Of a stretch of DNA of 64,000 nucleotides, positions 1 through 64,000 are shown in pieces. Numbering within the stretch: position 1 is the stretch's first letter; every line of letters begins with the position of its first letter. The stretch covers positions 186,001 to 250,000 of IMG/VR virus record IMGVR_UViG_3300033997_000243, one strand, 5' to 3'. The position numbers were made by a program, and so were the translations under genes. A model generated the notes under the pieces. It had not been told where the DNA came from. It searched no databases and saw only the letters and a program-made list of their open reading frames with translations. This DNA comes from a virus.

Positions 1-230
1 CCGCTATCTATCTTCTGACTTTCTTGAGTTCTTTTCGGTAATAACAATCGATAGTTTTTGTTATCACACAATTGAATAGATGCAAGTTCAAATATATTAC
101 TGTAGCTAAATTTACCTTCGCTAACATTCATACTGTATACCAGTACGGAAATTTTTTGAGAGCAAACATCTACAATAATCTTTGGATAGTCATCTTCCTT
201 GTATGGGTTCTTATCGTACTCAAAGTGCAT
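1..230 (-). CDS. Unknown protein, N-terminal part (runs off the left edge)
   Basis: An open frame starts at the ATG at 230-228 and stays open for 76 codons to the window edge. It begins MHFEYDKNPYKEDDYPKIIV. An AGAGGG ribosome binding site lies 7 bases upstream of the start. I do not recognise the family. It is the next gene after the minus-strand run that starts further right, and a 40-base gap separates it from its upstream neighbour. Confidence 0.65.
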   Translation of the reverse strand, partial: MHFEYDKNPYKEDDYPKIIVDVCSQKISVLVYSMNVSEGKFSYSNIFELASIQLCDNKNYRLLLPKRTQESQKIDS

Positions 231-270
231 TAACTTTCCCTCTGAATATAACCTAAGCTTTTACACTCGC

Positions 271-732
271 TTACTGTTGGTTCGTACCTTCAACACCGCG
301 CTGTTTGCGATCTTGTGTTCGTGCATCCAACCAATGCAATGCACTTACAATATGTTGCAGCGCTTGTTCATTGGAATTACAAGCGAACGGGCCAGCTTGA
401 AAACCACGAAGTCGGTGAGCGCATATTACCAAAAGATCTTCCATTTGAATTCCATTGACACCATGTTCGTTGATTGGGCCATTTTGGAAATTAATGGCGG
501 CAAGACAAATACTTTGTTCACCGTTAAAAGCGCTTACACTGTAAACATGATTTGCATTACCGTGAGTTGGTAAATCGTCAGCAGTTACAATTGTGTACTC
601 TGTTTTACGAATAGCTAAAACAGCTTGCTTTTGTTCGGCATCGTAATCTTCCATTGCCTGTGTAATCTTTTCAGCAGTAACTTCACCATCTACTGCAATG
701 AAAATAGTTCCTTTTGTTGGATCATCACTCAT
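271..732 (-). CDS. Acb2/Tad1-like domain protein, possible cyclic-nucleotide sponge
   Basis: A 153-residue protein. The C-terminal ~75 residues carry FQNGPINEHGVNG, then FQAGPFACNSNEQAL, then ALHWLDARTQDRKQRGVEGT. This pattern recurs in many small phage proteins that, from memory, carry the Acb2/Tad1 helical hairpin; those families bind cyclic nucleotide or cADPR-type signals of CBASS and Thoeris defence. The N-terminal ~70 residues look like a separate small alpha/beta domain. The start overlaps the upstream stop as ATGA, with GAGG 8 bases upstream, so it is translationally coupled. The family assignment rests on recall of the motif and is moderately uncertain; the anti-defence role is inference. 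Confidence 0.5.
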   Translation of the reverse strand: MSDDPTKGTIFIAVDGEVTAEKITQAMEDYDAEQKQAVLAIRKTEYTIVTADDLPTHGNANHVYSVSAFNGEQSICLAAINFQNGPINEHGVNGIQMEDLLVICAHRLRGFQAGPFACNSNEQALQHIVSALHWLDARTQDRKQRGVEGTNQQ

Positions 733-1166
733 TCACTGACCTCGACTTCTTGCAATTGCTCTAAGGGTTCAAAAGTTGATTTGACTCCCATAAGCTTGCG
801 TACTTGATCCATTGCCATTTCACCACGAACAGGTGTAACGCTTAAATACAAATAGTTGTATTCAGTGTGATCTGGATCTTCTGGATTTACATACTGAAGA
901 AGTTCACCAGCTTTCCATTGATAATGATACATGCCAACGACTTTTGTTTCTTCCACTGGATTGCTACTGTTTGAAATAGCATTTACTACACGTTCAAACA
1001 GGTCGGCTGAATAACTGGCCTTTGGGTTGTTCAACCACAAACACTTTTTGTCGAAGTCAACATAAGCCGTGAAATCCGGTAAACTGTGGAGACAGTGAAC
1101 TTCTACAGTCCATCCAGCAGATTCTAAAGTTTCTTTGTGTTGCTCAATAATGCCTGAGTATGACAT
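729..1166 (-). CDS. Unknown acidic phage protein
   Basis: A 145-residue acidic protein that I do not recognise. It has a good ribosome binding site (AAGGA, 8 bases before the ATG) and ends in an ATGA overlap with the Acb2/Tad1-like gene, so the two are probably co-translated. The C-terminus is rich in glutamate. No membrane segment or signal peptide is visible. Confidence 0.8.
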   Translation of the reverse strand: MSYSGIIEQHKETLESAGWTVEVHCLHSLPDFTAYVDFDKKCLWLNNPKASYSADLFERVVNAISNSSNPVEETKVVGMYHYQWKAGELLQYVNPEDPDHTEYNYLYLSVTPVRGEMAMDQVRKLMGVKSTFEPLEQLQEVEVSE

Positions 1167-1199
1167 TTGATTTTCCTTCTAATTGGTGGGTTAAAGTTA

Positions 1200-1991
1200 T
1201 TAAATTTTACAGGCTCCGCCTTCGCAATCTTCCATATCTTCATCTTGTGTTTGAATTTCGATTAAAACATCTGGTATTTCCAGAGAATCAAAATCAACTA
1301 AGGCAAAGTCATCGTCTTTACCTGCTTCAGCACTTAAAGGCAATGTTAATACAAGAACTGGTTGATTCATGTTCACATAAATGCCGAATTGTGCATTTAA
1401 GCATGAGTGAGTTTCACCATGATCGCTGACACTGTAACTACCTTCACGGGTAAATGTTCCTAAAGGAGTATCAGCTGGAAAAATGAAGATTTTGTTTCTC
1501 AGATTTTGCATGTGTTTGGGAAATAAGCCGTCTGTTACTAAAGACACTTCAATATCTTTAATTTTCAAATCAGCTATTTCACCATTCTGCACTAACAAAT
1601 GTTGGTTTTTCGGTTGAAAATGGTTAAACCAAGATTCTTGTTCACTGATAGATGAAAATCCAAGTTCACCAGCCAGCATAATAAATTCTACGCTGTCCTC
1701 AAAATCATCTACTGATTTAATAGCTTCGTAAATAGCATCAGGGGTGAATTGTTTTTCAAGATTAAATTGGTGACTCGCACCATCCAATGTCCAAGACATT
1801 ACTCGATTTTCAAATCCAACCCCAATTTGCTTGTCAGCTTCTGCCTCAAGATGTTCATTCGACATAACTATAGAATCACTTCTCGTTGTAATAAAGCCGT
1901 TCAGCTTAACTCGCTTAAAGAATCGGCGCAACAAATTTGCAGGTTGATCCAAGTTATTCAATACGTTAGTTAAAACAGTAGTTTTGTCCAT
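1200..1991 (-). CDS. Unknown phage protein with Cys-containing acidic tail
   Basis: A 263-residue protein with no recognised family. The last 20 residues are strongly acidic and end DCEGGACKI, placing two cysteines near the C-terminus. The start is supported by GAGGTG 5-6 bases upstream. It lies between two other unknown genes with short gaps, consistent with one operon. Confidence 0.8.
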   Translation of the reverse strand: MDKTTVLTNVLNNLDQPANLLRRFFKRVKLNGFITTRSDSIVMSNEHLEAEADKQIGVGFENRVMSWTLDGASHQFNLEKQFTPDAIYEAIKSVDDFEDSVEFIMLAGELGFSSISEQESWFNHFQPKNQHLLVQNGEIADLKIKDIEVSLVTDGLFPKHMQNLRNKIFIFPADTPLGTFTREGSYSVSDHGETHSCLNAQFGIYVNMNQPVLVLTLPLSAEAGKDDDFALVDFDSLEIPDVLIEIQTQDEDMEDCEGGACKI

Positions 1992-2003
1992 TTCGCACCT
2001 CAG

Positions 2004-2360
2004 TTACAGAAAATTTCTGGAATTATTTAAAGGGAATTCTGTTTCTTCTTCGAGATTTTTAGCCGAAGTTATTCGTAGACCACTCATAGGTGAACGTCCA
2101 TTGGCATTCATATAGCGAGTATCTACATGATAATAAACTCTGTTTTCTGATACACGGTCTAAGGCTAAGAATATGGCAAGCACTGACACTAATTCAGGAT
2201 CTTGAGCAAGTTTTTCGTTAATACCGTTAAGTAATTCATCCAGCTTGTCTTTATTAAGTGGAAGGTTCGCATCAAAAACTTCTTGTAATTTTGAGTCAAA
2301 CTCGTATTGAAGATCTCTGTAATCTTCCAGAAAAGCAAACACTTGTTGATGGTTAGACAT
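2004..2360 (-). CDS. Unknown small phage protein
   Basis: A 118-residue, mostly helical-looking acidic protein of unknown function. AGGAAG lies just upstream of the ATG. The gap to the next gene is 12 bases, in keeping with the operon packing of this region. Confidence 0.75.
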   Translation of the reverse strand: MSNHQQVFAFLEDYRDLQYEFDSKLQEVFDANLPLNKDKLDELLNGINEKLAQDPELVSVLAIFLALDRVSENRVYYHVDTRYMNANGRSPMSGLRITSAKNLEEETEFPLNNSRNFL

Positions 2361-2368
2361 TTTTCTTC

Positions 2369-2719
2369 CTAAGATTCCTTTAATAAATCTTGTTGTCCTG
2401 AAATACCCTTTAGTAACTGTTCAGTTATCAAAGCGTTCGGTCTAGATCGAGCGTACATAAGTTCGACCAGATAATCATGCAGCGATTTCTCTGGTAAGCC
2501 GTGTTGATCATTTTCACTATCCCAAATAACCTTTCTATTAAAGGATATATAAAATGTCGATTCCACGTACTCAAGTGATAGTAGAGAATATGATTTCCAA
2601 TGATCTTTTGTTTGACCTGATTTTGCAAAACCATCAACTAATTGTTCTATATTGTTATTTATTCTGTCAATGACAGATACAAGTTCTTGCATAAGATTGA
2701 TTGCAGTTTGATTCATCAT
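2369..2719 (-). CDS. Unknown small phage protein
   Basis: A 116-residue protein of unknown function starting MMNQTAINLMQELVSVIDRI. The N-terminal 35 residues look like an amphipathic helix. AGGA lies 6 bases before the first ATG. It is packed with 8-9 base gaps against both neighbours. Confidence 0.75.
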   Translation of the reverse strand: MMNQTAINLMQELVSVIDRINNNIEQLVDGFAKSGQTKDHWKSYSLLSLEYVESTFYISFNRKVIWDSENDQHGLPEKSLHDYLVELMYARSRPNALITEQLLKGISGQQDLLKES

Positions 2720-2728
2720 AATATTCCT

Positions 2729-3139
2729 TTAATAGATAAATAAGGGAAGCCAAATATCTGTGAACACTTTTTTAAAATGAGAAGAATGTTTTTCAGCGAA
2801 ACCTTCAAGGAATTCTTGTCGCTGTGCGATAGTTCCATCTGTAGGATCTGCAAATATAGAAACCAAATTACGAGGAAAAGGCTTACCGACCAATTGAGTA
2901 TGTTTTCGATCTAAGTAAGCGTAAATTTGCTTGTTTAGATTTCTACGTTGTTTTCTACGTTGATAAGTAGTCGGAAGTATTTCTTTTTCTTTTGGAAAAC
3001 GCACTAAACAGATATGAAGAGTTTCTGGATGTTTTGCCAAAATTTCTGGATCGACAAGACCTGCGTAGTAGAATACAGATTGTCCTTGCGCCGGAAAATG
3101 CACTTCGAGTGTTCTATCGTTAAGTTTTTTAAATTCCAT
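2729..3139 (-). CDS. Unknown phage protein
   Basis: A 136-residue protein, not recognised. The middle section is very basic (TYQRRKQRRNLNKQIYAYLDR), which could bind nucleic acid, but no known fold is evident. GGAG lies 7 bases before the start. Confidence 0.75.
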   Translation of the reverse strand: MEFKKLNDRTLEVHFPAQGQSVFYYAGLVDPEILAKHPETLHICLVRFPKEKEILPTTYQRRKQRRNLNKQIYAYLDRKHTQLVGKPFPRNLVSIFADPTDGTIAQRQEFLEGFAEKHSSHFKKVFTDIWLPLFIY

Positions 3140-3142
3140 TAA

Positions 3143-3493
3143 TTACTCCAGAGTAGAATTGATTTTTCTGTCGAGTGCTTCACGACTTATACCAACAGTA
3201 ATCAACATGTTCAAAACAGTTTCTGCGTGTGGCGCACTACAAACAGATTGCTCAAGATACTGTAATTCTTTTCGCATCTTTTCAATCAAACTTGTTGTGT
3301 ACTTAATGCTGACCATGTTTGCTTCAAAGTTGTTAGGTTTGTACGCTTGTAGCTGACTGACTGGTGGAGGAGTTTTACCTGCACGTATATAACGCTTTGA
3401 CCAAGATTCATATTCTTCAAGCAGCAGTCCAAAAGCTGTTGCCATGTGTTCTTCAGTAAACTGAACGTGTTTTTGTTTTGGATCTGCCGCCAT
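3143..3493 (-). CDS. Unknown small helical phage protein
   Basis: A 116-residue protein starting MAADPKQKHVQF. An in-frame ATG lies 21 bases upstream, but AGAGGAAA sits correctly spaced before the ATG at 3493, so I take that start. The sequence looks largely helical and has no recognised family. Confidence 0.75.
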   Translation of the reverse strand: MAADPKQKHVQFTEEHMATAFGLLLEEYESWSKRYIRAGKTPPPVSQLQAYKPNNFEANMVSIKYTTSLIEKMRKELQYLEQSVCSAPHAETVLNMLITVGISREALDRKINSTLE

Positions 3494-3504
3494 CTTATTT
3501 CCTC

Positions 3505-3603
3505 TTAAGACCAATCATCACCTTGACTTTCACGTTTATGTGTTTCGTCATCAGAATATTTTTTGTTGTCAGGATCTGGATATTCTTCATTCCGTTGGCA
3601 CAT
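3505..3603 (-). CDS. Small highly charged protein (32 residues)
   Basis: A short frame starting MCQRNEEYPDPDNKKYSDDE and ending in GDDWS. GAGGAA lies 7 bases before the ATG. It starts 17 bases inside the end of the upstream gene and stops just before the ribosome binding site of the downstream gene, filling what would otherwise be an unexplained gap in a tightly packed operon. The composition (charged, polar, single Trp near the end) looks protein-like. The function is unknown. Confidence 0.6.
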   Translation of the reverse strand: MCQRNEEYPDPDNKKYSDDETHKRESQGDDWS

Positions 3604-4081
3604 TACGTTTTTCCTCGAAATCTGATGCCTTTCGTAAAATAATATCCCGCAGTTGAGAATTCAGTAGATAAAGATCTACATATTCTTGCGTATCTTTAAG
3701 ACGTTCACCTCGATTAGATCTCCAATCTTTCATTGGGCCACGATCAACAATTCCGATAAAGTTATCAACCGTATTGTGCATTCTTTCTATGGCCGCATGA
3801 GATACTGGAATTGGCTTACCTATAAAATCAGTTAAGGCTTTTCTTACTTCCAACGCAATAACTTCTTGTGAATTCTCAAACATTTCAAGAAGTTGTTCAC
3901 GAGTTTGTGGAGAAAGAATATTGACGTTAAGGTTTAATGCTTTACTTTCAGCAGACTTTACGGCTTGATCGCAAATTGTTTGTGTTTCTTGCAACAAGCT
4001 ATTGCCATACATCATAGGGTTCAAAGCAATTGACTTTAAATTCTTTTGAATGATCTCTAAAGCAGTTAAAATGTTTTCCAT
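3587..4081 (-). CDS. Unknown helical phage protein
   Basis: A 164-residue protein that appears almost entirely helical. I do not recognise a family. AAGGTG lies 5 bases before the ATG. Its last codons overlap the start of the 32-residue gene downstream. Confidence 0.78.
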   Translation of the reverse strand: MENILTALEIIQKNLKSIALNPMMYGNSLLQETQTICDQAVKSAESKALNLNVNILSPQTREQLLEMFENSQEVIALEVRKALTDFIGKPIPVSHAAIERMHNTVDNFIGIVDRGPMKDWRSNRGERLKDTQEYVDLYLLNSQLRDIILRKASDFEEKRNVPTE

Positions 4082-4082
4082 G

Positions 4083-5030
4083 CTACACCTTAAAATAATC
4101 TTCGGTAAAGATACGTTTATCCATCGGTAATCTTAATTCACCAATCAACTGACCTAGCAAAGAACTATTAACGATTAGCAAGTTTGGCTGGATATTAGGA
4201 TCTTGCTCAACTGTATAACGCTGTGCGTAATAAGCTTTCAGCATTACAATTCGTTGCAATAAATAAGGAATTTTGAAAGTGCTAAGTTGTTTAGGGCTAA
4301 AAGTGAAACGGCCATTGCACTTATTTATTAAATCTTGTGTAATGGTTGGAGGATCTATGCTGTCCTCAAATACCGAATCTGGAAAGAAAGCGGTTTCAGG
4401 GTCGAACATAGTAGAATCTTCTGATTGTTGACCATCTTCAAAATCGTTAACAAACTTTACACCAAGATTATTGGATTTTAGTGAGGGAGCAAATCGAGTC
4501 CCAAACTTAAAATTTTGATTTATGTAGTTGTGTATGCGGAATTCCAAATACTCCTTGTACAACCGCTCGTCCATAACAACCTTTACTTTTGGATGATCCA
4601 ACTTTTTTAAGGTTTCAAACAAGGAAAGTAAATACGCATGGCGGCCATGAACGAAACTTTCACTCACGAATATAAATGTTTGTGAGTTTTTTTCGGTAAG
4701 CAGTTGAATTTTACCTACTGCCTCCGTTTTAAATTCTTCAATCAGTTCATTGCTGTGACTAAAGGGAACTTCAACTTCCAAAAAATTCTTTGAACCTTCA
4801 GTTCCAAATAAATGAGTAAGGTCGTAGGAATGATCATATTGAATAGATGACTCTGAATCAACTTTCATAAGAACAGCAGCAACACTCATTAAGTCACCGT
4901 ACTTACTAAGTGCTTCAACGGAATTTGGTGTAAATGCTTCGGATGCGGCTGAAGCATTATTCACTAAACGATCTAAATAAGCATCACGCATAAAGCGCAA
5001 TTCAGGTAAAGACATTGGAATAATATTCAT
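4083..5030 (-). CDS. Unknown phage protein
   Basis: A 315-residue mixed alpha/beta protein without a recognised domain. A central stretch (FIFVSESFVHGRHAYLLSLF) has the look of a Rossmann-type strand-helix unit, but no nucleotide-binding motif is visible. An acidic, low-complexity segment lies around residues 195-225. One base separates it from the next gene. Confidence 0.8.
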   Translation of the reverse strand: MNIIPMSLPELRFMRDAYLDRLVNNASAASEAFTPNSVEALSKYGDLMSVAAVLMKVDSESSIQYDHSYDLTHLFGTEGSKNFLEVEVPFSHSNELIEEFKTEAVGKIQLLTEKNSQTFIFVSESFVHGRHAYLLSLFETLKKLDHPKVKVVMDERLYKEYLEFRIHNYINQNFKFGTRFAPSLKSNNLGVKFVNDFEDGQQSEDSTMFDPETAFFPDSVFEDSIDPPTITQDLINKCNGRFTFSPKQLSTFKIPYLLQRIVMLKAYYAQRYTVEQDPNIQPNLLIVNSSLLGQLIGELRLPMDKRIFTEDYFKV

Positions 5031-5032
5031 TG

Positions 5033-5473
5033 TTAGTTCTCCATTTGTATTTCGATGAATTCTGCTTGCATTCCAAGATTGGCAAGTATAATACTAACCT
5101 GTGTAATGTTTTCACTGGAAATAAATAAGTCACACAACTGGCCAGCTTGATCAGAAGTTTTTATAATGGCTTCCAATTGCTTAATAGCTAACTCAGGTTC
5201 TTGAAAGATTTCAGGATGTACAATAACAAAATCGAAGGGCTTAACATCTTCAGAGTGCAATCCAAGTGGAAGAAAACTGTCTACCATATACTGACTTCCA
5301 ATTTTAATCAGTGCGTTAGCAGCATCGAACAAGTTTGTGTATAGTAAACAATTAGTCCAATTTCTTCCCATAGCCATTGCAATTTGATTTGCCTCTAAGC
5401 CAGCAAACCAAGACATTTGACTTACGGCCAGTGGAAAGAAAGATTCTGGTGTAGTGGAGTGACGTATGATCAT
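5033..5473 (-). CDS. Unknown phage protein
   Basis: A 146-residue protein, not recognised. The sequence has alternating strand and helix character (FDFVIVHPEIF, DLFISSENITQVSIILANLG), resembling a single-domain Rossmann-like fold. The start overlaps the upstream stop as ATGA, so it is probably translated by coupling. Confidence 0.78.
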   Translation of the reverse strand: MIIRHSTTPESFFPLAVSQMSWFAGLEANQIAMAMGRNWTNCLLYTNLFDAANALIKIGSQYMVDSFLPLGLHSEDVKPFDFVIVHPEIFQEPELAIKQLEAIIKTSDQAGQLCDLFISSENITQVSIILANLGMQAEFIEIQMEN

Positions 5474-6255
5474 TTAGATCTCTTTCCCTTATTTTTAGGT
5501 TCAATGTAGGTAACAAAATATTTTGAATTGTCACCAGTATAAAGCAGTGGTACGTTCAACCAATCACAAATGATTTTGCCGAGCTCTTGACCAGTAAGAG
5601 CAATTTCGCAGCCACTGTACATTTTGTTAGCAGCTTTTATGTCTGATCCAGTTGTTATTTTAAACGGAAGATCTTTTTGTGATAATACACGAGTAGGGCG
5701 TTCGCTGTATGGAGTTAGACGAATATCCATTAACTTGGCAATATCATGCAAACACAAATCTAGCATATCGCGCACAACCAACTTTCCAACAAAGAAAGAA
5801 CGGCCCCAATGGAATTCATCCATTAAAGTTTTGTAAAGCAAGTAGCGTTCATCTTTTTGATTCTTTACAAAATCAGGTGGGATAACCACTACTTGTCCAC
5901 GGCCTTTTGAAAAAGTTTCTTTGTAGTCTTGGTTTGTGTATACTGAGCTGGTTTGCAGCATTCCACCTTCAGTCATAATTTGCTGATGAATTATTTTACA
6001 TTCACGACTTGGATATAAAAAAGATTCCACAGAATGAAATTCGGCAATAAAACGAAGAAATACAACTTTCTTACCATTCTTATCGAAGTTGTGGCCGTAA
6101 GCTTTTCCAACTTTACCCCAACGATCTGATTTTGTTGTTATCACACAAATTGTATCGACCGGATTACCAGTCATTAATATGTTGTCGGTTAATTTGTTTT
6201 GCGTGGCAGCCTTGATAAATTCTTTGTATTCAGCTTTTTTAGATAGACTGATCAA
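5470..6255 (-). CDS. Unknown phage protein with TTG start
   Basis: A 261-residue basic protein with no recognised family. No ATG occurs before residue 28, but a TTG at 6255 has a strong GGAGG six bases upstream, so I take TTG as the start. The gene follows a terminator-like hairpin after thymidylate synthase and therefore either has its own promoter or depends on read-through. Confidence 0.78.
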   Translation of the reverse strand: MISLSKKAEYKEFIKAATQNKLTDNILMTGNPVDTICVITTKSDRWGKVGKAYGHNFDKNGKKVVFLRFIAEFHSVESFLYPSRECKIIHQQIMTEGGMLQTSSVYTNQDYKETFSKGRGQVVVIPPDFVKNQKDERYLLYKTLMDEFHWGRSFFVGKLVVRDMLDLCLHDIAKLMDIRLTPYSERPTRVLSQKDLPFKITTGSDIKAANKMYSGCEIALTGQELGKIICDWLNVPLLYTGDNSKYFVTYIEPKNKGKRSK

Positions 6256-6276
6256 AAACTACCTCCAATTGGAAAA

Positions 6277-6294
6277 GGTGGGACAAAGCCCACC
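6277..6294 (-). terminator. Hairpin after thymidylate synthase gene
   Basis: Arms GGTGGG and CCCACC close a 6-base loop directly after the stop of the thymidylate synthase gene, read on the minus strand. There is no long U-tract, so it may attenuate transcription or protect the 3' end rather than stop it fully. Confidence 0.5.
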
Positions 6295-6301
6295 ACAAAT
6301 C

Positions 6302-7561
6302 TTAAATTGCTACATCAGCTGGAATATGACCGCAGTGTTGATAACCTACTACGCGATAGTTTTGTTTACCAAGACCACGCAGATCAGTTTTTTGTTGAGG
6401 GCCAACACCAAAAGTAATTAACAGCGGCAGCGATTTAGAGTTTTCCAGATTGCTACCTTGTGTTTTGAATGCTTCGATATGGTTTTTGTATATGTGAGTA
6501 TCACCAACAAAAATATCCAGTTTACGAGGAATCATTCCGGTGACGGCAGCAACATAGCCATTTAGCATTGCATAGCTTGCTATATTAAATGGAGCGCCCA
6601 AAAATAAATCTTGACTGCGCTGGTACATGGCTAAACTTAATTCGCGTTTAGTCTCAACAAGACCGCTCATTGAAGCCAGAATTTTTAGCAAACTTACTTC
6701 GGACATTTCATACAATTCATTTTCAGTATATTCTACTGGAAAACCGTTGATTGTTGTTTGACCGTCAATTGTGTAAACATTATGAATTGCACGTTCTCCC
6801 ATAATGTTTTCGCCAGCATCGGCAGAACCAAATTGGAAAATTGTGTGACAGGCAGGTAATGCTTGCTTACCAATTTCAACCTGATCTTTTGGTGGCAATC
6901 CATCAACAGGAATTACGTTTGGATTCCAAGCATCCACAATAATACGACGACAATCTGGATAGTTCTTTAAACGATAGATCGCGTTTTTGATCTGATCAAA
7001 TTTGCGAATGAAATAATGCGAACGTACTTGAGTAGCAGGGTTATCAAAATACTCGTAAGAATAAGTTGATTGGCCTTGCAAGCGTGAATCGTTTTGATCG
7101 CAAACATCATCTGACAATGAACGTAAGTAATCAAACTTTGTTTCAAAGTAAGGATCTGTTGAGACAACACGATGAATTTCTTCACGACCTCGCCACTGCT
7201 CACCGTATACTGGGCCAAGATCGCCATTAGCATTTGCCCAACCATCCCAAATGTGAACATCTTCATCCAAAAGTTCTTGGATGTTTGTTTTGCCATCTAA
7301 AAACCAATGTAACTCTTTTGCGGTTCCCCTTAAAAACAATTGTTTGGTTGTAGGCATTGGAAAGCCGCTAAACAGATCTAAAGCTAAATGTTCACCAAAA
7401 GTTTTAATGGTGTCTTGCTGAGTTCTGTTAGATGAAGATGTGCCGTTGTTCAGAATTTTTTCGGCAAGAGCTAAAAAGTCAAAGTCAAATTGGTTTGCAG
7501 GAACTGCGTCACCAAATAATGCGTAACCTTGTTTTAATTTTCCAGGTGGAGATTTAGTCAT
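6302..7561 (-). CDS. thyA: Thymidylate synthase with extra insertions
   Basis: Converts dUMP to dTMP using methylene-tetrahydrofolate, supplying dTTP for phage DNA synthesis. Visible folate/dUMP site elements are GPVYGEQWRG (116-124), CRRIIVDAWNP (204-213), the catalytic cysteine Cys238 in LPACHTIFQF, YQRSQDLFLGAPFNIASY (313-330) and FVGDTHIYKNH (351-361), with a C-terminus ending PADVAI like the usual closing loop. At 419 residues it is well over the ~265-315 usual for ThyA. The extra length lies at about residues 140-195 and in a ~65-residue block between the Cys238 strand and the YQRS motif. The start is supported by AGGAA 8 bases upstream. Confidence 0.95.
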   Translation of the reverse strand: MTKSPPGKLKQGYALFGDAVPANQFDFDFLALAEKILNNGTSSSNRTQQDTIKTFGEHLALDLFSGFPMPTTKQLFLRGTAKELHWFLDGKTNIQELLDEDVHIWDGWANANGDLGPVYGEQWRGREEIHRVVSTDPYFETKFDYLRSLSDDVCDQNDSRLQGQSTYSYEYFDNPATQVRSHYFIRKFDQIKNAIYRLKNYPDCRRIIVDAWNPNVIPVDGLPPKDQVEIGKQALPACHTIFQFGSADAGENIMGERAIHNVYTIDGQTTINGFPVEYTENELYEMSEVSLLKILASMSGLVETKRELSLAMYQRSQDLFLGAPFNIASYAMLNGYVAAVTGMIPRKLDIFVGDTHIYKNHIEAFKTQGSNLENSKSLPLLITFGVGPQQKTDLRGLGKQNYRVVGYQHCGHIPADVAI

Positions 7562-7571
7562 CGAAATTTCC

Positions 7572-7988
7572 TTAGTTGTTTTGAAGAATAAGATTGCGAA
7601 TTACGTCATCGCTTTTTAAAATGTTTTGGCGAACTGATTCCATGCAACCTGTAACCGTTGTTTCGAGTGCTTGCAAACTTTGTTTTATTGAAAGCGAATC
7701 AAATATGAGGACATTGATTTCTCTTTCAAGATCGTCCAGAATATCATCAGGATTAGTAGAGGATTCTAAAGCATGTTGGACAATCTGAATTATTTTTGAC
7801 TGAAGTTCAGTGTTGCAGTCTGCTTCCTGCATTATGGATTCTGGAAGTGGAACCATAACACAAGAATCTATTTTGGTAATTGTGTCTGTAAAATAATACT
7901 GAACAAATGGGCCTTCTGACAATACAGCAATTTCTAAATTGTCCTGTAATAAAGAAATGGACACAAGATAAGGTGTTAGTTTAACCAT
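7572..7988 (-). CDS. Unknown phage protein with own leader
   Basis: A 138-residue protein of unknown function. The N-terminal 50 residues look like beta strands and the C-terminal part is helical. Its leader (promoter-like element plus AGGAGAAAACTA before the ATG) is nearly identical to that of the oxygenase gene upstream, so both may be switched on by the same signal. Confidence 0.8.
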   Translation of the reverse strand: MVKLTPYLVSISLLQDNLEIAVLSEGPFVQYYFTDTITKIDSCVMVPLPESIMQEADCNTELQSKIIQIVQHALESSTNPDDILDDLEREINVLIFDSLSIKQSLQALETTVTGCMESVRQNILKSDDVIRNLILQNN

Positions 7989-8023
7989 TAGTTTTCTCCT
8001 GTATTAACCTTGGATTTACAGTA
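7989..8023 (-). promoter_or_regulatory. ACTGTAAATC-type putative promoter and leader, copy A
   Basis: On the minus strand this reads ATACTGTAAATCCAAGGTTA, then AATACAGGAGAAAACTA before the ATG. It matches the element before the oxygenase gene almost base for base, at the same 24-base distance from the start codon. Related elements occur at 13903, 62484 and 63134. It is a candidate phage-specific promoter with the ribosome binding site AGGAG just downstream. Confidence 0.5.
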
Positions 8024-8028
8024 TGTTA

Positions 8029-8448
8029 TTAGGCAGGTACTTCAACATTTGCCCAAAATACAACAGTTCTTCTTACCGTATCTCCCTTCAATACCTTGTG
8101 TTTTGTATTAGGTGGCATCATTATAACGTAAGGTAGTTCACTACTTTGCATAAATAACAATGATCCGCCTTCCCGCCACAATCTTTTATCTTGCGTTAGT
8201 TCAATAATAAAAGTGTGTGCGTTTGGAAAGGCACTATCAATATGTTCACTAATATGATCATCAGGTGCATATTCATTGTATCGTGCGTGAATAATATCAG
8301 CACCTACAAGAGACTGCAACCGCTTATAAATTGGGTTGTCAGGCTTTATGTGATGATGTGAAAAAGATGCACTAAGTTTCTCACTGTTTTCTGTGTAACG
8401 ACACAACTTTTTGTTAGGTAATTCTTTTAACCAATCAGGCACTATCAT
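8029..8448 (-). CDS. 2-oxoglutarate/Fe(II)-dependent oxygenase
   Basis: A 139-residue single-domain oxygenase. The facial triad is visible as H69-x-D71 in DDHISEHIDS and H117 in PPNTKHKVLKG, with Arg126/127 about ten residues later as the 2-oxoglutarate-binding arginine (DTVRRTVVFW). Strand GGSLLFM (94-100) and the ARYNEYAPDD stretch also fit the double-stranded beta-helix. Prolyl-4-hydroxylase-like and AlkB-like members share these motifs. The C-terminal RR-VVFW resembles prolyl hydroxylases; the N-Y-x-x-x-D-x-I-x-x-H-x-D start resembles AlkB. The window encodes four collagen-like proteins, so peptidyl proline is a plausible substrate, but this is inference; nucleic acid demethylation is the alternative. 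Confidence 0.75.
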   Translation of the reverse strand: MIVPDWLKELPNKKLCRYTENSEKLSASFSHHHIKPDNPIYKRLQSLVGADIIHARYNEYAPDDHISEHIDSAFPNAHTFIIELTQDKRLWREGGSLLFMQSSELPYVIMMPPNTKHKVLKGDTVRRTVVFWANVEVPA

Positions 8449-8483
8449 TAGTTTTCTCCTTAATTACCTATGGATTTACAGTA
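8449..8483 (-). promoter_or_regulatory. ACTGTAAATC-type putative promoter and leader, copy B
   Basis: The minus strand reads GCATACTGTAAATCCATAGG, then TAATTAAGGAGAAAACTA before the oxygenase start. It is nearly identical to copy A and sits 24 bases from the ATG. A terminator lies about 40 bases further upstream, so the element would begin a fresh transcript. Confidence 0.5.
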
Positions 8484-8514
8484 TGCGTATAACAAGAAAT
8501 GTTGAAGTGTACAG

Positions 8515-8544
8515 ACATAAAAAAAGCTGACCGAAGCCAGCTTT
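8515..8544 (-). terminator. Rho-independent terminator after the MKVLV gene
   Basis: On the minus strand the arms AAAGCTGGC and GTCAGCTTT close a UUCG loop and are followed by a run of seven T. The single non-Watson-Crick pair becomes a G-U wobble only in minus-strand RNA, which fixes the direction. It ends the run of genes sharing the MKILV peptide. Confidence 0.85.
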
Positions 8545-8554
8545 AAATATTGGA

Positions 8555-8962
8555 TCATTGAAACTTAACGGTCTTACCCAAATCTTTTGTATTTACTGAA
8601 TACACGGAAGTGGATGGTGGACGTTTGAATTTAATTTCTTTTTGATCCACTGAAACAATTTGTACGGTAGCCACAGGTTTCCATGCTGGTTTTGCTTTGT
8701 CTGTGCCGATTTGTGCAAGTCTCTGCATTACATAAGTATTTCCAACTTTAGGTAACTTAGGTTTTGGCTTGCCTGTGACAGAAACTTTGTATTTATCGGC
8801 TTCTTTTATATCAGCCGCTAATTCTTTTTCAGCTTCTTTCAACTTGAGTTTGGCGTCAGATACTTTATCCTTAGACTTGGCAACTTTTGCCAAAAGTTGA
8901 GCATACTTTTTATCGTCCTTTAATTTGGATGGAACCGAACTTGTTGACACTAATACCTTCAT
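8555..8962 (-). CDS. MKILV-peptide family protein, coiled coil plus beta module
   Basis: A 135-residue basic protein. I take the ATG at 8962, preceded by AAGGAAATAAAA, which gives the N-terminus MKVLVSTSS, matching the start of six other genes in this cluster. Residues 15-55 look like a lysine-rich coiled coil. Residues ~65-135 form a beta-rich module (LPKVGNTYVMQ ... VATVQIVSV) that resembles the N-terminal module of the next upstream gene, where the coiled coil is instead at the C-terminus. The function is unknown. The basic charge and shared peptide suggest a DNA-associated internal head protein (inference). Confidence 0.8.
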   Translation of the reverse strand: MKVLVSTSSVPSKLKDDKKYAQLLAKVAKSKDKVSDAKLKLKEAEKELAADIKEADKYKVSVTGKPKPKLPKVGNTYVMQRLAQIGTDKAKPAWKPVATVQIVSVDQKEIKFKRPPSTSVYSVNTKDLGKTVKFQ

Positions 8963-8972
8963 TTTTATTTCC

Positions 8973-9470
8973 TTATTTCGATTTCTTAACATCTTTTAAA
9001 ATATAGGCAGCTAATTCAGCATACCCACCAGAATTTTTACCAGCACGATCTACTGGTTTGCGTAATTCAGTTAGTTTGTCAATTTGCTTTTCAACAGCAG
9101 ACAATTCTTTACGTAATTGTTTTTGTTTTTCCTTTAATGCTTTAAGTTTAGCATCATTCAGAATTTTGTCTGTGGTTTCAATATTCTTTTCCTCAGAACT
9201 TTGCTTTGAAGGTTTTACATAACTATCAAATATAAACTTAGATCCAATTTCAAGTATTGGTATAACTTTGGTCACACTGGAATTACCAAAAGCATTCTTT
9301 ACCGTAATTTTTCCAGCACGTATGCTTTTAACTCGCACAGCTTTTTCGTGTTTAATCCACTGTCCTACAGTGCGGCCTCTTACCGCAAACTCTTGCTTTT
9401 CTCTCAGCCAATAAACTTTTCCAACTTCAGGCATACTACGCTTAGCGCTTGTTGAGACTAGAATTTTCAT
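8973..9470 (-). CDS. MKILV-peptide family protein, beta module plus coiled coil
   Basis: A 165-residue basic protein starting MKILVSTSAKRSMPEVGKVY. Residues 12-80 form a beta module related to the C-terminal module of the neighbouring gene (P-x-V-G-x-x-Y, then V-R-V-K-S-I). Residues ~100-140 are a Lys/Glu coiled coil (KALKEKQKQLRKELSAVEKQ). AGGA is well placed before the ATG. No enzyme motif is visible. Confidence 0.82.
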   Translation of the reverse strand: MKILVSTSAKRSMPEVGKVYWLREKQEFAVRGRTVGQWIKHEKAVRVKSIRAGKITVKNAFGNSSVTKVIPILEIGSKFIFDSYVKPSKQSSEEKNIETTDKILNDAKLKALKEKQKQLRKELSAVEKQIDKLTELRKPVDRAGKNSGGYAELAAYILKDVKKSK

Positions 9471-10051
9471 TTTGATTCCTTGAGTTTTTTAAACATTGCC
9501 TGAATCTGTTTTTGCTTTGGAGCAAGTTCATCATGTAGACGATTAAACTCTTCTTCAGACTTTGCTTTAAGAATTTTATAATGATACTTGTGAATTTCGA
9601 TCAATCTCATTATAACTTCTTTTTCACGCTCTACAGCATTTGGGCCATTTAGAGCTTGTGTGATTTCTCTAAGTGCTTGCTGTGCGAGATTAATCCAACG
9701 TGTTTTATCAACGTCAGGCTCCCAAGTATAAACAGCTTCCATATATTCATCGGAAATTTTTTGACCAGCTGTTCTTGGTTTGTCAGTAGTGGCCTTTGGT
9801 TTTCTTTTATTTGGATCAAATGGAATAACAGAAGATTTACTTGAATAGCCACCTATCTGTTTGAATTCTTTTTCCTTTGATGCCCAAACTTTAATATCAG
9901 CTTCACTCATTCGTCTGGCTAAAAAATCGTCCATTGCACTATCTGCCAGCTTAGCCACTTGTCTATCTTCAGATAGTGTTTCGCGTTCAATAGCTTTATA
10001 CGCCAATTGTCTGATTGTAGGTCTAGCACTAACGCTGACTAAAATCTTCAT
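9467..10051 (-). CDS. MKILV-peptide family protein, unknown body
   Basis: A 194-residue basic, helical protein starting MKILVSVSARPTIRQLAYKA. A GTG one codon upstream could also start it, but the ATG at 10051 has AGGA at good distance and matches the shared N-terminal peptide. A low-complexity basic stretch (FDPNKRKPKATTDKPRT) lies near residues 75-95 and a helical C-terminus follows. The start nearly coincides with the upstream stop. No known domain is recognised beyond the N-terminal peptide. Confidence 0.82.
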   Translation of the reverse strand: MKILVSVSARPTIRQLAYKAIERETLSEDRQVAKLADSAMDDFLARRMSEADIKVWASKEKEFKQIGGYSSKSSVIPFDPNKRKPKATTDKPRTAGQKISDEYMEAVYTWEPDVDKTRWINLAQQALREITQALNGPNAVEREKEVIMRLIEIHKYHYKILKAKSEEEFNRLHDELAPKQKQIQAMFKKLKESK

Positions 10052-10650
10052 CACACATCCTTTAATAAGTCTGCCGAAATGAACTGTCCTTTTTCGAGAA
10101 CAGTTTTGGGAACTATTTTAATACTGGAGTCTAAATATTTAGCAATCTTTTTTGTTGCATATATTGCCTCAAGTTTTCCTTTTCCTTTCCCTATTATTTC
10201 TTTTTCCTTCCACACCCAAGGTTCATCACGCCAGTCGAAAATTTTTGACACACTAGGATCTTTGTTCTTGCTGAGTGAATTCAGATGATCGATCAGAGAA
10301 TCTATATCGAATGCTCCAGCTTCGACATCAACTTTATAAAGTACACCAAAATCTTGCATCGATTTTGATCCGTTTATCTTTATCTTGGCGAATTCCTCAG
10401 CAACCTCACGATCAATAGAAAAACTAGAATCACCAAATACTGCGGTTCTTTTTAAAGTTTCAAATGATTTGGCCGGAAGTTTCATTCCTCTATAAGCTGT
10501 TTGTTTCATTTTAGTTATAAACATTGGAAACGCGGCTTTCATTTTGGGAACTAGATCTTTGTCATTTGTATGAATCCAATCAGACAATAACTCAATCTTT
10601 TCTTTGTTTAAGGATAAGGACTCTGAACTTAAATTTACTAAAATCTTCAT
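10051..10650 (-). CDS. Probable mono-ADP-ribosyltransferase with MKILV peptide
   Basis: A 199-residue protein starting MKILVNLSSESLSLNKEK. The three signature blocks of R-S-E class ADP-ribosyltransferases appear in order: YRG with Arg54, the S-F-S block SSFSIDREVAEEFA (75-88), and the E-x-E block WKEKEII with Glu149 and Glu151. The Arg-to-ExE spacing (~95) is close to that in T4 ModA. Such enzymes transfer ADP-ribose from NAD to host proteins; in T4, Alt is packaged in the head and injected, while ModA is made early. The ATG at 10650 is preferred over an upstream in-frame ATG because it restores the shared N-terminal peptide and overlaps the upstream stop as ATGA. Confidence 0.7.
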   Translation of the reverse strand: MKILVNLSSESLSLNKEKIELLSDWIHTNDKDLVPKMKAAFPMFITKMKQTAYRGMKLPAKSFETLKRTAVFGDSSFSIDREVAEEFAKIKINGSKSMQDFGVLYKVDVEAGAFDIDSLIDHLNSLSKNKDPSVSKIFDWRDEPWVWKEKEIIGKGKGKLEAIYATKKIAKYLDSSIKIVPKTVLEKGQFISADLLKDV

Positions 10651-10925
10651 TTCATTTCCTCGAAAACGACATTCCAATCTTGTTCAAGTTGATGACGATC
10701 TGGATCAGTATCATAATAAGCGGCAATCGCATAAACTAATTCGCCAATATCACCGGTCAACGTAAATGTTTTATCGACAATTGCCATTGCTTTTGGCATT
10801 CTGGAAATTTTTACCTTTCTACCAACTGCTTTTATTTCGTCTGAAATTTGTTGAGTCGATGAATTCTTTTTAGCCTTAACATGAGCAACAAAAGTACGAG
10901 CAGACAAACTAACTAAGATTTTCAT
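10647..10925 (-). CDS. MKILV-peptide family protein, small
   Basis: A 92-residue protein starting MKILVSLSARTFVAHVKAKK. The start at 10925 has GGAG about 7 bases upstream and lies 17 bases inside the end of the upstream gene. The body is a small basic N-terminal half and an acidic C-terminal half. The function is unknown. Confidence 0.78.
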   Translation of the reverse strand: MKILVSLSARTFVAHVKAKKNSSTQQISDEIKAVGRKVKISRMPKAMAIVDKTFTLTGDIGELVYAIAAYYDTDPDRHQLEQDWNVVFEEMK

Positions 10926-11238
10926 TAGATTCTCCAGAATAGTTTCCAAGACTTGAGTAACTATAATAAAGTGTTACACAAGTTGGACTGCCTGTACTAA
11001 TGTGACCATCATTTAATTGTGCGCCAAACTTTTCATTAAATTGCCTTGGAATATCAACACACATTAGTTGAGGCACCAACTCTTTCTGAATTTCACGATC
11101 AGTAACCAGCAGTGAAAGATAAATGGCTCCGCGTAAATCTTGTTTTGGTGGGTCAATAGCTACTTTTAAAAATGAAGCACCTACTTTACTAAGTGCTGGA
11201 ATGCTTGCAAATGCCTCAACTAATTTTTCTGTACTCAT
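10909..11238 (-). CDS. Unknown small protein lacking the MKILV peptide
   Basis: A 109-residue protein starting MSTEKLVEAFASIPALSKVG. It is the only gene inside this cluster without the shared N-terminal peptide, and its 3' end overlaps the start of the next gene by 17 bases. The C-terminus is rich in Ser, Tyr and Asn. The family is unknown. Confidence 0.75.
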   Translation of the reverse strand: MSTEKLVEAFASIPALSKVGASFLKVAIDPPKQDLRGAIYLSLLVTDREIQKELVPQLMCVDIPRQFNEKFGAQLNDGHISTGSPTCVTLYYSYSSLGNYSGESNENLS

Positions 11239-11247
11239 ATCACACCT

Positions 11248-11736
11248 TTAATAACTATCAACAGCGGAATAGTCTATGTTATTCAAATCAAGTACGTGAG
11301 TAATGCCTTTAGCTACAGATAGATCGACTGGATCAATTGGATCATTAATTCGTATTGCTGCATTTATCAGATCATATGCAGACCTGAATTTATACTCATT
11401 GCTTACGGTTATAGTTAAATCTTGTAAAATTTCTTTAGCTTTATTAAATGCCGCAGCAGAAACTTCTTGACGGATTGTTTTAATTCTAGGAAACGACTCT
11501 CCTGTATGGAAATTTTTAATTGCTTCAGTTAATTCAGAGAATTGTTCAGGGAGAATTGTATGCAATCGTTTACCCAAAGAATTGCAAACTTTTTCAGTCA
11601 AATAGATAATGTTTCTTAACTCTGGAGTTGGCCCTTTGACTTTCTTAATAAGAGAACTTAATTGTTTATTGAATTTGGTAATCTGTTCACCTGTTGTTAA
11701 GTGCTTAGGTGCGCTTAAACTTACTAAGATCTTCAT
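11248..11736 (-). CDS. MKILV-peptide family protein, helical paralogue 1
   Basis: A 162-residue helical protein starting MKILVSLSAPKHLTTGEQIT. The C-terminal ~80 residues are clearly related to the next upstream gene: AFNKAKEI against AFKKLKEI, and DPVDLSVAKGITHVLDLNNI against DPVSDLSKYKGVTDALKMAG. AAGGAA is well placed before the ATG. It is a duplicated pair of unknown function. Confidence 0.82.
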   Translation of the reverse strand: MKILVSLSAPKHLTTGEQITKFNKQLSSLIKKVKGPTPELRNIIYLTEKVCNSLGKRLHTILPEQFSELTEAIKNFHTGESFPRIKTIRQEVSAAAFNKAKEILQDLTITVSNEYKFRSAYDLINAAIRINDPIDPVDLSVAKGITHVLDLNNIDYSAVDSY

Positions 11737-11759
11737 TTTTCTTTCCTTAACGAAAATAT

Positions 11760-11771
11760 GGGCCGAAGCCC
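11760..11771 (-). terminator. Weak UUCG hairpin between paralogues
   Basis: A 4-bp GGGC/GCCC stem with a UUCG loop (minus strand), followed by AUAUUUUCG. It lies between the two paralogous MKILV genes. The stem is short, so it probably attenuates or protects ends rather than stopping transcription. Confidence 0.4.
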
Positions 11772-11780
11772 TATTTTATA

Positions 11781-12254
11781 CTACACCTTTATTCCGGCCA
11801 TTTTCAGTGCATCAGTAACGCCTTTATATTTTGAAAGGTCACTTACTGGATCTACGTTATCTAAAAGCCTTTTACAGGCGATTGCTAAATTTTTAGCGGT
11901 TTCCCAAGTTTCAGCTTCTGATCCAGTAAGCTTTGTTTGTGCAACAATTTCTTTCAATTTTTTGAAAGCTGTTTGACCTAACTTCAAAAACTTCGGATCT
12001 ACATTGCTGTAATCAGGAGTTATATTTGAGGCACTTGTATCACGAACTTGATCTGTAATTTCCACCATCAAATCGTAAGATTTTTTCAGGGAAGGGTGGC
12101 CACGAAATCCATTACACAACATTGTGCAATTGTTTAATATTGCCCAATGATCAGAATCAAAATGCTTAAACTTTTTGAAATACTTTTTAACAGCGGCATC
12201 TGTCGTAGCCAAAGTAACTTCAGATTTTGCACTTAAGCTTACTAAAATTTTCAT
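11781..12254 (-). CDS. MKILV-peptide family protein, helical paralogue 2
   Basis: A 157-residue helical protein starting MKILVSLSAKSEVTLATTDA. It is a paralogue of the downstream gene through its C-terminal half. It is the first gene of the MKILV run after a UUCG terminator, with AAGGAA before the ATG. The function is unknown. Confidence 0.82.
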   Translation of the reverse strand: MKILVSLSAKSEVTLATTDAAVKKYFKKFKHFDSDHWAILNNCTMLCNGFRGHPSLKKSYDLMVEITDQVRDTSASNITPDYSNVDPKFLKLGQTAFKKLKEIVAQTKLTGSEAETWETAKNLAIACKRLLDNVDPVSDLSKYKGVTDALKMAGIKV

Positions 12255-12273
12255 TTATTTTCCTTAATGAAAT

Positions 12274-12289
12274 AGGGGCCGAAGCCCCT
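12274..12289 (-). terminator. UUCG terminator after the 344-residue gene
   Basis: A 6-bp stem AGGGGC/GCCCCT closed by UUCG, followed on the minus strand by UAUUU. It lies immediately after the stop of the upstream gene, so it separates that gene from the MKILV run. Confidence 0.75.
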
Positions 12290-12293
12290 TGTA

Positions 12294-13328
12294 TTAATTG
12301 TTACCCAAGAAATCTGCTGTAGTAATATGGCTTACTTCAACAACATTGCTTGTTTGTTTATTTGTTGCAACAAGTTTAGCAACGAATGTACCTTCAACCG
12401 CAGCAGTCGGCTGAACGGGTGGCGTAAGTACAGGTTTGAACCAAGCCAAACTTGTACTGTTCTGCACACAACGGAATTGTGGATCGCTTCCACTGTCAAC
12501 AACGTCAGGAACTGCCGCACCAATATCAGTTGTAAGACGCAGAATATATTTCGCACCATCCCACAACAAACGCCAGATCAGCGGATTGGTTTCAGTACCA
12601 TCTGCACTACGATACATAATCAAATCGACATCGTAAAGTTCTGTAATGTTTGTGATAGTTTCGTGTTTACTACCAACACTCCAAGTTACATTCCACTGCT
12701 CGTTATTATTAGCTAACGTCAGAACAGAAGTATTCTCAGACATTACACGACCTTGATCCCATTGACTACGACGATAACTTGTTAACGCCAATTCAATCAA
12801 ATCGTTTTTAGCAATTGAGTATTTCGTACCTGGAATTCCAGTTCCAACATAAAGCGTTGGAGTACCACCAGCTTTAAGGAAACGGCTATCAATTGGTGCA
12901 ATCAAACCGTAAACAGTTTCACCTTCTGGAATAATTGGTTCGGGAGTAACGGGCACAACGATTACACCAGCTTCCTCGATCACTTGTTGAATTTCTTCTT
13001 CATAGTATTCGTTTAAGAAATTTTGAACAGCAGAATTTAATACTGTTGTTTGGCCAGCCGAAGTTGTATTAAACTTCTCTGAAATATCTAACCAATTTTC
13101 AACAATGTTGTTGCGTAATGCTTCAATATCCTCTGGAATTACAGGAGGAAAGCTTTTAGCATCAGTCAAGGCAACTTGTACGGCTCGTCCACCAACTTGT
13201 TGTCCAACAAACATAACTGGATTAAGTAACGGCACTACTTTAATATCGGACGCAGTAATCTTTTTAAGTTTGGCCAATTGATCAAAGCCAGAAATGATTA
13301 CTGTTGCGTATTGAAAACTAACTTTCAT
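12294..13328 (-). CDS. Unknown phage protein, possibly structural
   Basis: A 344-residue protein starting MKVSFQYATVIISGFDQL. The first ~115 residues are mixed alpha/beta; a Pro-rich hinge (VIVVPVTPEPIIPEG) follows, and the remainder is beta-rich with repeated Trp and Tyr, resembling a decoration or fibre-type beta domain. No named family is recognised. It is flanked by a terminator downstream and RNase H upstream. Confidence 0.75.
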   Translation of the reverse strand: MKVSFQYATVIISGFDQLAKLKKITASDIKVVPLLNPVMFVGQQVGGRAVQVALTDAKSFPPVIPEDIEALRNNIVENWLDISEKFNTTSAGQTTVLNSAVQNFLNEYYEEEIQQVIEEAGVIVVPVTPEPIIPEGETVYGLIAPIDSRFLKAGGTPTLYVGTGIPGTKYSIAKNDLIELALTSYRRSQWDQGRVMSENTSVLTLANNNEQWNVTWSVGSKHETITNITELYDVDLIMYRSADGTETNPLIWRLLWDGAKYILRLTTDIGAAVPDVVDSGSDPQFRCVQNSTSLAWFKPVLTPPVQPTAAVEGTFVAKLVATNKQTSNVVEVSHITTADFLGNN

Positions 13329-13362
13329 TGTTCCGCTCCATTTGTGTAGGTTCCAACTTAAA

Positions 13363-13866
13363 TTATGTAGATAGGGCCGAAATTAGATTCTGCACAAACT
13401 TTTCATAATCAACTTGACCTGTTTTGGTAGCGCTTGCTGTCCTTGCTAATAAATCTGCTTTGTCATTTCCTTCTATTCCGCTGTGACCTTTTACCTTTGT
13501 CATTATTAATCGACCAGACTTATAAAGCTCGTATAATGGTTTGATCAATTCTAAATTTTTGTAGGTTCCGCCTTCAGGTTTTCTCCAATTGTTTTTGGCC
13601 CAACCTTTTGCCCACACAGTAACGCAATTGATTGCATATTGACTATCTGTTAATACTTCAATAACGCAAGTTTTATCCTTAGACAATTTGAAAGGATATA
13701 AACACGCAAGCAACTCCATCTGATTATTTGTAGCATGTCTAAAGCCTTTTGAATATTCTTTTGTTAGTGTTTTACCAGATTTTTCTTTTATCAAAAATAA
13801 TCCAATTCCAGAAGGTCCGGGATTGTTGATGGATGAACCATCAGTATAAGCCAGTATTTTAGACAT
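13363..13866 (-). CDS. rnhA: Ribonuclease HI
   Basis: A 167-residue RNase HI that cleaves RNA in RNA:DNA hybrids, for example removing replication primers. The catalytic carboxylates are visible: Asp in AYTDGSS near residue 9, Glu in NNQMELLA, Asp in LTDSQYAI, and Asp in KGHSGIEGNDKADLLA together with the conserved His. The WAKGWAKNNWRK segment matches the basic handle. A GTG one codon upstream is possible; I use the ATG at 13866. It is the first gene of the leftward operon, facing the rightward baseplate genes. Confidence 0.93.
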   Translation of the reverse strand: MSKILAYTDGSSINNPGPSGIGLFLIKEKSGKTLTKEYSKGFRHATNNQMELLACLYPFKLSKDKTCVIEVLTDSQYAINCVTVWAKGWAKNNWRKPEGGTYKNLELIKPLYELYKSGRLIMTKVKGHSGIEGNDKADLLARTASATKTGQVDYEKFVQNLISALST

Positions 13867-13924
13867 CACATATTTTCCGTTGTCGCTAATTTATAATCAT
13901 ATATTTACAGTTTCGAGGTGAACT
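13867..13924. promoter_or_regulatory. Divergent control region between RNase H and the PAAR gene
   Basis: A 58-base spacer holds signals for both directions. On the minus strand AACTGTAAATATATG (rev. 13903-13913 region) matches the putative phage promoter element found at 7989, 8449, 62484 and 63134. On the plus strand TAATTTATAATCAT (with TATAAT at 13892-13897) closely resembles a stretch at 20796 in front of another plus-strand gene. GAGGTG before the PAAR start is its ribosome binding site. Confidence 0.45.
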
Positions 13925-14215
13925 ATGGGACTTCCAGTAATAGTAAAGGGAAATAACAGCACAGGCCATCCACCTGGTTTTCCACCAACTCCAGCCGTTC
14001 AAGCAAGTACAAAAGTATTTGCTGCAAAACAACCTATTGTGCGTCAAGGTGACAAATATAAAATACATTGCTTTAACGGCAGTTGTCATGTGCCTACAGT
14101 GGTAAAAGCAAGTACAAAAGTTTTCATTCAAGGAAAAGGTTGTACACGATTGGGCGATAAACTTAGCTGCGGTGATACAGCAAGTGGTGGAATTTCAAAT
14201 GTGAGGGCAGGTTAA
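13925..14215 (+). CDS. PAAR-type baseplate spike tip protein
   Basis: A 96-residue Gly-, Cys- and His-containing protein with PAAR-like features: paired P-x-V-x-A-S-T-K-V-F blocks (residues ~23-33 and 57-67), His and Cys residues suited to metal binding, and a C-terminal GDTASGGISNV. PAAR proteins cap the central spike of contractile tails (T4 gp5.4 role) and sharpen the tip that pierces the outer membrane. As the first plus-strand gene, directly before a gp25-like gene with TAATG overlap, its position fits a baseplate operon. Confidence 0.85.
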   Translation: MGLPVIVKGNNSTGHPPGFPPTPAVQASTKVFAAKQPIVRQGDKYKIHCFNGSCHVPTVVKASTKVFIQGKGCTRLGDKLSCGDTASGGISNVRAG

Positions 14216-14649
14216 TGTTCTTTCCTTCAGTTAAATTGGTTAATACGTCTGTAGAGCAAGCTGTGTTTTCTTTTAGATACAGTGACGCTAACCTTGATTT
14301 CGATTCTCAGCCTGATGAATTCATCTATGATATAGATGCAGTCATTCAGGCTTTTCTGCTTTTATTGGCCACTTCAAAAAGAGAACGCTGGTGGCGGCCA
14401 GAATATGGAACATACGATCTTGAAAGATTATTGTTTGAGCCTTTCGATATTGTTACTGCCGACAGAATTGCAGAATCTATTAGGTCTACGAATGAACTAA
14501 GAACAAATGGAAATACTCGCATAGAAATAAGTGGTGTTTCTGTTCAACCTGTTTACGATTCGCAATCTTATTATACAACATTGAGAATAAGTGTGCCTTC
14601 ATTGAATGCAGAAAAGTCTGTAAGTTTTACACTAAGACGGCCAACTTGA
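14215..14649 (+). CDS. Baseplate wedge protein, T4 gp25-like
   Basis: A 144-residue protein. The gp25/GPW signature is visible: AVIQAFLLLLATSKRERWWR, PEYGTYDLERLLFEPFD and the following ADRIAESIR helix. In T4 gp25 forms part of the inner wedge complex that nucleates sheath assembly together with gp6. The start overlaps the PAAR stop (TAATG), and a gp6-like gene follows after 14 bases. Confidence 0.88.
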   Translation: MFFPSVKLVNTSVEQAVFSFRYSDANLDFDSQPDEFIYDIDAVIQAFLLLLATSKRERWWRPEYGTYDLERLLFEPFDIVTADRIAESIRSTNELRTNGNTRIEISGVSVQPVYDSQSYYTTLRISVPSLNAEKSVSFTLRRPT

Positions 14650-14663
14650 TATAGGGGAATTTT

Positions 14664-16127
14664 ATGGTACGTGCAACAAATTTAAGTAAAGCCGTTGGGT
14701 TCCAACAACACGTAAATGCCATACTAGAAGATTTCAAAAAAGAATATGTGTGGGCCGATAAAGAAAAAAGTAGTTTAGCAATTTTCCTTGTAGATGCTTT
14801 GGCTGGTATAAGTGAAGTTGGACAAACCCACACAATGTTTGCGCTGCGTGAAGCATTTTTAAGAAAGGCCCGAAGAAATAGTAGCATTCTTGCTAACGTA
14901 AAGTTCTTGGGCGTAGAGTTATCAAGAAAAAGTGGATCAGCTACTTTAGCAAACTTACGCAATAACAGTGATACTTCTATACCAGTCGGAGCTTTCACAC
15001 AATTCTCTATTGGTGGCAGAAATTTCTACAACAGTCAAGGTTTCGTACTTGACGCAAAATCAAATAAAAGCGTTGTGCTGAAACAAGGCACGGTGGCAGA
15101 GAAGAATTTCAATTTAGCCAATTACGATCTTACATTTCCCGAAATATATTTAGGTGTTCCAAACTTCATTGTTTCATCAGAAGATCTTCAGGTTCGTGTA
15201 ATAGAATCGAATGGTGTAAGTACGTTGTGGACAAAACATACTGACACACTCTACGAAATGCGCCCTACCTCCAACAGTTATATTGAAAGCACAACTGAAA
15301 ATGGTGATGTTAGTTTTCTGTTTGGTAATGGTACTTATGGACGTAAACTTCCGCCAGATGCAACATTAAATGTTCGTTACATTATTAATGAAGGTGCTGT
15401 TGGTAATATCGGAAGTCCAGGTTCTCGCGTTACCGTAAATACAATTGGTGCTATAAGCGGTGTAACTGAAGAAGCAGCTGTTGGTGGATCTGATCAAATT
15501 GATTCAAATTTTTATAAATTGTATGGATCAAGTTTGTTTGAATCTCGTGGAACATTAATTCGTCAAGCGCATTGGGATGCACTGCAAAGTAGTTATCCTG
15601 ATATAGCGGATTTAGTTGTTCAGGGACAAAGAGAATTGGCTCCAGACGATCCAAGCTGGATGACTACAGTACGTCTTTGTGTGCTGCCAAAAAATAGTAG
15701 CAGTTGGGGCGGTTCAAACCCTAACCCTCAATCTGCTCAGTGGTCGCGCTTTTTAAGTTATGTGCAAGCTCGTTGTGGCAAACTTACTTTGGTGCCACAC
15801 AATCCAGAAAAAATTCTGATAGATGTATTGGTTGATGTTTATATATTTGACGACCAAGATGCCAGTTTAATGGAAGCTACTTTAACAGAAGTAGTTAAAA
15901 AGTTTTTCAGTCGTCGTACTGGAATACTTGGCCGCAAATTTGTTCCAAGCAGCGATTTAGGTGACAGCATCAAATATGAAGCTGATGGATCTAAACGCGA
16001 AGGAATAGATTATATTACTATTCTTCAACCAGACAGACCAATAACACCTGATTCTAAAGTTGCGTATGTTACACCACGTTCAATTAAAGTGCGTGTTAAA
16101 TATACTCAACGTAAACGGGATGCGTAA
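14664..16127 (+). CDS. Baseplate wedge protein, gp6/J-like
   Basis: A 487-residue protein with the hallmark order of the baseplate J/gp6 family: helical N-terminus, a central beta domain with GNGTYGRKLPPDATLNVRYI, then the EEAAVGGSDQID turn (typical 'GG.e..e' segment of J proteins) and a C-terminal alpha/beta domain. Two copies normally dimerise in each wedge and link to gp25 and gp7. AGGGGAA lies before the start, and TAATG overlap couples it to the next gene. Confidence 0.85.
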   Translation: MVRATNLSKAVGFQQHVNAILEDFKKEYVWADKEKSSLAIFLVDALAGISEVGQTHTMFALREAFLRKARRNSSILANVKFLGVELSRKSGSATLANLRNNSDTSIPVGAFTQFSIGGRNFYNSQGFVLDAKSNKSVVLKQGTVAEKNFNLANYDLTFPEIYLGVPNFIVSSEDLQVRVIESNGVSTLWTKHTDTLYEMRPTSNSYIESTTENGDVSFLFGNGTYGRKLPPDATLNVRYIINEGAVGNIGSPGSRVTVNTIGAISGVTEEAAVGGSDQIDSNFYKLYGSSLFESRGTLIRQAHWDALQSSYPDIADLVVQGQRELAPDDPSWMTTVRLCVLPKNSSSWGGSNPNPQSAQWSRFLSYVQARCGKLTLVPHNPEKILIDVLVDVYIFDDQDASLMEATLTEVVKKFFSRRTGILGRKFVPSSDLGDSIKYEADGSKREGIDYITILQPDRPITPDSKVAYVTPRSIKVRVKYTQRKRDA

Positions 16128-19100
16128 TGAAAAGATTAAATGACTTAATGGTAGGTATTCTGAAAGAAAATCCTTTAATGGAAAGTTCACACAGAATAAT
16201 CGATGAATATTTTGTTCGTAATGTAACAAAATTTACTGAACAATTAGAAAGCATACGTACCATAACTCAAGAGACTCCGCAAGAAATTGTGGATGACAGC
16301 ATTCGTCAAATTGGTTTTGATATTCCAAGTTGGATAATGAGAACAAACGGTGAAAATATTCGCCGTTGTTTTTATCACTTGACTCAAGTTTATCAAATTA
16401 ATGGAACTCCTAATTACCCTAAATTTTTAGAGTTCCTTTTAGATCGTGGAATGCGTGTTGTAAATTTATATACGCAAGACTACGTTGAATTTTTCCCACA
16501 ACCGCTAGGTCGTTTAGTTAGTGAAGGTGGTTCTTGGTTTTTAACCACTCACGTAGATCTTGCGGTAATGGCAAATGGAATTCTTGGTCACTATCCTCTG
16601 GAATTGAATGAGCAAGATATTGCTTGGATCAAAACCAACTTAAACTATGAAGCGGCTGAACAGTGGCAAAAAGATGACATCGACTTTGATATTGATCGAA
16701 TGGTGTCTGCTGGAACAGTGTATGGTGTTAATGATGCACTGTATGCTTACATGGTGTTGGATAAGCGAATCATTGATTTGTTTTATCAGTTTGCTCCAAT
16801 AGAAGAAGTGGTACGTGGTATTTACATGACCATTACTGCTCAAGCTAACTTGTACATAACTGGAAGTTTGATTGAAGAACAAATTGATTTCATAGAACTA
16901 AATGGCCCATATCCAACGCAATCAGTTCTTGAATTAAATAGCATGTTAAGTGCAGGACAAGAATATCCTGTATATGGCCGAGTTGTCTGGTCTAATGGAA
17001 TGCAAACTCCAGAAACAGCGGTTATCACTTGGGCAGACCACGGCTATACAATAACCGAAGAAAACAAAATAATATTCGATGAAGTTGAAGCACAATTACG
17101 CAAGGATGTAATCGTCGAATACAAAATTTTAGGTGTTGTTGAAACAACAAGAATAACTTTGTACCAAGGTGATGTCGAATTAGTTCCTTCATCTCTTGTT
17201 ATAAAGGGGCCGAATGTTGTTGCCGAAAATAACACTGTTGCTTTTAACATCATTGGGGATTTTCGTGGGCCGCAAGGTGATGCGAAATTCCGTGAGATCT
17301 ATGATGTAGAAAACGTAAAATTGACTACAAATAGTTCAGATGTAATCATCGAAGGTTTTGATCTTACTGTTAAAAGAATCTTTGAAGATAAAAACATAGT
17401 TGTTCAAGCAGAGTATGAAACAAGTGAAGGTACAAAACTTTATCAGACATTTCCGCTGGTACTTCGTGCTCTACCTAAGCCAATTATTCCAATAGGTGTT
17501 GAATTTGCATTTACTCAAGTTATTTATAACTCTGAAGGTATTATTGTAAACGAAACTCCTCACATTGGCGATTTATTGCAAAACAATTATTACCGTATCA
17601 AAACTACTTTGATCTATAGCGACAATAGTTTAGTTCCAACCGACATGGAAGTAAATTGTTCTAGCTTAGCTATTGTTGTTGAAGCAGACAGAACATTTTT
17701 TGCAAGCGTTGTGAATAGTGACTATGAAAACATTTTTAGTGTTAAGTACACTGAAGGTGAGGAAGTAGTGACGGCTTCTGTCAGCAAGCTTGTTGTTTTT
17801 CCAAAAATAGTTTTGAATAGTTTGGAAATTGTTGGGCCAGATGTTTTGATGGAAGGCAAAACAGAAAACTATTCTGTTCTTGCTCACTGGAGTAATGGCC
17901 AAGTAAGTTCGGTTCCAGAAGCTCAATTGGTAAGTCGTGAAGCATTATTAGGTTCCGAATTTTTATATCCAGTGACTATTGATCGCGGCAGTGTAACTGC
18001 TCCAGTATTAGGAATGACAGCACGATCTCAGTTAACGGCCAGCGTTCAGCGTTATACAGATGGGCATTGGGTTGAAGTTACAAAACTTCTTACTATTAAG
18101 AATAATGATCGTATTGCATCTTCAATAGCAACCATCATGGCAGATCAGGTAACGGAAGGAAACAGAATAGCAATAAACTTCTATGTTACATGGACAGACG
18201 ACAAAGTAACACAAGTTATGCCAACTGCCGTGCGTTTAATAAAACAGGAGAATGGTGTTATTCACAGTGAGGCAGTGCGTGTAGATCCAGATGTTGATAC
18301 AGAAATTGTAGAAACTGGATTTGGCCCACTTCGCATTAAAATGCACCCAACTCAAACTTTTATTGAAACTGAAACTGGATTAGAATGCAGATCTTTAATG
18401 ATCGAGTATGAAGAAAGCGATACGAGTCTTAATGGTTTGTTTAGCATGGAATTCGATTATGATGATCCGTATTCTGCAAATTTAATTTCGGCAAATCGTT
18501 TATTTACAACCGCAGAAAAATTCGTAGGAAGTGAAAGTGTTACTATTCACGTACCTGACGAAATGGCTGAAGGTTCACGACACTTTGCTAAGGCCGTAGT
18601 TCGTTTTGAAAATGGTCTGGATAAAGAAGTTGAAGCCAATTGGAGTGTAGAAGATATTGAAGGTGAGACAGATGATGTTGGTGCTGATGTAAGCGTTAAC
18701 ACATATACCTTACAAAAAATAGTTTATAGCTTAATTGCTTTAGATGAAACAACGCTAATGGATATGTCATTGTCTAACCAAGATTTGACTGCGTTCCAAA
18801 TACGCAATCTTATAAATGGAGATTCAATATTTGCTGAAATGTCAAATCAACCGATTCCAGGACAAACTTGGCCACAAAAACTTTTAATTTTGTTCGCTCA
18901 ATATCCTGAACCTCTTGCCCGTTGTTTAATTCAAACTCGTTTTATAGCCGAAGATGAATTATTTGTATTACGTTGCGGTTTCTTTGCAAAACAAGATGCA
19001 CGTACAATCAAAATCATTAACCGTCCGGTTGAGCCAGATACTCCAATTTTAAGTTGGTACATAACTGGCCCAGTCGAAATAGAAGCGAATCTTTACAACT

Positions 19101-20782
19101 TTTATTCTTACGGTTTAAGTGTTCAATATGCTGATAATGGTGTTGAGTATTTAGTAAGTAATGATTGGGAAGTTGAATTGTATTCCGATGAAACTTTTGA
19201 CCAACGGCGTGAATTGATTCGCACCATTGTATTGCGTGACGGTGACGGAATACTTCCAATGGATAACGATGGAAGTGGCCGTAAAAAAGATGTTGATGAA
19301 CTAACTGCGGAAGAACTGTTAGAGGTTTTACCAACAAGCAGCGTTGTTGACATCGATCAAAATGGTTACTTGTATCCACGTTTAAATGAAAATGCGCGTA
19401 TTGTAGTTACAGCCGTTTATAATGATGGACAACAGCAATTCAGAGAAAATCTTCCAGTTTACATTCGCAAACAAAATACTAGATTGCAGAAAATAGAGGT
19501 AGCTTTAGTTGGGCCAACTGGATCAATAACATTTGACTTTAAAGACAAATTGTTAGATGAACCAAACGCTTGGTCAAACTTGAGTTTGGATGGAGTTGTT
19601 TATTATCAATTCCGTGCTTATTTAACGCGATTTGGAGATCCTGCTCAATACGAATTGGTTGAAAATCTTTTCTGGAAAGCTGAACCTGTAGGCAGTGGCG
19701 TAAGCTTTGACGAGCAAAGCGGCCGACTTTATATTCTTCAACAAACTAACGACAGTGATGTAACAATTGTTGCTTCTTATGAAGAAGAATTTAGAGAAAG
19801 CGAAACAAGTTCAACAGTATTTTTGGAGAGTATAAAGTCATATTCTCTTGTAAAAATAACTGCGACCAAAGCGCTAGATGTTATTGATATTCTTGGTAGT
19901 ACGTTTACAACAAGTGATACAACTTTTTATCCATCTTACCAAGTTTCTCGCCGTGACGGATCTTTGGCAAGTGTTGATGTTGTTTCCTTATCAATAGTTG
20001 AAGCACCTTTAGATATTTCCATAAGTATTGACGGTAAGGGAATAGTAATTCCAAAACGATCAACGGATATAATCATTAAGATTCGTGCTACAGCTGTTGA
20101 AGGTTTACGTACAATCTACAAGGATTTTACGGTAACTATTTTGGCAAGCTTTGTTCCGTTAGAACTACACATAAACAGTAATCCAGCTGGTATTCGTGAT
20201 AATGGAGAATTTTACCTAAAAGCATTTTTAGAAATGCGTGATGGATCTACTTATGATGCAACAACAGATTCTTACTGGCTGTTGGAAACAAAATTGGCAG
20301 GTCTTGAATTAGGTAATAGAACTGGCTTATTGAAAGTTCCTTATGTTGATAAAGACACTGAAATAACCTTTAAAGTTGTGTACACTAGAAACGAGATCGT
20401 GTTTGAAAAAACTCACACAATGATCATTCAATCTAGTTATCCAATTTACTGGGAAGATCCAGTGGCTGCAATCAACGCAACTTATTTCCAGAATGTCATT
20501 GGAAGTGACGAATTCAAAAGATTATTAAGTACAACAGGCGGAAGATTCACTTCATATCCAGCTGCTGCTGAGTATCTTTACTTTGCACATCCGAAAAGTT
20601 TTGGTTTAGCTACGTTCGCCATTATTCCAAGTACAACTGGAGCAATCAATTGGGGCAACATGCAGACACCTGTAGAAGTAACGCGCACCTATATTAATGG
20701 TGTGACTGAACCTTGGTTGATTTATCGTACAGTCAATCGCGGTTTTACTTTAGGTGAATTCAGTGTGGTATATGGGCAGTAA
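16127..20782 (+). CDS. Giant baseplate wedge protein, gp7-like, with Ig-like repeats
   Basis: A 1551-residue protein directly coupled to the gp6-like gene, the position of gp7 in T4-type baseplates. Residues ~1-250 are helical and look like the wedge-binding part. From ~260 onward are repeated beta-sandwich units with recurring W-S/T-N/D-G turns (VVWSNGMQ, AHWSNGQV, VTWTDDKV), typical of bacterial Ig-like (Big) domains. Around residues 1038-1060 is an acidic DGDG ... DNDGSGRKKDVDE segment that could bind calcium. T4 gp7 is ~1030 residues, so this protein is enlarged by Ig-like modules. The gp7 assignment rests on position and N-terminal character, not a sharp motif. Confidence 0.7.
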   Translation: MKRLNDLMVGILKENPLMESSHRIIDEYFVRNVTKFTEQLESIRTITQETPQEIVDDSIRQIGFDIPSWIMRTNGENIRRCFYHLTQVYQINGTPNYPKFLEFLLDRGMRVVNLYTQDYVEFFPQPLGRLVSEGGSWFLTTHVDLAVMANGILGHYPLELNEQDIAWIKTNLNYEAAEQWQKDDIDFDIDRMVSAGTVYGVNDALYAYMVLDKRIIDLFYQFAPIEEVVRGIYMTITAQANLYITGSLIEEQIDFIELNGPYPTQSVLELNSMLSAGQEYPVYGRVVWSNGMQTPETAVITWADHGYTITEENKIIFDEVEAQLRKDVIVEYKILGVVETTRITLYQGDVELVPSSLVIKGPNVVAENNTVAFNIIGDFRGPQGDAKFREIYDVENVKLTTNSSDVIIEGFDLTVKRIFEDKNIVVQAEYETSEGTKLYQTFPLVLRALPKPIIPIGVEFAFTQVIYNSEGIIVNETPHIGDLLQNNYYRIKTTLIYSDNSLVPTDMEVNCSSLAIVVEADRTFFASVVNSDYENIFSVKYTEGEEVVTASVSKLVVFPKIVLNSLEIVGPDVLMEGKTENYSVLAHWSNGQVSSVPEAQLVSREALLGSEFLYPVTIDRGSVTAPVLGMTARSQLTASVQRYTDGHWVEVTKLLTIKNNDRIASSIATIMADQVTEGNRIAINFYVTWTDDKVTQVMPTAVRLIKQENGVIHSEAVRVDPDVDTEIVETGFGPLRIKMHPTQTFIETETGLECRSLMIEYEESDTSLNGLFSMEFDYDDPYSANLISANRLFTTAEKFVGSESVTIHVPDEMAEGSRHFAKAVVRFENGLDKEVEANWSVEDIEGETDDVGADVSVNTYTLQKIVYSLIALDETTLMDMSLSNQDLTAFQIRNLINGDSIFAEMSNQPIPGQTWPQKLLILFAQYPEPLARCLIQTRFIAEDELFVLRCGFFAKQDARTIKIINRPVEPDTPILSWYITGPVEIEANLYNFYSYGLSVQYADNGVEYLVSNDWEVELYSDETFDQRRELIRTIVLRDGDGILPMDNDGSGRKKDVDELTAEELLEVLPTSSVVDIDQNGYLYPRLNENARIVVTAVYNDGQQQFRENLPVYIRKQNTRLQKIEVALVGPTGSITFDFKDKLLDEPNAWSNLSLDGVVYYQFRAYLTRFGDPAQYELVENLFWKAEPVGSGVSFDEQSGRLYILQQTNDSDVTIVASYEEEFRESETSSTVFLESIKSYSLVKITATKALDVIDILGSTFTTSDTTFYPSYQVSRRDGSLASVDVVSLSIVEAPLDISISIDGKGIVIPKRSTDIIIKIRATAVEGLRTIYKDFTVTILASFVPLELHINSNPAGIRDNGEFYLKAFLEMRDGSTYDATTDSYWLLETKLAGLELGNRTGLLKVPYVDKDTEITFKVVYTRNEIVFEKTHTMIIQSSYPIYWEDPVAAINATYFQNVIGSDEFKRLLSTTGGRFTSYPAAAEYLYFAHPKSFGLATFAIIPSTTGAINWGNMQTPVEVTRTYINGVTEPWLIYRTVNRGFTLGEFSVVYGQ

Positions 20783-20790
20783 TACTGCCC
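20774..20790 (+). terminator. Hairpin overlapping the gp7-like stop codon
   Basis: Perfect 7-bp arms GGGCAGT and ACTGCCC with a 3-base loop, followed by TTTT. The left arm contains the last codons, so the stop codon is inside the hairpin. It ends the baseplate wedge transcript unit. Confidence 0.75.
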
Positions 20791-20834
20791 TTTTACATAA
20801 TTTATAAGCATGTGGTTTTACGGGAAATATAAAA
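20791..20834 (+). promoter_or_regulatory. Possible promoter before the 784-residue fibre gene
   Basis: After the terminator the sequence TAATTTATAAGCAT matches 13 of 14 positions of TAATTTATAATCAT in the divergent region at 13888. Both lie about 36-39 bases upstream of a start codon. It is a candidate late promoter; two copies are too few for certainty. Confidence 0.35.
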
Positions 20835-23189
20835 ATGATTCCAGATCGTTTGATTTTAACACCAGAAGGCGAAGCAGCACTGTTATCCGCAAGTGAGGGT
20901 GGCGTGTTTATTCGCCCTTCTTCGTTTGTTGTAGGAAATTTTTCAGGAACTGAGCCTGAAACAGTTTCAAGCGTTGTACTAGGTGATGTTATTTATTCTG
21001 GCCAACTTTTCTATGTAGAAGTGTTGAATGGCAATACTGCACGTTTCACAATAGAATTACCTGTACTTCCAAACACTGTTAGCATTACAGAAGCCATTGT
21101 TTATTTGGATGATAATGTTCCGCTTGGCCGTGTACGTACAACAGTTCCATATGAAAAAGCTGCGGGGCGCAAAATGCGTTTAAGCTTTATGCTGCATTTG
21201 GATCAAGATCTTGCAAGTGTAATCGATGTTACTTTAAGTACATTCGGATCAGTTCCTGCTTGTGTTGGTGTTGATTTTCTTCCACCAGCTGGAACAGCAA
21301 TAACAAATGCTGTTTTAGTTTTAGATCTGCAAAGCAATGCTGATGGTGAATATTCTCCTGAATTAGCATATCGCTATGGTGCAGGTGGAAATGTTTGGGG
21401 CTTTAGCGGCTATTCAAGATTACACAGCGGAAACGTAACTCCGGTTGATGGCGCAAACTTTTCTGCGGATAGTGTTGTAGAAGATTTTGAATTAGAAAAC
21501 GATGACGAAGTTATTTGTAGCATTAGTGCTGGTAAAGGTGCTGGCGAAACTCGTCGTTTCAAAATTGTAGCTGGAGCATTTGCAGCAACTAATATTGGAT
21601 TTTCTGATATTGATTCTGGAAGTGTCATTCACATCTGGAAACAAATTGTAGGTGCTGGAAGTTCTGGTAGTGGTTTACCAGATCGTAATGGTGTTGGGCC
21701 AGATTGGGTTTTAGCTGCTGGTGAACAAAATGCACAACCTCGCTGGATTCCTCAAAGCGTAGGTAAATCAAGAACTCGTGGTAATATTTATAATCCTCCG
21801 GGAAAATTAAAGATTACACAAATTACCTTGACTCCAACACAAGCGCAAAGAACATTTTTGCTTTACAACGAAGATCCTTTAACAACTGCTGATCCAGAAA
21901 GTTGGATTCATCGTTATAGCTATAGAAAAAATAACAACTATAGCATGATAAGTTTGTCTGGTGCTAATCAACAACGTACCGCATATACATTGGCAAACAA
22001 CAGACTTGAGTTCACTGAAGATGTCCCAGTCGAAGTTACAATCGACGCTCGTTTATTTGAGTTAGAGCCAAGTACAGGATCTCGAATTGATATTCGTAGT
22101 CGTGAACATACTGGTGATGGAATTACACGCGAATTCGATTTACCAGCTATTCCAGAAGATCCAACAAAAGTATTAACTTTCTTTGAACGTACTTTAACTA
22201 ATCCAGCATCATACACAATTGATCTGGTTCGAGGTAAAATTGTTTTCCTTGAAGCAATTGGTATTGGATTACGCTTTGAAGTAAATGTGATAATTCACGA
22301 AGCAGTTGAAAACTTCGCTACGCTAATGCACTCACATTTGGTTACTGTTAGAGATCGTGCTAATGTTTTCGTTCTTCCATTTACACCAAGCAGCAAAGAA
22401 AATGTATTCATTAACGTGAGCGGTTTACACGTTTATAAATCAGAATACGTTTTGGTTGGAAACAAAGTTGTTATGAACAACGATGTTGATCTTGATGTTC
22501 CAATAGAATTCATGATCTTTGAAAACGTAAGATCTGAAGGCACTCCTGATACTGCTTTACGTGGAATGGTTGTTGATGCCATGCTAAGTGGTAACTCAAT
22601 TGAAATGGTACGAAGCGGTGCTGACAGTTTACGCATAGAATTGCCTGAAATAAAATTGTTGAGTGGCAAGAACTGCAAAATCGCCGGACAATTTCCAGAG
22701 TTTGAAGTAAGTTTTGATGCTGGCTCTGAAGTCGGTGGCGGTTACACAGCAATATCGCTTAGTGAATCTGGTGACTCAATTGGTGAGCTGACGTTAACAC
22801 ATCGAATCGATGTTAAAAAAGATTTGTTGGTTAATATCAATGCACATTTTGAAGCGCAGTTGGGTCCTGGTTTTAAATCAAGTTCTGGTACAGAAGAAAT
22901 GCAATTTGCATTAGGTTTCAAAACTTTATCAACAAAAGAACCTGAATTTGGCAGAAACTTAAAGGGTACAGGAACAGCCGGTTTTGCGGTAAGTGCTCCA
23001 GATTCAACCGGAAAAATGGCAATGGCGAATGGTTCAGTAGGTGATGCCGTTACTTTAATTGCTGCGAATAATCCACAAGGTTACGTGGAGATAATTGCAA
23101 AAGTTAAAATAATAGGTGCGGAACTTAGTTCGTATGAATCAAAAATTCGTATATCATTGAATGGTATTGTTGTGCCTATTATTAATTAA
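20835..23189 (+). CDS. Tail fibre / baseplate-attached structural protein
   Basis: A 784-residue beta-rich protein. The first ~100 residues (LTPEGEAALLSASEGG, then VVGNFSG) resemble the N-terminal baseplate-attachment region of phage tail-fibre/collar proteins. The rest consists of Gly/Ser/Thr-rich beta domains with no enzyme motif. It follows the wedge genes and precedes the collagen-like genes, so it may be the adaptor between baseplate and fibres. The detailed family is not certain. Confidence 0.65.
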   Translation: MIPDRLILTPEGEAALLSASEGGVFIRPSSFVVGNFSGTEPETVSSVVLGDVIYSGQLFYVEVLNGNTARFTIELPVLPNTVSITEAIVYLDDNVPLGRVRTTVPYEKAAGRKMRLSFMLHLDQDLASVIDVTLSTFGSVPACVGVDFLPPAGTAITNAVLVLDLQSNADGEYSPELAYRYGAGGNVWGFSGYSRLHSGNVTPVDGANFSADSVVEDFELENDDEVICSISAGKGAGETRRFKIVAGAFAATNIGFSDIDSGSVIHIWKQIVGAGSSGSGLPDRNGVGPDWVLAAGEQNAQPRWIPQSVGKSRTRGNIYNPPGKLKITQITLTPTQAQRTFLLYNEDPLTTADPESWIHRYSYRKNNNYSMISLSGANQQRTAYTLANNRLEFTEDVPVEVTIDARLFELEPSTGSRIDIRSREHTGDGITREFDLPAIPEDPTKVLTFFERTLTNPASYTIDLVRGKIVFLEAIGIGLRFEVNVIIHEAVENFATLMHSHLVTVRDRANVFVLPFTPSSKENVFINVSGLHVYKSEYVLVGNKVVMNNDVDLDVPIEFMIFENVRSEGTPDTALRGMVVDAMLSGNSIEMVRSGADSLRIELPEIKLLSGKNCKIAGQFPEFEVSFDAGSEVGGGYTAISLSESGDSIGELTLTHRIDVKKDLLVNINAHFEAQLGPGFKSSSGTEEMQFALGFKTLSTKEPEFGRNLKGTGTAGFAVSAPDSTGKMAMANGSVGDAVTLIAANNPQGYVEIIAKVKIIGAELSSYESKIRISLNGIVVPIIN

Positions 23190-23201
23190 GGTCGGTGCGG
23201 T

Positions 23202-24725
23202 ATGGATGATATTACAATTCGTATTGAAGCATTTGAAAACAGATCTGATCTTGATGGAGCAAGAGCAAAAACTTCAGAATTCGGATCAGATGTTGCTTTC
23301 GTACAAGTAGAAGAACCAGATCCGCTTAATATAAAATTTGCGTACAATGCCCAATCAGGTGTTTTATCTTTAATCCGTGGGCCTGATGATATTATTCAGG
23401 CCACTGGTTTTCTTACGCAAAAAAGTTTGGGAACTGGAAGAAGAGGAAAGAAAGGAAAAAGAGGCAAAGACGGTCGTGATGGGAAAACTGGTTACGATGG
23501 TCGTGATGGAAAATCTGGATGTCCTGGAATTCAAGGTGTAAAAGGAAAGAAAGGACTTCCAGGTCGTGATGCTGATGATGGCCCAATTGGGCCAATAGGT
23601 AAAGCTGGTTGTGGTGGTGCTGAAGGTGAAGAAGGTGAAAGAGGAAATAAAGGAATAATCGGCAATGAAGGATCTCAAGGTTTAATGGGATCTAGTTGCA
23701 AGCAAGGGCCGGATGGCCCTGACGGTGAAAAACCTTTGGAAACAGTTTTATTTTCTGACGTTCCACCAGTAGATAATCTGCTTGCTTTTATTTGGGCAAA
23801 ACCTGTCAACAGAGATCAAGTAGATCCAACAGATCCATTGCCGCCAATAGATACTCCGTCACCTTTAAATGGAAGAGTAGATAGTTTATCAATGAATGTT
23901 CCTCCGGTCGGTGCTGGTTGGTATCAAGCAATTCTTTATTTTAAAGTGAATTCTTTAAGTGGTGGAGTTGGGCCTTTTAACTATAAATGGTCTGGTGATT
24001 TTTCGACAAACGCAAATCTTTCAGTAGTTGATACTGGAATGACATCTGCAAACTTGAATTTGAAGTGTAGAATTTATATTGCTGGAACAGAAACCAGAAA
24101 AATTACTGGTGGAATTCGTTGTACAGTAACAGACGTAGGTAACGGCAACAATCCACTACTGTTAGATGCCACTTACACATTCAACATTGTTGCGACGGCT
24201 TCTGGAGGCGGTGACAGTGGAGGCGGTGGTGGAGGCTGTATCGTTTTTGGTCAACGTGTTAATTTAGTAAATGGTGAGCAAATTCAAGTTCAATCTATTT
24301 TACACGGTGACAGTTTAATCGGCGCAAGCATAGAAAGTTTGCCGGACAGCTCTAATGGAAACTCTAAATTTTTAGATTGGTTCACTTCTGATCTTAAATC
24401 GAAAAATACAACTGTCACGGCTATGTCTGTTAAACACGGAACTTACCATAGTTACTACAAAATAAATAATGTTTTGAAAATAACTTTGGAAGAGAACATG
24501 CTTTGCTTGCGCGGAGGCTATTGGTCTTTTAGACGAGTTAAAGATCTTCGTGTTGGAGACTATTTATATCATCGAACAGAAGGTGCTAAAGAAATTCTCA
24601 GCATTGAACAAATAAGTGAACAAGTTAAGACAGTATCTTTAGATGTTGAGACATCAGACACTTACTATGTTGAAGATTATTTAGTTCACAATCTGGATGT
24701 CGGTGGGCCTGTGATTAAGAAATAG
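23202..24725 (+). CDS. Collagen-like fibre protein with C-terminal Hint-like domain
   Basis: A 507-residue protein with four parts. Residues 1-76 are a small beta domain shared with the other collagen-like genes. Residues ~77-178 are Gly-X-Y repeats, very basic at first (GRRGKKGKRGKDGRDG), with Y-position Pro in GCPG and GLPG. Residues ~180-340 are a beta domain ending in a glycine linker. From Cys346 (GGGGGGCIVFGQRV) to ~497 is a Hint/intein-like fold: Cys at the start, a VGDYL turn, and the terminal TVSLDVETSDTYYVEDYLVHN ending His496-Asn497. The block-B His expected in T-x-x-H is replaced (KITLEENMLCL). The residue after the Asn is Leu, not Cys/Ser/Thr, so splicing is unlikely. It is probably a virion fibre. 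Confidence 0.8.
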   Translation: MDDITIRIEAFENRSDLDGARAKTSEFGSDVAFVQVEEPDPLNIKFAYNAQSGVLSLIRGPDDIIQATGFLTQKSLGTGRRGKKGKRGKDGRDGKTGYDGRDGKSGCPGIQGVKGKKGLPGRDADDGPIGPIGKAGCGGAEGEEGERGNKGIIGNEGSQGLMGSSCKQGPDGPDGEKPLETVLFSDVPPVDNLLAFIWAKPVNRDQVDPTDPLPPIDTPSPLNGRVDSLSMNVPPVGAGWYQAILYFKVNSLSGGVGPFNYKWSGDFSTNANLSVVDTGMTSANLNLKCRIYIAGTETRKITGGIRCTVTDVGNGNNPLLLDATYTFNIVATASGGGDSGGGGGGCIVFGQRVNLVNGEQIQVQSILHGDSLIGASIESLPDSSNGNSKFLDWFTSDLKSKNTTVTAMSVKHGTYHSYYKINNVLKITLEENMLCLRGGYWSFRRVKDLRVGDYLYHRTEGAKEILSIEQISEQVKTVSLDVETSDTYYVEDYLVHNLDVGGPVIKK

Positions 24726-24736
24726 GTAGGTATTTT

Positions 24737-25381
24737 ATGTTGACGAAAGTTCCAACTAAATTAATTTCAGCGCCTCAAGGAACAAACGGTCAAAGTCTTG
24801 TTGTTCAGGATAAAAGAATAACAGCTCAATCTACTGCAACTCAAACAGTTTCACCTATAGAAGATTGGTTTTATGATGCAAGCGTTGGTGTTCTCACAAT
24901 TCGTTTGTTGAATGGAACAACTCAAACTTTAGGTGGATTTCCAATATTATCTGATATTCCTGAAGGCCCACAAGGAGCACAAGGAGAACCAGGAATTGAT
25001 GGAAAAGATGGTCGTGATGGTCGTGATGGTCGTGATGGCGAAGCTGGTTGTGTAGGTGCAGCTGGTGAAAAAGGTGATGACGGTGATGATGGCCGTGACG
25101 GATTAGAAGGGCCAGTTGGCCCACCAGGTATTCAAGGATGTGAAGGCCCAAGAGGAAAACGTGGGCCAAAAGGTGAAGATGGAGATCAAGGCCCACCTGG
25201 AAAACAAGGTCTTCCAGGAATTGAAGGGCCACCTGGAAAAATGGGAAAACAAGGGCCACCTGGAAGAATAAATATTATTGTAAGTGAAACTGATCCAGGT
25301 CCAAGTTTAGGTAATGGTGGAATTTGGGTTAATCCTTTAATTGGTCAGATAGATGATGATACTGATCAATTTTTTACGTAA
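24737..25381 (+). CDS. Collagen-like fibre protein
   Basis: A 214-residue protein. Residues 1-76 are the shared N-terminal beta domain (YDASVGVLTI, then GGFPILSDIPEG). Residues ~77-176 are 33 Gly-X-Y triplets, including GPP, GLP and GEP with proline in the Y position (six in total) and two Gly-Cys triplets. The C-terminus (SETDPGPSLGNGGIWVNP) resembles that of the next gene. Such proteins form trimeric rods in phage tail fibres. An acidic and a basic charge block in the repeat could set the trimer register. Confidence 0.88.
   Translation: MLTKVPTKLISAPQGTNGQSLVVQDKRITAQSTATQTVSPIEDWFYDASVGVLTIRLLNGTTQTLGGFPILSDIPEGPQGAQGEPGIDGKDGRDGRDGRDGEAGCVGAAGEKGDDGDDGRDGLEGPVGPPGIQGCEGPRGKRGPKGEDGDQGPPGKQGLPGIEGPPGKMGKQGPPGRINIIVSETDPGPSLGNGGIWVNPLIGQIDDDTDQFFT
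25010..25036 (+). repeat. 9-bp tandem repeat in collagen-like gene
   Basis: Three perfect copies of GGTCGTGAT encode Gly-Arg-Asp triplets. This is a site where triplet number could change by slippage or recombination, changing fibre length. Confidence 0.85.
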
Positions 25382-25393
25382 GGAATTTTTAGC

Positions 25394-25888
25394 ATGAGTG
25401 GTTTAACAAAATTAAACTTATCTATGGTAAGTCCACCACTTCAAAATGGCGGAGTTATTGCGTCAGGCCAAAGTCTCACTGTAGATCCAAAAACAATAGA
25501 TCTTTCTGAATTTAGTGGCTACTATGATCGTACACAAGGAATACTAACTTTAAATATTCCTACGATTGGAAAAATTAATATTGGAAATTTTCCAACATCT
25601 GCGGATATTGGTACAGGACGCACAGGGCCAAGTGGTCGGGATGGTGTAGCAGGTGTTGATGGTTTAATCGGTGAAACTGGTCAAAAAGGTTTGCAAGGTT
25701 GTCGTGGGCCAGAAGGCCCACAAGGTCGTCAAGGTGAACGTGGGCCGCGAGGTCTAACTGGGCCGCAAGGTGAACAAGGTATTCAAGGTATTCAAGGCAA
25801 TGACGGTCGTGATGGACGAGTTTTAATTTTTGTTCAAAGTGAAGATCCCGGAAGCGTTGGGGCTGGTGCGCTCTGGGTACGGCCCTAG
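25394..25888 (+). CDS. Collagen-like fibre protein, short
   Basis: A 164-residue protein. Residues 1-74 are the shared beta domain (YYDRTQGILTL, then GNFPTSADIGTG) and residues ~75-141 are Gly-X-Y repeats with one Gly-Cys triplet. It has no Y-position proline, unlike its neighbours. The C-terminus QSEDPGSVGAGALWVRP is related to that of the preceding gene. It is the third of three collagen-like genes in a row and was probably duplicated from them. Confidence 0.88.
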   Translation: MSGLTKLNLSMVSPPLQNGGVIASGQSLTVDPKTIDLSEFSGYYDRTQGILTLNIPTIGKINIGNFPTSADIGTGRTGPSGRDGVAGVDGLIGETGQKGLQGCRGPEGPQGRQGERGPRGLTGPQGEQGIQGIQGNDGRDGRVLIFVQSEDPGSVGAGALWVRP

Positions 25889-25945
25889 TAGGTTTGGTTC
25901 TCTCTGGATTATTTAGATCCGAATTTAATTTAAGGAAAATTTAAG

Positions 25946-26410
25946 ATGAAACAACGCAAATTATTTCTACAATCTAGATCGTCTGAATCAGTTGAAAATT
26001 TCATTCAGACAGTAAATTCTCTGGCTCTTAATATGCGTAAAGAACTAAAGAAATTATTTCCAAAATTTATTACGGATGTTCGGGTAAGAAATGACGAGTT
26101 AGGTCGATACATTCTGATTGATTTTATAAATGTAGATCCAAGCGAAGCAACAACTCGTAATAAAGAGGAAGCCAGCGCTAGATTCAGATTTATAGTAAGC
26201 TTTGCTGATTTTATGAATAATCCAAATTCAGTTAAAGGTTTTGAAGTAGAGCCTTTAATGGGTGTGAAAATTAAACATACCAAACATGGATTAGATTATA
26301 AACATATCTCAGATAAAGATATGGGTCGAACACTAGACTTACTGTTAAGCTGGTTTAAATCTCAACGCAACGCCCTGAACAAACTGACACCGAAAGATAA
26401 GGATTTATGA
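25946..26410 (+). CDS. Unknown helical protein, paralogue of next gene
   Basis: A 154-residue basic protein. It shares with the next gene the blocks L-F-P-x-F, L-x-I-D-F-x-N and a C-terminal L-x-W-F helix, so the two are duplicates. AAGGAAA precedes the start. The function is unknown. Its position between fibre genes suggests a fibre-assembly or chaperone role (inference only). Confidence 0.75.
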   Translation: MKQRKLFLQSRSSESVENFIQTVNSLALNMRKELKKLFPKFITDVRVRNDELGRYILIDFINVDPSEATTRNKEEASARFRFIVSFADFMNNPNSVKGFEVEPLMGVKIKHTKHGLDYKHISDKDMGRTLDLLLSWFKSQRNALNKLTPKDKDL

Positions 26411-26889
26411 TGAAACTTTTCTCGCTATGTATGGATTCACAAACACTGACAAGTTTATCCTTGGATGCAGCTGAAGCCAAATTGAATGCTGAAAATGCTT
26501 TGGAAGAATTCAAGAGCAAAATGAAAATTCTTTTTCCAAATTTTATGCTCAGCGCTAAAATCAAAAACATAATGTCTGGTGAATCACTTGTAATTGATTT
26601 CGCAAATATCTCTGACAAAGATCAGGCTCCACATGGAATTCTTCACAATGTTAGCGGCTTCTTCACAATCATAATGGATGTGAATTACAGCGGTAAAATG
26701 TCGAAACCTATAGAAACATTTCAGATGGAAATGATTCGTGGTGGTGTAAGTCGTAGAGTTCAAAGTTACGGTGTTAAACAATTCAGAAAAATTTCTGGTA
26801 ATTCACCTAGCGAATGTTTATCAAAATTGTTTAAATGGTTTGAGAAAAACGCTGAAGCATTACGCAGTTTGCCTGTTAGCGTTTATTAA
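26407..26889 (+). CDS. Unknown helical protein, paralogue of previous gene
   Basis: A 160-residue protein whose start overlaps the previous stop (ATGATG). The shared blocks are ILFPNFM, LVIDFANI and LFKWFEKN. It has no recognised family. As a duplicated small-gene pair located before a giant adhesin it could be a chaperone pair, but nothing in the sequence shows this directly. Confidence 0.75.
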   Translation: MMKLFSLCMDSQTLTSLSLDAAEAKLNAENALEEFKSKMKILFPNFMLSAKIKNIMSGESLVIDFANISDKDQAPHGILHNVSGFFTIIMDVNYSGKMSKPIETFQMEMIRGGVSRRVQSYGVKQFRKISGNSPSECLSKLFKWFEKNAEALRSLPVSVY

Positions 26890-26909
26890 GTTGTTTAGGG
26901 GAAATAAAA

Positions 26910-29900
26910 ATGGCTCGATTACGCATAAGATCAATTTATAACAACAAATGGCTTGATGTTTGTAATCATCCAGTGTCTTTTAGATCTCCAGACAACAGAT
27001 CTTGGATTCCATTTGACATTAAGCGTATGAGTGTGCGTGACGGTGGCAATTTAAACTGGTTAGAAATTGATTGTAAACCCGATCCACTTTTTGATGAACC
27101 GTGTGCGTTCAAACAAATTGGTAGTGTCAATTGTCCAACTGGAATTGACACTATGGAGTTGGGAAGTGGTGATGGAACTGGAAGTGATGGATTACCTTTT
27201 GATCTTATAACAGGTTATCCAGCGGGTTATGATATGCCAGATGCTGGTGACACAGGTTTTATGTTAGAACGTGCGATAGGAAGTCCTCGCGGTTTTGCAC
27301 TTAAAAGACCTGCATTAAACTATGCTCTTGAATATTACGATCCAGAAGGTGTTACAAGTAATCTAGGTCGTGGCAATTATGCGAACCCAAACTATTTGTG
27401 GGCAACTACTTTTAGTGGTGGCGCTCAAATCACTGAAACAATTTATGATCTTGGTCAAGTTGCTGGATGGTACGAAGTAATATTTGCTTCATACGACGAT
27501 GTAGGTATTAGTGTTGACGTTTATTATTTAGGTCAACGTATCGCAACAACGTGTGGTCGTATTAAAGATCGTTACAAAATTGAATTCTTTTTTGATGCAC
27601 TTGCTGGCGAAGGTGAAAGTCGTGTAATGATACGTGTTCGCGGTCAAGAAAGTACACGTTGGACATACATGGTAACTGGGCCAAAACAAATGCTCAGTGT
27701 TTATGGTTTAGATTTAGAAGATCCACTGCATCAGGTTTTAATCAGAACAGATGAATACAGTGGAACTCCTTTATTTCCTGCACCGTGCCACGCAACAGTT
27801 TTTCCTCGTGACTACAAAACAAATGATGGCAAATGGTTTTACGAATTTCACCACTATGTAGGTGAAAATGCAGATCCAAACGAACTTGCCTTAATGGTTA
27901 TTGATTACACAAGTTGGATGAACCTTGATAAATTTGAAGTTTATCACGGAGGCTTGCGTATCGGTAGCACAATGGATCCAAAAAGTTTGTTGGGAATGAT
28001 TCAATTTTTGTGGGAACCAAATCGTTTTAGTATTCCCGTTCCAGATTTAATGATTCGTGTGAGTGCTGATGTTCGTCAATACGGCGAAGATATTATGAGT
28101 TGGTACTACACATTATTCTGTCAAAACACTCCTGGATACAGAGAAAATCCTTGGGACTGTGAAACTCCTGTTGCTGGTTTAAGTAGCATGGGTCACGGTA
28201 GCACCGAAGATAACTATGACATGGATAACGGTGTTGAGAACGGAGTAGTCAGTATTAAAGCAACAGGTTACGGAGATTTTACTTATACTGTAACCGTCTT
28301 TGACATTGACGGAAAATTAGTTGCGTATACTGAAGGTAAGAGAACTACATTTACTCAATTTTTTATAAAGGCGGCTGAACATGGTGATACTCGTAAACGC
28401 ATTGCTGTACGTATTGATGCACCAATCGGAAGTTCTTGGACTTACTTTGTAGGATGTCCAGTAGAATTACTTGATATTGAATTAGATGATAAAACAATTC
28501 CAGTTTGTAATGATGAATTTGAGATCACTGTTAATGATGTGCAGTGTGTAAAAAGTGATTTTGCTACATTTACAGTTACTTCGAGCTTACCGGTTCCAAA
28601 TGATGTTCATGTAAGTGTTTCGACGCAAGACGGAACTGCGAAAAGTTCTGGCGGTGCAGGATCTGATTATGCTGGATTACCAGACATTTATGGTATTTTT
28701 CAGGATAATGATTCACCCACAGAAACCTCAAACTTCGATAGTAAGACACTGCGTTTTGGTGTACAGAATTGGCCGAATGCTAGTGTTGTATTTGATAATG
28801 GTTGGGGAAATTTGGCAAACCCTGAGCATAAAAATGCTGCGTCTACAAATGATCCTTCTCATATAATGGGAAGAAACACCAACTACTGGCAAAACTTGGA
28901 AACAAGTTCATTCGCTAATCTTTCGCCTGATGCAAAATTAGTTGTGAATGCTTGGAAACATCGTTTAGGAAATTTGAATGGCAAAAGTTGGATTATCTTA
29001 ACGGATAGTGCAGATCCTGCTGGTGATTTTTCTGAAATATGTTCCAACTTTATTCAAAGCATGATAAACATTTATGGCATGAATGTTCATGTTGTGCGTG
29101 ATGATTATACAACTCAAAATTTTACACCATATGATATTATTACGATTGCGAATAGTAGACGTTGGGGTGAAGTTGGTCAATTCAGTGCGGCTGGTGTGCA
29201 TTATATGGCGCGGGTACTTCAAGGATATAAAAGTCCTGTTGGTATTGCCATTGCAGATCAAGTTAAACAAAATCGAGTGCTTCATTGTTATTTTAGAGCG
29301 ACAAACCAACGTCTTGCCCAAAACATTTTAATTCGTGATGTAATGAATTGTTTTGTTGGTGTAAAGTTTTACTGGAACGAGCAGCTGACAAAAAATCCGA
29401 CTAATGCTGATGTTACGCTTGGTCGTCATCTTGCTCAATATCCTGATACTCCATTGTTGACAGGTATTTCTGAAGCAAAAGCTGATTCAGATTTTACTGT
29501 ATTGGATGTTCTTTATATTCCAGCACCGACAACAGTTGATCCTGATTACGTTGCGAAATCTGAAATAGTTACTATACCAACTGGGGCAACTTCAGCTCAA
29601 GTTAAGGTAACAACTTTAGATCCAAAAGCAAGCCCTATTGGGAAAAATTTCTATTTGAACTTAACTGGAACTGACAGCGGAACAATTGTAGATGCTCAAG
29701 GTATTGCAACTTTTGCTAACTCCAATACTTCACCACAACCAGTAGGTGATTTGAACTTCTCACCCTCTTATTTTACTTCACACAGTAAAAATACTTGGGA
29801 TAACTCCGGTGTTAGAGTTTATGGAAGTGCGGTTGCGTTTGCAATAGATTATTCCGGCTTTCCTACCCAAACAAATCCAGGTGGCGTAGAACAGCCTGGA

Positions 29901-30269
29901 AAAATTGCTGTTGTTGAAGCAAATGGTGGTATGGGTACGCAAGCTCAACTTAATAAATACTATACTGCTGGTGATTATCCGTATGATCCTGCACTTACTT
30001 ATGTTTATAAGTGGGAATACTCAGTTAAATTTAATGATGGAAATAGAAAGCTTACTGTTCCGTCGATAGCAACTACTTACGATGTAATGAACAGAATAAC
30101 ATCGTTTGCTGTGAATCAATCGAACGAAGAACATAGCGGATCAGGTTACTCGCTTGTTGTAGAGGCAATATTATGGATCAAAGCAAGTAATGGTGTTGAA
30201 ATGAAAAGTAACTTGGTTACAATCAATATTGTTAGTGATCCAATTTTTGCAGGTGGAAACATTCCGTAA
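26910..30269 (+). CDS. Giant modular adhesin-like virion protein, Calx-beta with inserted domain
   Basis: A 1119-residue protein. The N-terminal ~50 residues are a small W-rich module. Residues ~130-530 hold at least three beta-sandwich repeats with the ending W-T/Y-Y/F-x-V-x-G/C-P (RWTYMVTGP, SWTYFVGCP). A Calx-beta domain begins at ~536 and reaches the TQDGTAKSS turn, but is interrupted at ~592-877 by an alpha/beta domain (KSWIILTDSADPAG, PYDIITIANSRRW, YPDTPLLTGIS) before the Calx-beta strands resume at EIVTIPTGATSAQVKV. The last ~180 residues are another beta domain. It is probably a baseplate-attached adhesin. The neighbouring 1304-residue gene shares the interrupted Calx-beta. Confidence 0.75.
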   Translation: MARLRIRSIYNNKWLDVCNHPVSFRSPDNRSWIPFDIKRMSVRDGGNLNWLEIDCKPDPLFDEPCAFKQIGSVNCPTGIDTMELGSGDGTGSDGLPFDLITGYPAGYDMPDAGDTGFMLERAIGSPRGFALKRPALNYALEYYDPEGVTSNLGRGNYANPNYLWATTFSGGAQITETIYDLGQVAGWYEVIFASYDDVGISVDVYYLGQRIATTCGRIKDRYKIEFFFDALAGEGESRVMIRVRGQESTRWTYMVTGPKQMLSVYGLDLEDPLHQVLIRTDEYSGTPLFPAPCHATVFPRDYKTNDGKWFYEFHHYVGENADPNELALMVIDYTSWMNLDKFEVYHGGLRIGSTMDPKSLLGMIQFLWEPNRFSIPVPDLMIRVSADVRQYGEDIMSWYYTLFCQNTPGYRENPWDCETPVAGLSSMGHGSTEDNYDMDNGVENGVVSIKATGYGDFTYTVTVFDIDGKLVAYTEGKRTTFTQFFIKAAEHGDTRKRIAVRIDAPIGSSWTYFVGCPVELLDIELDDKTIPVCNDEFEITVNDVQCVKSDFATFTVTSSLPVPNDVHVSVSTQDGTAKSSGGAGSDYAGLPDIYGIFQDNDSPTETSNFDSKTLRFGVQNWPNASVVFDNGWGNLANPEHKNAASTNDPSHIMGRNTNYWQNLETSSFANLSPDAKLVVNAWKHRLGNLNGKSWIILTDSADPAGDFSEICSNFIQSMINIYGMNVHVVRDDYTTQNFTPYDIITIANSRRWGEVGQFSAAGVHYMARVLQGYKSPVGIAIADQVKQNRVLHCYFRATNQRLAQNILIRDVMNCFVGVKFYWNEQLTKNPTNADVTLGRHLAQYPDTPLLTGISEAKADSDFTVLDVLYIPAPTTVDPDYVAKSEIVTIPTGATSAQVKVTTLDPKASPIGKNFYLNLTGTDSGTIVDAQGIATFANSNTSPQPVGDLNFSPSYFTSHSKNTWDNSGVRVYGSAVAFAIDYSGFPTQTNPGGVEQPGKIAVVEANGGMGTQAQLNKYYTAGDYPYDPALTYVYKWEYSVKFNDGNRKLTVPSIATTYDVMNRITSFAVNQSNEEHSGSGYSLVVEAILWIKASNGVEMKSNLVTINIVSDPIFAGGNIP

Positions 30270-30272
30270 TCA

Positions 30273-30292
30273 AAAGGGGCTTCGGCCCCTTT
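30273..30292 (+). terminator. UUCG terminator after the 1119-residue gene
   Basis: Perfect 8-bp arms AAAGGGGC and GCCCCTTT closed by a UUCG loop, directly after the stop codon. The T-run is short, so some read-through into the next gene is likely. Confidence 0.7.
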
Positions 30293-30311
30293 CACCAAGA
30301 AGAAGAATTTT

Positions 30312-33300
30312 ATGGCAGGAACTCCATTCACAACTATTTACGAAAATTTAGGATCTAATGCGACAACTGTTCCTGGAATTTCGTGGAAGTTTGACCATGA
30401 ATACATTATCTACACGATTGAAAGAAACGCAGATGATGAAGTAGGTGTTGTTTATATAAATACACATGCGGCTTCTCTTCGAGCTATTGATCGTGGATTT
30501 TTAGCTGTAACGGTTGACGCATGGATTGTTCTTGATCGTCAAACAATGCAGATTAAAAGCGAATCACGTAAAGGTGATGCTTGTCCAATTTTAAAAGTTT
30601 TAGAGCGCCCGATTACAGTTGGCGTATCGGACTTTACTTCAGAAAATTGGGAAGTTTATTATTCAGGCCCTGGAGTTGTACAATTAAATATTGACTGGCC
30701 TGATGATTATGAATACGTTATCTTTGTTCACGCAACAGAGCCTCCTGGTCGCTATCCAGATCTTAAGTGGTCTATATGCGCTCACTTCTTTTGTCCGGCA
30801 GCAATGAATGCGAGTGATATAAATGGCGGTGGTTATTTAAAACCGATTGAAGGTGCGTCAGGTGTAATGATGTATCGTGGTCGGTTTTCTAGTCCAACTG
30901 GCAGACATATTCGTAGATTCGACAAAGGTGATGGTTTAATAGCGTATATACTTCGCAGAAAATTTAGAACTGATACCAAAGCAACAACTGAATTTAATAG
31001 TTGGAAGCAACACACGTTTGCACTTCCTAATGGCATACAAGCTGGTGGAAATTGGCGTGATGCTAAACCTTATGCTTGGCCTGATGATACTGAAATAATG
31101 GTAGTGTCACAAGATCCTAAAGGTAGCACAGAAATGGCTACTTCTTATTATTTCACAGATTCAAACATTCAGAATACAACTCAAATAAATTGGCGTGAAC
31201 GCGGTTTATTGTATGATGCGGGTTATGATCATTATATAGAGTTGTTGAAACCTATTTGGCAAAACCGTGGAACCAAACATATCCGTTCAAGTGATGGAAG
31301 AATTTTTGCAGCGTGGGAAAAACTACCCACGTTAGATGTTCCACCGCCAGAACCTCCACCGCCAGTTGATCCTGTAATTGATTGTCGCGCTTGCGTACCA
31401 GCTGGATCTTTGTGGGAGCAAACTGCAAGTATTGAAGTTCGTTTTGTTAAGCCTGATGATTGGCAATTACGCAATTATCGCTATGATTGGCACGGTGACA
31501 TCGGCAACGGTTCTGTGGAATTAATTGGAACCGAAGCTAATGGAAGAATTGCAAAAATTCGTTTTGTAAAAATGTTAGAACCTACCGATGATGGAATAAT
31601 GTTTCCTATCAATGTGGCGGTTACAGTTTATGATATGGATTATGCTTCGGCTGGAGTACAAGATAGTGATACAGCAATCATCGAATTTGAATTACCTTGT
31701 ATTGTAGTGGCGAATCAGCCGGATATAAGTATAGAGGATATTACTGTACTTGAGCAAGACATCAATCATGTCGTACAGGTTACAGTTTCTTTGTCTGAAC
31801 CAGCAACTGCGGAAGCACTAACAGTAGATTGGCAAACTCGTGATGGTACTGCGAAAAGCGATCTGAGTGTTAAAACACTTGCTAGGGATGATTTAGGTAA
31901 TCCATTTATAACCGTTATAGAAAGTTTAGATAGTAAAGTCAGGACTTATATAGATGGTTGTTTTCCAAAATGGTATGCTGCAAGTTTTTACGACAGATTG
32001 AATACACCTAAATTTCAAACAACATTTTTATTCACGCAAAACATAATTAACTGGTTATCCAGAAATAAAGTTGGAGGTCAAGTTTTATTATTAGGTGATA
32101 AGACGAACGATCCTTACAATGTTAAACTATCTAACGCAAATGATTTTTTCCCTGTATTCGATGCCGCAGCAACAGCCACAGGAAGAACTTTAGTTGTTGA
32201 ATATGTCTATGATATAGTTCCATCTAAAGCATATTTCGATTCCTTCGATTGCATTATTTATATAGGCAGTCACTATACAGGCGATCAAGTTAATTCACCT
32301 GAATTTATTACTGCACTTGTAGAAAGTCATTTAGGTGGAATCGGAGCAGCATTTATATCTGATCATGGTGTTGATGATATTAATGGGGCTGGTTTTTTCA
32401 AAGGCGTTAATGAAGTTTTGATCAATGCTTTTGGTATAGGACTAAAGGGCAATATAGATCGCGGATCTATGGTACTTACTGTGGAAAACGCAAAAGCTAC
32501 TTTAGGTGATCATCCATTGTGGGCCGGATTAAGCGGCCAAATAGATGCAGGATCTTCAGAAGCGTATGTTGATGCAATAGATAGTGAACCGGATTATATA
32601 AGTGGTCGAGGAACTTTAGTCTTTGCTGTCGGTGAGCAACACAAAATAATCGAGGTTACAATTGTTGGTGATACTACAATTGAGAATGACGAATATTTTG
32701 AAATAATGATCTCGAATAATAGTCGAGGTCAGATAGTAAAAAATGTTGGTCGTGTTACACTTCAAGATGATGATGCTCAACCTTGCGGTGTCACAACAGG
32801 ATCTGGTGGTACTGGTGTCACAGAAACAGTTCATAATATGGGATCTGAATCAGGCCAAGTAACAGTTGGTTTTGATATGTTCGGTGTTCCAGATATGATG
32901 GAAATTTTTTACGATGGAGTACGCGTAGCCGCAACAAGCAGAGATTTAAGTAATCCATACCCAAGTGGAACTGGACGCTATTACAATCTTCCAAATGGAA
33001 ATAAAGATCTTCCAACTGAAGTAAGTGGTGCTGGTACTCTATCATTTTATTATGAAGGGCCACCAAACAAACCTTCAACAATCATGATTCGTATGACTGG
33101 GCCAGACGGAACTGCATGGAATTACAATTTAGATTGTCCGATTCCTGTTGAGGAGCCGCCACCGCCAGCAGTAACAATTGCTGGAATAAGATTTAGAAAT
33201 TTAGATCCAGCACCTGGAGCAGGAGCAATTGCAATAGGTTATATTGATTTTATAAAATCGGATAGCACTATTTACGATTTTGGTAATGTACTGCAAGATA

Positions 33301-34226
33301 ACTATGTAAATTGTACTTTTGAGCATGGATATACAGAAGGACAACCTGTGCAATATCAAAATAGTTATAAGCCGCGTCAAGCAATTAATGGCTATCAAGA
33401 AGGATCTCAATGCAGTCACCGCGATTACTATGGCCCATTCACAAATGATGCGTACTTATTAATTCGTTTATCTCAAATGACGGATATAATAGGTTTCAAC
33501 ATGATGGATTGGCATTATTGTAATGACAATGGCGCTCCAGTGTTTCGCGCTCCAGCACTTCCATACAGCATAGATCTTTTAGATCAAAATGATAATGTGA
33601 TTTGCACACAAACAGTAACAAGTTATGTTAGTCCGGCGGCAGATACAGTTGGTTACGTTCCAATACAATTCCCTTGCGATCCTGTAATTGGTGGAACAAG
33701 TGTAGGTGGCGGAAGTGCAGATTGTTTTGCATACGGAACTTTGATAACTATGTCTGACGGTTTTGAAAAAGAAATCGAAGATATTGTTATTGGAGAAACA
33801 GTTAAAACTTTTTCCATAGAAGGATTAACTGATGCAAATGCTGAAAATCCTGTGGACTATTTAACTTGGTCAACTTACGATCTGCAAATAAAAGAATCTA
33901 CTGCCGCAGTAACATCAGTTTCTTATCACGAAACTAATCTACATCATAAGATTTGGATAGAAGGCAAAATAGATCCTATAAGGGTCACTGCGGAACATCC
34001 ATTCTTAGTTAAGTTTTCTGATAGAAATGATTGGGTATTTGATTACGCTCGTTATCTTAAAGCAGGTGATACTGTTTTAGATTCAAGTGGTCGGCAAATA
34101 AAAGTTCTATCGAATCAATTGATATACGGAAATATTAAAACTGTCCGTCTGGATGTTGAAACGCTAGATACTTATTTTGCTGGTGGAATTCTTGTACACA
34201 ACAAAGATACTACAATACAACAGTAG
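30312..34226 (+). CDS. Giant adhesin-like protein with interrupted Calx-beta and C-terminal Hint domain
   Basis: A 1304-residue protein. A Pro-rich linker lies near residues 345-358 (PPPEPPPPVDP). A Calx-beta domain starts at ~472, is broken after TRDGTAKSD by an alpha/beta insert (~518-757: GGQVLLLGDKTNDP, DCIIYIGSHYTGD, LGDHPLWAGLSG) and resumes at GTLVFAVGEQHKIIEV, ending VTLQDDD near 820. A beta-sandwich repeat ends AWNYNLDCP. The C-terminal ~165 residues form an intact Hint domain: Cys1138 (ADCFAYGTLITMSDG), block B RVTAEHPFLV with the TxxH histidine, LKAGDTVLD, and RLDVETLDTYFAGGILVHN ending His1296-Asn1297, followed by Lys. Only 7 residues follow, so it is an autoprocessing rather than a splicing domain (inference). 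Confidence 0.8.
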   Translation: MAGTPFTTIYENLGSNATTVPGISWKFDHEYIIYTIERNADDEVGVVYINTHAASLRAIDRGFLAVTVDAWIVLDRQTMQIKSESRKGDACPILKVLERPITVGVSDFTSENWEVYYSGPGVVQLNIDWPDDYEYVIFVHATEPPGRYPDLKWSICAHFFCPAAMNASDINGGGYLKPIEGASGVMMYRGRFSSPTGRHIRRFDKGDGLIAYILRRKFRTDTKATTEFNSWKQHTFALPNGIQAGGNWRDAKPYAWPDDTEIMVVSQDPKGSTEMATSYYFTDSNIQNTTQINWRERGLLYDAGYDHYIELLKPIWQNRGTKHIRSSDGRIFAAWEKLPTLDVPPPEPPPPVDPVIDCRACVPAGSLWEQTASIEVRFVKPDDWQLRNYRYDWHGDIGNGSVELIGTEANGRIAKIRFVKMLEPTDDGIMFPINVAVTVYDMDYASAGVQDSDTAIIEFELPCIVVANQPDISIEDITVLEQDINHVVQVTVSLSEPATAEALTVDWQTRDGTAKSDLSVKTLARDDLGNPFITVIESLDSKVRTYIDGCFPKWYAASFYDRLNTPKFQTTFLFTQNIINWLSRNKVGGQVLLLGDKTNDPYNVKLSNANDFFPVFDAAATATGRTLVVEYVYDIVPSKAYFDSFDCIIYIGSHYTGDQVNSPEFITALVESHLGGIGAAFISDHGVDDINGAGFFKGVNEVLINAFGIGLKGNIDRGSMVLTVENAKATLGDHPLWAGLSGQIDAGSSEAYVDAIDSEPDYISGRGTLVFAVGEQHKIIEVTIVGDTTIENDEYFEIMISNNSRGQIVKNVGRVTLQDDDAQPCGVTTGSGGTGVTETVHNMGSESGQVTVGFDMFGVPDMMEIFYDGVRVAATSRDLSNPYPSGTGRYYNLPNGNKDLPTEVSGAGTLSFYYEGPPNKPSTIMIRMTGPDGTAWNYNLDCPIPVEEPPPPAVTIAGIRFRNLDPAPGAGAIAIGYIDFIKSDSTIYDFGNVLQDNYVNCTFEHGYTEGQPVQYQNSYKPRQAINGYQEGSQCSHRDYYGPFTNDAYLLIRLSQMTDIIGFNMMDWHYCNDNGAPVFRAPALPYSIDLLDQNDNVICTQTVTSYVSPAADTVGYVPIQFPCDPVIGGTSVGGGSADCFAYGTLITMSDGFEKEIEDIVIGETVKTFSIEGLTDANAENPVDYLTWSTYDLQIKESTAAVTSVSYHETNLHHKIWIEGKIDPIRVTAEHPFLVKFSDRNDWVFDYARYLKAGDTVLDSSGRQIKVLSNQLIYGNIKTVRLDVETLDTYFAGGILVHNKDTTIQQ

Positions 34227-34266
34227 TGTTTTTAAAATGGCAAAACCTGCTAATTTAAAGTTATAG

Positions 34267-34308
34267 ACAAAACTTCTTCTGTTTCATTGTATTCAGAAGA
34301 AGTTTGTG
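34267..34308 (+). terminator. Long inverted repeat in a 97-base fibre-gene spacer
   Basis: Perfect 12-bp arms AAACTTCTTCTG (34270-34281) and CAGAAGAAGTTT (34294-34305), extendable with one bulge, surround a 12-base loop. No T-run follows, so it may be a processing or stabilising hairpin, an operator, or a weak terminator after the Hint-domain gene. The spacer upstream also holds a 9-codon frame (ATG at ~34236) without a ribosome binding site, which I do not call. Confidence 0.55.
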
Positions 34309-34323
34309 TACTGGGAGTTTAAA

Positions 34324-34545
34324 ATGCCAAAGGCAGTTGTTTTGAGAGTCAGGGACGTTAAAAACGTCCTTGATCCTTTTCATATAAAGAATTTTCATTT
34401 AGGTGGCTGGCGTGTTCGTCATGAAAACAAATGGATCAGAATGGTTCCAGAAAATACTCTGATTAAAAATCCAGATCATGATCCGGCTGTACACGCACCA
34501 GATGATACTGAATTTCCGTTATATACACAGGTGGTATCAGAATGA
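34324..34545 (+). CDS. Small virion-associated protein, unknown
   Basis: A 73-residue protein starting MPKAVVLRVRDVKN. I take the ATG at 34324 because GGGAG sits 7 bases upstream; a GTG 18 bases earlier is less likely. The segment GWRVRHENKWIRM resembles the W-containing N-terminal module of the 1119-residue protein, so it may be a free-standing copy of an attachment module. It overlaps the next gene by 4 bases. Confidence 0.7.
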   Translation: MPKAVVLRVRDVKNVLDPFHIKNFHLGGWRVRHENKWIRMVPENTLIKNPDHDPAVHAPDDTEFPLYTQVVSE

Positions 34546-35315
34546 TAACTAGACTACCTTTAGCAATGATCAACGCTGGATCAACAAGTTTAGCAGGACA
34601 AAATGTTACAGTTGTTCAGCCGGGAGTATTAGCTGCACAAGATCCGTCTGCAACTGTTCAACCTGCTGTTATACAAGGAACGTATGACGCGGATAGTGGA
34701 ACAGTTACAATAGTCAATGCTGATAATTCGATAGTTTTAATTTCTGGTTTTCCAACAATAAGAAGTTTACCAACTGGACAACGTGGGCCAGAAGGTAAAC
34801 AAGGTATTTCTGGAGTAGCAGGAAGAAATGGTCGTGATGGTCGTCCTGGAGAACAAGGTTGTCCTGGAGTAAAAGGTGATCGTGGCTTGCGAGGCCCAAT
34901 TGGGCCAGAAGGCCCACGAGGGCCGCAAGGAGAAATCGGCCCCAAAGGTGACAAAGGTGACAAAGGTGACAAAGGTGATGCAGGTATTGATGGCCTTGAA
35001 CCAGAATATGTAAAGACAAGTCGTGGAGCATCTATTTATTTACAAAGAAGCGGTGGAACAATTCAAAGTGGATTTTTTGAAAATGCTCTACAAGACAGAA
35101 CAATAACTTTACTGTTTCCGAGAAATTTAATAAACGGTGTTGTAAGTATTGTATTGTTCTTTAAGAATCCAAGTAGCTACCAAGCTCTGAATTATGAAAT
35201 AGGTGAATATTTCTACGATGATTTAGAAATTGGTGGTGTAACAATAACTCTTAAAGGAACTCCACCTGCACAGCTTGAGCCTTGGCAGTTCTGGTGGTTT
35301 GTAATGGGCGATTAA
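34542..35315 (+). CDS. Collagen-like fibre protein with C-terminal beta domain
   Basis: A 257-residue protein. The N-terminal ~78 residues share the pattern YDADSGTVTIV ... ISGFPTIRSLPTG with the three collagen-like genes at 23202-25888. Gly-X-Y repeats run ~79-151, with Y-position Pro in GRPG and GCPG. A ~100-residue beta domain ends the protein and may be the trimerising or receptor-binding head. It lies apart from the other collagen-like genes, with the giant adhesins between. Confidence 0.87.
   Translation: MITRLPLAMINAGSTSLAGQNVTVVQPGVLAAQDPSATVQPAVIQGTYDADSGTVTIVNADNSIVLISGFPTIRSLPTGQRGPEGKQGISGVAGRNGRDGRPGEQGCPGVKGDRGLRGPIGPEGPRGPQGEIGPKGDKGDKGDKGDAGIDGLEPEYVKTSRGASIYLQRSGGTIQSGFFENALQDRTITLLFPRNLINGVVSIVLFFKNPSSYQALNYEIGEYFYDDLEIGGVTITLKGTPPAQLEPWQFWWFVMGD
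34944..34979 (+). repeat. 9-bp tandem repeat in collagen-like gene
   Basis: Four copies of AAAGGTGAC (the last ends in T) encode consecutive Gly-Asp-Lys triplets. Slippage here would add or remove collagen triplets. Confidence 0.85.
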
Positions 35316-35317
35316 TC

Positions 35318-35821
35318 ATGCAACAATCTAAGTACCTTAGTTACGATCCAACTGTTGAAACTGGCCCGAATATTCGCGGTCAATATTCAACAAAAGAACT
35401 GGCTGGAAAAAATCATATTCTTGTCACAGCTCTTGAAGTAGAGCAATTTAGAAAAAACCCAAATGGATTCAGAGTTACACTTGGTAAGTTGGAAAAGATT
35501 AATCAGCCAAACATTTCAACTGTCCAAAGAATGCAGACAGAAAAAGAAATAACAAAAACAACAATCACAAGTCCTTTAGAAATAGAGCACGGTGATGCAA
35601 AATTTGTATATATTCCAGATATGACTTTGCAACTAAATACAGCACTCGGTTTGCATTTATGTATTCACGATAAAAATAAAACGGTAAGTTTGCCTTGTAA
35701 AGTTGTGGAATCAGATACTTGGATATTTCGAGATCACACATATGAAGATCTAGTGCGACTGGCTACTGCTATCAATGATCGCCGTGAATCCATCAGTTCA
35801 GGTGCTTACGAAACTTTGTAA
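35318..35821 (+). CDS. Unknown fibre-region protein
   Basis: A 167-residue protein starting MQQSKYLSYDPTVE. I take the ATG at 35318 just after the previous stop; no strong ribosome binding site is visible, so translation may depend on coupling. It has mixed alpha/beta character with no known family. It lies between a collagen-like gene and a fibre gene. Confidence 0.7.
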   Translation: MQQSKYLSYDPTVETGPNIRGQYSTKELAGKNHILVTALEVEQFRKNPNGFRVTLGKLEKINQPNISTVQRMQTEKEITKTTITSPLEIEHGDAKFVYIPDMTLQLNTALGLHLCIHDKNKTVSLPCKVVESDTWIFRDHTYEDLVRLATAINDRRESISSGAYETL

Positions 35822-35833
35822 TAGGGTAGATCA

Positions 35834-36748
35834 ATGGACACACTATTAATAGGGCTAGTTAGTGAGTGTTTGAGTAAAGCTGTAGCTTTGGGACTGACGG
35901 CATCCAATAAAATAGTTTTAGCTGTAGGATCTACACAAAACGAAACAGCTTTAATTTATGTCAGTGCTGTTGAACCCACTGGGCCAGAACTTCCACTAAA
36001 TTTTATGTGGATAGTTTCAGATTCTAACAGTGCAGATTATCAGAAGATTCTGAGAAGAACTTCAAAGACTGCAAACTTTCCTTACCAAAATACTTACGAA
36101 TATCCAACGGTATATGCAAACGTAATAAATACATTTCCTGTATATGATGCTGTTGACGGTTTTATTCGCCCTGCATTAGAAAATCATAGATATTCTGTAG
36201 GAAATGCTCATGCTGCTACTCCAACTCAAATTGGAGCAGTTAATATAAATGGCGATACAATGCTTGGCAGTTTAAAAGCCAGAGCAAATTGGAGATCTGT
36301 TCCATTACAACCAGAAGAATTTATTCCTCTGCAAAAAATGACAGATAGCCTTAATAGTCAGACTCAAGGCTTTTACACTATTCTAATGCAGTTATTTAAT
36401 AGAATAGGTGCAGTAGAAACAACTAACGCTCAGTTAGCTCAAAGAATTACAGCTTTAGAGACAACTGGTGGTGGCCAAATAGATCCAAATCTTGTTCCAC
36501 GTACTTATGTACATGAACAAGCAGAAGCAGAACCTACTTGGATTATAAATCACAATCTAGGTACTCAATTCTTAATTGTACAACATTGGGTTCATATTAA
36601 TACACCTGATGGGATAAAATTGGAATTGGCTGGAGCGGAACAAGTTGTTATAGTAAATGACAATTTTGTTTTAATTGATCATACGATACCAGCAACAGGA
36701 ATAGTTGTGTTGTTGGAAGCAGGGTTAGAAGTAGTTCCAGAGGAATAA
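35834..36748 (+). CDS. Tail fibre protein with HNLG module
   Basis: A 304-residue protein. The middle (residues ~165-215) looks like a short coiled coil (FNRIGAVETTNAQLAQRI). The C-terminal ~90 residues carry YVHEQAEAEPTWIINHNLGT, a module that recurs in the proteins at 39278, 41048 and 41667. This pattern, a short strand, W-x-V/I-x-H-N-L-G and then a beta domain, is typical of small phage fibre domains. It is probably a fibre subunit. Confidence 0.7.
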   Translation: MDTLLIGLVSECLSKAVALGLTASNKIVLAVGSTQNETALIYVSAVEPTGPELPLNFMWIVSDSNSADYQKILRRTSKTANFPYQNTYEYPTVYANVINTFPVYDAVDGFIRPALENHRYSVGNAHAATPTQIGAVNINGDTMLGSLKARANWRSVPLQPEEFIPLQKMTDSLNSQTQGFYTILMQLFNRIGAVETTNAQLAQRITALETTGGGQIDPNLVPRTYVHEQAEAEPTWIINHNLGTQFLIVQHWVHINTPDGIKLELAGAEQVVIVNDNFVLIDHTIPATGIVVLLEAGLEVVPEE

Positions 36749-36752
36749 GATC

Positions 36753-37691
36753 ATGCGTTATTTGATAGGTGCATTATTTTTAGCGTTTCAGACTTTTGCC
36801 AACCCTTTGTTGTCTACTGAAAAACCTATCATTTATTACGTAACTCAAAATCCAATCAGCACACATTATGGAGATCCGATAGCCAGTTATTTAGCGTCCA
36901 GATTCAATAGCCATCAAGTTCTTGCATATTATATGCAAATGGATGTTGGAGGTTCAAGATCTAATGAAAAGTATTTACTGGATATTGTAGTTCGTGATGT
37001 GCAAAATGTTAAACCAGCTTATGTGTTTGTGTACAATTCTGGAATAGCTGCTGATTTGAAGCGAGAGCTAGGAAATAAATTTATTGTAGCTGATTTTTCT
37101 ATAGTATCTTCCAGCACAGATATTGTTATTGAGAATCCTATAGCTAAATTGCTACACGTTTTATCTGAATTCGATTATGAATACGGCAGGGTTCATATCT
37201 TAACAGATCAAACAAATCAAAGTGGGCGCAATGCTAGACTTTACAAAACTCTGTTACTAAATCAAGGCATAAAGGAAAATTTGGTTGAGATTCATAAATT
37301 TGAGAATGTCAAACAACTGGAATTGAAGCTAAGATCTTTAAATGCAGAGCCGCACGGAATTATTATAAATGCGATGTATGTTCTAAAGGATCAGGAACTA
37401 AGTAAGTTTAGTTATGCGGTCGATCTAAAAAACATTGTTGTACGCATTAACCGAAAACACATTGATGTAAATGGTTATCTAAGCCCTGAAGAAAACGAAG
37501 CGCTAATATTTTCAATTGACACAAAAACGGCTGGTGATTATTTTGCAAATAGTGTTTTAGGAACCAAAACTAAACTCAGTGGTACTGTTAAATTTAGAGT
37601 CACATTAAATGCAAAGCGCATGAATGAACTTGGCTTTAAAGATAACTATCTTCGCGGCCTTCATAATGTGGATGCACTAACAAATGACTAA
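36753..37691 (+). CDS. Exported substrate-binding-like protein (PF04392-type)
   Basis: A 312-residue protein with a signal peptide (MRYLIGALFLAFQTFA, cleavage probably before NP). The rest has a two-lobed Rossmann pattern: KPIIYYVTQNP, KPAYVFVYNSG, YGRVHILTDQTN, PHGIIINAMYVL, and a C-terminal VTLNAKRMNELGF like the end of ABC-type periplasmic binding (ABC_sub_bind) domains. In bacteria such domains sense ligands, often joined to signalling partners. It begins a four-gene group of exported or membrane proteins embedded among fibre genes, which is unusual for a phage. The family call is from fold pattern, not a sharp motif. Confidence 0.6.
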   Translation: MRYLIGALFLAFQTFANPLLSTEKPIIYYVTQNPISTHYGDPIASYLASRFNSHQVLAYYMQMDVGGSRSNEKYLLDIVVRDVQNVKPAYVFVYNSGIAADLKRELGNKFIVADFSIVSSSTDIVIENPIAKLLHVLSEFDYEYGRVHILTDQTNQSGRNARLYKTLLLNQGIKENLVEIHKFENVKQLELKLRSLNAEPHGIIINAMYVLKDQELSKFSYAVDLKNIVVRINRKHIDVNGYLSPEENEALIFSIDTKTAGDYFANSVLGTKTKLSGTVKFRVTLNAKRMNELGFKDNYLRGLHNVDALTND

Positions 37692-37977
37692 CTTTAGCCA
37701 AAAACAAGTTAAGTGGATTTTCCTTATATTGCTTTTATTTGTTCTCGGTGTTGTGTTCGGTGATTTTTATTTAAACCGAGAAGATGACAAACAAAAAGCA
37801 ATACGAGAAGAATTCGTACTTTGTGTCAGCGCTGTATGCTTAAATAAAAAAGTTGGGCAACAGTGTGTAGAAATGGCTCCTGTTATTGCTCGTGTTGTTG
37901 TGGCTGAAGATTCTGTTGAACGTGATGCTAAAAGGTTAATCATTGAGACTGGTAATGAATGCTCAGTACACAACTAG
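37684..37977 (+). CDS. Small membrane protein with Cys-containing periplasmic part
   Basis: A 97-residue protein with one membrane segment at residues ~11-28 and a predicted periplasmic C-terminal domain holding four cysteines, suited to two disulfides. It overlaps the end of the exported binding-protein gene by 8 bases, suggesting joint function. The family is unknown. Confidence 0.72.
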   Translation: MTNFSQKQVKWIFLILLLFVLGVVFGDFYLNREDDKQKAIREEFVLCVSAVCLNKKVGQQCVEMAPVIARVVVAEDSVERDAKRLIIETGNECSVHN

Positions 37978-37992
37978 ATAAAGGGTTGACGG

Positions 37993-38526
37993 ATGGGCGG
38001 CTTTTTTGAGTATTTATCAAGTTCAGCCCCAAGCACAGTGATACTTGCAGTATTACTTGTTGCCTGTGGTTGGTATTTGTATAGCCACGGCTTACCTGCT
38101 ATTCAAAACCAAAAGACGTTCGAGGAAGAACGGGAAAAGTGGCAGAAAGAAAAAGATGAATTAAATGAGGTTATTAAAAACCACGTAACGCAAGATTCGA
38201 CAGAACAACTTCTGTTAGATCTAATAAAAACATGCCAAGCAACTCACGAAATGGTATCTAGCTTAGTAGTAGAAACTGATAAAGAGTTTGTTGAATTGGC
38301 AGGTAAACTGGATAAACTTATCGGTACATTGAAAGAAGTTTCGGCAAGCAGTGATAGCACATTATTGCGAAGGGTAGAAGGACTAGATGCCGAACTCAGG
38401 CTTATAACCCAACAAGTCAGTGCAGTAAGTTACCGATTAGCAACAATAACTGGTTTGTTGATCGGAAATCAACAGAGGTCTGCGCTATCTGATTTAATGG
38501 GGAACGACGTAAAGGATCTCAAATGA
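37993..38526 (+). CDS. Membrane-anchored coiled-coil protein
   Basis: A 177-residue protein with one membrane segment at ~14-31 followed by a charged coiled coil (KTFEEEREKWQKEKDELNEV) and a long helical region. The architecture resembles membrane-anchored signalling or spanin-like stalks, but no named family fits. The end overlaps the next gene by 4 bases. Confidence 0.72.
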   Translation: MGGFFEYLSSSAPSTVILAVLLVACGWYLYSHGLPAIQNQKTFEEEREKWQKEKDELNEVIKNHVTQDSTEQLLLDLIKTCQATHEMVSSLVVETDKEFVELAGKLDKLIGTLKEVSASSDSTLLRRVEGLDAELRLITQQVSAVSYRLATITGLLIGNQQRSALSDLMGNDVKDLK

Positions 38527-39254
38527 AAGATCTTGCATTTAAAGCCATTGTCAGTTTAGCAAATAGCCATGTTGAACAAAAGAAACATCATTTGATTACA
38601 ATGTTTTTAAACAGTCAAAGATATAAATTTTCGGAAACAAGTTTGTTTGTACTTGAGTCTGAAATAGATTTACTCAGTGAAACAATTCGTTGCATGGAAA
38701 ACGAATTTCTAAATAATTTAGACATAGAGGCTGCGAGAGTAAATATCATCAATGATCTGCAAAGAGCAATGACATATCAAATTGCAAGCTTAAAATCTAG
38801 GTCTGAGTTAGATCCAAAATTGCGTCTTGTGTACTTGAACATAAAGCAAAAGTACATAAGGGTCGTGGCGGAACGTGTCAATTCTTTGATACAGTCTAGC
38901 CGAGAAGCAAGCTACACAGAAACCGCAAACTTTTTGTGTAGCGTTTTAAACCATGTTGGTTTTATTTTAAGTGAAATCGACTATCTGGTTTTTTGTAAAT
39001 CTCAAGAAAATTTTGATCCTTTTATCACACTTGATTATTTAGATCTCATATTCACAAGAGATATAGATAAAACATTTGTTGTAGAAAGATTGAAATTCTA
39101 TAAGGACAATGGACTTTTGAGAGACAAATTTCTTTGTGTGAAATCGTATTTAAACGCTGAGCGGTTGGAAAGTGATCAAACGCTCAACGATACTTACGAG
39201 TTGACACTAGAGGAAATAAAGAAGTGCGGGTTTGAAATTGTTTGTATTCTTTAA
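38523..39254 (+). CDS. Unknown all-helical protein
   Basis: A 243-residue, apparently all-helical soluble protein of unknown family. It is translationally coupled (ATGA overlap) to the membrane coiled-coil gene. It completes a four-gene group: exported binding-like protein, small membrane protein, membrane coiled coil, cytosolic helical protein. Confidence 0.72.
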   Translation: MKDLAFKAIVSLANSHVEQKKHHLITMFLNSQRYKFSETSLFVLESEIDLLSETIRCMENEFLNNLDIEAARVNIINDLQRAMTYQIASLKSRSELDPKLRLVYLNIKQKYIRVVAERVNSLIQSSREASYTETANFLCSVLNHVGFILSEIDYLVFCKSQENFDPFITLDYLDLIFTRDIDKTFVVERLKFYKDNGLLRDKFLCVKSYLNAERLESDQTLNDTYELTLEEIKKCGFEIVCIL

Positions 39255-39277
39255 TCACATTACCGAGGTAAGTTTTC

Positions 39278-40972
39278 ATGTCTAAACAATATGGTTCTTT
39301 AACTTTTATGGGCCAAGGCCAAATCAAAAATTTCACACCTGAGAAACTGGTAGCTGATCCAGCTGGCGCAGGTTTGTGGGAAGGTCGTGTATGGACAAAC
39401 ACAACTGACAATGTTATTCGCTTTTATTTAGATGGCGAAGTAAAACAATTTGCCGAAGGTGGTTCACTGGACGATTATTTACGTCGTGACGGTTCACTGG
39501 CAATGTTAGGTGCTTTGCTGTTAGACAGCGATGATCAAAGTGCTGCTACTGATTTAACTGCAATCAGTAAAGGTCACTTAGATACTCAATTAGCTACCAA
39601 ACAAAACACTATCACTGGTGCTGCCACTTCAATCACTACCGCTGATTTAACTGCTGAGCGTGTTGCTGTTTCTGATGCTTCAGGTAAAGTTGCAGTTTCT
39701 ACTGTAACAACTACTGAATTAGGTTATGTTGGTGGCGTTACTGGCCCAATCCAAACTCAATTGGATGGAAAACAAGCTGATTTAGGCTTCACTCCAGTAA
39801 ACCGTGCTGGCGACAGCATGACTGGTCAGTTAGCAATGAACGACAATCGCATTAGTGGTGTTGGTGCGCCGTTGAATGCAACTGATGTCGCTCGTAAAAT
39901 CGATTTAGAAACTGCCATTGCAAATCTGAACTGGCAAGATGATGTGTTAGCAATTCAAGTTGATAACACATTAGTTCCACAGACTGTTGAAGGTGCTCGC
40001 TATATCGTTACTGATGTTGCGAATCTGAATGCAGGTTTCGGAACTATCGCTGGTGTTGGTGACAACGACATCGTTGAATATATGGATGGATCTTTCGTAG
40101 TTGCCTACGATATTTCTACAGCTGGTGCAAATGCCGCTGGTACTTTTGCTACCAACTTAGATGATGGTTCATTCTATCGTTACAACGGCGCTTGGGCACG
40201 TTTTGAAGGTGTCGATTCAATCGTTGCGGGTATCGGTTTAGTTCGTAGCGGAAATACTTTCAACGTAAACATGGGTGCTGGTATTTCTCAGTTACCTACT
40301 GATGAAGTTGGTATTGATGTTCGCGCTAACAGCGGTTTATTCTTAACTGTTGATGGTTCAACTGCTTCTACTGATACTTCTGCTGCTTTAGCTGTTTTAT
40401 TACAGTCTGCTGGTGGTTTAAGTTTCGGTGTCGATGGTGGCGTACAAATCGCTTCGCAAGGCGTTACTGCTGCAATGTTAGGTGCAGTTGTTGGTAACGG
40501 TTTAGCTGGTGGTAACGGTGTTGCGATTTCTGTTACTGCTGGTGATGGTATCACTGTTGATGGTTCTGGTGTAAGTGTTGACGAAACTTTCTTAGATGGT
40601 CTGTATGCACGTTTAGATGGTGCGGATTTCACTGGTGCTGTTACAGTTCAAGCTCCGACTGTTGATGCAAACCCTGCTCGTAAACTGGATCTGGATAACT
40701 TAGATACAGAATTAAGTGGCGCAATCAACGATGTGAACACGCGCATTTCTGCTGGTTACTTCGTTTATGATGGTACTGCAACAGCTGCTTCTACCCACAC
40801 TGTAACACACGGTATGGGCCAGAAATATGTCGGTGTAACTGTTGTAGATGAATTCGACAACGTAGTTGGTGTTGACGAAATTACTTTCGTTGATGCAAAC
40901 AGCTTTACTGTTGACGTAATTCCTGCAAGTAAAATCCGTGTTATCGCTGTCGGTGCTGCACCTTTAATTTAA
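39278..40972 (+). CDS. Long tail fibre protein, probably highly expressed
   Basis: A 564-residue protein of Gly/Ala/Val/Thr/Asp-rich beta repeats. The start (LVADPAGAGLWEGRVWTNTT) and inner blocks such as NRAGDSMTGQLAMNDNRISG are typical of phage tail fibres. The C-terminal ~75 residues resemble the HNLG module (STHTVTHGMGQKYVGV). Codon choice is visibly different from its neighbours: GGT, GCT, CGT and CTG are more frequent, suggesting selection for strong expression or a different origin. A strong terminator follows, so it may be its own transcript unit. Confidence 0.85.
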   Translation: MSKQYGSLTFMGQGQIKNFTPEKLVADPAGAGLWEGRVWTNTTDNVIRFYLDGEVKQFAEGGSLDDYLRRDGSLAMLGALLLDSDDQSAATDLTAISKGHLDTQLATKQNTITGAATSITTADLTAERVAVSDASGKVAVSTVTTTELGYVGGVTGPIQTQLDGKQADLGFTPVNRAGDSMTGQLAMNDNRISGVGAPLNATDVARKIDLETAIANLNWQDDVLAIQVDNTLVPQTVEGARYIVTDVANLNAGFGTIAGVGDNDIVEYMDGSFVVAYDISTAGANAAGTFATNLDDGSFYRYNGAWARFEGVDSIVAGIGLVRSGNTFNVNMGAGISQLPTDEVGIDVRANSGLFLTVDGSTASTDTSAALAVLLQSAGGLSFGVDGGVQIASQGVTAAMLGAVVGNGLAGGNGVAISVTAGDGITVDGSGVSVDETFLDGLYARLDGADFTGAVTVQAPTVDANPARKLDLDNLDTELSGAINDVNTRISAGYFVYDGTATAASTHTVTHGMGQKYVGVTVVDEFDNVVGVDEITFVDANSFTVDVIPASKIRVIAVGAAPLI

Positions 40973-40989
40973 TTTTTACGGCTAATAAC

Positions 40990-41018
40990 AATTGGGGCGG
41001 CATTTGACTGCCCCAATT
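40990..41018 (+). terminator. Strong Rho-independent terminator
   Basis: Perfect 9-bp arms AATTGGGGC and GCCCCAATT around an 11-base loop, followed by TTTTTT. It is the clearest terminator on the plus strand and closes the long fibre gene. Confidence 0.9.
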
Positions 41019-41047
41019 TTTTATCATTTTCTTTAATGAGGAAACCT

Positions 41048-41656
41048 ATGAAAGTCTTAGGTAGAACAAACTTCATGGGAAACGCCGTAAAAAATTTGGC
41101 CTTTAGTGCTGACGACGATGGTGTCGAATTTGCAGGTGAAGGTCGAATAGTGCGTGTCCAAGGTCGTCTGCTTATGGGTGTAACTATTGTTGATGGTCAA
41201 ACAACTTCTTTAGGTTGGGTGCAACTTCTGCAAGAGAAAAATACTTATACGCACGAACAACAAACTCCATCGACAGTTTGGACAGTGCAACACAATATGA
41301 ACAGTACACGTTTAATTGTGCAGCCTTGGCCGGATGGTGAAGTTGCTACAGCGCAAGAAATTATTACATTAGATGCTGACACAGTTCAGATTACATTTAA
41401 CGTAGCAGTTTCTGGTGTTGCAACAATTATGGTTGGTAACATTGATGGTTTAGCTAAACCAGATATTCGTTATGAGCAACCGTTCACCAGTCAAACAACT
41501 GTTACGGTAAATCACAACTTAGGTTATGATCCAGCAATTCGCGTTCTGAACGCTTACGGAATGGAAATTTTGAATTACGAATTATCCAGTCCTTCAGTGA
41601 ATCAAAGTGTGCTGACGTTTACAACTTCTTCAACTGGAACAGTTTACTGTTTATAA
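41048..41656 (+). CDS. Fibre protein with two HNLG modules
   Basis: A 202-residue protein. I take the ATG at 41048 because AGGAAACCT precedes it; an ATG 12 bases earlier overlaps that site. It carries YTHEQQTPSTVWTVQHNMN and, ~75 residues later, TVTVNHNLGYD, i.e. two copies of the W/V-x-V-x-H-N-L/M module. The N-terminal ~60 residues are beta-rich. Probably a short fibre or tip protein. Confidence 0.72.
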   Translation: MKVLGRTNFMGNAVKNLAFSADDDGVEFAGEGRIVRVQGRLLMGVTIVDGQTTSLGWVQLLQEKNTYTHEQQTPSTVWTVQHNMNSTRLIVQPWPDGEVATAQEIITLDADTVQITFNVAVSGVATIMVGNIDGLAKPDIRYEQPFTSQTTVTVNHNLGYDPAIRVLNAYGMEILNYELSSPSVNQSVLTFTTSSTGTVYCL

Positions 41657-41666
41657 GGAGTAAGTT

Positions 41667-41897
41667 ATGGCATCAGTTCGTTTGGTAGGTCAAGGTGGCT
41701 ATACTCACACGCAACAAACTCCAAGTACAATGTGGTTGGTTGAGCACAATTTAGGTCGTGTTCCATTGTTGGAAGTGTTTGTAAATCACCAAGGCATTCT
41801 GCAAAAAATTCAGCCAAAATCTATAGAGCAACAATCTGGTAATATTACCAAGATTCATTTCTCTGTTCCGATGACTGGCAATGTTCGCGCATTGTAG
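41667..41897 (+). CDS. Small single-module HNLG fibre protein
   Basis: A 76-residue protein that is essentially one HNLG module: YTHTQQTPSTMWLVEHNLG followed by a short beta domain. It is closely related to the first module of the preceding gene, so it is a duplicated stand-alone copy. Confidence 0.75.
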   Translation: MASVRLVGQGGYTHTQQTPSTMWLVEHNLGRVPLLEVFVNHQGILQKIQPKSIEQQSGNITKIHFSVPMTGNVRAL

Positions 41898-41907
41898 GAG
41901 AAATTAA

Positions 41908-42456
41908 ATGTTATTAGATGGCGCTTCTTTGCTTGATGGAAGTACGCTGGAAATTTCACCTGTTGAAGAAGGTGCAAGTTTTCCAGCGTCACCAACTGAC
42001 GGCAAACGCTTTAAGAAAACTGGAACAGGTGCAGGCAATTATGTGTACTCCGCATTTTTGTCAACTTGGATTCTGGTAACAAACGTAGCCTTTAACAGCT
42101 ATGATATTAGTTCGAGCATTTTTGATCGTCCACGTAGCAGTGATGTTGTGGTCAGACATTTAGCAGCAAGAACTTTTTATCTAAAGGCTGGATTGGCTGG
42201 ATGTTCTGCAAGAGCAAACGTAGCTGCAACAGCACAAACAGTATTTACTATTAATGCTGTTCGTAGTGGCGTAACAACTCAAATAGGAACCTTAACTTTT
42301 GCAGCTGGTGCAACTGTTGGTGTTTATGCGAGTTTAGCTGGTGCAAACTCTATTATCTTTGGTGTAGGTGATGAATTAACGATTGTAGCTCCGGCCACTC
42401 GTGATACAACACTGTCAACAATTGCTATTACAATGGCAGGACTTTTATTCGTCTGA
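41908..42456 (+). CDS. Fibre-associated protein, unknown
   Basis: A 182-residue beta-rich protein with an N-terminus (MLLDGASLLDGSTLEISPVE) like phage fibre attachment segments and an Ala/Thr/Ile-rich C-terminal half. No catalytic motif. It precedes the large array of related adhesin-like genes. Confidence 0.68.
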   Translation: MLLDGASLLDGSTLEISPVEEGASFPASPTDGKRFKKTGTGAGNYVYSAFLSTWILVTNVAFNSYDISSSIFDRPRSSDVVVRHLAARTFYLKAGLAGCSARANVAATAQTVFTINAVRSGVTTQIGTLTFAAGATVGVYASLAGANSIIFGVGDELTIVAPATRDTTLSTIAITMAGLLFV

Positions 42457-42463
42457 GGTTAGT

Positions 42464-43384
42464 ATGGATCTTATACAGTGGGAAAAGTCAGCACTTACAA
42501 ATTTGACGGGTAACACAAATGGAAATACTGATTGGCTATTTGGCTACCTAAATACAGCGCAGACGGACTTGCTGCTAGAAGATCCTGTCTCGCTTTCTTC
42601 TTTTGAATTCATGTCACAAAATTGTATTGCAAGTAGATTAATTAGCTTGCGTAATATATATCCAGCGGTAAATCCTTACGCTGATTTAATTTTTGCAGAT
42701 AGCGGAAGATTATTTCACCACAGAGGTACGCTGGATATTTCAGGTTCAAACTTAAGACGCGCAATACCAACTCGTATTTATTTTGAAGGTGTAACTGATT
42801 CGCAATGGAATGCTACACTTACCCCGTTTTATACCCCAACACTTCTGGCCGGAATTTCTCGATTACAGCGAGTTAGTATTCCGATCACTGCTTTTGTTAT
42901 CTACGAATTTCAGAACCCAACAACTATAAAGAATATTGCTTACGCTCACTTTGCAGGAAGTGCGGCAAACTCAAGACCTTTAGGTCTTTCAGTTCAATAC
43001 AAAGTTGGCGATCAATGGTTTTCTGCTGATACCATTACTTTAACAGATGCCAACACGAACATAGTAAATAAAGTCTTTGATATTCCTGAATGTACTGCAA
43101 TTAAAATAGGCACTATAAATTCAGGAAGTAAAATAGGTTGGCAATTTAGTTATCTGACATTTGAGACAGATTCCGATTATATATTGGAGGAGACAGTTGA
43201 ATCTTTAATTGTCTGCCCTATGCCTATAGCTGGACACACTTCACCTGCAACTTGGGAACCGAGCAGCGTAAGAATATTTTCTTATGATTTAAGTGAAATC
43301 AAATTGAATACACTTCAAACAAATCGTTTCATTGAAATGAATTTGATTGCGGGTCGTATGGAAGCAAGGGCCACATTAACATGA
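42464..43384 (+). CDS. Adhesin-array protein, long form 1
   Basis: A 306-residue protein. The start at 42464 follows GAGG at proper distance; an earlier in-frame ATG lies inside the preceding gene. A central block (FVIYEFQNPTTIKNIAYAHF ... LSVQYKVGDQWFS) has the pattern of the discoidin-like beta-sandwich seen in the other long members. Its N-terminus differs from theirs. Probably a surface-binding virion protein. Confidence 0.68.
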   Translation: MDLIQWEKSALTNLTGNTNGNTDWLFGYLNTAQTDLLLEDPVSLSSFEFMSQNCIASRLISLRNIYPAVNPYADLIFADSGRLFHHRGTLDISGSNLRRAIPTRIYFEGVTDSQWNATLTPFYTPTLLAGISRLQRVSIPITAFVIYEFQNPTTIKNIAYAHFAGSAANSRPLGLSVQYKVGDQWFSADTITLTDANTNIVNKVFDIPECTAIKIGTINSGSKIGWQFSYLTFETDSDYILEETVESLIVCPMPIAGHTSPATWEPSSVRIFSYDLSEIKLNTLQTNRFIEMNLIAGRMEARATLT

Positions 43385-43887
43385 AAATGAATAAAGCCGC
43401 TGCTAGTTTATTGTACCAAAGAAATTTGGGCACTACTGCTTTAAGGTATCACATAATTTTTGTTCGTGGTAATACACACACGACGACAGAGTTAGATACA
43501 CTGTTCAATGCAACAAACGGAATCTTTACCAATATAGCAACCTTGATAACTCAGATAGGTTCGCGTGGCGGTGCTGTGTTAGCACAAGCAGAATTAATAA
43601 CAACGCAAAATCCAGCAATGAAAGCAAACTTTCCTAGCTTATTAGATTTTGATTGGAGTAAAGTAGCGCCAACTGTTATGGTTTCAGGTCAACCTGATTG
43701 GTTTTTGATTTATCCAAGAACAACAAACGTAGCTTACAATGCTAATGGTGCGTCAAACTTTTTAATACGTGGCAGCATAACAGATTTTTCAGGTGACGGT
43801 GATTTGCGTGTTGGAAATCGCAACATGACAGTTGGTGAAATTTATGAAATGACAAACTGCAAAATAAGGCAGGTAGGTCATGAATAA
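43381..43887 (+). CDS. Adhesin-array protein, short form 1
   Basis: A 168-residue protein starting MKMNKAAASLLYQRN, like the short members at 46493 and 47075. It has the short-form frame (an early beta strand FVRGNTHTTTELD and a C-terminal beta block) without the discoidin-like insert. It overlaps both neighbours by 4-8 bases. Confidence 0.7.
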   Translation: MKMNKAAASLLYQRNLGTTALRYHIIFVRGNTHTTTELDTLFNATNGIFTNIATLITQIGSRGGAVLAQAELITTQNPAMKANFPSLLDFDWSKVAPTVMVSGQPDWFLIYPRTTNVAYNANGASNFLIRGSITDFSGDGDLRVGNRNMTVGEIYEMTNCKIRQVGHE

Positions 43888-44272
43888 TTTAATCAAAGAC
43901 GTCAATTATTTTGACAAAAATTTCGATCAGAATAAATTTGTGTTTTTTCCAAAACAAGTCACTTGGGATCTATCTTTAAACGGCACTAATGTAATTCAAG
44001 GTAACAACCCTCAAGTTGATTATGTGCCGACGCCAGAAATAGTAAATTTAATTCATCCTGTTATAAATGCTGGATTAATTTACTCGGCTGGATTGCCAAG
44101 TATTTCTATTTTTGTACAACCTCAGTTCATTGATATGCCTTTTGTGGCTACGCAGCTTAACTCGAATGTTGTATTTCAAACGTATACAGCCATCATAAAT
44201 TTTGAAGCAACTACATTGCCAACTTTAAATGTAATGAATGCTGCTTTCTTTACACTTCAGATAGGGGTATGA
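43880..44272 (+). CDS. Adhesin-array accessory protein
   Basis: A 130-residue beta-rich protein. The segment NKFVFFPKQVTWDLSLNG resembles DTLFPETVTIDGDQVFLSDG in the gene at 48316, so the two are paralogues. The function is unknown; it may be an accessory or connector of the adhesin array. Confidence 0.68.
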   Translation: MNNLIKDVNYFDKNFDQNKFVFFPKQVTWDLSLNGTNVIQGNNPQVDYVPTPEIVNLIHPVINAGLIYSAGLPSISIFVQPQFIDMPFVATQLNSNVVFQTYTAIINFEATTLPTLNVMNAAFFTLQIGV

Positions 44273-44273
44273 A

Positions 44274-45266
44274 ATGAAAACTTTTGGAATGAATCCAACT
44301 TTAGTTGAATCATTTAAGAACATTATGCCAACAAGGAATCTTGCGTATTTCTTTGATGGCACAATGCCAGCGGATTTTAATTCATTAGGTTTTCCGCAAA
44401 CAGCAGCAGGTTTAATTGAAAACTGTAAGAACGCTTGTGTCATTACAAGCTACTTCACAGACAACCGCAACGTGAATTTTGTGAATGCAGGATCATTAAT
44501 AAAGTCTGGCGATTTGGTTGCTGTATATCGCGGTGAAGTTGTGTCAGTTAAAGACGGAGCAAGTAATCCAACAGCTTTTGATGATCATTTGATTTATTAT
44601 CCAAGAAAAATCACCTGCAAAAATGACTACAGAGATCACAACACTTTTATGTCTGTCATGTATAAAATGCAAGGTGATTATGGTTTTGACGGATTAGATA
44701 CTTTCATTGCGCGTACAACAGAAAATGATGAAACTATCGAATTTGAATACGATACACCAAGAGCAGTAAACTGTTTTGGTATCAAGCAAAGCACAACAGC
44801 CGCGCAAGTAATGTATCAATTTCACATTGAATATTGGAATGGATCTGCTTGGACATTGATTGATACAAGTCCAATAAATCAAATTGGCTATTGGATAGTT
44901 AAATTTGCTGAGATAACGGCTACTCGTTTCAGAATCCGTAAAGTAAGTACAACTGGGACAGCCGCGAATATAGATTTAGCTTTCGCTTATTTTGGTAAGT
45001 TTGGATTCAGTGCCGGTGACATTCGTAAAAACGTAGCTGTTCCACAATACGCCATTATTGTTCCAGAGCATATTAGTGCGGCTACCTACACAAACTTGTT
45101 ATCAAAACAAAACGACACTTATGGAAACCGTAATCAAAATACTGAACATCTTATAATGTGCAGTGCAGGTCTGCCAAGCCAAAGCGTTTACATGAAAATG
45201 AACGCACCTACAACAGACGAATACAACAAATACAACTACTATTTAGTAGTTGGGCAGATTATATAA
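44274..45266 (+). CDS. Adhesin-array protein, long form 2, discoidin-like
   Basis: A 330-residue protein. The N-terminal framework motif YFFDGTMPADFNSLG and C-terminal framework motif IMCSAGLPSQSVYMKM flank a ~150-residue insert with the pattern of an F5/8-type (discoidin) sandwich: TIEFEYDTPRAVNCFGI, HIEYWNGSAWTLID and ATRFRIRKV. Such folds usually bind sugars, which fits host-surface binding. Confidence 0.72.
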   Translation: MKTFGMNPTLVESFKNIMPTRNLAYFFDGTMPADFNSLGFPQTAAGLIENCKNACVITSYFTDNRNVNFVNAGSLIKSGDLVAVYRGEVVSVKDGASNPTAFDDHLIYYPRKITCKNDYRDHNTFMSVMYKMQGDYGFDGLDTFIARTTENDETIEFEYDTPRAVNCFGIKQSTTAAQVMYQFHIEYWNGSAWTLIDTSPINQIGYWIVKFAEITATRFRIRKVSTTGTAANIDLAFAYFGKFGFSAGDIRKNVAVPQYAIIVPEHISAATYTNLLSKQNDTYGNRNQNTEHLIMCSAGLPSQSVYMKMNAPTTDEYNKYNYYLVVGQII

Positions 45267-45275
45267 GGCGGCCTT

Positions 45276-46409
45276 ATGTTGAATGCAGGATTAAACGATA
45301 CTGTATTTAGATCTATCGAGAACAATATTACAATTGAAGGGTTGTCCATATCAAACACGGTTTATCTATTCAGTGGAGATCCTCCAATAGATATAAGTGA
45401 TATGATGCTTACATTGACTGGGAATTTGGATGTAGATACTTCTTATTTAGTTAATAGGGCTGACGCTATATTAGATCTTGATTTTTCGGTAACACGAGAT
45501 TCTACATCTATAAAATTTAATATAGCAAATGGATTTTTTGGAAATTATTTTGAAAAATTTTTAGCATATAAAGGTAAGCCTGACTTAAATGTTTATGATA
45601 CTGGATTAGCGGCTTACAGAAATCTTGGAGACTGTATAGTATATTACGCAAACAGTATAGCTTCAAACTATTCAGTAAGTTCAGGACTGCCTTCAGTAAC
45701 CATACCCACAAGACAGTCTCCTAATGTGAGAAATGATACTCATATAGAAAATTCTGCATTCTCAGGCAAATATCTAAGAGGCAGATATAACATTAGCAGT
45801 TGGTATTTCTATATGGGCCGCAGAGCCAATAATAAAAATGCCAGTGGTCAAGACTTGCCAACTAATAACCATCGTGGTCATGGTATGGTCATATTCGATT
45901 CTCCCATTGAGGCTGATTTTATTATGTTCAGCCTTGTGCATGATGGAACGACTATATATAATACCAACTTATCTAGTCTCAGTCTTATACTTGAAGATAA
46001 TACTTTTGTTGAACTTCCAGTATTTGGCGTCAGTCCGTCAGGAATCATATATTTAGTTCCATTTGCGAAAAGAACTATAAAGGGCGTGAGAATGGCAAAT
46101 GCCTACCAGCCTATAAATACTTCTACTCAAACTTTCTGTAACTACTATTGTCCGATTTTTACTGTAGGTCTTTCTGAATACCAGACAACAGATTTGGCAA
46201 ATCCAACAAGAGATATTATAACTCATGCACTTGTAGTGCCGACCTTAAATCCTGTAAGACAATCTCAAGCTACAAAGAGTCAACCTTTGATGTTGCTTAG
46301 TGTGGGAAATGAGGAAAGTTCAGCAGAACTTAAAGTTCAAGCACCTGATAGTATGTACATATCTTCTAGCAGTGTTGTAGATAAAACACTAATGGAATTG
46401 CCAAAATAA
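45276..46409 (+). CDS. Adhesin-array protein, long form 3
   Basis: A 377-residue protein, a clear full-length paralogue of the gene at 51719: MLNAGLNDTVFRSI against MLTAGLNENLVRTL, YLFSGDPP against YMFSGSVP, NLGDCIVYYANS against ALGDCVLYRLNN, SSLSLILEDNTFVELP against SNVSLILPNNSIVELP. Both contain the variant discoidin-like insert. The framework C-terminal motif is LSVGNEESSAELKV. Confidence 0.74.
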   Translation: MLNAGLNDTVFRSIENNITIEGLSISNTVYLFSGDPPIDISDMMLTLTGNLDVDTSYLVNRADAILDLDFSVTRDSTSIKFNIANGFFGNYFEKFLAYKGKPDLNVYDTGLAAYRNLGDCIVYYANSIASNYSVSSGLPSVTIPTRQSPNVRNDTHIENSAFSGKYLRGRYNISSWYFYMGRRANNKNASGQDLPTNNHRGHGMVIFDSPIEADFIMFSLVHDGTTIYNTNLSSLSLILEDNTFVELPVFGVSPSGIIYLVPFAKRTIKGVRMANAYQPINTSTQTFCNYYCPIFTVGLSEYQTTDLANPTRDIITHALVVPTLNPVRQSQATKSQPLMLLSVGNEESSAELKVQAPDSMYISSSSVVDKTLMELPK

Positions 46410-46492
46410 ACTGGGTTTAAAGTTTTGAATAAATAAGTTATTATCATCCAAGTAGATAAGATCTTAATAATCAAACAATTTTGGAAATAAAC
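46410..46492 (+). promoter_or_regulatory. AT-rich spacer, possible promoter
   Basis: An 83-base spacer inside the otherwise tightly packed array. It starts with AAAATAAACTGGG (46403-46415), nearly repeated as AAAATAAAACTGGG at 48259, in the only other sizeable spacer of the array. No hairpin is obvious. It may hold an internal promoter; the evidence is only the shared short motif. Confidence 0.3.
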
Positions 46493-47059
46493 ATGAAAAT
46501 TAATAAAGCTTTTGCTGATCAGATGCTACTTATCTATGGGCAGAATTATGCAGCCACAACTTTGACTCAAACTTCAGGAGTTATATTTAGTTTGTGGAGT
46601 GGGGCAGAACTTTCTCAGACTGAAATGAATGTCATTCGTGACACATTCACAGACGCAAATGGAATTATTGCAGGTAATTGGCCAGCTACTTTAATGGGGC
46701 CAAATGGAAGAGTTGAATTGGCACGTTTATACGTACCAACTTTCTCGCAAAGATCGGATAATAGCGAACCTAATGCTCTAAGAAAAAAATTTGAACTATC
46801 AAAAATAACAAGTTTAATGACTATTCTTGCGGCGGGTAACGCAGGATCATTTACATTATCCATAACAGGATCTAGTTGGACTGGATGGACATCTGCCGCA
46901 GCAAACTCTAGCCGTGTTATATATAATGGTTCAGTAGGAAATTTAGAAAGTAATGCTGATATTAAGTTTCCTACAACTTCAATAGCTTTGGATAGTAAAA
47001 TTAAACCTACCGACATAAATTTCCAATTTAATTTCCCAAGTTTAGAAATGATTTGGTAA
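46493..47059 (+). CDS. Adhesin-array protein, short form 2
   Basis: A 188-residue protein. I take the ATG at 46493 (MKINKAFADQ), matching the short members; a TTG 12 bases earlier is less likely. The framework motifs are LWSGAELSQTEMNVI and GSVGNLESNADIKF. It has no discoidin-like insert. It is closely related in layout to the next gene, including the C-terminal helix-strand ending. Confidence 0.72.
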   Translation: MKINKAFADQMLLIYGQNYAATTLTQTSGVIFSLWSGAELSQTEMNVIRDTFTDANGIIAGNWPATLMGPNGRVELARLYVPTFSQRSDNSEPNALRKKFELSKITSLMTILAAGNAGSFTLSITGSSWTGWTSAAANSSRVIYNGSVGNLESNADIKFPTTSIALDSKIKPTDINFQFNFPSLEMIW

Positions 47060-47074
47060 TAGAGGCGACACACA

Positions 47075-47602
47075 ATGAAAATGAATACTGGTGCTTTATT
47101 AGCAAGTACATATGCTTTGCACAGAAACGATCTTGCAAATACTACGGCTGTTTCAGTTAGTTTGTTTACTGGTGGCCCATTAACTCAAGCCGAAGAAGAT
47201 TATATAAACAGTGCTACTGTTACAGCAGCTTCAACAGGTTTGATTAGTCACAGTTTAGCCAGAACAAATTTAATTTCAACACGTACTGAACTTGGTCAAC
47301 TGTTTTTACCTACTTTCACTCAGAAGAAAATAGGTGGGAATGTACATGAACGCATTTGGATGTTCACACAACGCACAGAAGAAATGACTGGATTAGCTAA
47401 TGGAGATCCAACACTTGCAATGATTTCACTTCATGGTGGTGCAGCTGTTTATACAGCTGGAAACATTTGCAGAATGTTAATGTTGTGTTCAGTAGGTAAC
47501 GTAGGTTCAGGTGCTGAATTTGAACACAATGGCCCAATAGTAACTGGACAGCGTTACAAAATAAACGACTTCAAGTTTACCATTCAAAACTTGTTAGGTT
47601 AA
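47075..47602 (+). CDS. Adhesin-array protein, short form 3
   Basis: A 175-residue protein, paralogue of the preceding gene: LFTGGPLTQAEEDYI, LARTNLISTRTELGQLFLPT and CSVGNVGSGAEFEHNG, ending YKINDFKFTIQN like the other short members. AGAGGCG precedes the start. Confidence 0.74.
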   Translation: MKMNTGALLASTYALHRNDLANTTAVSVSLFTGGPLTQAEEDYINSATVTAASTGLISHSLARTNLISTRTELGQLFLPTFTQKKIGGNVHERIWMFTQRTEEMTGLANGDPTLAMISLHGGAAVYTAGNICRMLMLCSVGNVGSGAEFEHNGPIVTGQRYKINDFKFTIQNLLG

Positions 47603-47606
47603 GTTT

Positions 47607-48242
47607 ATGGGAAATGTTTATACTCATAATCATGGAACGGAACCTAAAGTCGTTCAAGTATACAAGCCATTTTTCAACAATAGCTTAGCTAACGGCCCAT
47701 TACGTCAATTTATTTCCTACCCACAATCAAGCGCACCTACTGCACGAATAGGTCAGTTTGATGGATATGAGTGGGGATATAACACAGACGGATCGCAGTA
47801 CGGAATAGTGCGATTTAATGGAGTAGCAGTCCCAAATCAAGCTGAAACTTTTGCTATGTTGCAATCAAAATATTCGATTGGTGTAAATCAAAATATTAAT
47901 ACCAATCCGATATTTTATTCAGTTTACGCAAAGACTGATCTGGAAGATCCAATAGAGAGTGTTGTATGCGAATATAATGCTTCCAACCACAAAGTATTTT
48001 CATATTCAAATGGAACAAGAACTTGGTCAGCCACTATAGATGGAATAACTTATGGATGGCGCAGCTATTCTAACATAGAAGGTGCGGCTGGCTACTTGAA
48101 TGATTTTACGATTAACGGTCAAGGCTCTGCTAATATTGCAGTGCGAGATTATATTTTAAATTTATGCACTGTAGGTTCAGTTGTTCAATCTGGTGAGCCA
48201 ATAAGAAGTGCCGTCTGCGTTAAAACGTATTCGGTATCTTAA
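47607..48242 (+). CDS. Adhesin-array protein, divergent member
   Basis: A 211-residue beta-rich protein. The C-terminal motif LCTVGSVVQSGEPIRSAVCV matches the shared array framework, while the N-terminal part (YTHNHGTEPKVVQVY) is divergent. It is followed by a 73-base spacer. Confidence 0.68.
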   Translation: MGNVYTHNHGTEPKVVQVYKPFFNNSLANGPLRQFISYPQSSAPTARIGQFDGYEWGYNTDGSQYGIVRFNGVAVPNQAETFAMLQSKYSIGVNQNINTNPIFYSVYAKTDLEDPIESVVCEYNASNHKVFSYSNGTRTWSATIDGITYGWRSYSNIEGAAGYLNDFTINGQGSANIAVRDYILNLCTVGSVVQSGEPIRSAVCVKTYSVS

Positions 48243-48315
48243 ATAACGATAACGGATTAAAATAAAACTGGGAAAATGAAACGCAGTATGTTCTGCATTT
48301 AATAGGAGACATCTG
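48243..48315 (+). promoter_or_regulatory. Spacer with short hairpin and shared motif
   Basis: A 73-base spacer with AAAATAAAACTGGG (48259-48272), also found at 46403, and a 4-bp GCAG/CTGC hairpin (48283-48296) extendable through one mismatch. TAGGAGA before the next start is its ribosome binding site. It is possibly an internal promoter region. Confidence 0.3.
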
Positions 48316-48777
48316 ATGCCTAGTGTATATGTCGCGGCATACTATGCAAACAGATTTGATCCAGATACATTGTTTCCTGAAACGGTCACGATTGATGGCG
48401 ATCAAGTTTTTTTGTCAGACGGAAATCCTTCATTGGCACAAAGAGGTCAGTACAATATAGATCAAAGCTTTTTAAGTTTCTTGAGTCTAACTTATCTGAA
48501 CATGCCAGAAGTATTTTTCGATCAAGTAGCGACTACAGTTGAACGACCTTTAGTTCCACAAGCAAGTTCATACTTGTTAAGTAGTTCAATAAATGAATTG
48601 CAAATACCATACACTGTAGTAGAAGTTAAATCAAATTTTGGACAAGTATTTGTACAGAATTCTCTGCATACAGTTAGTGTGTTATTGCCTCAAGATCCTG
48701 ATTTAGATTTTAATGCTACTGCATTTGTGCAGTACAATCTGATGAATGAATCTACATTAACCTCAACTTTGATATAA
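48316..48777 (+). CDS. Adhesin-array accessory protein, paralogue
   Basis: A 153-residue beta-rich protein related to the gene at 43880 (FDPDTLFPETVTIDGDQVF against the FFPKQVTWDLSLNG region). The function is unknown. Its placement directly before a long-form member mirrors the placement of its paralogue, suggesting duplication of a gene pair. Confidence 0.7.
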   Translation: MPSVYVAAYYANRFDPDTLFPETVTIDGDQVFLSDGNPSLAQRGQYNIDQSFLSFLSLTYLNMPEVFFDQVATTVERPLVPQASSYLLSSSINELQIPYTVVEVKSNFGQVFVQNSLHTVSVLLPQDPDLDFNATAFVQYNLMNESTLTSTLI

Positions 48778-48787
48778 GGGCGCAGTT

Positions 48788-49738
48788 ATGTATTTTGCAG
48801 CAGAAAATGCGAATATGGTAAGTATGCAAGCGCAAGCTGGCACACAATGGAATCTTTTTCTGATGACTGGTGATGTTCCAACTTCAGTAAATGAAGTTCA
48901 TACAGAAATCGGCTTGTCAGATATGAAAGGCATTTATGCAAATGCCATTGCAGGTTTACGTTTACTGTCTGTAAACAGCACAACATACGGAACAGAATTA
49001 GTTGCATTTGAAAACGTAGCTCAACTTTTCACACTTAAAATGCACGGTGCAAGATCTACTAATGGTCTGGCTGGCATTCAACTGTTACCACAATCTATTG
49101 ATTCAAACATTCAAGGACTGGAAAAACCAGCTGGTTTTGTGAATGGATTAGAATCTATGGCACTGGCTCCAGCAACAGCCACAACTCATATAACAACTGA
49201 TGGTTGGATTGAATATGATTTTGGTGATGCTGTTAGTGTGAACCGTGTTGTATACGGAAATTTTGTTACTACCACAAGAAATCCAAGCACAATGGCGATT
49301 GAATATTTGAACGGAAGTGCTTGGGTTGTAGCAGCCACAGGCATCGCTGTTAAAACGTACAATGCCGCTGGTATTGAATCAACTTTTGCTCCAATAAGTG
49401 CGCGTCGTTGGAGAGTTCGTTTTCTGGATAACACCGGAACTGTTGCAGCAAATACATTAGTGTATAACTATATTCGCTTCTTTGCTTCGGCAGTACCAAG
49501 TAATGTAATGTCAAAAGAAAATATTCCTGTAACCTGGGGTATTTTAGTTCCGGCAGCTCCAGTAGCTTCTATCTACGAAAGTTTGTTTGCTCAACGTGTA
49601 CCCGCATTTATTTTTACATTAGGTGGGCCAGCTGACGGTGGCGTGGGTTTATTAAACCGCAGTAGCGGAACAATCGAAGATATTTTTAGTGTTATCAGTC
49701 TTAAACTTAAAACTGCTGTAGTCACGGAGGTAGCATAA
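48788..49738 (+). CDS. Adhesin-array protein, long form 4, discoidin-like
   Basis: A 316-residue protein with the clearest discoidin-like insert in the array: GWIEYDFGDAVSVNRVVYGN, MAIEYLNGSAWVVAATG, then ISARRWRVRFLDN. The framework motifs are LMTGDVPTSVNEV and FTLGGPADGGVGLL, and the block WGILVPAAP is shared with the member at 51719. Sugar binding is likely from the fold; the ligand is unknown. Confidence 0.74.
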   Translation: MYFAAENANMVSMQAQAGTQWNLFLMTGDVPTSVNEVHTEIGLSDMKGIYANAIAGLRLLSVNSTTYGTELVAFENVAQLFTLKMHGARSTNGLAGIQLLPQSIDSNIQGLEKPAGFVNGLESMALAPATATTHITTDGWIEYDFGDAVSVNRVVYGNFVTTTRNPSTMAIEYLNGSAWVVAATGIAVKTYNAAGIESTFAPISARRWRVRFLDNTGTVAANTLVYNYIRFFASAVPSNVMSKENIPVTWGILVPAAPVASIYESLFAQRVPAFIFTLGGPADGGVGLLNRSSGTIEDIFSVISLKLKTAVVTEVA

Positions 49739-50274
49739 TGTTATTAGCAACTGATGCGATGATTCCACTGTTGAATCAATCACCAATTTTAGGTGTAACA
49801 AACCGCAAAATGCTTACTCTGTATGATGGCACCATGCCAACAAAAGAAGATTTGGAAGCTGCTTTATATTCCACTACTTCAGGATCAGGTATTGCAAGTA
49901 CAACTCGCGGTTTGTATCGTCAAGATCTTATTCACAATCTTGCACTTGCAAAAGGCGGGATATTACGTGGTTACGTAAACTATCCAACAAACTTTGCACT
50001 TCAAATGCAAGGTGCAAACAAATTGCGCTTTCCATTATCCGAACGTCCAGAAGAATTGATTAAGTCTGCGATTGGTAACGTAACTTATTTTATTCTGGCA
50101 GTTGTTGCCAGTACAGTTGTTGCCCCAACAACTAACGGTGCAGTTCACTGGGTAGGTATTGGTACTGTTGGTGCGGCTGGAAGTGGGGCTGATATGATTT
50201 TGTTCGGCGGCGCAATTGATAATACACGCGCAGTTAAAATGAATGATCAAATATTCACTTTTGACGGAGTATAA
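49738..50274 (+). CDS. Adhesin-array protein, short form 4
   Basis: A 178-residue protein with framework motifs LYDGTMPTKEDLEAA and GTVGAAGSGADMILFGG and no insert. The start overlaps the previous stop (TAATG), indicating translational coupling to the long member. Confidence 0.73.
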   Translation: MLLATDAMIPLLNQSPILGVTNRKMLTLYDGTMPTKEDLEAALYSTTSGSGIASTTRGLYRQDLIHNLALAKGGILRGYVNYPTNFALQMQGANKLRFPLSERPEELIKSAIGNVTYFILAVVASTVVAPTTNGAVHWVGIGTVGAAGSGADMILFGGAIDNTRAVKMNDQIFTFDGV

Positions 50275-50276
50275 CC

Positions 50277-51185
50277 ATGATATTCCATTCAGGAGTTAAC
50301 GCACCCAATAGTATTCAAGACTATTTCGGTGCTTCTGGATGGCATTCATTTTTCTTTTCGGCAGCGGATTTGGGTTTAACTCTTCCAGTTAGTTTTGAGG
50401 AATTGACGGAAGAGTTTTTAAAATTCAATCCGCACGATGTAGATGCGTTGATTAATAACTGTCGAGCAGTATCATTACTGACCTCAAGTGTTGTTAATGG
50501 AAACTTGGTATATAATCACGCATCTTCATTAATTCCTATGAGAAAAATGGGGCCAGATGTTTCCAATCCAAGATACGGCAATGATCCCCTTTATCAAGGC
50601 CGCATTTTAAATGTTTGGAGTACAGGAGACAGAACTCAATTTACTTTTGCTGAGAAATGTGCGCTACTTGGTAGACAATCAACTTATGTGACTTTTGCTC
50701 AAACAGCATTAGGTCATAAAATAGAATTAGACTGTTCCGCGCAAAAGATAAATTTTATTGACATGGATTTTGGTTCTGTTGTTCCAAACTTCAATATCAA
50801 AACCGTGGCTAATGGAGTAGAGCTTGAACACGTTGTTACTAAAGTAGCGAACAATCGTTTCATGTTCAATAACACAAGAACAGATGTAACTAAAGTTATT
50901 ATCGAGTTTACAGCCGGACAACCAGCTTTTGATCTAAAATCTATTAAGATCATGACAGATAATATTAATGGACATTCAGCAGTATCAATTAATTTTGCTC
51001 TGTTACGTCCAGTAAGTGTAACCGGCAGTTTATTACCAGTAGGTGCAGATTATCCTTTCATGGTAATATCTTCTGGTGGAACAAATGCAACAACGGAAAT
51101 GCGTTTAGACATAGGAACAAAGCAATCTGGCGAAGATGTTGTTGTAATGCACTGTCAAATTCGTCCTCAAGTAGTGGAGATTTAA
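50277..51185 (+). CDS. Adhesin-array protein, long form 5
   Basis: A 302-residue protein. It has an insert resembling the discoidin-like block but more divergent (KIELDCSAQKINFIDMDFGS ... KVIIEFTAGQPAFDLKSIKI). The C-terminal framework motif is VISSGGTNATTEMRLD. Probably another surface-binding member. Confidence 0.7.
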   Translation: MIFHSGVNAPNSIQDYFGASGWHSFFFSAADLGLTLPVSFEELTEEFLKFNPHDVDALINNCRAVSLLTSSVVNGNLVYNHASSLIPMRKMGPDVSNPRYGNDPLYQGRILNVWSTGDRTQFTFAEKCALLGRQSTYVTFAQTALGHKIELDCSAQKINFIDMDFGSVVPNFNIKTVANGVELEHVVTKVANNRFMFNNTRTDVTKVIIEFTAGQPAFDLKSIKIMTDNINGHSAVSINFALLRPVSVTGSLLPVGADYPFMVISSGGTNATTEMRLDIGTKQSGEDVVVMHCQIRPQVVEI

Positions 51186-51187
51186 TT

Positions 51188-51679
51188 ATGATTGGATTAT
51201 CCACTAGCATGAAAGCTTTACTTGGAGCCAAGTACGAACAAACAGCTGTAGCTAAAAAAGTAATGTGGGTTATGGGAGGCACTATGCCAACTCAAGCTCA
51301 AATTGCTGCATTAGTTCAGGCTGATGGTTCAATAAGTAGTAACGCATTAAAAGCATTAGGTACTTTAAGATTAAGTGTTACATATCCAGCCACTGTTGTT
51401 CCATTACGTACCGGAATAAACCTAGTAAGTTGGTTATTAAGTCAACGCGGTGAAACTTTCACAGTTAACTCACCTGGTGCTGCCGATTGGTTTGTTTTTA
51501 TGTATGTGCAAACTAACATCAACGAACCGAACTACACAACAGACGCCAAGATTTATCAATGTTTCATCGGTAAAGTTGGTGACATAGGTGAAACTGGAGT
51601 CGATATGGAATTATTAGGTTCAATGATTGAATCTGATAAACTATATAAAACTACAGACTTTGAAATTAAATCTATATAA
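51188..51679 (+). CDS. Adhesin-array protein, short form 5
   Basis: A 163-residue protein with framework motifs VMGGTMPTQAQIAALV and GKVGDIGETGVDMELLGS and the common C-terminal KLYKTTDFEIKS. It has no insert. A UUCG hairpin follows. Confidence 0.73.
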   Translation: MIGLSTSMKALLGAKYEQTAVAKKVMWVMGGTMPTQAQIAALVQADGSISSNALKALGTLRLSVTYPATVVPLRTGINLVSWLLSQRGETFTVNSPGAADWFVFMYVQTNINEPNYTTDAKIYQCFIGKVGDIGETGVDMELLGSMIESDKLYKTTDFEIKSI

Positions 51680-51685
51680 GTATTT

Positions 51686-51699
51686 GGGGCTTCGGCCCC
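51686..51699 (+). terminator. UUCG hairpin inside the adhesin array
   Basis: A 5-bp GGGGC/GCCCC stem closed by UUCG with no T-run. It lies right after the stop of the short member, so it may stabilise the 3' end or partly terminate before the last long member. Confidence 0.5.
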
Positions 51700-51718
51700 T
51701 CTACTTAAGGAAAAATTT

Positions 51719-52849
51719 ATGCTGACCGCAGGATTAAATGAAAACTTAGTAAGAACATTAATTAACACTGCAACAATTAATTCCATAACACATCAAAGTG
51801 TTTTGTATATGTTTAGCGGTTCAGTTCCACCAAGTCTTGAATCATTAGATTTGAATGTAGGTTCCTTGACAGAAAATCTCAAGTCGCTACTTCAAAGCGC
51901 CGATGGTGTATGTTTTCCAAATATAGCTCTGGATAAATCAGATGGTTTGAAAATAAAGGCAAATATATCAAGCGGTGATTTTGGTGGAATAAGAGAAAAG
52001 ATTGGGACAAAGAAAGGAGCTTATATTCCAGATATTTCACAACAAGTATTTGATCTTAATACTTCTGGAAATAGAGCTTTAGGTGATTGTGTCTTATATA
52101 GATTAAATAATGCTTGGGCAGATTGGCAAGCTGGAACGGGCTTGCCTGCACTCGTTATTCCTCCTGTGTTACCTCCACTGGATTCAGTAAATTCATTATT
52201 GCAGATGACTGGAATAAATTGTCAATCGGGTCAAAAAATACGTACATTTGAACAATTGGATTCTTATGGAACTTATTTAGGCCGTAGAGGATCTACAACA
52301 GCAGGTGTTACTAACGATAGCCACAGAGCACACACTGCTATAGTGTTTGATGAACCAGTTCAAGCGGATTTTCTTTTATTCAGAATGCTTTGCCAAAATA
52401 ACGTGGCTACAAGAACTTTTTCAAACGTATCTTTAATTTTGCCAAATAATTCGATAGTGGAATTGCCTACATTCACGGCAACACAAAATATAAGTTACGT
52501 ACTCAACTTTACAAAAACTTTGATAAAGGGTTTACGTTTGGCAACAACACATCAAACTTTTAGTTCAACCCAAGCCAGATTCTATGCAACTTACTTTACG
52601 GCAGGTCTTAAAGATTGGGAATTAGAATCTGACTTAAGTGATAACACGAGAAATCCTTTTACTTGGGGTATTTTAGTGCCAACACCAGATCCAACTGCTT
52701 CGGCCTTAACCGAAAGAAAATTACCTTTAGCCTTGGTTACAATAGGTGATCCAGCAAGCGGCGCTGATATAGAATTCAATGGAAGATCTGAACATTATAT
52801 CAGACCAAATTGCATTGTAAACAAACAATTGTTTGAACTTAATTTATAA
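51719..52849 (+). CDS. Adhesin-array protein, long form 6
   Basis: A 376-residue protein, the closest paralogue of the gene at 45276 along its whole length (MLTAGLNENLVRTL, YMFSGSVPPSLESL, SNVSLILPNNSIVELP, TIGDPASGADIEFNG). It contains WGILVPTPDP as in the member at 48788. It is the last gene of the array before the lysis set. Confidence 0.74.
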   Translation: MLTAGLNENLVRTLINTATINSITHQSVLYMFSGSVPPSLESLDLNVGSLTENLKSLLQSADGVCFPNIALDKSDGLKIKANISSGDFGGIREKIGTKKGAYIPDISQQVFDLNTSGNRALGDCVLYRLNNAWADWQAGTGLPALVIPPVLPPLDSVNSLLQMTGINCQSGQKIRTFEQLDSYGTYLGRRGSTTAGVTNDSHRAHTAIVFDEPVQADFLLFRMLCQNNVATRTFSNVSLILPNNSIVELPTFTATQNISYVLNFTKTLIKGLRLATTHQTFSSTQARFYATYFTAGLKDWELESDLSDNTRNPFTWGILVPTPDPTASALTERKLPLALVTIGDPASGADIEFNGRSEHYIRPNCIVNKQLFELNL

Positions 52850-52863
52850 CATAAGGAAATAAA

Positions 52864-53211
52864 ATGGAGCAAGTAACAGCAACTCAACTACTTGGCCCAC
52901 TGATGAAATATTCATGGGATTATCTTATCTTAGCCTACGCATTTACTTTGCTTGGTGTAGCAATACACTGGGTTAAAAAATGTGTGCAGGATAAACTGGA
53001 CTTTGTGAAATACTGGACTTGCAACAAGCAAAGCAGTATTTTAGTTGTCTTAACTACAACAGCTGGTTATTTTACCACGCTTATCATTGATCCGAATCCA
53101 AATTTAATGACGTTTATTGGTATTAGTTATATGGCCGATAGCATATTAAACAGGGACGGTGGCCCAAAGGTGAATCCAAATGTCAGAACTCCAGACGAAC
53201 CAAGTTATTGA
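52864..53211 (+). CDS. Holin candidate, multi-span membrane protein
   Basis: A 115-residue protein with membrane segments at ~18-36 and ~58-76 and a third weaker hydrophobic stretch at ~80-95, with a charged C-terminus. Size, topology and position at the start of a lysis-type cluster fit a holin, which would time the opening of the inner membrane. No sequence family is recognised. It overlaps the next gene by 32 bases in another frame. Confidence 0.6.
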   Translation: MEQVTATQLLGPLMKYSWDYLILAYAFTLLGVAIHWVKKCVQDKLDFVKYWTCNKQSSILVVLTTTAGYFTTLIIDPNPNLMTFIGISYMADSILNRDGGPKVNPNVRTPDEPSY

Positions 53212-53542
53212 AGTTAAAGAAGTGTGGTATAAAAAGTGGGGTAAGTATATTCTTATGGGATTACTTGCTATACTTACACTGGGCGCGTATGCTTATGCAG
53301 CGCGTTCAAAAAACCCTACGGCTACAACTGATAAACTTGATGAAATCGACAGAGATATTATTGAGGATAAAATTGTTGATGCGAATGCTGTAGGAAAAGA
53401 AATAGAGGCAGAGCAATCCGATATGCAACAAATTAAGGTTGCTGGTCAAGATGCTTTTGATTCTGTTGCAGATCAAGCAGTTAATAAAACCGATGATCAA
53501 AAGATTGCGGATTTTAATGCAAGTATGAAAAAACGGAGATAG
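53180..53542 (+). CDS. Membrane protein with periplasmic coiled coil, i-spanin-like
   Basis: A 120-residue protein with one membrane segment at ~23-41 after a short basic cytoplasmic N-terminus, then an acidic coiled coil and a basic C-terminus. This is the layout of an inner-membrane spanin (Rz-like), but no motif proves it. It is nested in the end of the holin-like gene. It could alternatively be an antiholin. Confidence 0.55.
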   Translation: MSELQTNQVIEVKEVWYKKWGKYILMGLLAILTLGAYAYAARSKNPTATTDKLDEIDRDIIEDKIVDANAVGKEIEAEQSDMQQIKVAGQDAFDSVADQAVNKTDDQKIADFNASMKKRR

Positions 53543-53545
53543 TCA

Positions 53546-54055
53546 ATGGCTACAGAAAATTACTTGGTAAAACATTCAGAGCAAATTTCTGTAGCCAATG
53601 CCTTCTCTGCGAAATTTCACAATAGTCTGAAAATCGAAGCACATGATGGCGGCTACAAGTTTAATTTACTTGCAGATTTTAGTATGGATTTTTGTTGGGA
53701 CATAGAAAATAATTGCCCTATACTTCCAACAGATAATAAGTTACGTAAGTTCAAGATCGCGACGTTAACAGCAAGAGAAGGTTTTGAATCTGATCTTATT
53801 AGTAGTCCTCGATTCCTATGGTCGCTGTTTCCTCCATTTGGTAGTGGACTAAAGGCATCGGTTATTCATGATCTACTTTATAGAAATGATATTCCTTCTC
53901 CATCAGGGCAATTTTACACGCAGAAAGATGCGGACTTAATTTTTAAAATAGGTTTAATTGTTGAAGGCGTAACCGACAGAAAATCTTGGGCAATGTACAA
54001 TGCACTTCGTTTAGTTGGATTTCGTGCTTGGGAAGAAAACAGGGGAATGAAATGA
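53546..54055 (+). CDS. DUF1353 family protein
   Basis: A 169-residue protein. The DUF1353 signature is visible: GFESDLISSPRFLWSLFPP, then ASVIHDLLYR and the DADLIFKIGLIVEGV helix. The family is frequent in phages near lysis genes; its biochemical role is not known to me. The conserved His-Asp pair in VIHDLLY could be a metal site. It overlaps the spanin-like gene as ATGA. Confidence 0.8.
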   Translation: MATENYLVKHSEQISVANAFSAKFHNSLKIEAHDGGYKFNLLADFSMDFCWDIENNCPILPTDNKLRKFKIATLTAREGFESDLISSPRFLWSLFPPFGSGLKASVIHDLLYRNDIPSPSGQFYTQKDADLIFKIGLIVEGVTDRKSWAMYNALRLVGFRAWEENRGMK

Positions 54056-54516
54056 AATACGCTCTAATTGTTTTATCAATGTTTCTTTTTGGATGTGCTA
54101 GTGCGCCAGAGCCAAGAGAAATACAGACCAAAAAGATTGCAGAATTCGTACACAAAGAAGTAACTCCTGTGAGTATTCCAGAAGCCTTCACGCATGATGT
54201 AGGTAAGTACAAAGACGCCAACGGTAAAACATGGGCGCTTGTTGATCCAGATGATTTGGTAAAAATAGAGCAAGCGTATATCAGTGCTGAATCTAATGCA
54301 GCACTTGTGGAACAGGCCAATTTAATTTTAGAATTAACTGTCCAACGCGCAAACTTAATTCGTGAGCTTGCAGAGCTAGAGGAATACAGAGCATTGAAAA
54401 TGGAAGTTGTTTTAAAGGATGAAAGGGAAAGCAGAAGGGAAGAACAGTTGCGGAATAGTATTGAAAGCATAACACTGAAAATAATTACTGCACTTGCATT
54501 AGTCGTAGCAATATGA
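54052..54516 (+). CDS. Lipoprotein with C-terminal membrane segment, u-spanin-like
   Basis: A 154-residue protein. An N-terminal lipoprotein signal ends in the lipobox LFGC (Cys15). A central long coiled coil (ANLILELTVQRANLIRELAE) follows, and the last ~15 residues are hydrophobic (KIITALALVVAI). A lipobox at one end and a membrane segment at the other is the topology of unimolecular spanins such as T1 gp11, which bridge both membranes and fuse them at lysis. The ATG at 54052 follows AGGGGAATGAA and overlaps the previous stop as ATGA. The alternative is an outer-membrane exclusion lipoprotein. Confidence 0.6.
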   Translation: MKYALIVLSMFLFGCASAPEPREIQTKKIAEFVHKEVTPVSIPEAFTHDVGKYKDANGKTWALVDPDDLVKIEQAYISAESNAALVEQANLILELTVQRANLIRELAELEEYRALKMEVVLKDERESRREEQLRNSIESITLKIITALALVVAI

Positions 54517-54545
54517 GAAAGGGGAGCCATTACGGTTCCCTTTTC
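54517..54545. terminator. Bidirectional terminator between convergent genes
   Basis: A 12-bp stem GAAAGGGGAGCC / GGTTCCCTTTTC with G-U pairs and a 5-base loop, followed by TTTTTT on the plus strand; the other side is AT-rich but without as clean a run. It separates the plus-strand lysis set from the minus-strand block. Confidence 0.85.
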
Positions 54546-54563
54546 TTTTTTCAACAAGTAAAT

Positions 54564-55397
54564 TTAAACTCGTGATCCAAAATCACGCATGGCTCCTGTA
54601 GGATCTGCGATGAATAACTCTCCAAGTAAAGATCCTTTTATATTTGGGTTGACTTCCCAAGTAGCGCGACGTATGAATAAATTAACGCGACATTTTAAAA
54701 AGGTATCATCATCGAAAACCGAACTTATCGAAATAAAGAGAGGTGCATTATGTGCAATGCTCGACATCTTTAAAGAATTAAGTCGGTCAATTGGATTCAT
54801 TGATTTATTTTTTACTGCTTTATATCTCCAAGCTAACTCTTCAGATATATAACCAATACATCTTCCAAGTTCAAAATAATCAGCGTTTCCTGAATTTGGA
54901 ATACCATCACACAAAACCACGGTGAATCCAGAATTCATTAGAATTCGTGCAGCTGTCTGATTTCCTGATTCAAACATTTCCACAGTAAAGGCTGCTTTAA
55001 AGGCTGTTAAAGTTTCACATATACTTCTTACATGATCTTCAACATTTGCATTCGGCACATCAATATGAAAATAATCTTTTGACTGTGTAGAATTCTGACC
55101 TAAATTAAATTCTTCTGAGAAGCTAGATATATAGCTCACTAAAGCTCTTAACAAATAAGATTTACCGGATCTTTGACCTATAAGAAGGCTAGATGTCAAA
55201 GCCTGTTCCCTGTAGTAACTAGCATCTAACTGCAAGTTACCAACATCTAAATAAGTGCAAGGTTTCGGAATGTTTATACCGTCTCTTTTTAAGAATTCAT
55301 CAGGCTTAACTTGACCGAATATCTGACTTCCAATCAAAATTAAATCAGGCCACATTCCATCATGGTATTTTGTACAAAATTGGAAAAAAGATTGCAT
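54564..55397 (-). CDS. P-loop NTPase-like protein
   Basis: A 277-residue protein with LLIGQRSGKSYLLRAL (residues 71-86), a shortened Walker A (G-x-x-x-G-K-S), and VVLCDGIPNSG (~160-170) as a possible Walker B strand. This may be an ATPase of the AAA/FtsK-like kind, but no further motif assigns a job. It is the last gene of the leftward block and reads toward the bidirectional terminator. Confidence 0.6.
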   Translation of the reverse strand: MQSFFQFCTKYHDGMWPDLILIGSQIFGQVKPDEFLKRDGINIPKPCTYLDVGNLQLDASYYREQALTSSLLIGQRSGKSYLLRALVSYISSFSEEFNLGQNSTQSKDYFHIDVPNANVEDHVRSICETLTAFKAAFTVEMFESGNQTAARILMNSGFTVVLCDGIPNSGNADYFELGRCIGYISEELAWRYKAVKNKSMNPIDRLNSLKMSSIAHNAPLFISISSVFDDDTFLKCRVNLFIRRATWEVNPNIKGSLLGELFIADPTGAMRDFGSRV

Positions 55398-55406
55398 AAT
55401 TTACCC

Positions 55407-56279
55407 TCAGTCATTCAATATTTGTTTATTGAATATAAATAAGTATTCATTGTCTGATGGAACAGGGCTACCGAACTCACACTGAACAACCTTTGGAAAT
55501 GCAATTCCTTGTAAGCAAAAACCAATTGAGTCCAAGTCCAAAGCTTCCGTCAGCTCTACTATATTATTCAAATCTTTTGAGTTTGGTGCAATTCGAGTTA
55601 CCCAAAATTTAGTCTGTCTCTTATCAAGTTTAATGCCTTCAAAGATGCCAGTGATTCTTTCTATAGTGGTATAAGAATCCAAGAAAAACAGTTTTGGTTG
55701 TTTTTCGCGCCACTCTTTATATACCCTTATATCCAGCAATGTAGGATCTGCTGGAATAACTGCTGAAATAGATTTAACGCTGATTGCGAAATATTCCGAA
55801 GATGCAGTTCCCATGTGAAAAGCAAAGGAAATAGGTGCGTTAAAGAAATCACACAATTTCTTAGTAACGTGCTTTATCTTTGGTCGATTTAAAATTTCTT
55901 GATTTTGTGAATAAGAAATATGTTTGGCCAAATGTGCAGGTTTTGTATTATGCTTAGCACGAATAGCCTCAATATTATTTTCAGCGCGATTTATTTCACT
56001 TTTAAAAATTGATTCAAGTGAAACGCTATGCAAATCACACACTGATAATAATGTAATCAGTGTACCTGCTGCTTCCTGGTCTACTTCACCTTTTGGTCGG
56101 CTGTAAACGTGATCTAAAATACTATCCATTTGATCCCGCGATAATCCTATAGCCTGACACAATTCTACACATTCTTCTGCAAAACGAAAACTGCGTTCAC
56201 TCTTGTCATTTGTGTGTTCAACACCAAAACAATTAGTAAGCCAGTTTCTAACCCTGACTTTCATCTGCTGTAAATTCAT
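55407..56279 (-). CDS. MazG-like nucleotide pyrophosphohydrolase fused to an unknown domain
   Basis: A 290-residue protein. Residues ~20-110 show the all-alpha NTP-PPase pattern: EECVELCQAIG (ExxE), GEVDQEAAGTLITLL (ExxD) and NNIEAIRAKHNTKPAH, the typical end of MazG-like domains. These hydrolyse NTPs/dNTPs to monophosphates or clear alarmone-type nucleotides. Residues ~115-290 form an additional domain I do not recognise. I start at 56279 because AGGAG is 7 bases upstream; an ATG 21 bases earlier lacks a site. It overlaps the upstream P-loop gene by 32 bases. Confidence 0.75.
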   Translation of the reverse strand: MNLQQMKVRVRNWLTNCFGVEHTNDKSERSFRFAEECVELCQAIGLSRDQMDSILDHVYSRPKGEVDQEAAGTLITLLSVCDLHSVSLESIFKSEINRAENNIEAIRAKHNTKPAHLAKHISYSQNQEILNRPKIKHVTKKLCDFFNAPISFAFHMGTASSEYFAISVKSISAVIPADPTLLDIRVYKEWREKQPKLFFLDSYTTIERITGIFEGIKLDKRQTKFWVTRIAPNSKDLNNIVELTEALDLDSIGFCLQGIAFPKVVQCEFGSPVPSDNEYLFIFNKQILND

Positions 56280-56769
56280 CAACTTTCTCCTGTGTGCCAA
56301 TCACATCCGACATAAATTGTTTTGCTTTTAACACAACATGAGTGCAGCCTTGTTGCTCAACACAACTGGTTAAAAAGTTTGCCCAGTTCTTGTTCATCAT
56401 GGTTAAGAATTCTTTTGGAGATCCGCGCTTAGCGTAACGCTGCATATACTCCACTTTTAAATTCTTTTCAGGATAAACCAGAGTGAAGTCAATTCCAGCA
56501 TCTACCAAAGCTTGACGCACAGCATCATGCGAACTAACAAGCAAATAATCACATTGGTAACGAGCTTCTTCAATGTGTTTAATGTAATTTGCCGGAAAAT
56601 CATCTTTAGGGAATTTTGAACTGTCGCTATCCATAACAGTAAAGCCTAATTCCTGTTGACGATTGAAAAAGTGAGTTTTGCCAATCCCAGGAAATCCACA
56701 AATAATTTGAGCGCTTTTTTGCGGAACTGACTTAGGTTTGTTTTTGTTTAATGATACCAAAATTTTCAT
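56248..56769 (-). CDS. P-loop kinase-like protein with MKILV peptide
   Basis: A 173-residue protein. Walker A is GFPGIGKTHF (25-34), and DSDSSKF (47-53) follows as in phage nucleotide or polynucleotide kinases. The N-terminus MKILVSLNKNKP matches the shared peptide of the 8555-12254 cluster although this gene lies 44 kb away. In the other members the peptide is attached to unrelated bodies. The substrate is not visible from the sequence. Confidence 0.72.
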   Translation of the reverse strand: MKILVSLNKNKPKSVPQKSAQIICGFPGIGKTHFFNRQQELGFTVMDSDSSKFPKDDFPANYIKHIEEARYQCDYLLVSSHDAVRQALVDAGIDFTLVYPEKNLKVEYMQRYAKRGSPKEFLTMMNKNWANFLTSCVEQQGCTHVVLKAKQFMSDVIGTQEKVDEFTADESQG

Positions 56770-56783
56770 AATTGTTTCCTTCC

Positions 56784-56990
56784 CTAGTTTTTAACAAGAG
56801 GAATATTAATCGATAAATCTTGCACAGTGGCGTCACGATATACTTTGTGTTGATTCATATTTGAAGCCAACTCAATTTGATATACAAGTAAAACAGTGCC
56901 ATCTTCTAAAGTGTGAGGGCGCAATCGTGAATTTCCTGTAGGAAAATATTTAGTTTCTGGATGCGGTGGAACATTAGAGCTTGTTGACAT
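56784..56990 (-). CDS. Unknown small protein
   Basis: A 68-residue protein starting MSTSSNVPPHPETKY, with a Pro/Ser-rich N-terminus and a beta-rich middle (GTVLLVYQIELASN). The family is unknown. It is packed between the kinase-like gene and the HTH-like gene. Confidence 0.7.
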   Translation of the reverse strand: MSTSSNVPPHPETKYFPTGNSRLRPHTLEDGTVLLVYQIELASNMNQHKVYRDATVQDLSINIPLVKN

Positions 56991-57003
56991 TAAATTAATT
57001 CCT

Positions 57004-57519
57004 TTAACAGACTAATTGCTGCGGTTGAGGTTTTAATTCCAAAGAGTTTAACGCATCCATTGCTGGAATGCTGTGCCAACTGTAAACTAAAGCCCTTAAC
57101 TTCACATCAGGTTGAATGCACTTGTTTTGTTTAACAAGTTTAATCACGCTTGCAATAAAGTTGTCTATCATTGCCGTTTTCGCGTTTGGATCAGATTTTA
57201 ACGCAAGCTCAGCAACAAATTTATAATTACGTGCAGCAAACGGACGTTGCATTAAAATCCAATCACGCGAAGATGAAGCAATACGTAACTGAATTATCTC
57301 ACGATCCGAATAACCATAGGCTATACATAAATCAGCGTGATATTTAGTGTAGCGCTTTACACCATCAAAAACAACTGGAATACTCACACCATATTTAGCA
57401 GCGGATTCACTAACAGACAGGCTACCACACAAGACGTCATGCACAGCATGTACACTTTTACTTATTACAGGCTTGGCCTTGATCATGTTGTAAATTGTCC
57501 AAAATTGATCTGAAGTCAT
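57004..57519 (-). CDS. HTH-containing protein, possible regulator
   Basis: A 171-residue protein. Residues ~25-60 (VLCGSLSVSESAAKYGVSIPVVFDGVKRY) follow the helix-turn-helix pattern of TrfB/KorA-like or transposase-type DNA-binding domains (SxxEAAxxxGVS). The C-terminal half is helical. It may regulate phage transcription; the operator is unknown. Confidence 0.6.
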   Translation of the reverse strand: MTSDQFWTIYNMIKAKPVISKSVHAVHDVLCGSLSVSESAAKYGVSIPVVFDGVKRYTKYHADLCIAYGYSDREIIQLRIASSSRDWILMQRPFAARNYKFVAELALKSDPNAKTAMIDNFIASVIKLVKQNKCIQPDVKLRALVYSWHSIPAMDALNSLELKPQPQQLVC

Positions 57520-57534
57520 AGAGTGCCGTAACCT

Positions 57535-57663
57535 TTAATCTAGTTCTTTTGCTACATAACTGAGTGCGTTGCTTGCCACGAGTAAAGTAGATACTACAAT
57601 TGTACTTGCAATGTAAATAAGTACAGCACGAATAAAAGGATTCATCTTTTTCATATACATCAT
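57535..57663 (-). CDS. Small single-span membrane protein (42 residues)
   Basis: A short frame with start MMYMKKMNPF, one hydrophobic span (IRAVLIYIASTIVVSTLL) and the end SYVAKELD. The start overlaps the stop of the upstream gene as ATGA, indicating translational coupling, and the frame fills a 140-base gap. The function is unknown. Small phage membrane proteins of this kind include antiholins and superinfection-exclusion factors. Confidence 0.62.
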   Translation of the reverse strand: MMYMKKMNPFIRAVLIYIASTIVVSTLLVASNALSYVAKELD

Positions 57664-57878
57664 TTTGTTTGTTTTCCCTGATCTCCACGCCACACTAAAG
57701 CATCAGCTTGTCCAGTAAATACTTTCCAAGCTAAACTTAAACGAGTACGTAAACTTGGAAGCGATAATGGACGAGAAGCAGTCCAACAACTTGCACCCTG
57801 ACGAGTAATTTGTGTTTGCGTTTCAGAGTCCCGAATATCATCGGCTTGAAACAATTGAGGAGTTTGATACTCAAACAT
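57660..57878 (-). CDS. Unknown small basic protein
   Basis: A 72-residue protein. I start at 57878 (MFEYQTPQLF) because GGAG lies 7 bases upstream; an ATG 12 bases earlier has no site. The C-terminus is basic (WRGDQGKQTK). The family is unknown. Confidence 0.68.
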   Translation of the reverse strand: MFEYQTPQLFQADDIRDSETQTQITRQGASCWTASRPLSLPSLRTRLSLAWKVFTGQADALVWRGDQGKQTK

Positions 57879-57897
57879 AATAATCTCCAATAGGAAA

Positions 57898-57913
57898 CGA
57901 GGCCGAAGCCTCG
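57898..57913 (-). terminator. UUCG hairpin after the M15 peptidase gene
   Basis: A perfect 6-bp stem CGAGGC/GCCTCG closed by UUCG on the minus strand, right after the peptidase stop. No clear T-run. Confidence 0.6.
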
Positions 57914-57917
57914 TATA

Positions 57918-58724
57918 TTAAATGCTGAATGCGCTCAACCGATTCTTTTTACCAGTACGCGCAGTTTCTGTTGTGCTAATATGAACCCAACCAGTAAATG
58001 CACCCATATTTGGTTTATGGAATTCAAGAATCAACTGATCATACTGAATCTTACTATCATTTTTGATCCAGTTGAATAAAGATCCATTACTTCCACTCTT
58101 AGTAACTTCAAGATCAACAGCTTCACCTAACGGATGCTGCTTGCCAGCGTAATAGCGATCCCAAAGTTCTAAAATAATCGCATACGTGTGAGTTTTTGAA
58201 TTCAGTGCATTCCGAACTAAATCACGATGATACATAGTTGAATTAATTATGGTAACTAATTCAGCGGCTGTAGGCTCACTGTTGTTGCTGCGACGATAAG
58301 ACTTTGTAACGTATTTACTAAAGCCGTCTTTATAGGTAGCCATGTACTCAACTTCAGGGCCGCGATACCAACTGTTAGGTGTAAAGCCGCCAAACTTATT
58401 GCGGATAACTTCCAAACAAGTTTTAGCTGTGTAACGTGCATTTTCAACAATGTGAATCATGTTGGCAGGTACACGATTTTCAAGGCCATACTTAGTGGCG
58501 TTATCACTACGAATCAACTCTTTATATTTAAAGTTGTCGCTTAAAAGTTCGTCAGGATTAATATCTAAGTAACCATCACCATCTTTATCACGGTAACGAT
58601 CTAAAAGAGTTTGATGTACTTCTTCGGCACTTACCTGCTGTTCAACCAAAATAAATCCTTTTGGATTCAAGTTCACTTTGGCTTCAGTAGCGGTCATATA
58701 CGGATTTGAGTTTGTGAAAAACAT
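57918..58724 (-). CDS. M15-family peptidoglycan peptidase with calcium-type loop, endolysin candidate
   Basis: A 268-residue protein. The zinc site of the M15A peptidases is visible: YRGPEVE (120-126), HPLGEAVD with His197 and Asp204, and GWVHIS with His248. These enzymes cut peptide cross-links of peptidoglycan (D-Ala-D-Ala carboxypeptidase or L-Ala-D-Glu type, as in T5 endolysin). Residues 46-59 (DKDGDGYLDINPDE) form a DxDxDG calcium-binding loop, two residues longer than a canonical EF-hand. No signal peptide, so release would need a holin. It is coded on the opposite strand from the holin/spanin set. It may instead be a virion-associated lysin. Confidence 0.78.
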   Translation of the reverse strand: MFFTNSNPYMTATEAKVNLNPKGFILVEQQVSAEEVHQTLLDRYRDKDGDGYLDINPDELLSDNFKYKELIRSDNATKYGLENRVPANMIHIVENARYTAKTCLEVIRNKFGGFTPNSWYRGPEVEYMATYKDGFSKYVTKSYRRSNNSEPTAAELVTIINSTMYHRDLVRNALNSKTHTYAIILELWDRYYAGKQHPLGEAVDLEVTKSGSNGSLFNWIKNDSKIQYDQLILEFHKPNMGAFTGWVHISTTETARTGKKNRLSAFSI

Positions 58725-58727
58725 GAA

Positions 58728-59408
58728 TTATCCTCTCTCAATGTTATCAAAAATATCGGCAGGTTTTGCCCTACGTTTAACGCTACGTGCTTGCGCGGCA
58801 GAATTACATTTTGCCTTATCCACCAAGTAATTTTCAAGCTTAGGAAGTGTATTAAACGCCTGAAGAATTTTCTTCAGTATAATATCGTATTCCTTTTTAA
58901 TTTTCTCAGAAGGTTCTTTATTTGATTTGCCGTGAGAAACATTTTTATCTATGAATAAAATTCTTAGATAGTGATCATGCAGCTTGTATAAAACTTCTGG
59001 ATCTTCAATGTCTTTCATTAGCGACCAAGGAACATTTATTCTATTCCCGATCTCTAAAAGATCATAGTGATGTCCGTGGTATTCAATATAATCACGGCCA
59101 AGATCGCGTAACATACCTTTAATATCAGCACCATAAATTCCATAGTATGCAGCTATATAAACTGGTGAACAATCAAAAGCAGAAGCAAGTTCATCAATAG
59201 TGCATAACCGATTTCCATAACGAATACGAACATAAGGACTTGCGTACTGAGATTTTTCAGGTAATTTAATCAATTCATTTGGAATAGATTCAAGTCGTTT
59301 TTCGCACTCACAAACAACACCCATCGTTGTATTGAATTTTGAGTTTGCTGTGCGGTGAACAATGCTGTAACACTTTCCGTACTCAGCTAATAGTTGTTTT
59401 GCTTTCAT
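58728..59408 (-). CDS. Unknown protein with HTH-like segments
   Basis: A 226-residue basic protein. Two segments resemble helix-turn-helix units (TIDELASAFDCSPVYIAAYY and DLLEIGNRINVPWSLMKD), and the C-terminus is basic. It may bind DNA. No family is recognised. It ends 4 bases before the peptidase start. Confidence 0.65.
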   Translation of the reverse strand: MKAKQLLAEYGKCYSIVHRTANSKFNTTMGVVCECEKRLESIPNELIKLPEKSQYASPYVRIRYGNRLCTIDELASAFDCSPVYIAAYYGIYGADIKGMLRDLGRDYIEYHGHHYDLLEIGNRINVPWSLMKDIEDPEVLYKLHDHYLRILFIDKNVSHGKSNKEPSEKIKKEYDIILKKILQAFNTLPKLENYLVDKAKCNSAAQARSVKRRAKPADIFDNIERG

Positions 59409-59409
59409 C

Positions 59410-59865
59410 TTAGTTTAGCCTGTGAGGAATAAATTCTGGAATATCAGATAACAATTCATCTAACTGCGTTTTGACAGTGGTAAGAACAGTTTTTCTTATA
59501 CCAACTACATCAGGACTTACTGTAGTCTGATCAATAACAAGAGGAATTTCAATTTGAGCAAATAATTCGCCGTCTTGTTTTTCCATTATCACAGTAGCTA
59601 CTGTCATAAACAAAGTGCAATCTTCAAGACGTTCTGCACCATAATTAAAAATATTTCCTTCATCTATAAAAGATTGAAGATACTCATTGTAACTCTGCGA
59701 CTCTTGATCTTCAGGATCTTGAATCAACTCAAGCTTACCCCAATGCTTGGATGTACTTACAGGAAACTCTGTCAACTGAACATCGACAAGCAAAAGATGG
59801 GAAGGCAGCGATTGATTTAAAATATCACGCCACCAAGTTGTACTTGAATAAGGTTGTATCTGCAA
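59410..59865 (-). CDS. Unknown protein
   Basis: A 151-residue acidic protein, not recognised. It is beta-rich in the middle (CTLFMTVATVIMEKQDGELF) with a helical C-terminus. It has a one-base gap to the next gene and a two-base gap to its upstream neighbour. Confidence 0.72.
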   Translation of the reverse strand: MQIQPYSSTTWWRDILNQSLPSHLLLVDVQLTEFPVSTSKHWGKLELIQDPEDQESQSYNEYLQSFIDEGNIFNYGAERLEDCTLFMTVATVIMEKQDGELFAQIEIPLVIDQTTVSPDVVGIRKTVLTTVKTQLDELLSDIPEFIPHRLN

Positions 59866-59867
59866 AA

Positions 59868-60701
59868 CTAAGCCTCCATTATGGCTTCTACTTGATTTAA
59901 AATATGAAGATAATGCAAGTCGTGATGTCTTGGGCTTGAATTACTTACAATGCGTAAATGCCCGTCAATAGACTTAATGCAAACTCTGTCGTGATTTAAT
60001 CCAAAATATTTACCGCTCAAGCTAGTGCAAATATCAAGGTCGTAAGTTCTGTATATGAAAAGAGCATATTCATTCATCCAAGATGTCAAACGCCAAATAT
60101 CCATTTCGTCAGAGGTGGATTTGTTTTCGGCTCTGCTTTCAATTAAATCAAATGAATATTTCATTTCAAGCAAAGACTGTACGTTCAACATAAGAGTCTG
60201 ATCTTTTATCAGAAAAATTTTACCTATGCCCGACACATCAAGCTGAGAATCAATTAAGCGATTTAACTTTGAACAAATTGGAAATCCAAAAGATGTTAAC
60301 GCTTTATCAGAAATAGAATCTTTATGGCCATATTTGAAATACCAAGTATCTTCTATTTTTGTAACGGTAACAAAGCTTTCTGTAAAATTGCTTCTCAATG
60401 TATTTATTAATTCACTATGCTCGATAAGTCTAGCCAGCCTGTCAGTTAAAGAATTTGAGGAAGCAGGAACCAAATAGCAAGGAATATCATATCCATGATA
60501 AAGCACGGCATTCATAACTCGTGTCATGCTTGTACTAAAGCAATCAATACGATCTTTAGTTACCTTGAAGATATAAGTACGATTGTATTTTGTTGTGAGT
60601 CTCTCTAAAGCCTCCGAATTATCTTCTAACAAAGACAAGTCTGAGGACTCTTGACTTATAAAACAACGAACAGCTTCATTAGCTGAAAATTGAGTGATCA
60701 T
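59868..60701 (-). CDS. Unknown protein
   Basis: A 277-residue protein of unknown family, mixed alpha/beta, with no conserved motif that I can name. It begins after a terminator-like hairpin, so it is likely to start a transcript or depend on read-through. Confidence 0.74.
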   Translation of the reverse strand: MITQFSANEAVRCFISQESSDLSLLEDNSEALERLTTKYNRTYIFKVTKDRIDCFSTSMTRVMNAVLYHGYDIPCYLVPASSNSLTDRLARLIEHSELINTLRSNFTESFVTVTKIEDTWYFKYGHKDSISDKALTSFGFPICSKLNRLIDSQLDVSGIGKIFLIKDQTLMLNVQSLLEMKYSFDLIESRAENKSTSDEMDIWRLTSWMNEYALFIYRTYDLDICTSLSGKYFGLNHDRVCIKSIDGHLRIVSNSSPRHHDLHYLHILNQVEAIMEA

Positions 60702-60727
60702 GATTCACCTGTTATCAGAACTAACAG

Positions 60728-60750
60728 GTTGGGAGCCTAAGCCCCCAAAC
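60728..60750 (-). terminator. Terminator after the 224-residue gene
   Basis: On the minus strand GUUUGGGGGC-UUAG-GCUCCCAAC forms a ~9-bp stem whose only irregular pair is a G-U wobble in minus-strand RNA. It follows the stop codon immediately. The T-run is poor. Confidence 0.65.
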
Positions 60751-60753
60751 TTT

Positions 60754-61428
60754 TTAGTTTTTGTTTTTGACTTTGCTGTAATACTTAGGAACTGAAGTCA
60801 AACTCAGTCTTTTGAAAAAATTATGATCTCGAACAACAGATGCAGGAAGGAAAACTGTTAAGTTGTGGCGAGTACCATCAAAAGACCGATTTAAAGCATC
60901 TTCTATTTCTTCCCAAGGTGTACCATAAGAAGAATCGTTACCGAAAAAATAAAGTCCGATGTTGGTCGGTTTATCAAAATCTTCCAACAATTGATTAAAG
61001 CCAGATTCTACAGAATCCAGATCAACGTGGTGAACTTTATTATCTGGAACTTTGTGTCCAAAAGTATTTTGCACGAATATTGTAGTAATATCGAGTTTGC
61101 GTCCGGCATTTCTCTGGTCAACTATGTTAGGTAACTCTGAAGCCGGATAGCAAGAATATTTAAAATGCTTTCCTAGTGCAGTACGTCCGGTGAATTTGCA
61201 AGCAGCTTCTGCTTTAATAAGTTCAGGTATAAACTTATGCAAAGAACCCACAAGACCTTTAGGAACATGGGACGTATTTGAGGCAACAACCAAATCAGAA
61301 AAATTATTTCTTACGCTGTGTACTATAGCGTCCAAGAAATGATCGGTTATCATATAGTTAACTGAATTTGTTTTGCAGCCCAAGCCACCTTTAACCAGCT
61401 GTTGAAGTCTTTGTTCTAATGTTGTCAT
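60754..61428 (-). CDS. Unknown protein
   Basis: A 224-residue mixed alpha/beta protein. Strand-like blocks (DITTIFVQNTFG, NIGLYFFGND, HNLTVFLPASVV) suggest a Rossmann-type fold, but no catalytic motif is recognised. It follows the exonuclease gene, suggesting a place in DNA metabolism by context only. Confidence 0.72.
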   Translation of the reverse strand: MTTLEQRLQQLVKGGLGCKTNSVNYMITDHFLDAIVHSVRNNFSDLVVASNTSHVPKGLVGSLHKFIPELIKAEAACKFTGRTALGKHFKYSCYPASELPNIVDQRNAGRKLDITTIFVQNTFGHKVPDNKVHHVDLDSVESGFNQLLEDFDKPTNIGLYFFGNDSSYGTPWEEIEDALNRSFDGTRHNLTVFLPASVVRDHNFFKRLSLTSVPKYYSKVKNKN

Positions 61429-61442
61429 AATATTTCCCCTCG

Positions 61443-62411
61443 CTAACAGTTGAATGTTTCTTTGAACTCAAACTGTTTTTCTACAGAACGAACTTTTCGT
61501 TCGACTTTTTTAGACCAAGGTTCCAACAGATAGGTCGATAATCGTGTATCTACCTTTAAGTCTTTCTTGATCTCAACTAAATCTCTGCACATAAAACAAA
61601 GATCTTGATAAAATGGATCTTTGAGTTTTTTTCCCAAAGCGCCTTTATGTTCTGCTTGGAATATAGAATCAAGATCTTCATACTGCATCAACAATTCGAT
61701 AGCTGTTTTATCTCCGACGCCTGGAATGCCTGGAATGTTATCGCTCTGATCTCCTGTCAGTGCCAAAAGATCCACAAACATTGGAGGAATAACGCCATAC
61801 TTTTCAAGACAACTTTGATATGTAATATCTTGTTCTTCACTGTTGTCTTGTTTTGGTAAACGTAACCTTGTATCAGGTTTTAATAACTGAGCGAAATCAC
61901 CGTCACGACTCCAAATATATTTACGACATTTTAGTTGGAAACACAAGCTTCCTATAATATCGTCGGCCTCACCGTGAACAGAAGTTATAGGGTGAATTCC
62001 ACGCGCAGTCAAAATATCAATAATCATTTTTAATTGTGGGCGAAGTGCAATACTTTTAGCATCGTCACCGTCAGAAAAACGATTACCTTTATAACCACTT
62101 AAATATTTTTCTGGAAATTTAGCAGCATCTTCTCCGCGTAAACGCTTTTCCATGAAATCGCGCATTATTTTCTTGCGCTTGTCCGAACCTTTTTTGTGGT
62201 CAAATACAACAGCTAAAATAACTTGACCTCGTGACGCTAATCTTCTGCGAATAAGAGCATTTAGCATAACGCAAAAAGTTTTAGCTGCTCCAGTAGGTGT
62301 TCCGTCTTTTAACGTCATTCCCTTATTTTTTAAACTGGAGTAATATGCTCGATTGAGCCAATTGTGGCCGTCAATAATATCTATAACCGGATTAGGTTTG
62401 ATTTTACTCAT
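61443..62411 (-). CDS. 5'-3' exonuclease / flap endonuclease
   Basis: A 322-residue member of the phage 5' nuclease family (T4 rnh, T5 D15, PolA N-domain). The metal-site motifs are DIIDGHNWLNRAYYS (11-25), VVFDHKKG with the nearby KRKKIMRDF arch, HGEADDIIGSL, WSRDGDFAQLL, and the helix-hairpin-helix LTGDQSDNIPGIPGVGDKTA. It removes RNA primers and 5' flaps during replication. The start overlaps the upstream gene by 4 bases, and a putative promoter element lies ~73 bases upstream, inside that gene. Confidence 0.92.
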   Translation of the reverse strand: MSKIKPNPVIDIIDGHNWLNRAYYSSLKNKGMTLKDGTPTGAAKTFCVMLNALIRRRLASRGQVILAVVFDHKKGSDKRKKIMRDFMEKRLRGEDAAKFPEKYLSGYKGNRFSDGDDAKSIALRPQLKMIIDILTARGIHPITSVHGEADDIIGSLCFQLKCRKYIWSRDGDFAQLLKPDTRLRLPKQDNSEEQDITYQSCLEKYGVIPPMFVDLLALTGDQSDNIPGIPGVGDKTAIELLMQYEDLDSIFQAEHKGALGKKLKDPFYQDLCFMCRDLVEIKKDLKVDTRLSTYLLEPWSKKVERKVRSVEKQFEFKETFNC

Positions 62412-63109
62412 TTGATTATCCCATGTTCGGATAGTTGAATTCTTTCCAATTTATCCGAATCGACCATTAGATTGTATACTAATGGATTTACAGTTTGCGC
62501 TACGTAAGGAGTTTCAGTTTCTTTAGATGCTTTTAACCAACGTAAAGATTTAGCATTTACGTGAACAACTCGTTTTGGCTTAACTTGTGTAATAAGCCAC
62601 TTTTCAAAAAAGCAACCAACGCTGCGATGACACTCAGCAAATTCTTCAAGCTTTTTCGGAGCGAGTATTCCAGAAAGCGTTTTGTATTCTGAAATAATAG
62701 ATCCATTTTCTACTGTATGTATGTCCACAAACTGAAAACTTTTTCCTATAGTCCCCATATTCATAGGAACGCCAGCAAAAATAAAAGATCTTATGTCCGA
62801 TTCTGTTTTCATGTTTTCTAACAACAGACAGAGAACTTTATTCCCACCAAAGAAATGCTTTATGTTTTCAACAGTCAGGTCATAAATATTGTTTATGACA
62901 ACAAGATCTGTTATCACAGGTTTGAACGGCACATCTTCTGGATTAGCGCATAAATAAACGGAATACTTATCACGCACAAATTTTCTTTTCTTTAAAGGAT
63001 TTGGCCAGCTGCCTCTGATTATATATTGCCTTCCATGTATGTCACAGAAATCTGGCCCTTGCTTTTTAGCTGTGTTACTGCAACCACACGAATATAAAGT
63101 GCATATCAT
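62408..63109 (-). CDS. Unknown protein with N-terminal Cys/His cluster
   Basis: A 233-residue protein. The first 26 residues hold CTLYSCGCSN and FCDIHG, a C-x4-C-x-C ... C-x2-H cluster that could bind zinc. The rest is alpha/beta and unknown. A putative promoter element lies 25 bases upstream of its start and another lies within its 3' end. Confidence 0.75.
   Translation of the reverse strand: MICTLYSCGCSNTAKKQGPDFCDIHGRQYIIRGSWPNPLKKRKFVRDKYSVYLCANPEDVPFKPVITDLVVINNIYDLTVENIKHFFGGNKVLCLLLENMKTESDIRSFIFAGVPMNMGTIGKSFQFVDIHTVENGSIISEYKTLSGILAPKKLEEFAECHRSVGCFFEKWLITQVKPKRVVHVNAKSLRWLKASKETETPYVAQTVNPLVYNLMVDSDKLERIQLSEHGIIK
62484..62496 (-). promoter_or_regulatory. ACTGTAAATC-type element inside the upstream gene, copy C
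   Basis: The minus strand reads AAACTGTAAATCC, followed by ATTAGTATAC. It matches copies A and B and lies ~73 bases before the exonuclease start. Being coding sequence, it may be a chance match, but the 12-base agreement is notable. Confidence 0.4.
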
Positions 63110-63133
63110 AAATCTCTCCTATTACTAAAGAAA

Positions 63134-63145
63134 GATTTACAGTTT
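63134..63145 (-). promoter_or_regulatory. ACTGTAAATC-type element, copy D
   Basis: The minus strand reads AAACTGTAAATC, then TTTCTTTAGTAATAGGAGAG before the Cys/His-cluster gene start. The 25-base distance to the ATG is essentially the same as in copies A and B, and AGGAGA follows in the same place. Confidence 0.48.
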
Positions 63146-63147
63146 TA

Positions 63148-63450
63148 CTAATGCCACTCGGCTCGTTGGTTAATTAATTTCTGGTCTGGATGATTTTGAA
63201 TAAAGGTAGAAAGGTTCCTGTGTAGCTTTCTGCAATTAAGGCGTCCATTTGTATAGCAATAGCAACTTAACTTATCTGGAACCATAAGCGGCATTACCTG
63301 TTGGACTTTCTTTTTAAAGGTTTCCATATAGCGCTGCGCTTCTAGTGTATCGCTTGTATCACATAAAACAACAGTAAGTTCTCCTGCCATTTGATTGCGT
63401 ACAAAATGATTAACGGTTAAAACTGAGGAATGTACAAGTTGAATATTCAT
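63148..63450 (-). CDS. Unknown small protein
   Basis: A 100-residue protein starting MNIQLVHSSVLTV. I use the ATG at 63450, with AGGAA at fair distance; the in-frame ATG 30 bases earlier overlaps the terminator hairpin. Contains CYCYTNGRLNCRKLHRNL. The family is unknown. Confidence 0.72.
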   Translation of the reverse strand: MNIQLVHSSVLTVNHFVRNQMAGELTVVLCDTSDTLEAQRYMETFKKKVQQVMPLMVPDKLSCYCYTNGRLNCRKLHRNLSTFIQNHPDQKLINQRAEWH

Positions 63451-63469
63451 AATGAAATTCCTAATAAAA

Positions 63470-63492
63470 AAGGGCGACACTGGGCCGCCCTT
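63470..63492 (-). terminator. Terminator before the 100-residue gene
   Basis: On the minus strand AAGGGCG / CGCCCTT arms are followed by TTTTTTATT. It follows the stop of the acidic gene, so it stops transcription from the right. Confidence 0.8.
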
Positions 63493-63506
63493 CCTTGGGT
63501 TAACTG

Positions 63507-63884
63507 TTATTCAAAGTCATCTTCTTCAGATTCAGCATCTTCAAAGGACGGTATGATTGTAATCAAAATGGTTTGACGAGTACCAAGCGCTAATAACGTA
63601 ACGCCTGAAATCATTGCAATGTTTTCAACGCCATCTTCTTCAGCTGAAGATTCGTCACCAACATACAATTCGTTTTCTTCCTGAAATTCACCAAAAGCAT
63701 CCACTAAAATTTCAGCTGTTTCGTAGTTAACGATCTCACCAAGATTTACGTATTTATCGTACTCTTGTTCAAAGCGTTTTAAGGTTTCCAGATCTTCCCC
63801 ATTGAAATTTCCAACAGGTAATATAACCAGTGCAGGGGCAGAACTCAAATCAACCTGAGAAAAATCAAACAAAGTTTCCATCAT
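63507..63884 (-). CDS. Acidic unknown protein
   Basis: A 125-residue, strongly acidic protein (ESEEDDFE at the C-terminus). A hydrophobic stretch NIAMISGVTLLALG lies near residues 88-101. AAGGAAG precedes two tandem ATGs; either could start it. The family is unknown. Confidence 0.72.
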   Translation of the reverse strand: MMETLFDFSQVDLSSAPALVILPVGNFNGEDLETLKRFEQEYDKYVNLGEIVNYETAEILVDAFGEFQEENELYVGDESSAEEDGVENIAMISGVTLLALGTRQTILITIIPSFEDAESEEDDFE

Positions 63885-63892
63885 TACTTCCT

Positions 63893-64000
63893 TTACTTTT
63901 TAAGTTGAGATAAAACTGCTTGCATAAGCAGTTTGTTCGGTATGGTTGCCATCATAAAATAAAACAAGTAAGCATCTTGTTGACTAGAAGGCAACTTATA
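63893..64000 (-). CDS. C-terminal end of an unknown protein (runs off the right edge)
   Basis: The last 35 codons of a minus-strand frame end in QAVLSQLKK and a TAA at 63895-63893. The frame stays open to the window edge and fills the gap before the ribosome binding site of the acidic gene. The family is unknown. Confidence 0.6.
   Translation of the reverse strand, partial: YKLPSSQQDAYLFYFMMATIPNKLLMQAVLSQLKK

Follow-up and report, generated by a model that had tools for sequence, protein, structure and literature searches.

Jumbo phages bring many proteins into the host, and their choice of cargo is largely open. In phage T4, a capsid-targeting sequence (CTS) loads internal proteins into the prohead core; its targeting residues come first and its processing residues last, and its first 10 residues are enough to bring a foreign protein into the head (PMC9026906). 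In the jumbo phage SPN3US, gp53 and gp54 have an identical 15-residue N-terminus (PMC5694885, PMC9026906). Our search of the phiKZ and SPN3US literature found no description of a comparable tag on many unrelated proteins, nor did we find, in the papers searched, a general short tag described for any phage that is not T4-like.

Here we describe a short N-terminal peptide, or tag, carried by many proteins of a jumbo phage represented by IMG/VR record IMGVR_UViG_3300033997_000243 (319,518 bases). The window is the 64,000-base stretch of this record that was analysed (record bases 186001-250000); the remainder of the record was also read, and positions refer to the window unless given as record positions. 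Megablast against phage records returned no near relative. The tail sheath, DNA polymerase and capsid proteins put the phage among the NCTB/Lu11/HRDY3/AD1/Y3/Yoloswag/PaBG jumbo myophages, which have been named the Lupandier group (PMC7412058). The papers that we searched, a set outside which most subscription papers and preprints fall, make no mention of these peptides and describe no such tag for the clade.

Seven clustered genes with a common N-terminus

The first-pass annotation had described seven minus-strand open reading frames sharing the start MK[IV]LV[SN]xS[SA]. All seven exist, with ATG codons at 12254, 11736, 10925, 10650, 10051, 9470 and 8962; the start of the third tagged gene was set at ATG 10925, not at TTG 10949. 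Short overlaps couple several of the genes, for example at 9467-9470 and 10647-10650. The cluster comprises the following features:

12274..12289, minus strand: terminator-like hairpin AGGGGCTTCGGCCCCT, upstream of tagged gene 1
11781..12254, minus strand: tagged gene 1, 157 aa, MKILVSLSA; body without assigned function, paralogue of 11248-11736
About 11760: hairpin GGGCTTCGGCCC, resembling the previous hairpin, preceding tagged gene 2
11248..11736, minus strand: tagged gene 2, 162 aa, MKILVSLSA; paralogue of gene 1, missing from the sister strain
10909..11238, minus strand: untagged gene, 109 aa, within the cluster; its 3′ end overlaps the start of tagged gene 3
10647..10925, minus strand: tagged gene 3, 92 aa, MKILVSLSA
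10051..10650, minus strand: tagged gene 4, 199 aa, MKILVNLSS; body earlier called an ADP-ribosyltransferase, unconfirmed
9467..10051, minus strand: tagged gene 5, 194 aa, MKILVSVSA; body without assigned function
8973..9470, minus strand: tagged gene 6, 165 aa, MKILVSTSA; C-terminal half coiled-coil-like, weak matches only
8555..8962, minus strand: tagged gene 7, 135 aa, MKVLVSTSS
8523..8544, minus strand: terminator-like hairpin and T run at the cluster end

That the bodies behind this peptide differ holds for most of the cluster, but 11781-12254 is a paralogue of 11248-11736, with 29% identity across 161 columns. BLAST among the other bodies found no mutual similarity, and searches of Pfam, PHROGs and NCBIfam assigned none of the seven a convincing function. 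An SH3-like domain common to 8555-8962 and 8973-9470 seemed visible by eye and was not significant (p=0.27). For the ADP-ribosyltransferase proposed for 10051-10650, we see only an R/S/ExE-like motif by eye; neither Pfam, PHROGs, NCBIfam, PDB sequences nor phage tblastn supports the assignment; the AlphaFold model of this body has a pLDDT of 32, too low for fold assignment.

The peptide, not the DNA, is conserved

A motif-free search for the commonest four-position N-terminal pattern recovers the tag as K2-I3-V5-S8 (K-I-x-V-x-x-S) in 11 genes, against three genes for the best of any four-position pattern in 60 column shuffles. With a tag regex, 23 of 389 true N-termini of this genome match, as do 18 of 1590 internal-methionine controls (p=2e-7; our p-values are descriptive, because the regex was broadened to admit alanine once the unsupervised step had been done and the relatives had been seen, and because orthologues recur among related phages, which are non-independent samples). 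A chance origin of the shared N-terminus is excluded. Identical residues of the tag share their codon at a rate of 0.40; simulation from the codon usage of the genome gives 0.336 +/- 0.053 (p=0.13). The tag codons are as mixed as codon usage predicts, and it is therefore the peptide that is conserved, not the DNA. The earlier remark that the same residues use different codons is borne out, as is its corollary that selection acts on the peptide, with no DNA-level conservation among the tag codons.

Tagged genes elsewhere in the genome and near the head genes

The peptide had been noted in the seven-gene cluster only, to which it is not confined: six further clear short-form copies and a six-gene long-form cluster occur in the genome, which has about 19-20 clear carriers. 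The short forms lie at record positions 65125, 79947, 95787, 102847, 242769 (window 56769) and 318727. The long form, two residues longer, begins six genes at record 63049-68286 (MKIKVFVSQSS, MKIQVMLSESA, MKIKVFISSSN, MKVNILISESA, MKIRVFTSTSA and MKIRVFISESS). The features that bear on this wider distribution are:

Record 61325-62119: head maturation (prohead) protease (phrog_18299, E=5.9e-88)
Record 75253-76347: major capsid gene
Window 56248..56769, minus strand: tagged P-loop nucleotide kinase-like protein, 173 aa, MKILVSLNK; the kinase domain (phrog_4182) begins after the tag

The long-form cluster sits between the head maturation protease and major capsid genes, an interval in which 7 of 14 genes match the uniform regex (Fisher p=1.4e-6). 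NCTB has four clear tags in the same interval (MKVFLSESK, MLISISLGK, MKIISISAR and MKIVSISAQ) and a weaker one, MLITLSRVA. This packing of tagged genes between protease and capsid, in both phages, agrees with head targeting of the T4 kind. The seven-gene cluster (8555-12254) has no head genes beside it, and some tagged genes lie dispersed. Homologues of the prohead protease are found in NCTB, Yoloswag and PaBG, and it also aligns with AD1.

Elsewhere in the genome, two adjacent open reading frames at record 106241-108164 (L016:6241-8164) resemble GroEL and GroES chaperonins by eye only, the second being MKIKPLQDRLVIRVDN. In the window, 30312-34226 encodes a protein of 1304 aa that has a Calx-beta domain and ends in a PT-HINT domain, and whose neighbours in NCTB carry the annotation of intein-domain tail proteins, and 23202-24725 encodes a 507-aa protein with collagen triple-helix repeats that adjoins large tail-type proteins.

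Spread across related jumbo phages

We scanned eight relatives and two outgroups (Aura and GR11A), with genes from a simple custom gene caller. A search of the whole genome and of related phages had been proposed with the first observation, and the tag proved to be the top unsupervised pattern in six of the eight related jumbo phages: AD1 (5 genes vs a shuffle maximum of 3), Yoloswag (5 vs 3), Lu11 (6 vs 3), HRDY3 (4 vs 3), Y3 (4 vs 3) and Yen9-02 (6 vs 3). In NCTB the tag is present at lower strength, PaBG shows single loose cases only, and in the outgroups the unsupervised scan did not return it as a leading pattern. Tested with the regex against internal-methionine controls, every clade member except PaBG is significant. 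The relatives' form is M[KE]IxVSLSA, which in AD1 and Yoloswag reads M-E-I-x-V-S-L-S-A, while an alanine form replaces Ser by Ala in Lu11 (MKIQLAVAA) and HRDY3 (MELQLALAA). Orthologous families retain the tag through this Ser/Ala exchange (Yoloswag MEIVVSLSALPP, Lu11 MRIQLAVAAVP and HRDY3 MELQLALAAV). The peptide is a genuine, modular N-terminal signal that is found clade-wide and is selected as a peptide.

Modularity is seen most directly where the body has a recognisable domain. In the nucleotide kinase of this phage, the MKILVSLNK tag and a short linker precede the kinase; the PaBG kinase has a tag-like start, MKINVPLSSAEA, followed by a long acidic linker and then the kinase, whereas the homologue g133 of phiR1-37 has no tag and is called 'phage structural protein' in its record. 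In that PaBG kinase (PaBG_00151, L176:269-1147), the very acidic linker between the tag-like N-terminus and the P-loop domain exceeds 100 residues. The same kind of tag precedes a NUDIX domain in AD1, DUF5754 is tagged both here and in its NCTB homologue, and in this phage and its relatives many families of unassigned function carry the tag.

Tag-like starts were also observed in two further families. The family of record 80283 (L015:283-963) and its relatives begin MLILLSESARKK, MLLFISASARK and MLISLSAAIN; BLAST connects it with a PaBG protein in which a KMPT-N (PF20294) domain leads a SprT-like peptidase, and the family may be another cargo class. A eukaryotic-type topoisomerase I (Pfam; PaBG gp84, L088:16210-17898) has the tag-resembling N-terminus MHTSLSAVQ, and its relatives begin MLITLSRVA (NCTB 182625) and MMEMSIAAAA (HRDY3 106693); the NCTB gene (182625) sits within the head module.

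Turnover of tagged genes

A scan of IMG/VR with the tag pattern returned one strain that is nearly identical, plus two contigs from an unrelated siphovirus, and locus searches with cluster or flank proteins led to the same strain contig, which is ~99% identical. The siphovirus matches fall in the portal-gene region and start no listed open reading frame, and are therefore read as chance. In the sister strain, tagged gene 2 (11248-11736) is cleanly missing through a 541-bp indel with the 9-bp microhomology TAAAGGTGT, and the upstream gene keeps a stop codon. The sole difference in the gene at 8555-8962 is S9A, which lies within the tag and is towards the consensus. Cargo genes turn over while the tag persists.

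Possible roles of the peptide

A conserved strand start followed by a small-x-small end is a T4 CTS-like pattern, and for this reason a cargo signal is proposed. For a capsid-targeting (cargo-loading) role of the peptide in the Lupandier jumbo myophage clade (PaBG/Lu11/NCTB/AD1/Y3/Yoloswag), we put the probability at roughly 0.7. The original suggestion of a head-packaging tag like that of T4 survives in the modular, clade-wide peptide and in the head-gene context, but not in the T4 protease motif, since L/I-x-E is absent. Recognition, encapsidation, cleavage and injection of tagged proteins are our best inference as to how such a signal would act. In this reading, M-[K/E]-I-x-[V/I/L] would make up a short strand at the N-terminus, and behind it comes a small-x-small-small end, which is S-L-S-A or, in GC-rich relatives, A-V-A-A. 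As the prohead assembles, one of its components (core, scaffold or shell) would recognise the tag; effector proteins that are otherwise unrelated would in this way come to lie inside the head and enter the next host along with the DNA, and the small-x-small end may double as the site at which the prohead protease trims the tag. More tentatively, the clade may possess an autonomous strand tag, unlike the T4 CTS in sequence and cleavage chemistry, which loads dozens of interchangeable effectors into the head and whose sequence shifts from SLSA to AVAA in step with its receptor and with a prohead protease specific for small-x-small.

In PaBG, the N-termini of gp202 (MGSLFTLNSLSAAID) and gp83 (MLIKINLLEAVAAKA) match the tag loosely, and both proteins were detected in the virion by MS (PMC7412058). 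These loose forms on two MS-identified virion proteins are suggestive only; most PaBG virion proteins, capsid and tail proteins included, are without the tag. Virion proteomics of a phage with the strict tag was not found in the literature searched.

Sorting to another site in the infected cell, such as a replication compartment, a membrane or an anti-defence complex, is an unlikely role. An activity during infection is conceivable for the tagged enzymes (kinase, NUDIX), and many tagged genes are located away from the head module, but the strong enrichment between the protease and capsid genes points to the head, and signal-peptide character is lacking. A Sec or lipoprotein signal peptide, which would have a hydrophobic core of about 10 or more residues behind a basic N-terminus, was rejected, as there is no long hydrophobic core (longest small/hydrophobic run, 4-9 residues); the best 15-residue mean hydropathy of tagged N-termini is -0.6 to 1.2, with 3-7 charges in residues 10-25.

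The small-x-small end may, judging from its sequence, be a protease site. By position counts the tag ends in S-L-S-A or A-x-A-A, with Glu only as a variable middle residue in some long forms, and no conserved L/I-x-E or S/A-x-E cleavage site follows it. The capsid protein of this phage has a tag-like FLSLSAE in its N-terminal part, near where a ~20% cut would fall; this is not retained in Y3 or Yen9-02. Among the other head proteins, the motif was not enriched as a recurring protease site, and the tag did not covary consistently with the processing region of the capsid. It is very unlikely that the peptide marks only the end of a propeptide cut by the prohead protease, carrying no address, with the proteins reaching the head by another route. 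The small-x-small pattern, preceded by a hydrophobic residue and variable in the middle, does look like a protease specificity, longer N-termini finish in the same LSESAA-type motif and the phage encodes a protease; however, the M-[KE]-I-x-V start, unneeded for a cleavage site alone, is as conserved as the SxSA end, and a common site in capsid proteins is inconsistent. A remnant of gene duplication, with bodies diverged from one ancestor and the N-terminus kept by chance or for translation initiation, is most improbable: the genes are tandem and two cluster members are clear paralogues, but the bodies are unrelated domains, one with an untagged relative elsewhere, the randomised codons argue against conserved initiation DNA and the tag persists with S/A exchange across phages.

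If the capsid-targeting reading is true, proteins with such an N-terminus could be predicted as injected, many unassigned genes would be nominated as early takeover or anti-defence factors, and the peptide would provide another means, independent of the first, of bringing proteins into phage heads.

Comparison with known systems

Like the CTS of T4 IPI-IPIII and Alt (PMC9026906), the tag is a short peptide at the extreme N-terminus, common to proteins with unrelated bodies. As in T4, the phage encodes a prohead protease and its cargo genes turn over fast. Unlike the T4 CTS, the consensus here is a strand plus SxSA or AxAA from which the L/I-x-E cleavage motif is absent; the clade is a non-T4 one, a single genome has about 19 clear carriers, and encapsidation and cleavage are here putative. 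With L/I-x-E missing, we do not claim membership of the T4 CTS family; the claim is that the peptide would work like a CTS. Encapsulin cargo-loading peptides are also short and hydrophobic-plus-small, and the tag could likewise dock inside an HK97-fold shell, although those peptides are usually C-terminal and act in bacterial compartments. The likeness to phiKZ and SPN3US is that of jumbo phages with N-terminal propeptides on head proteins (inner-body and ejection proteins); unlike the tag described here, SPN3US propeptides are mostly >100 residues long and are cut at A-x-E (S/A-x-E in phiKZ) (PMC5694885, PMC9026906).
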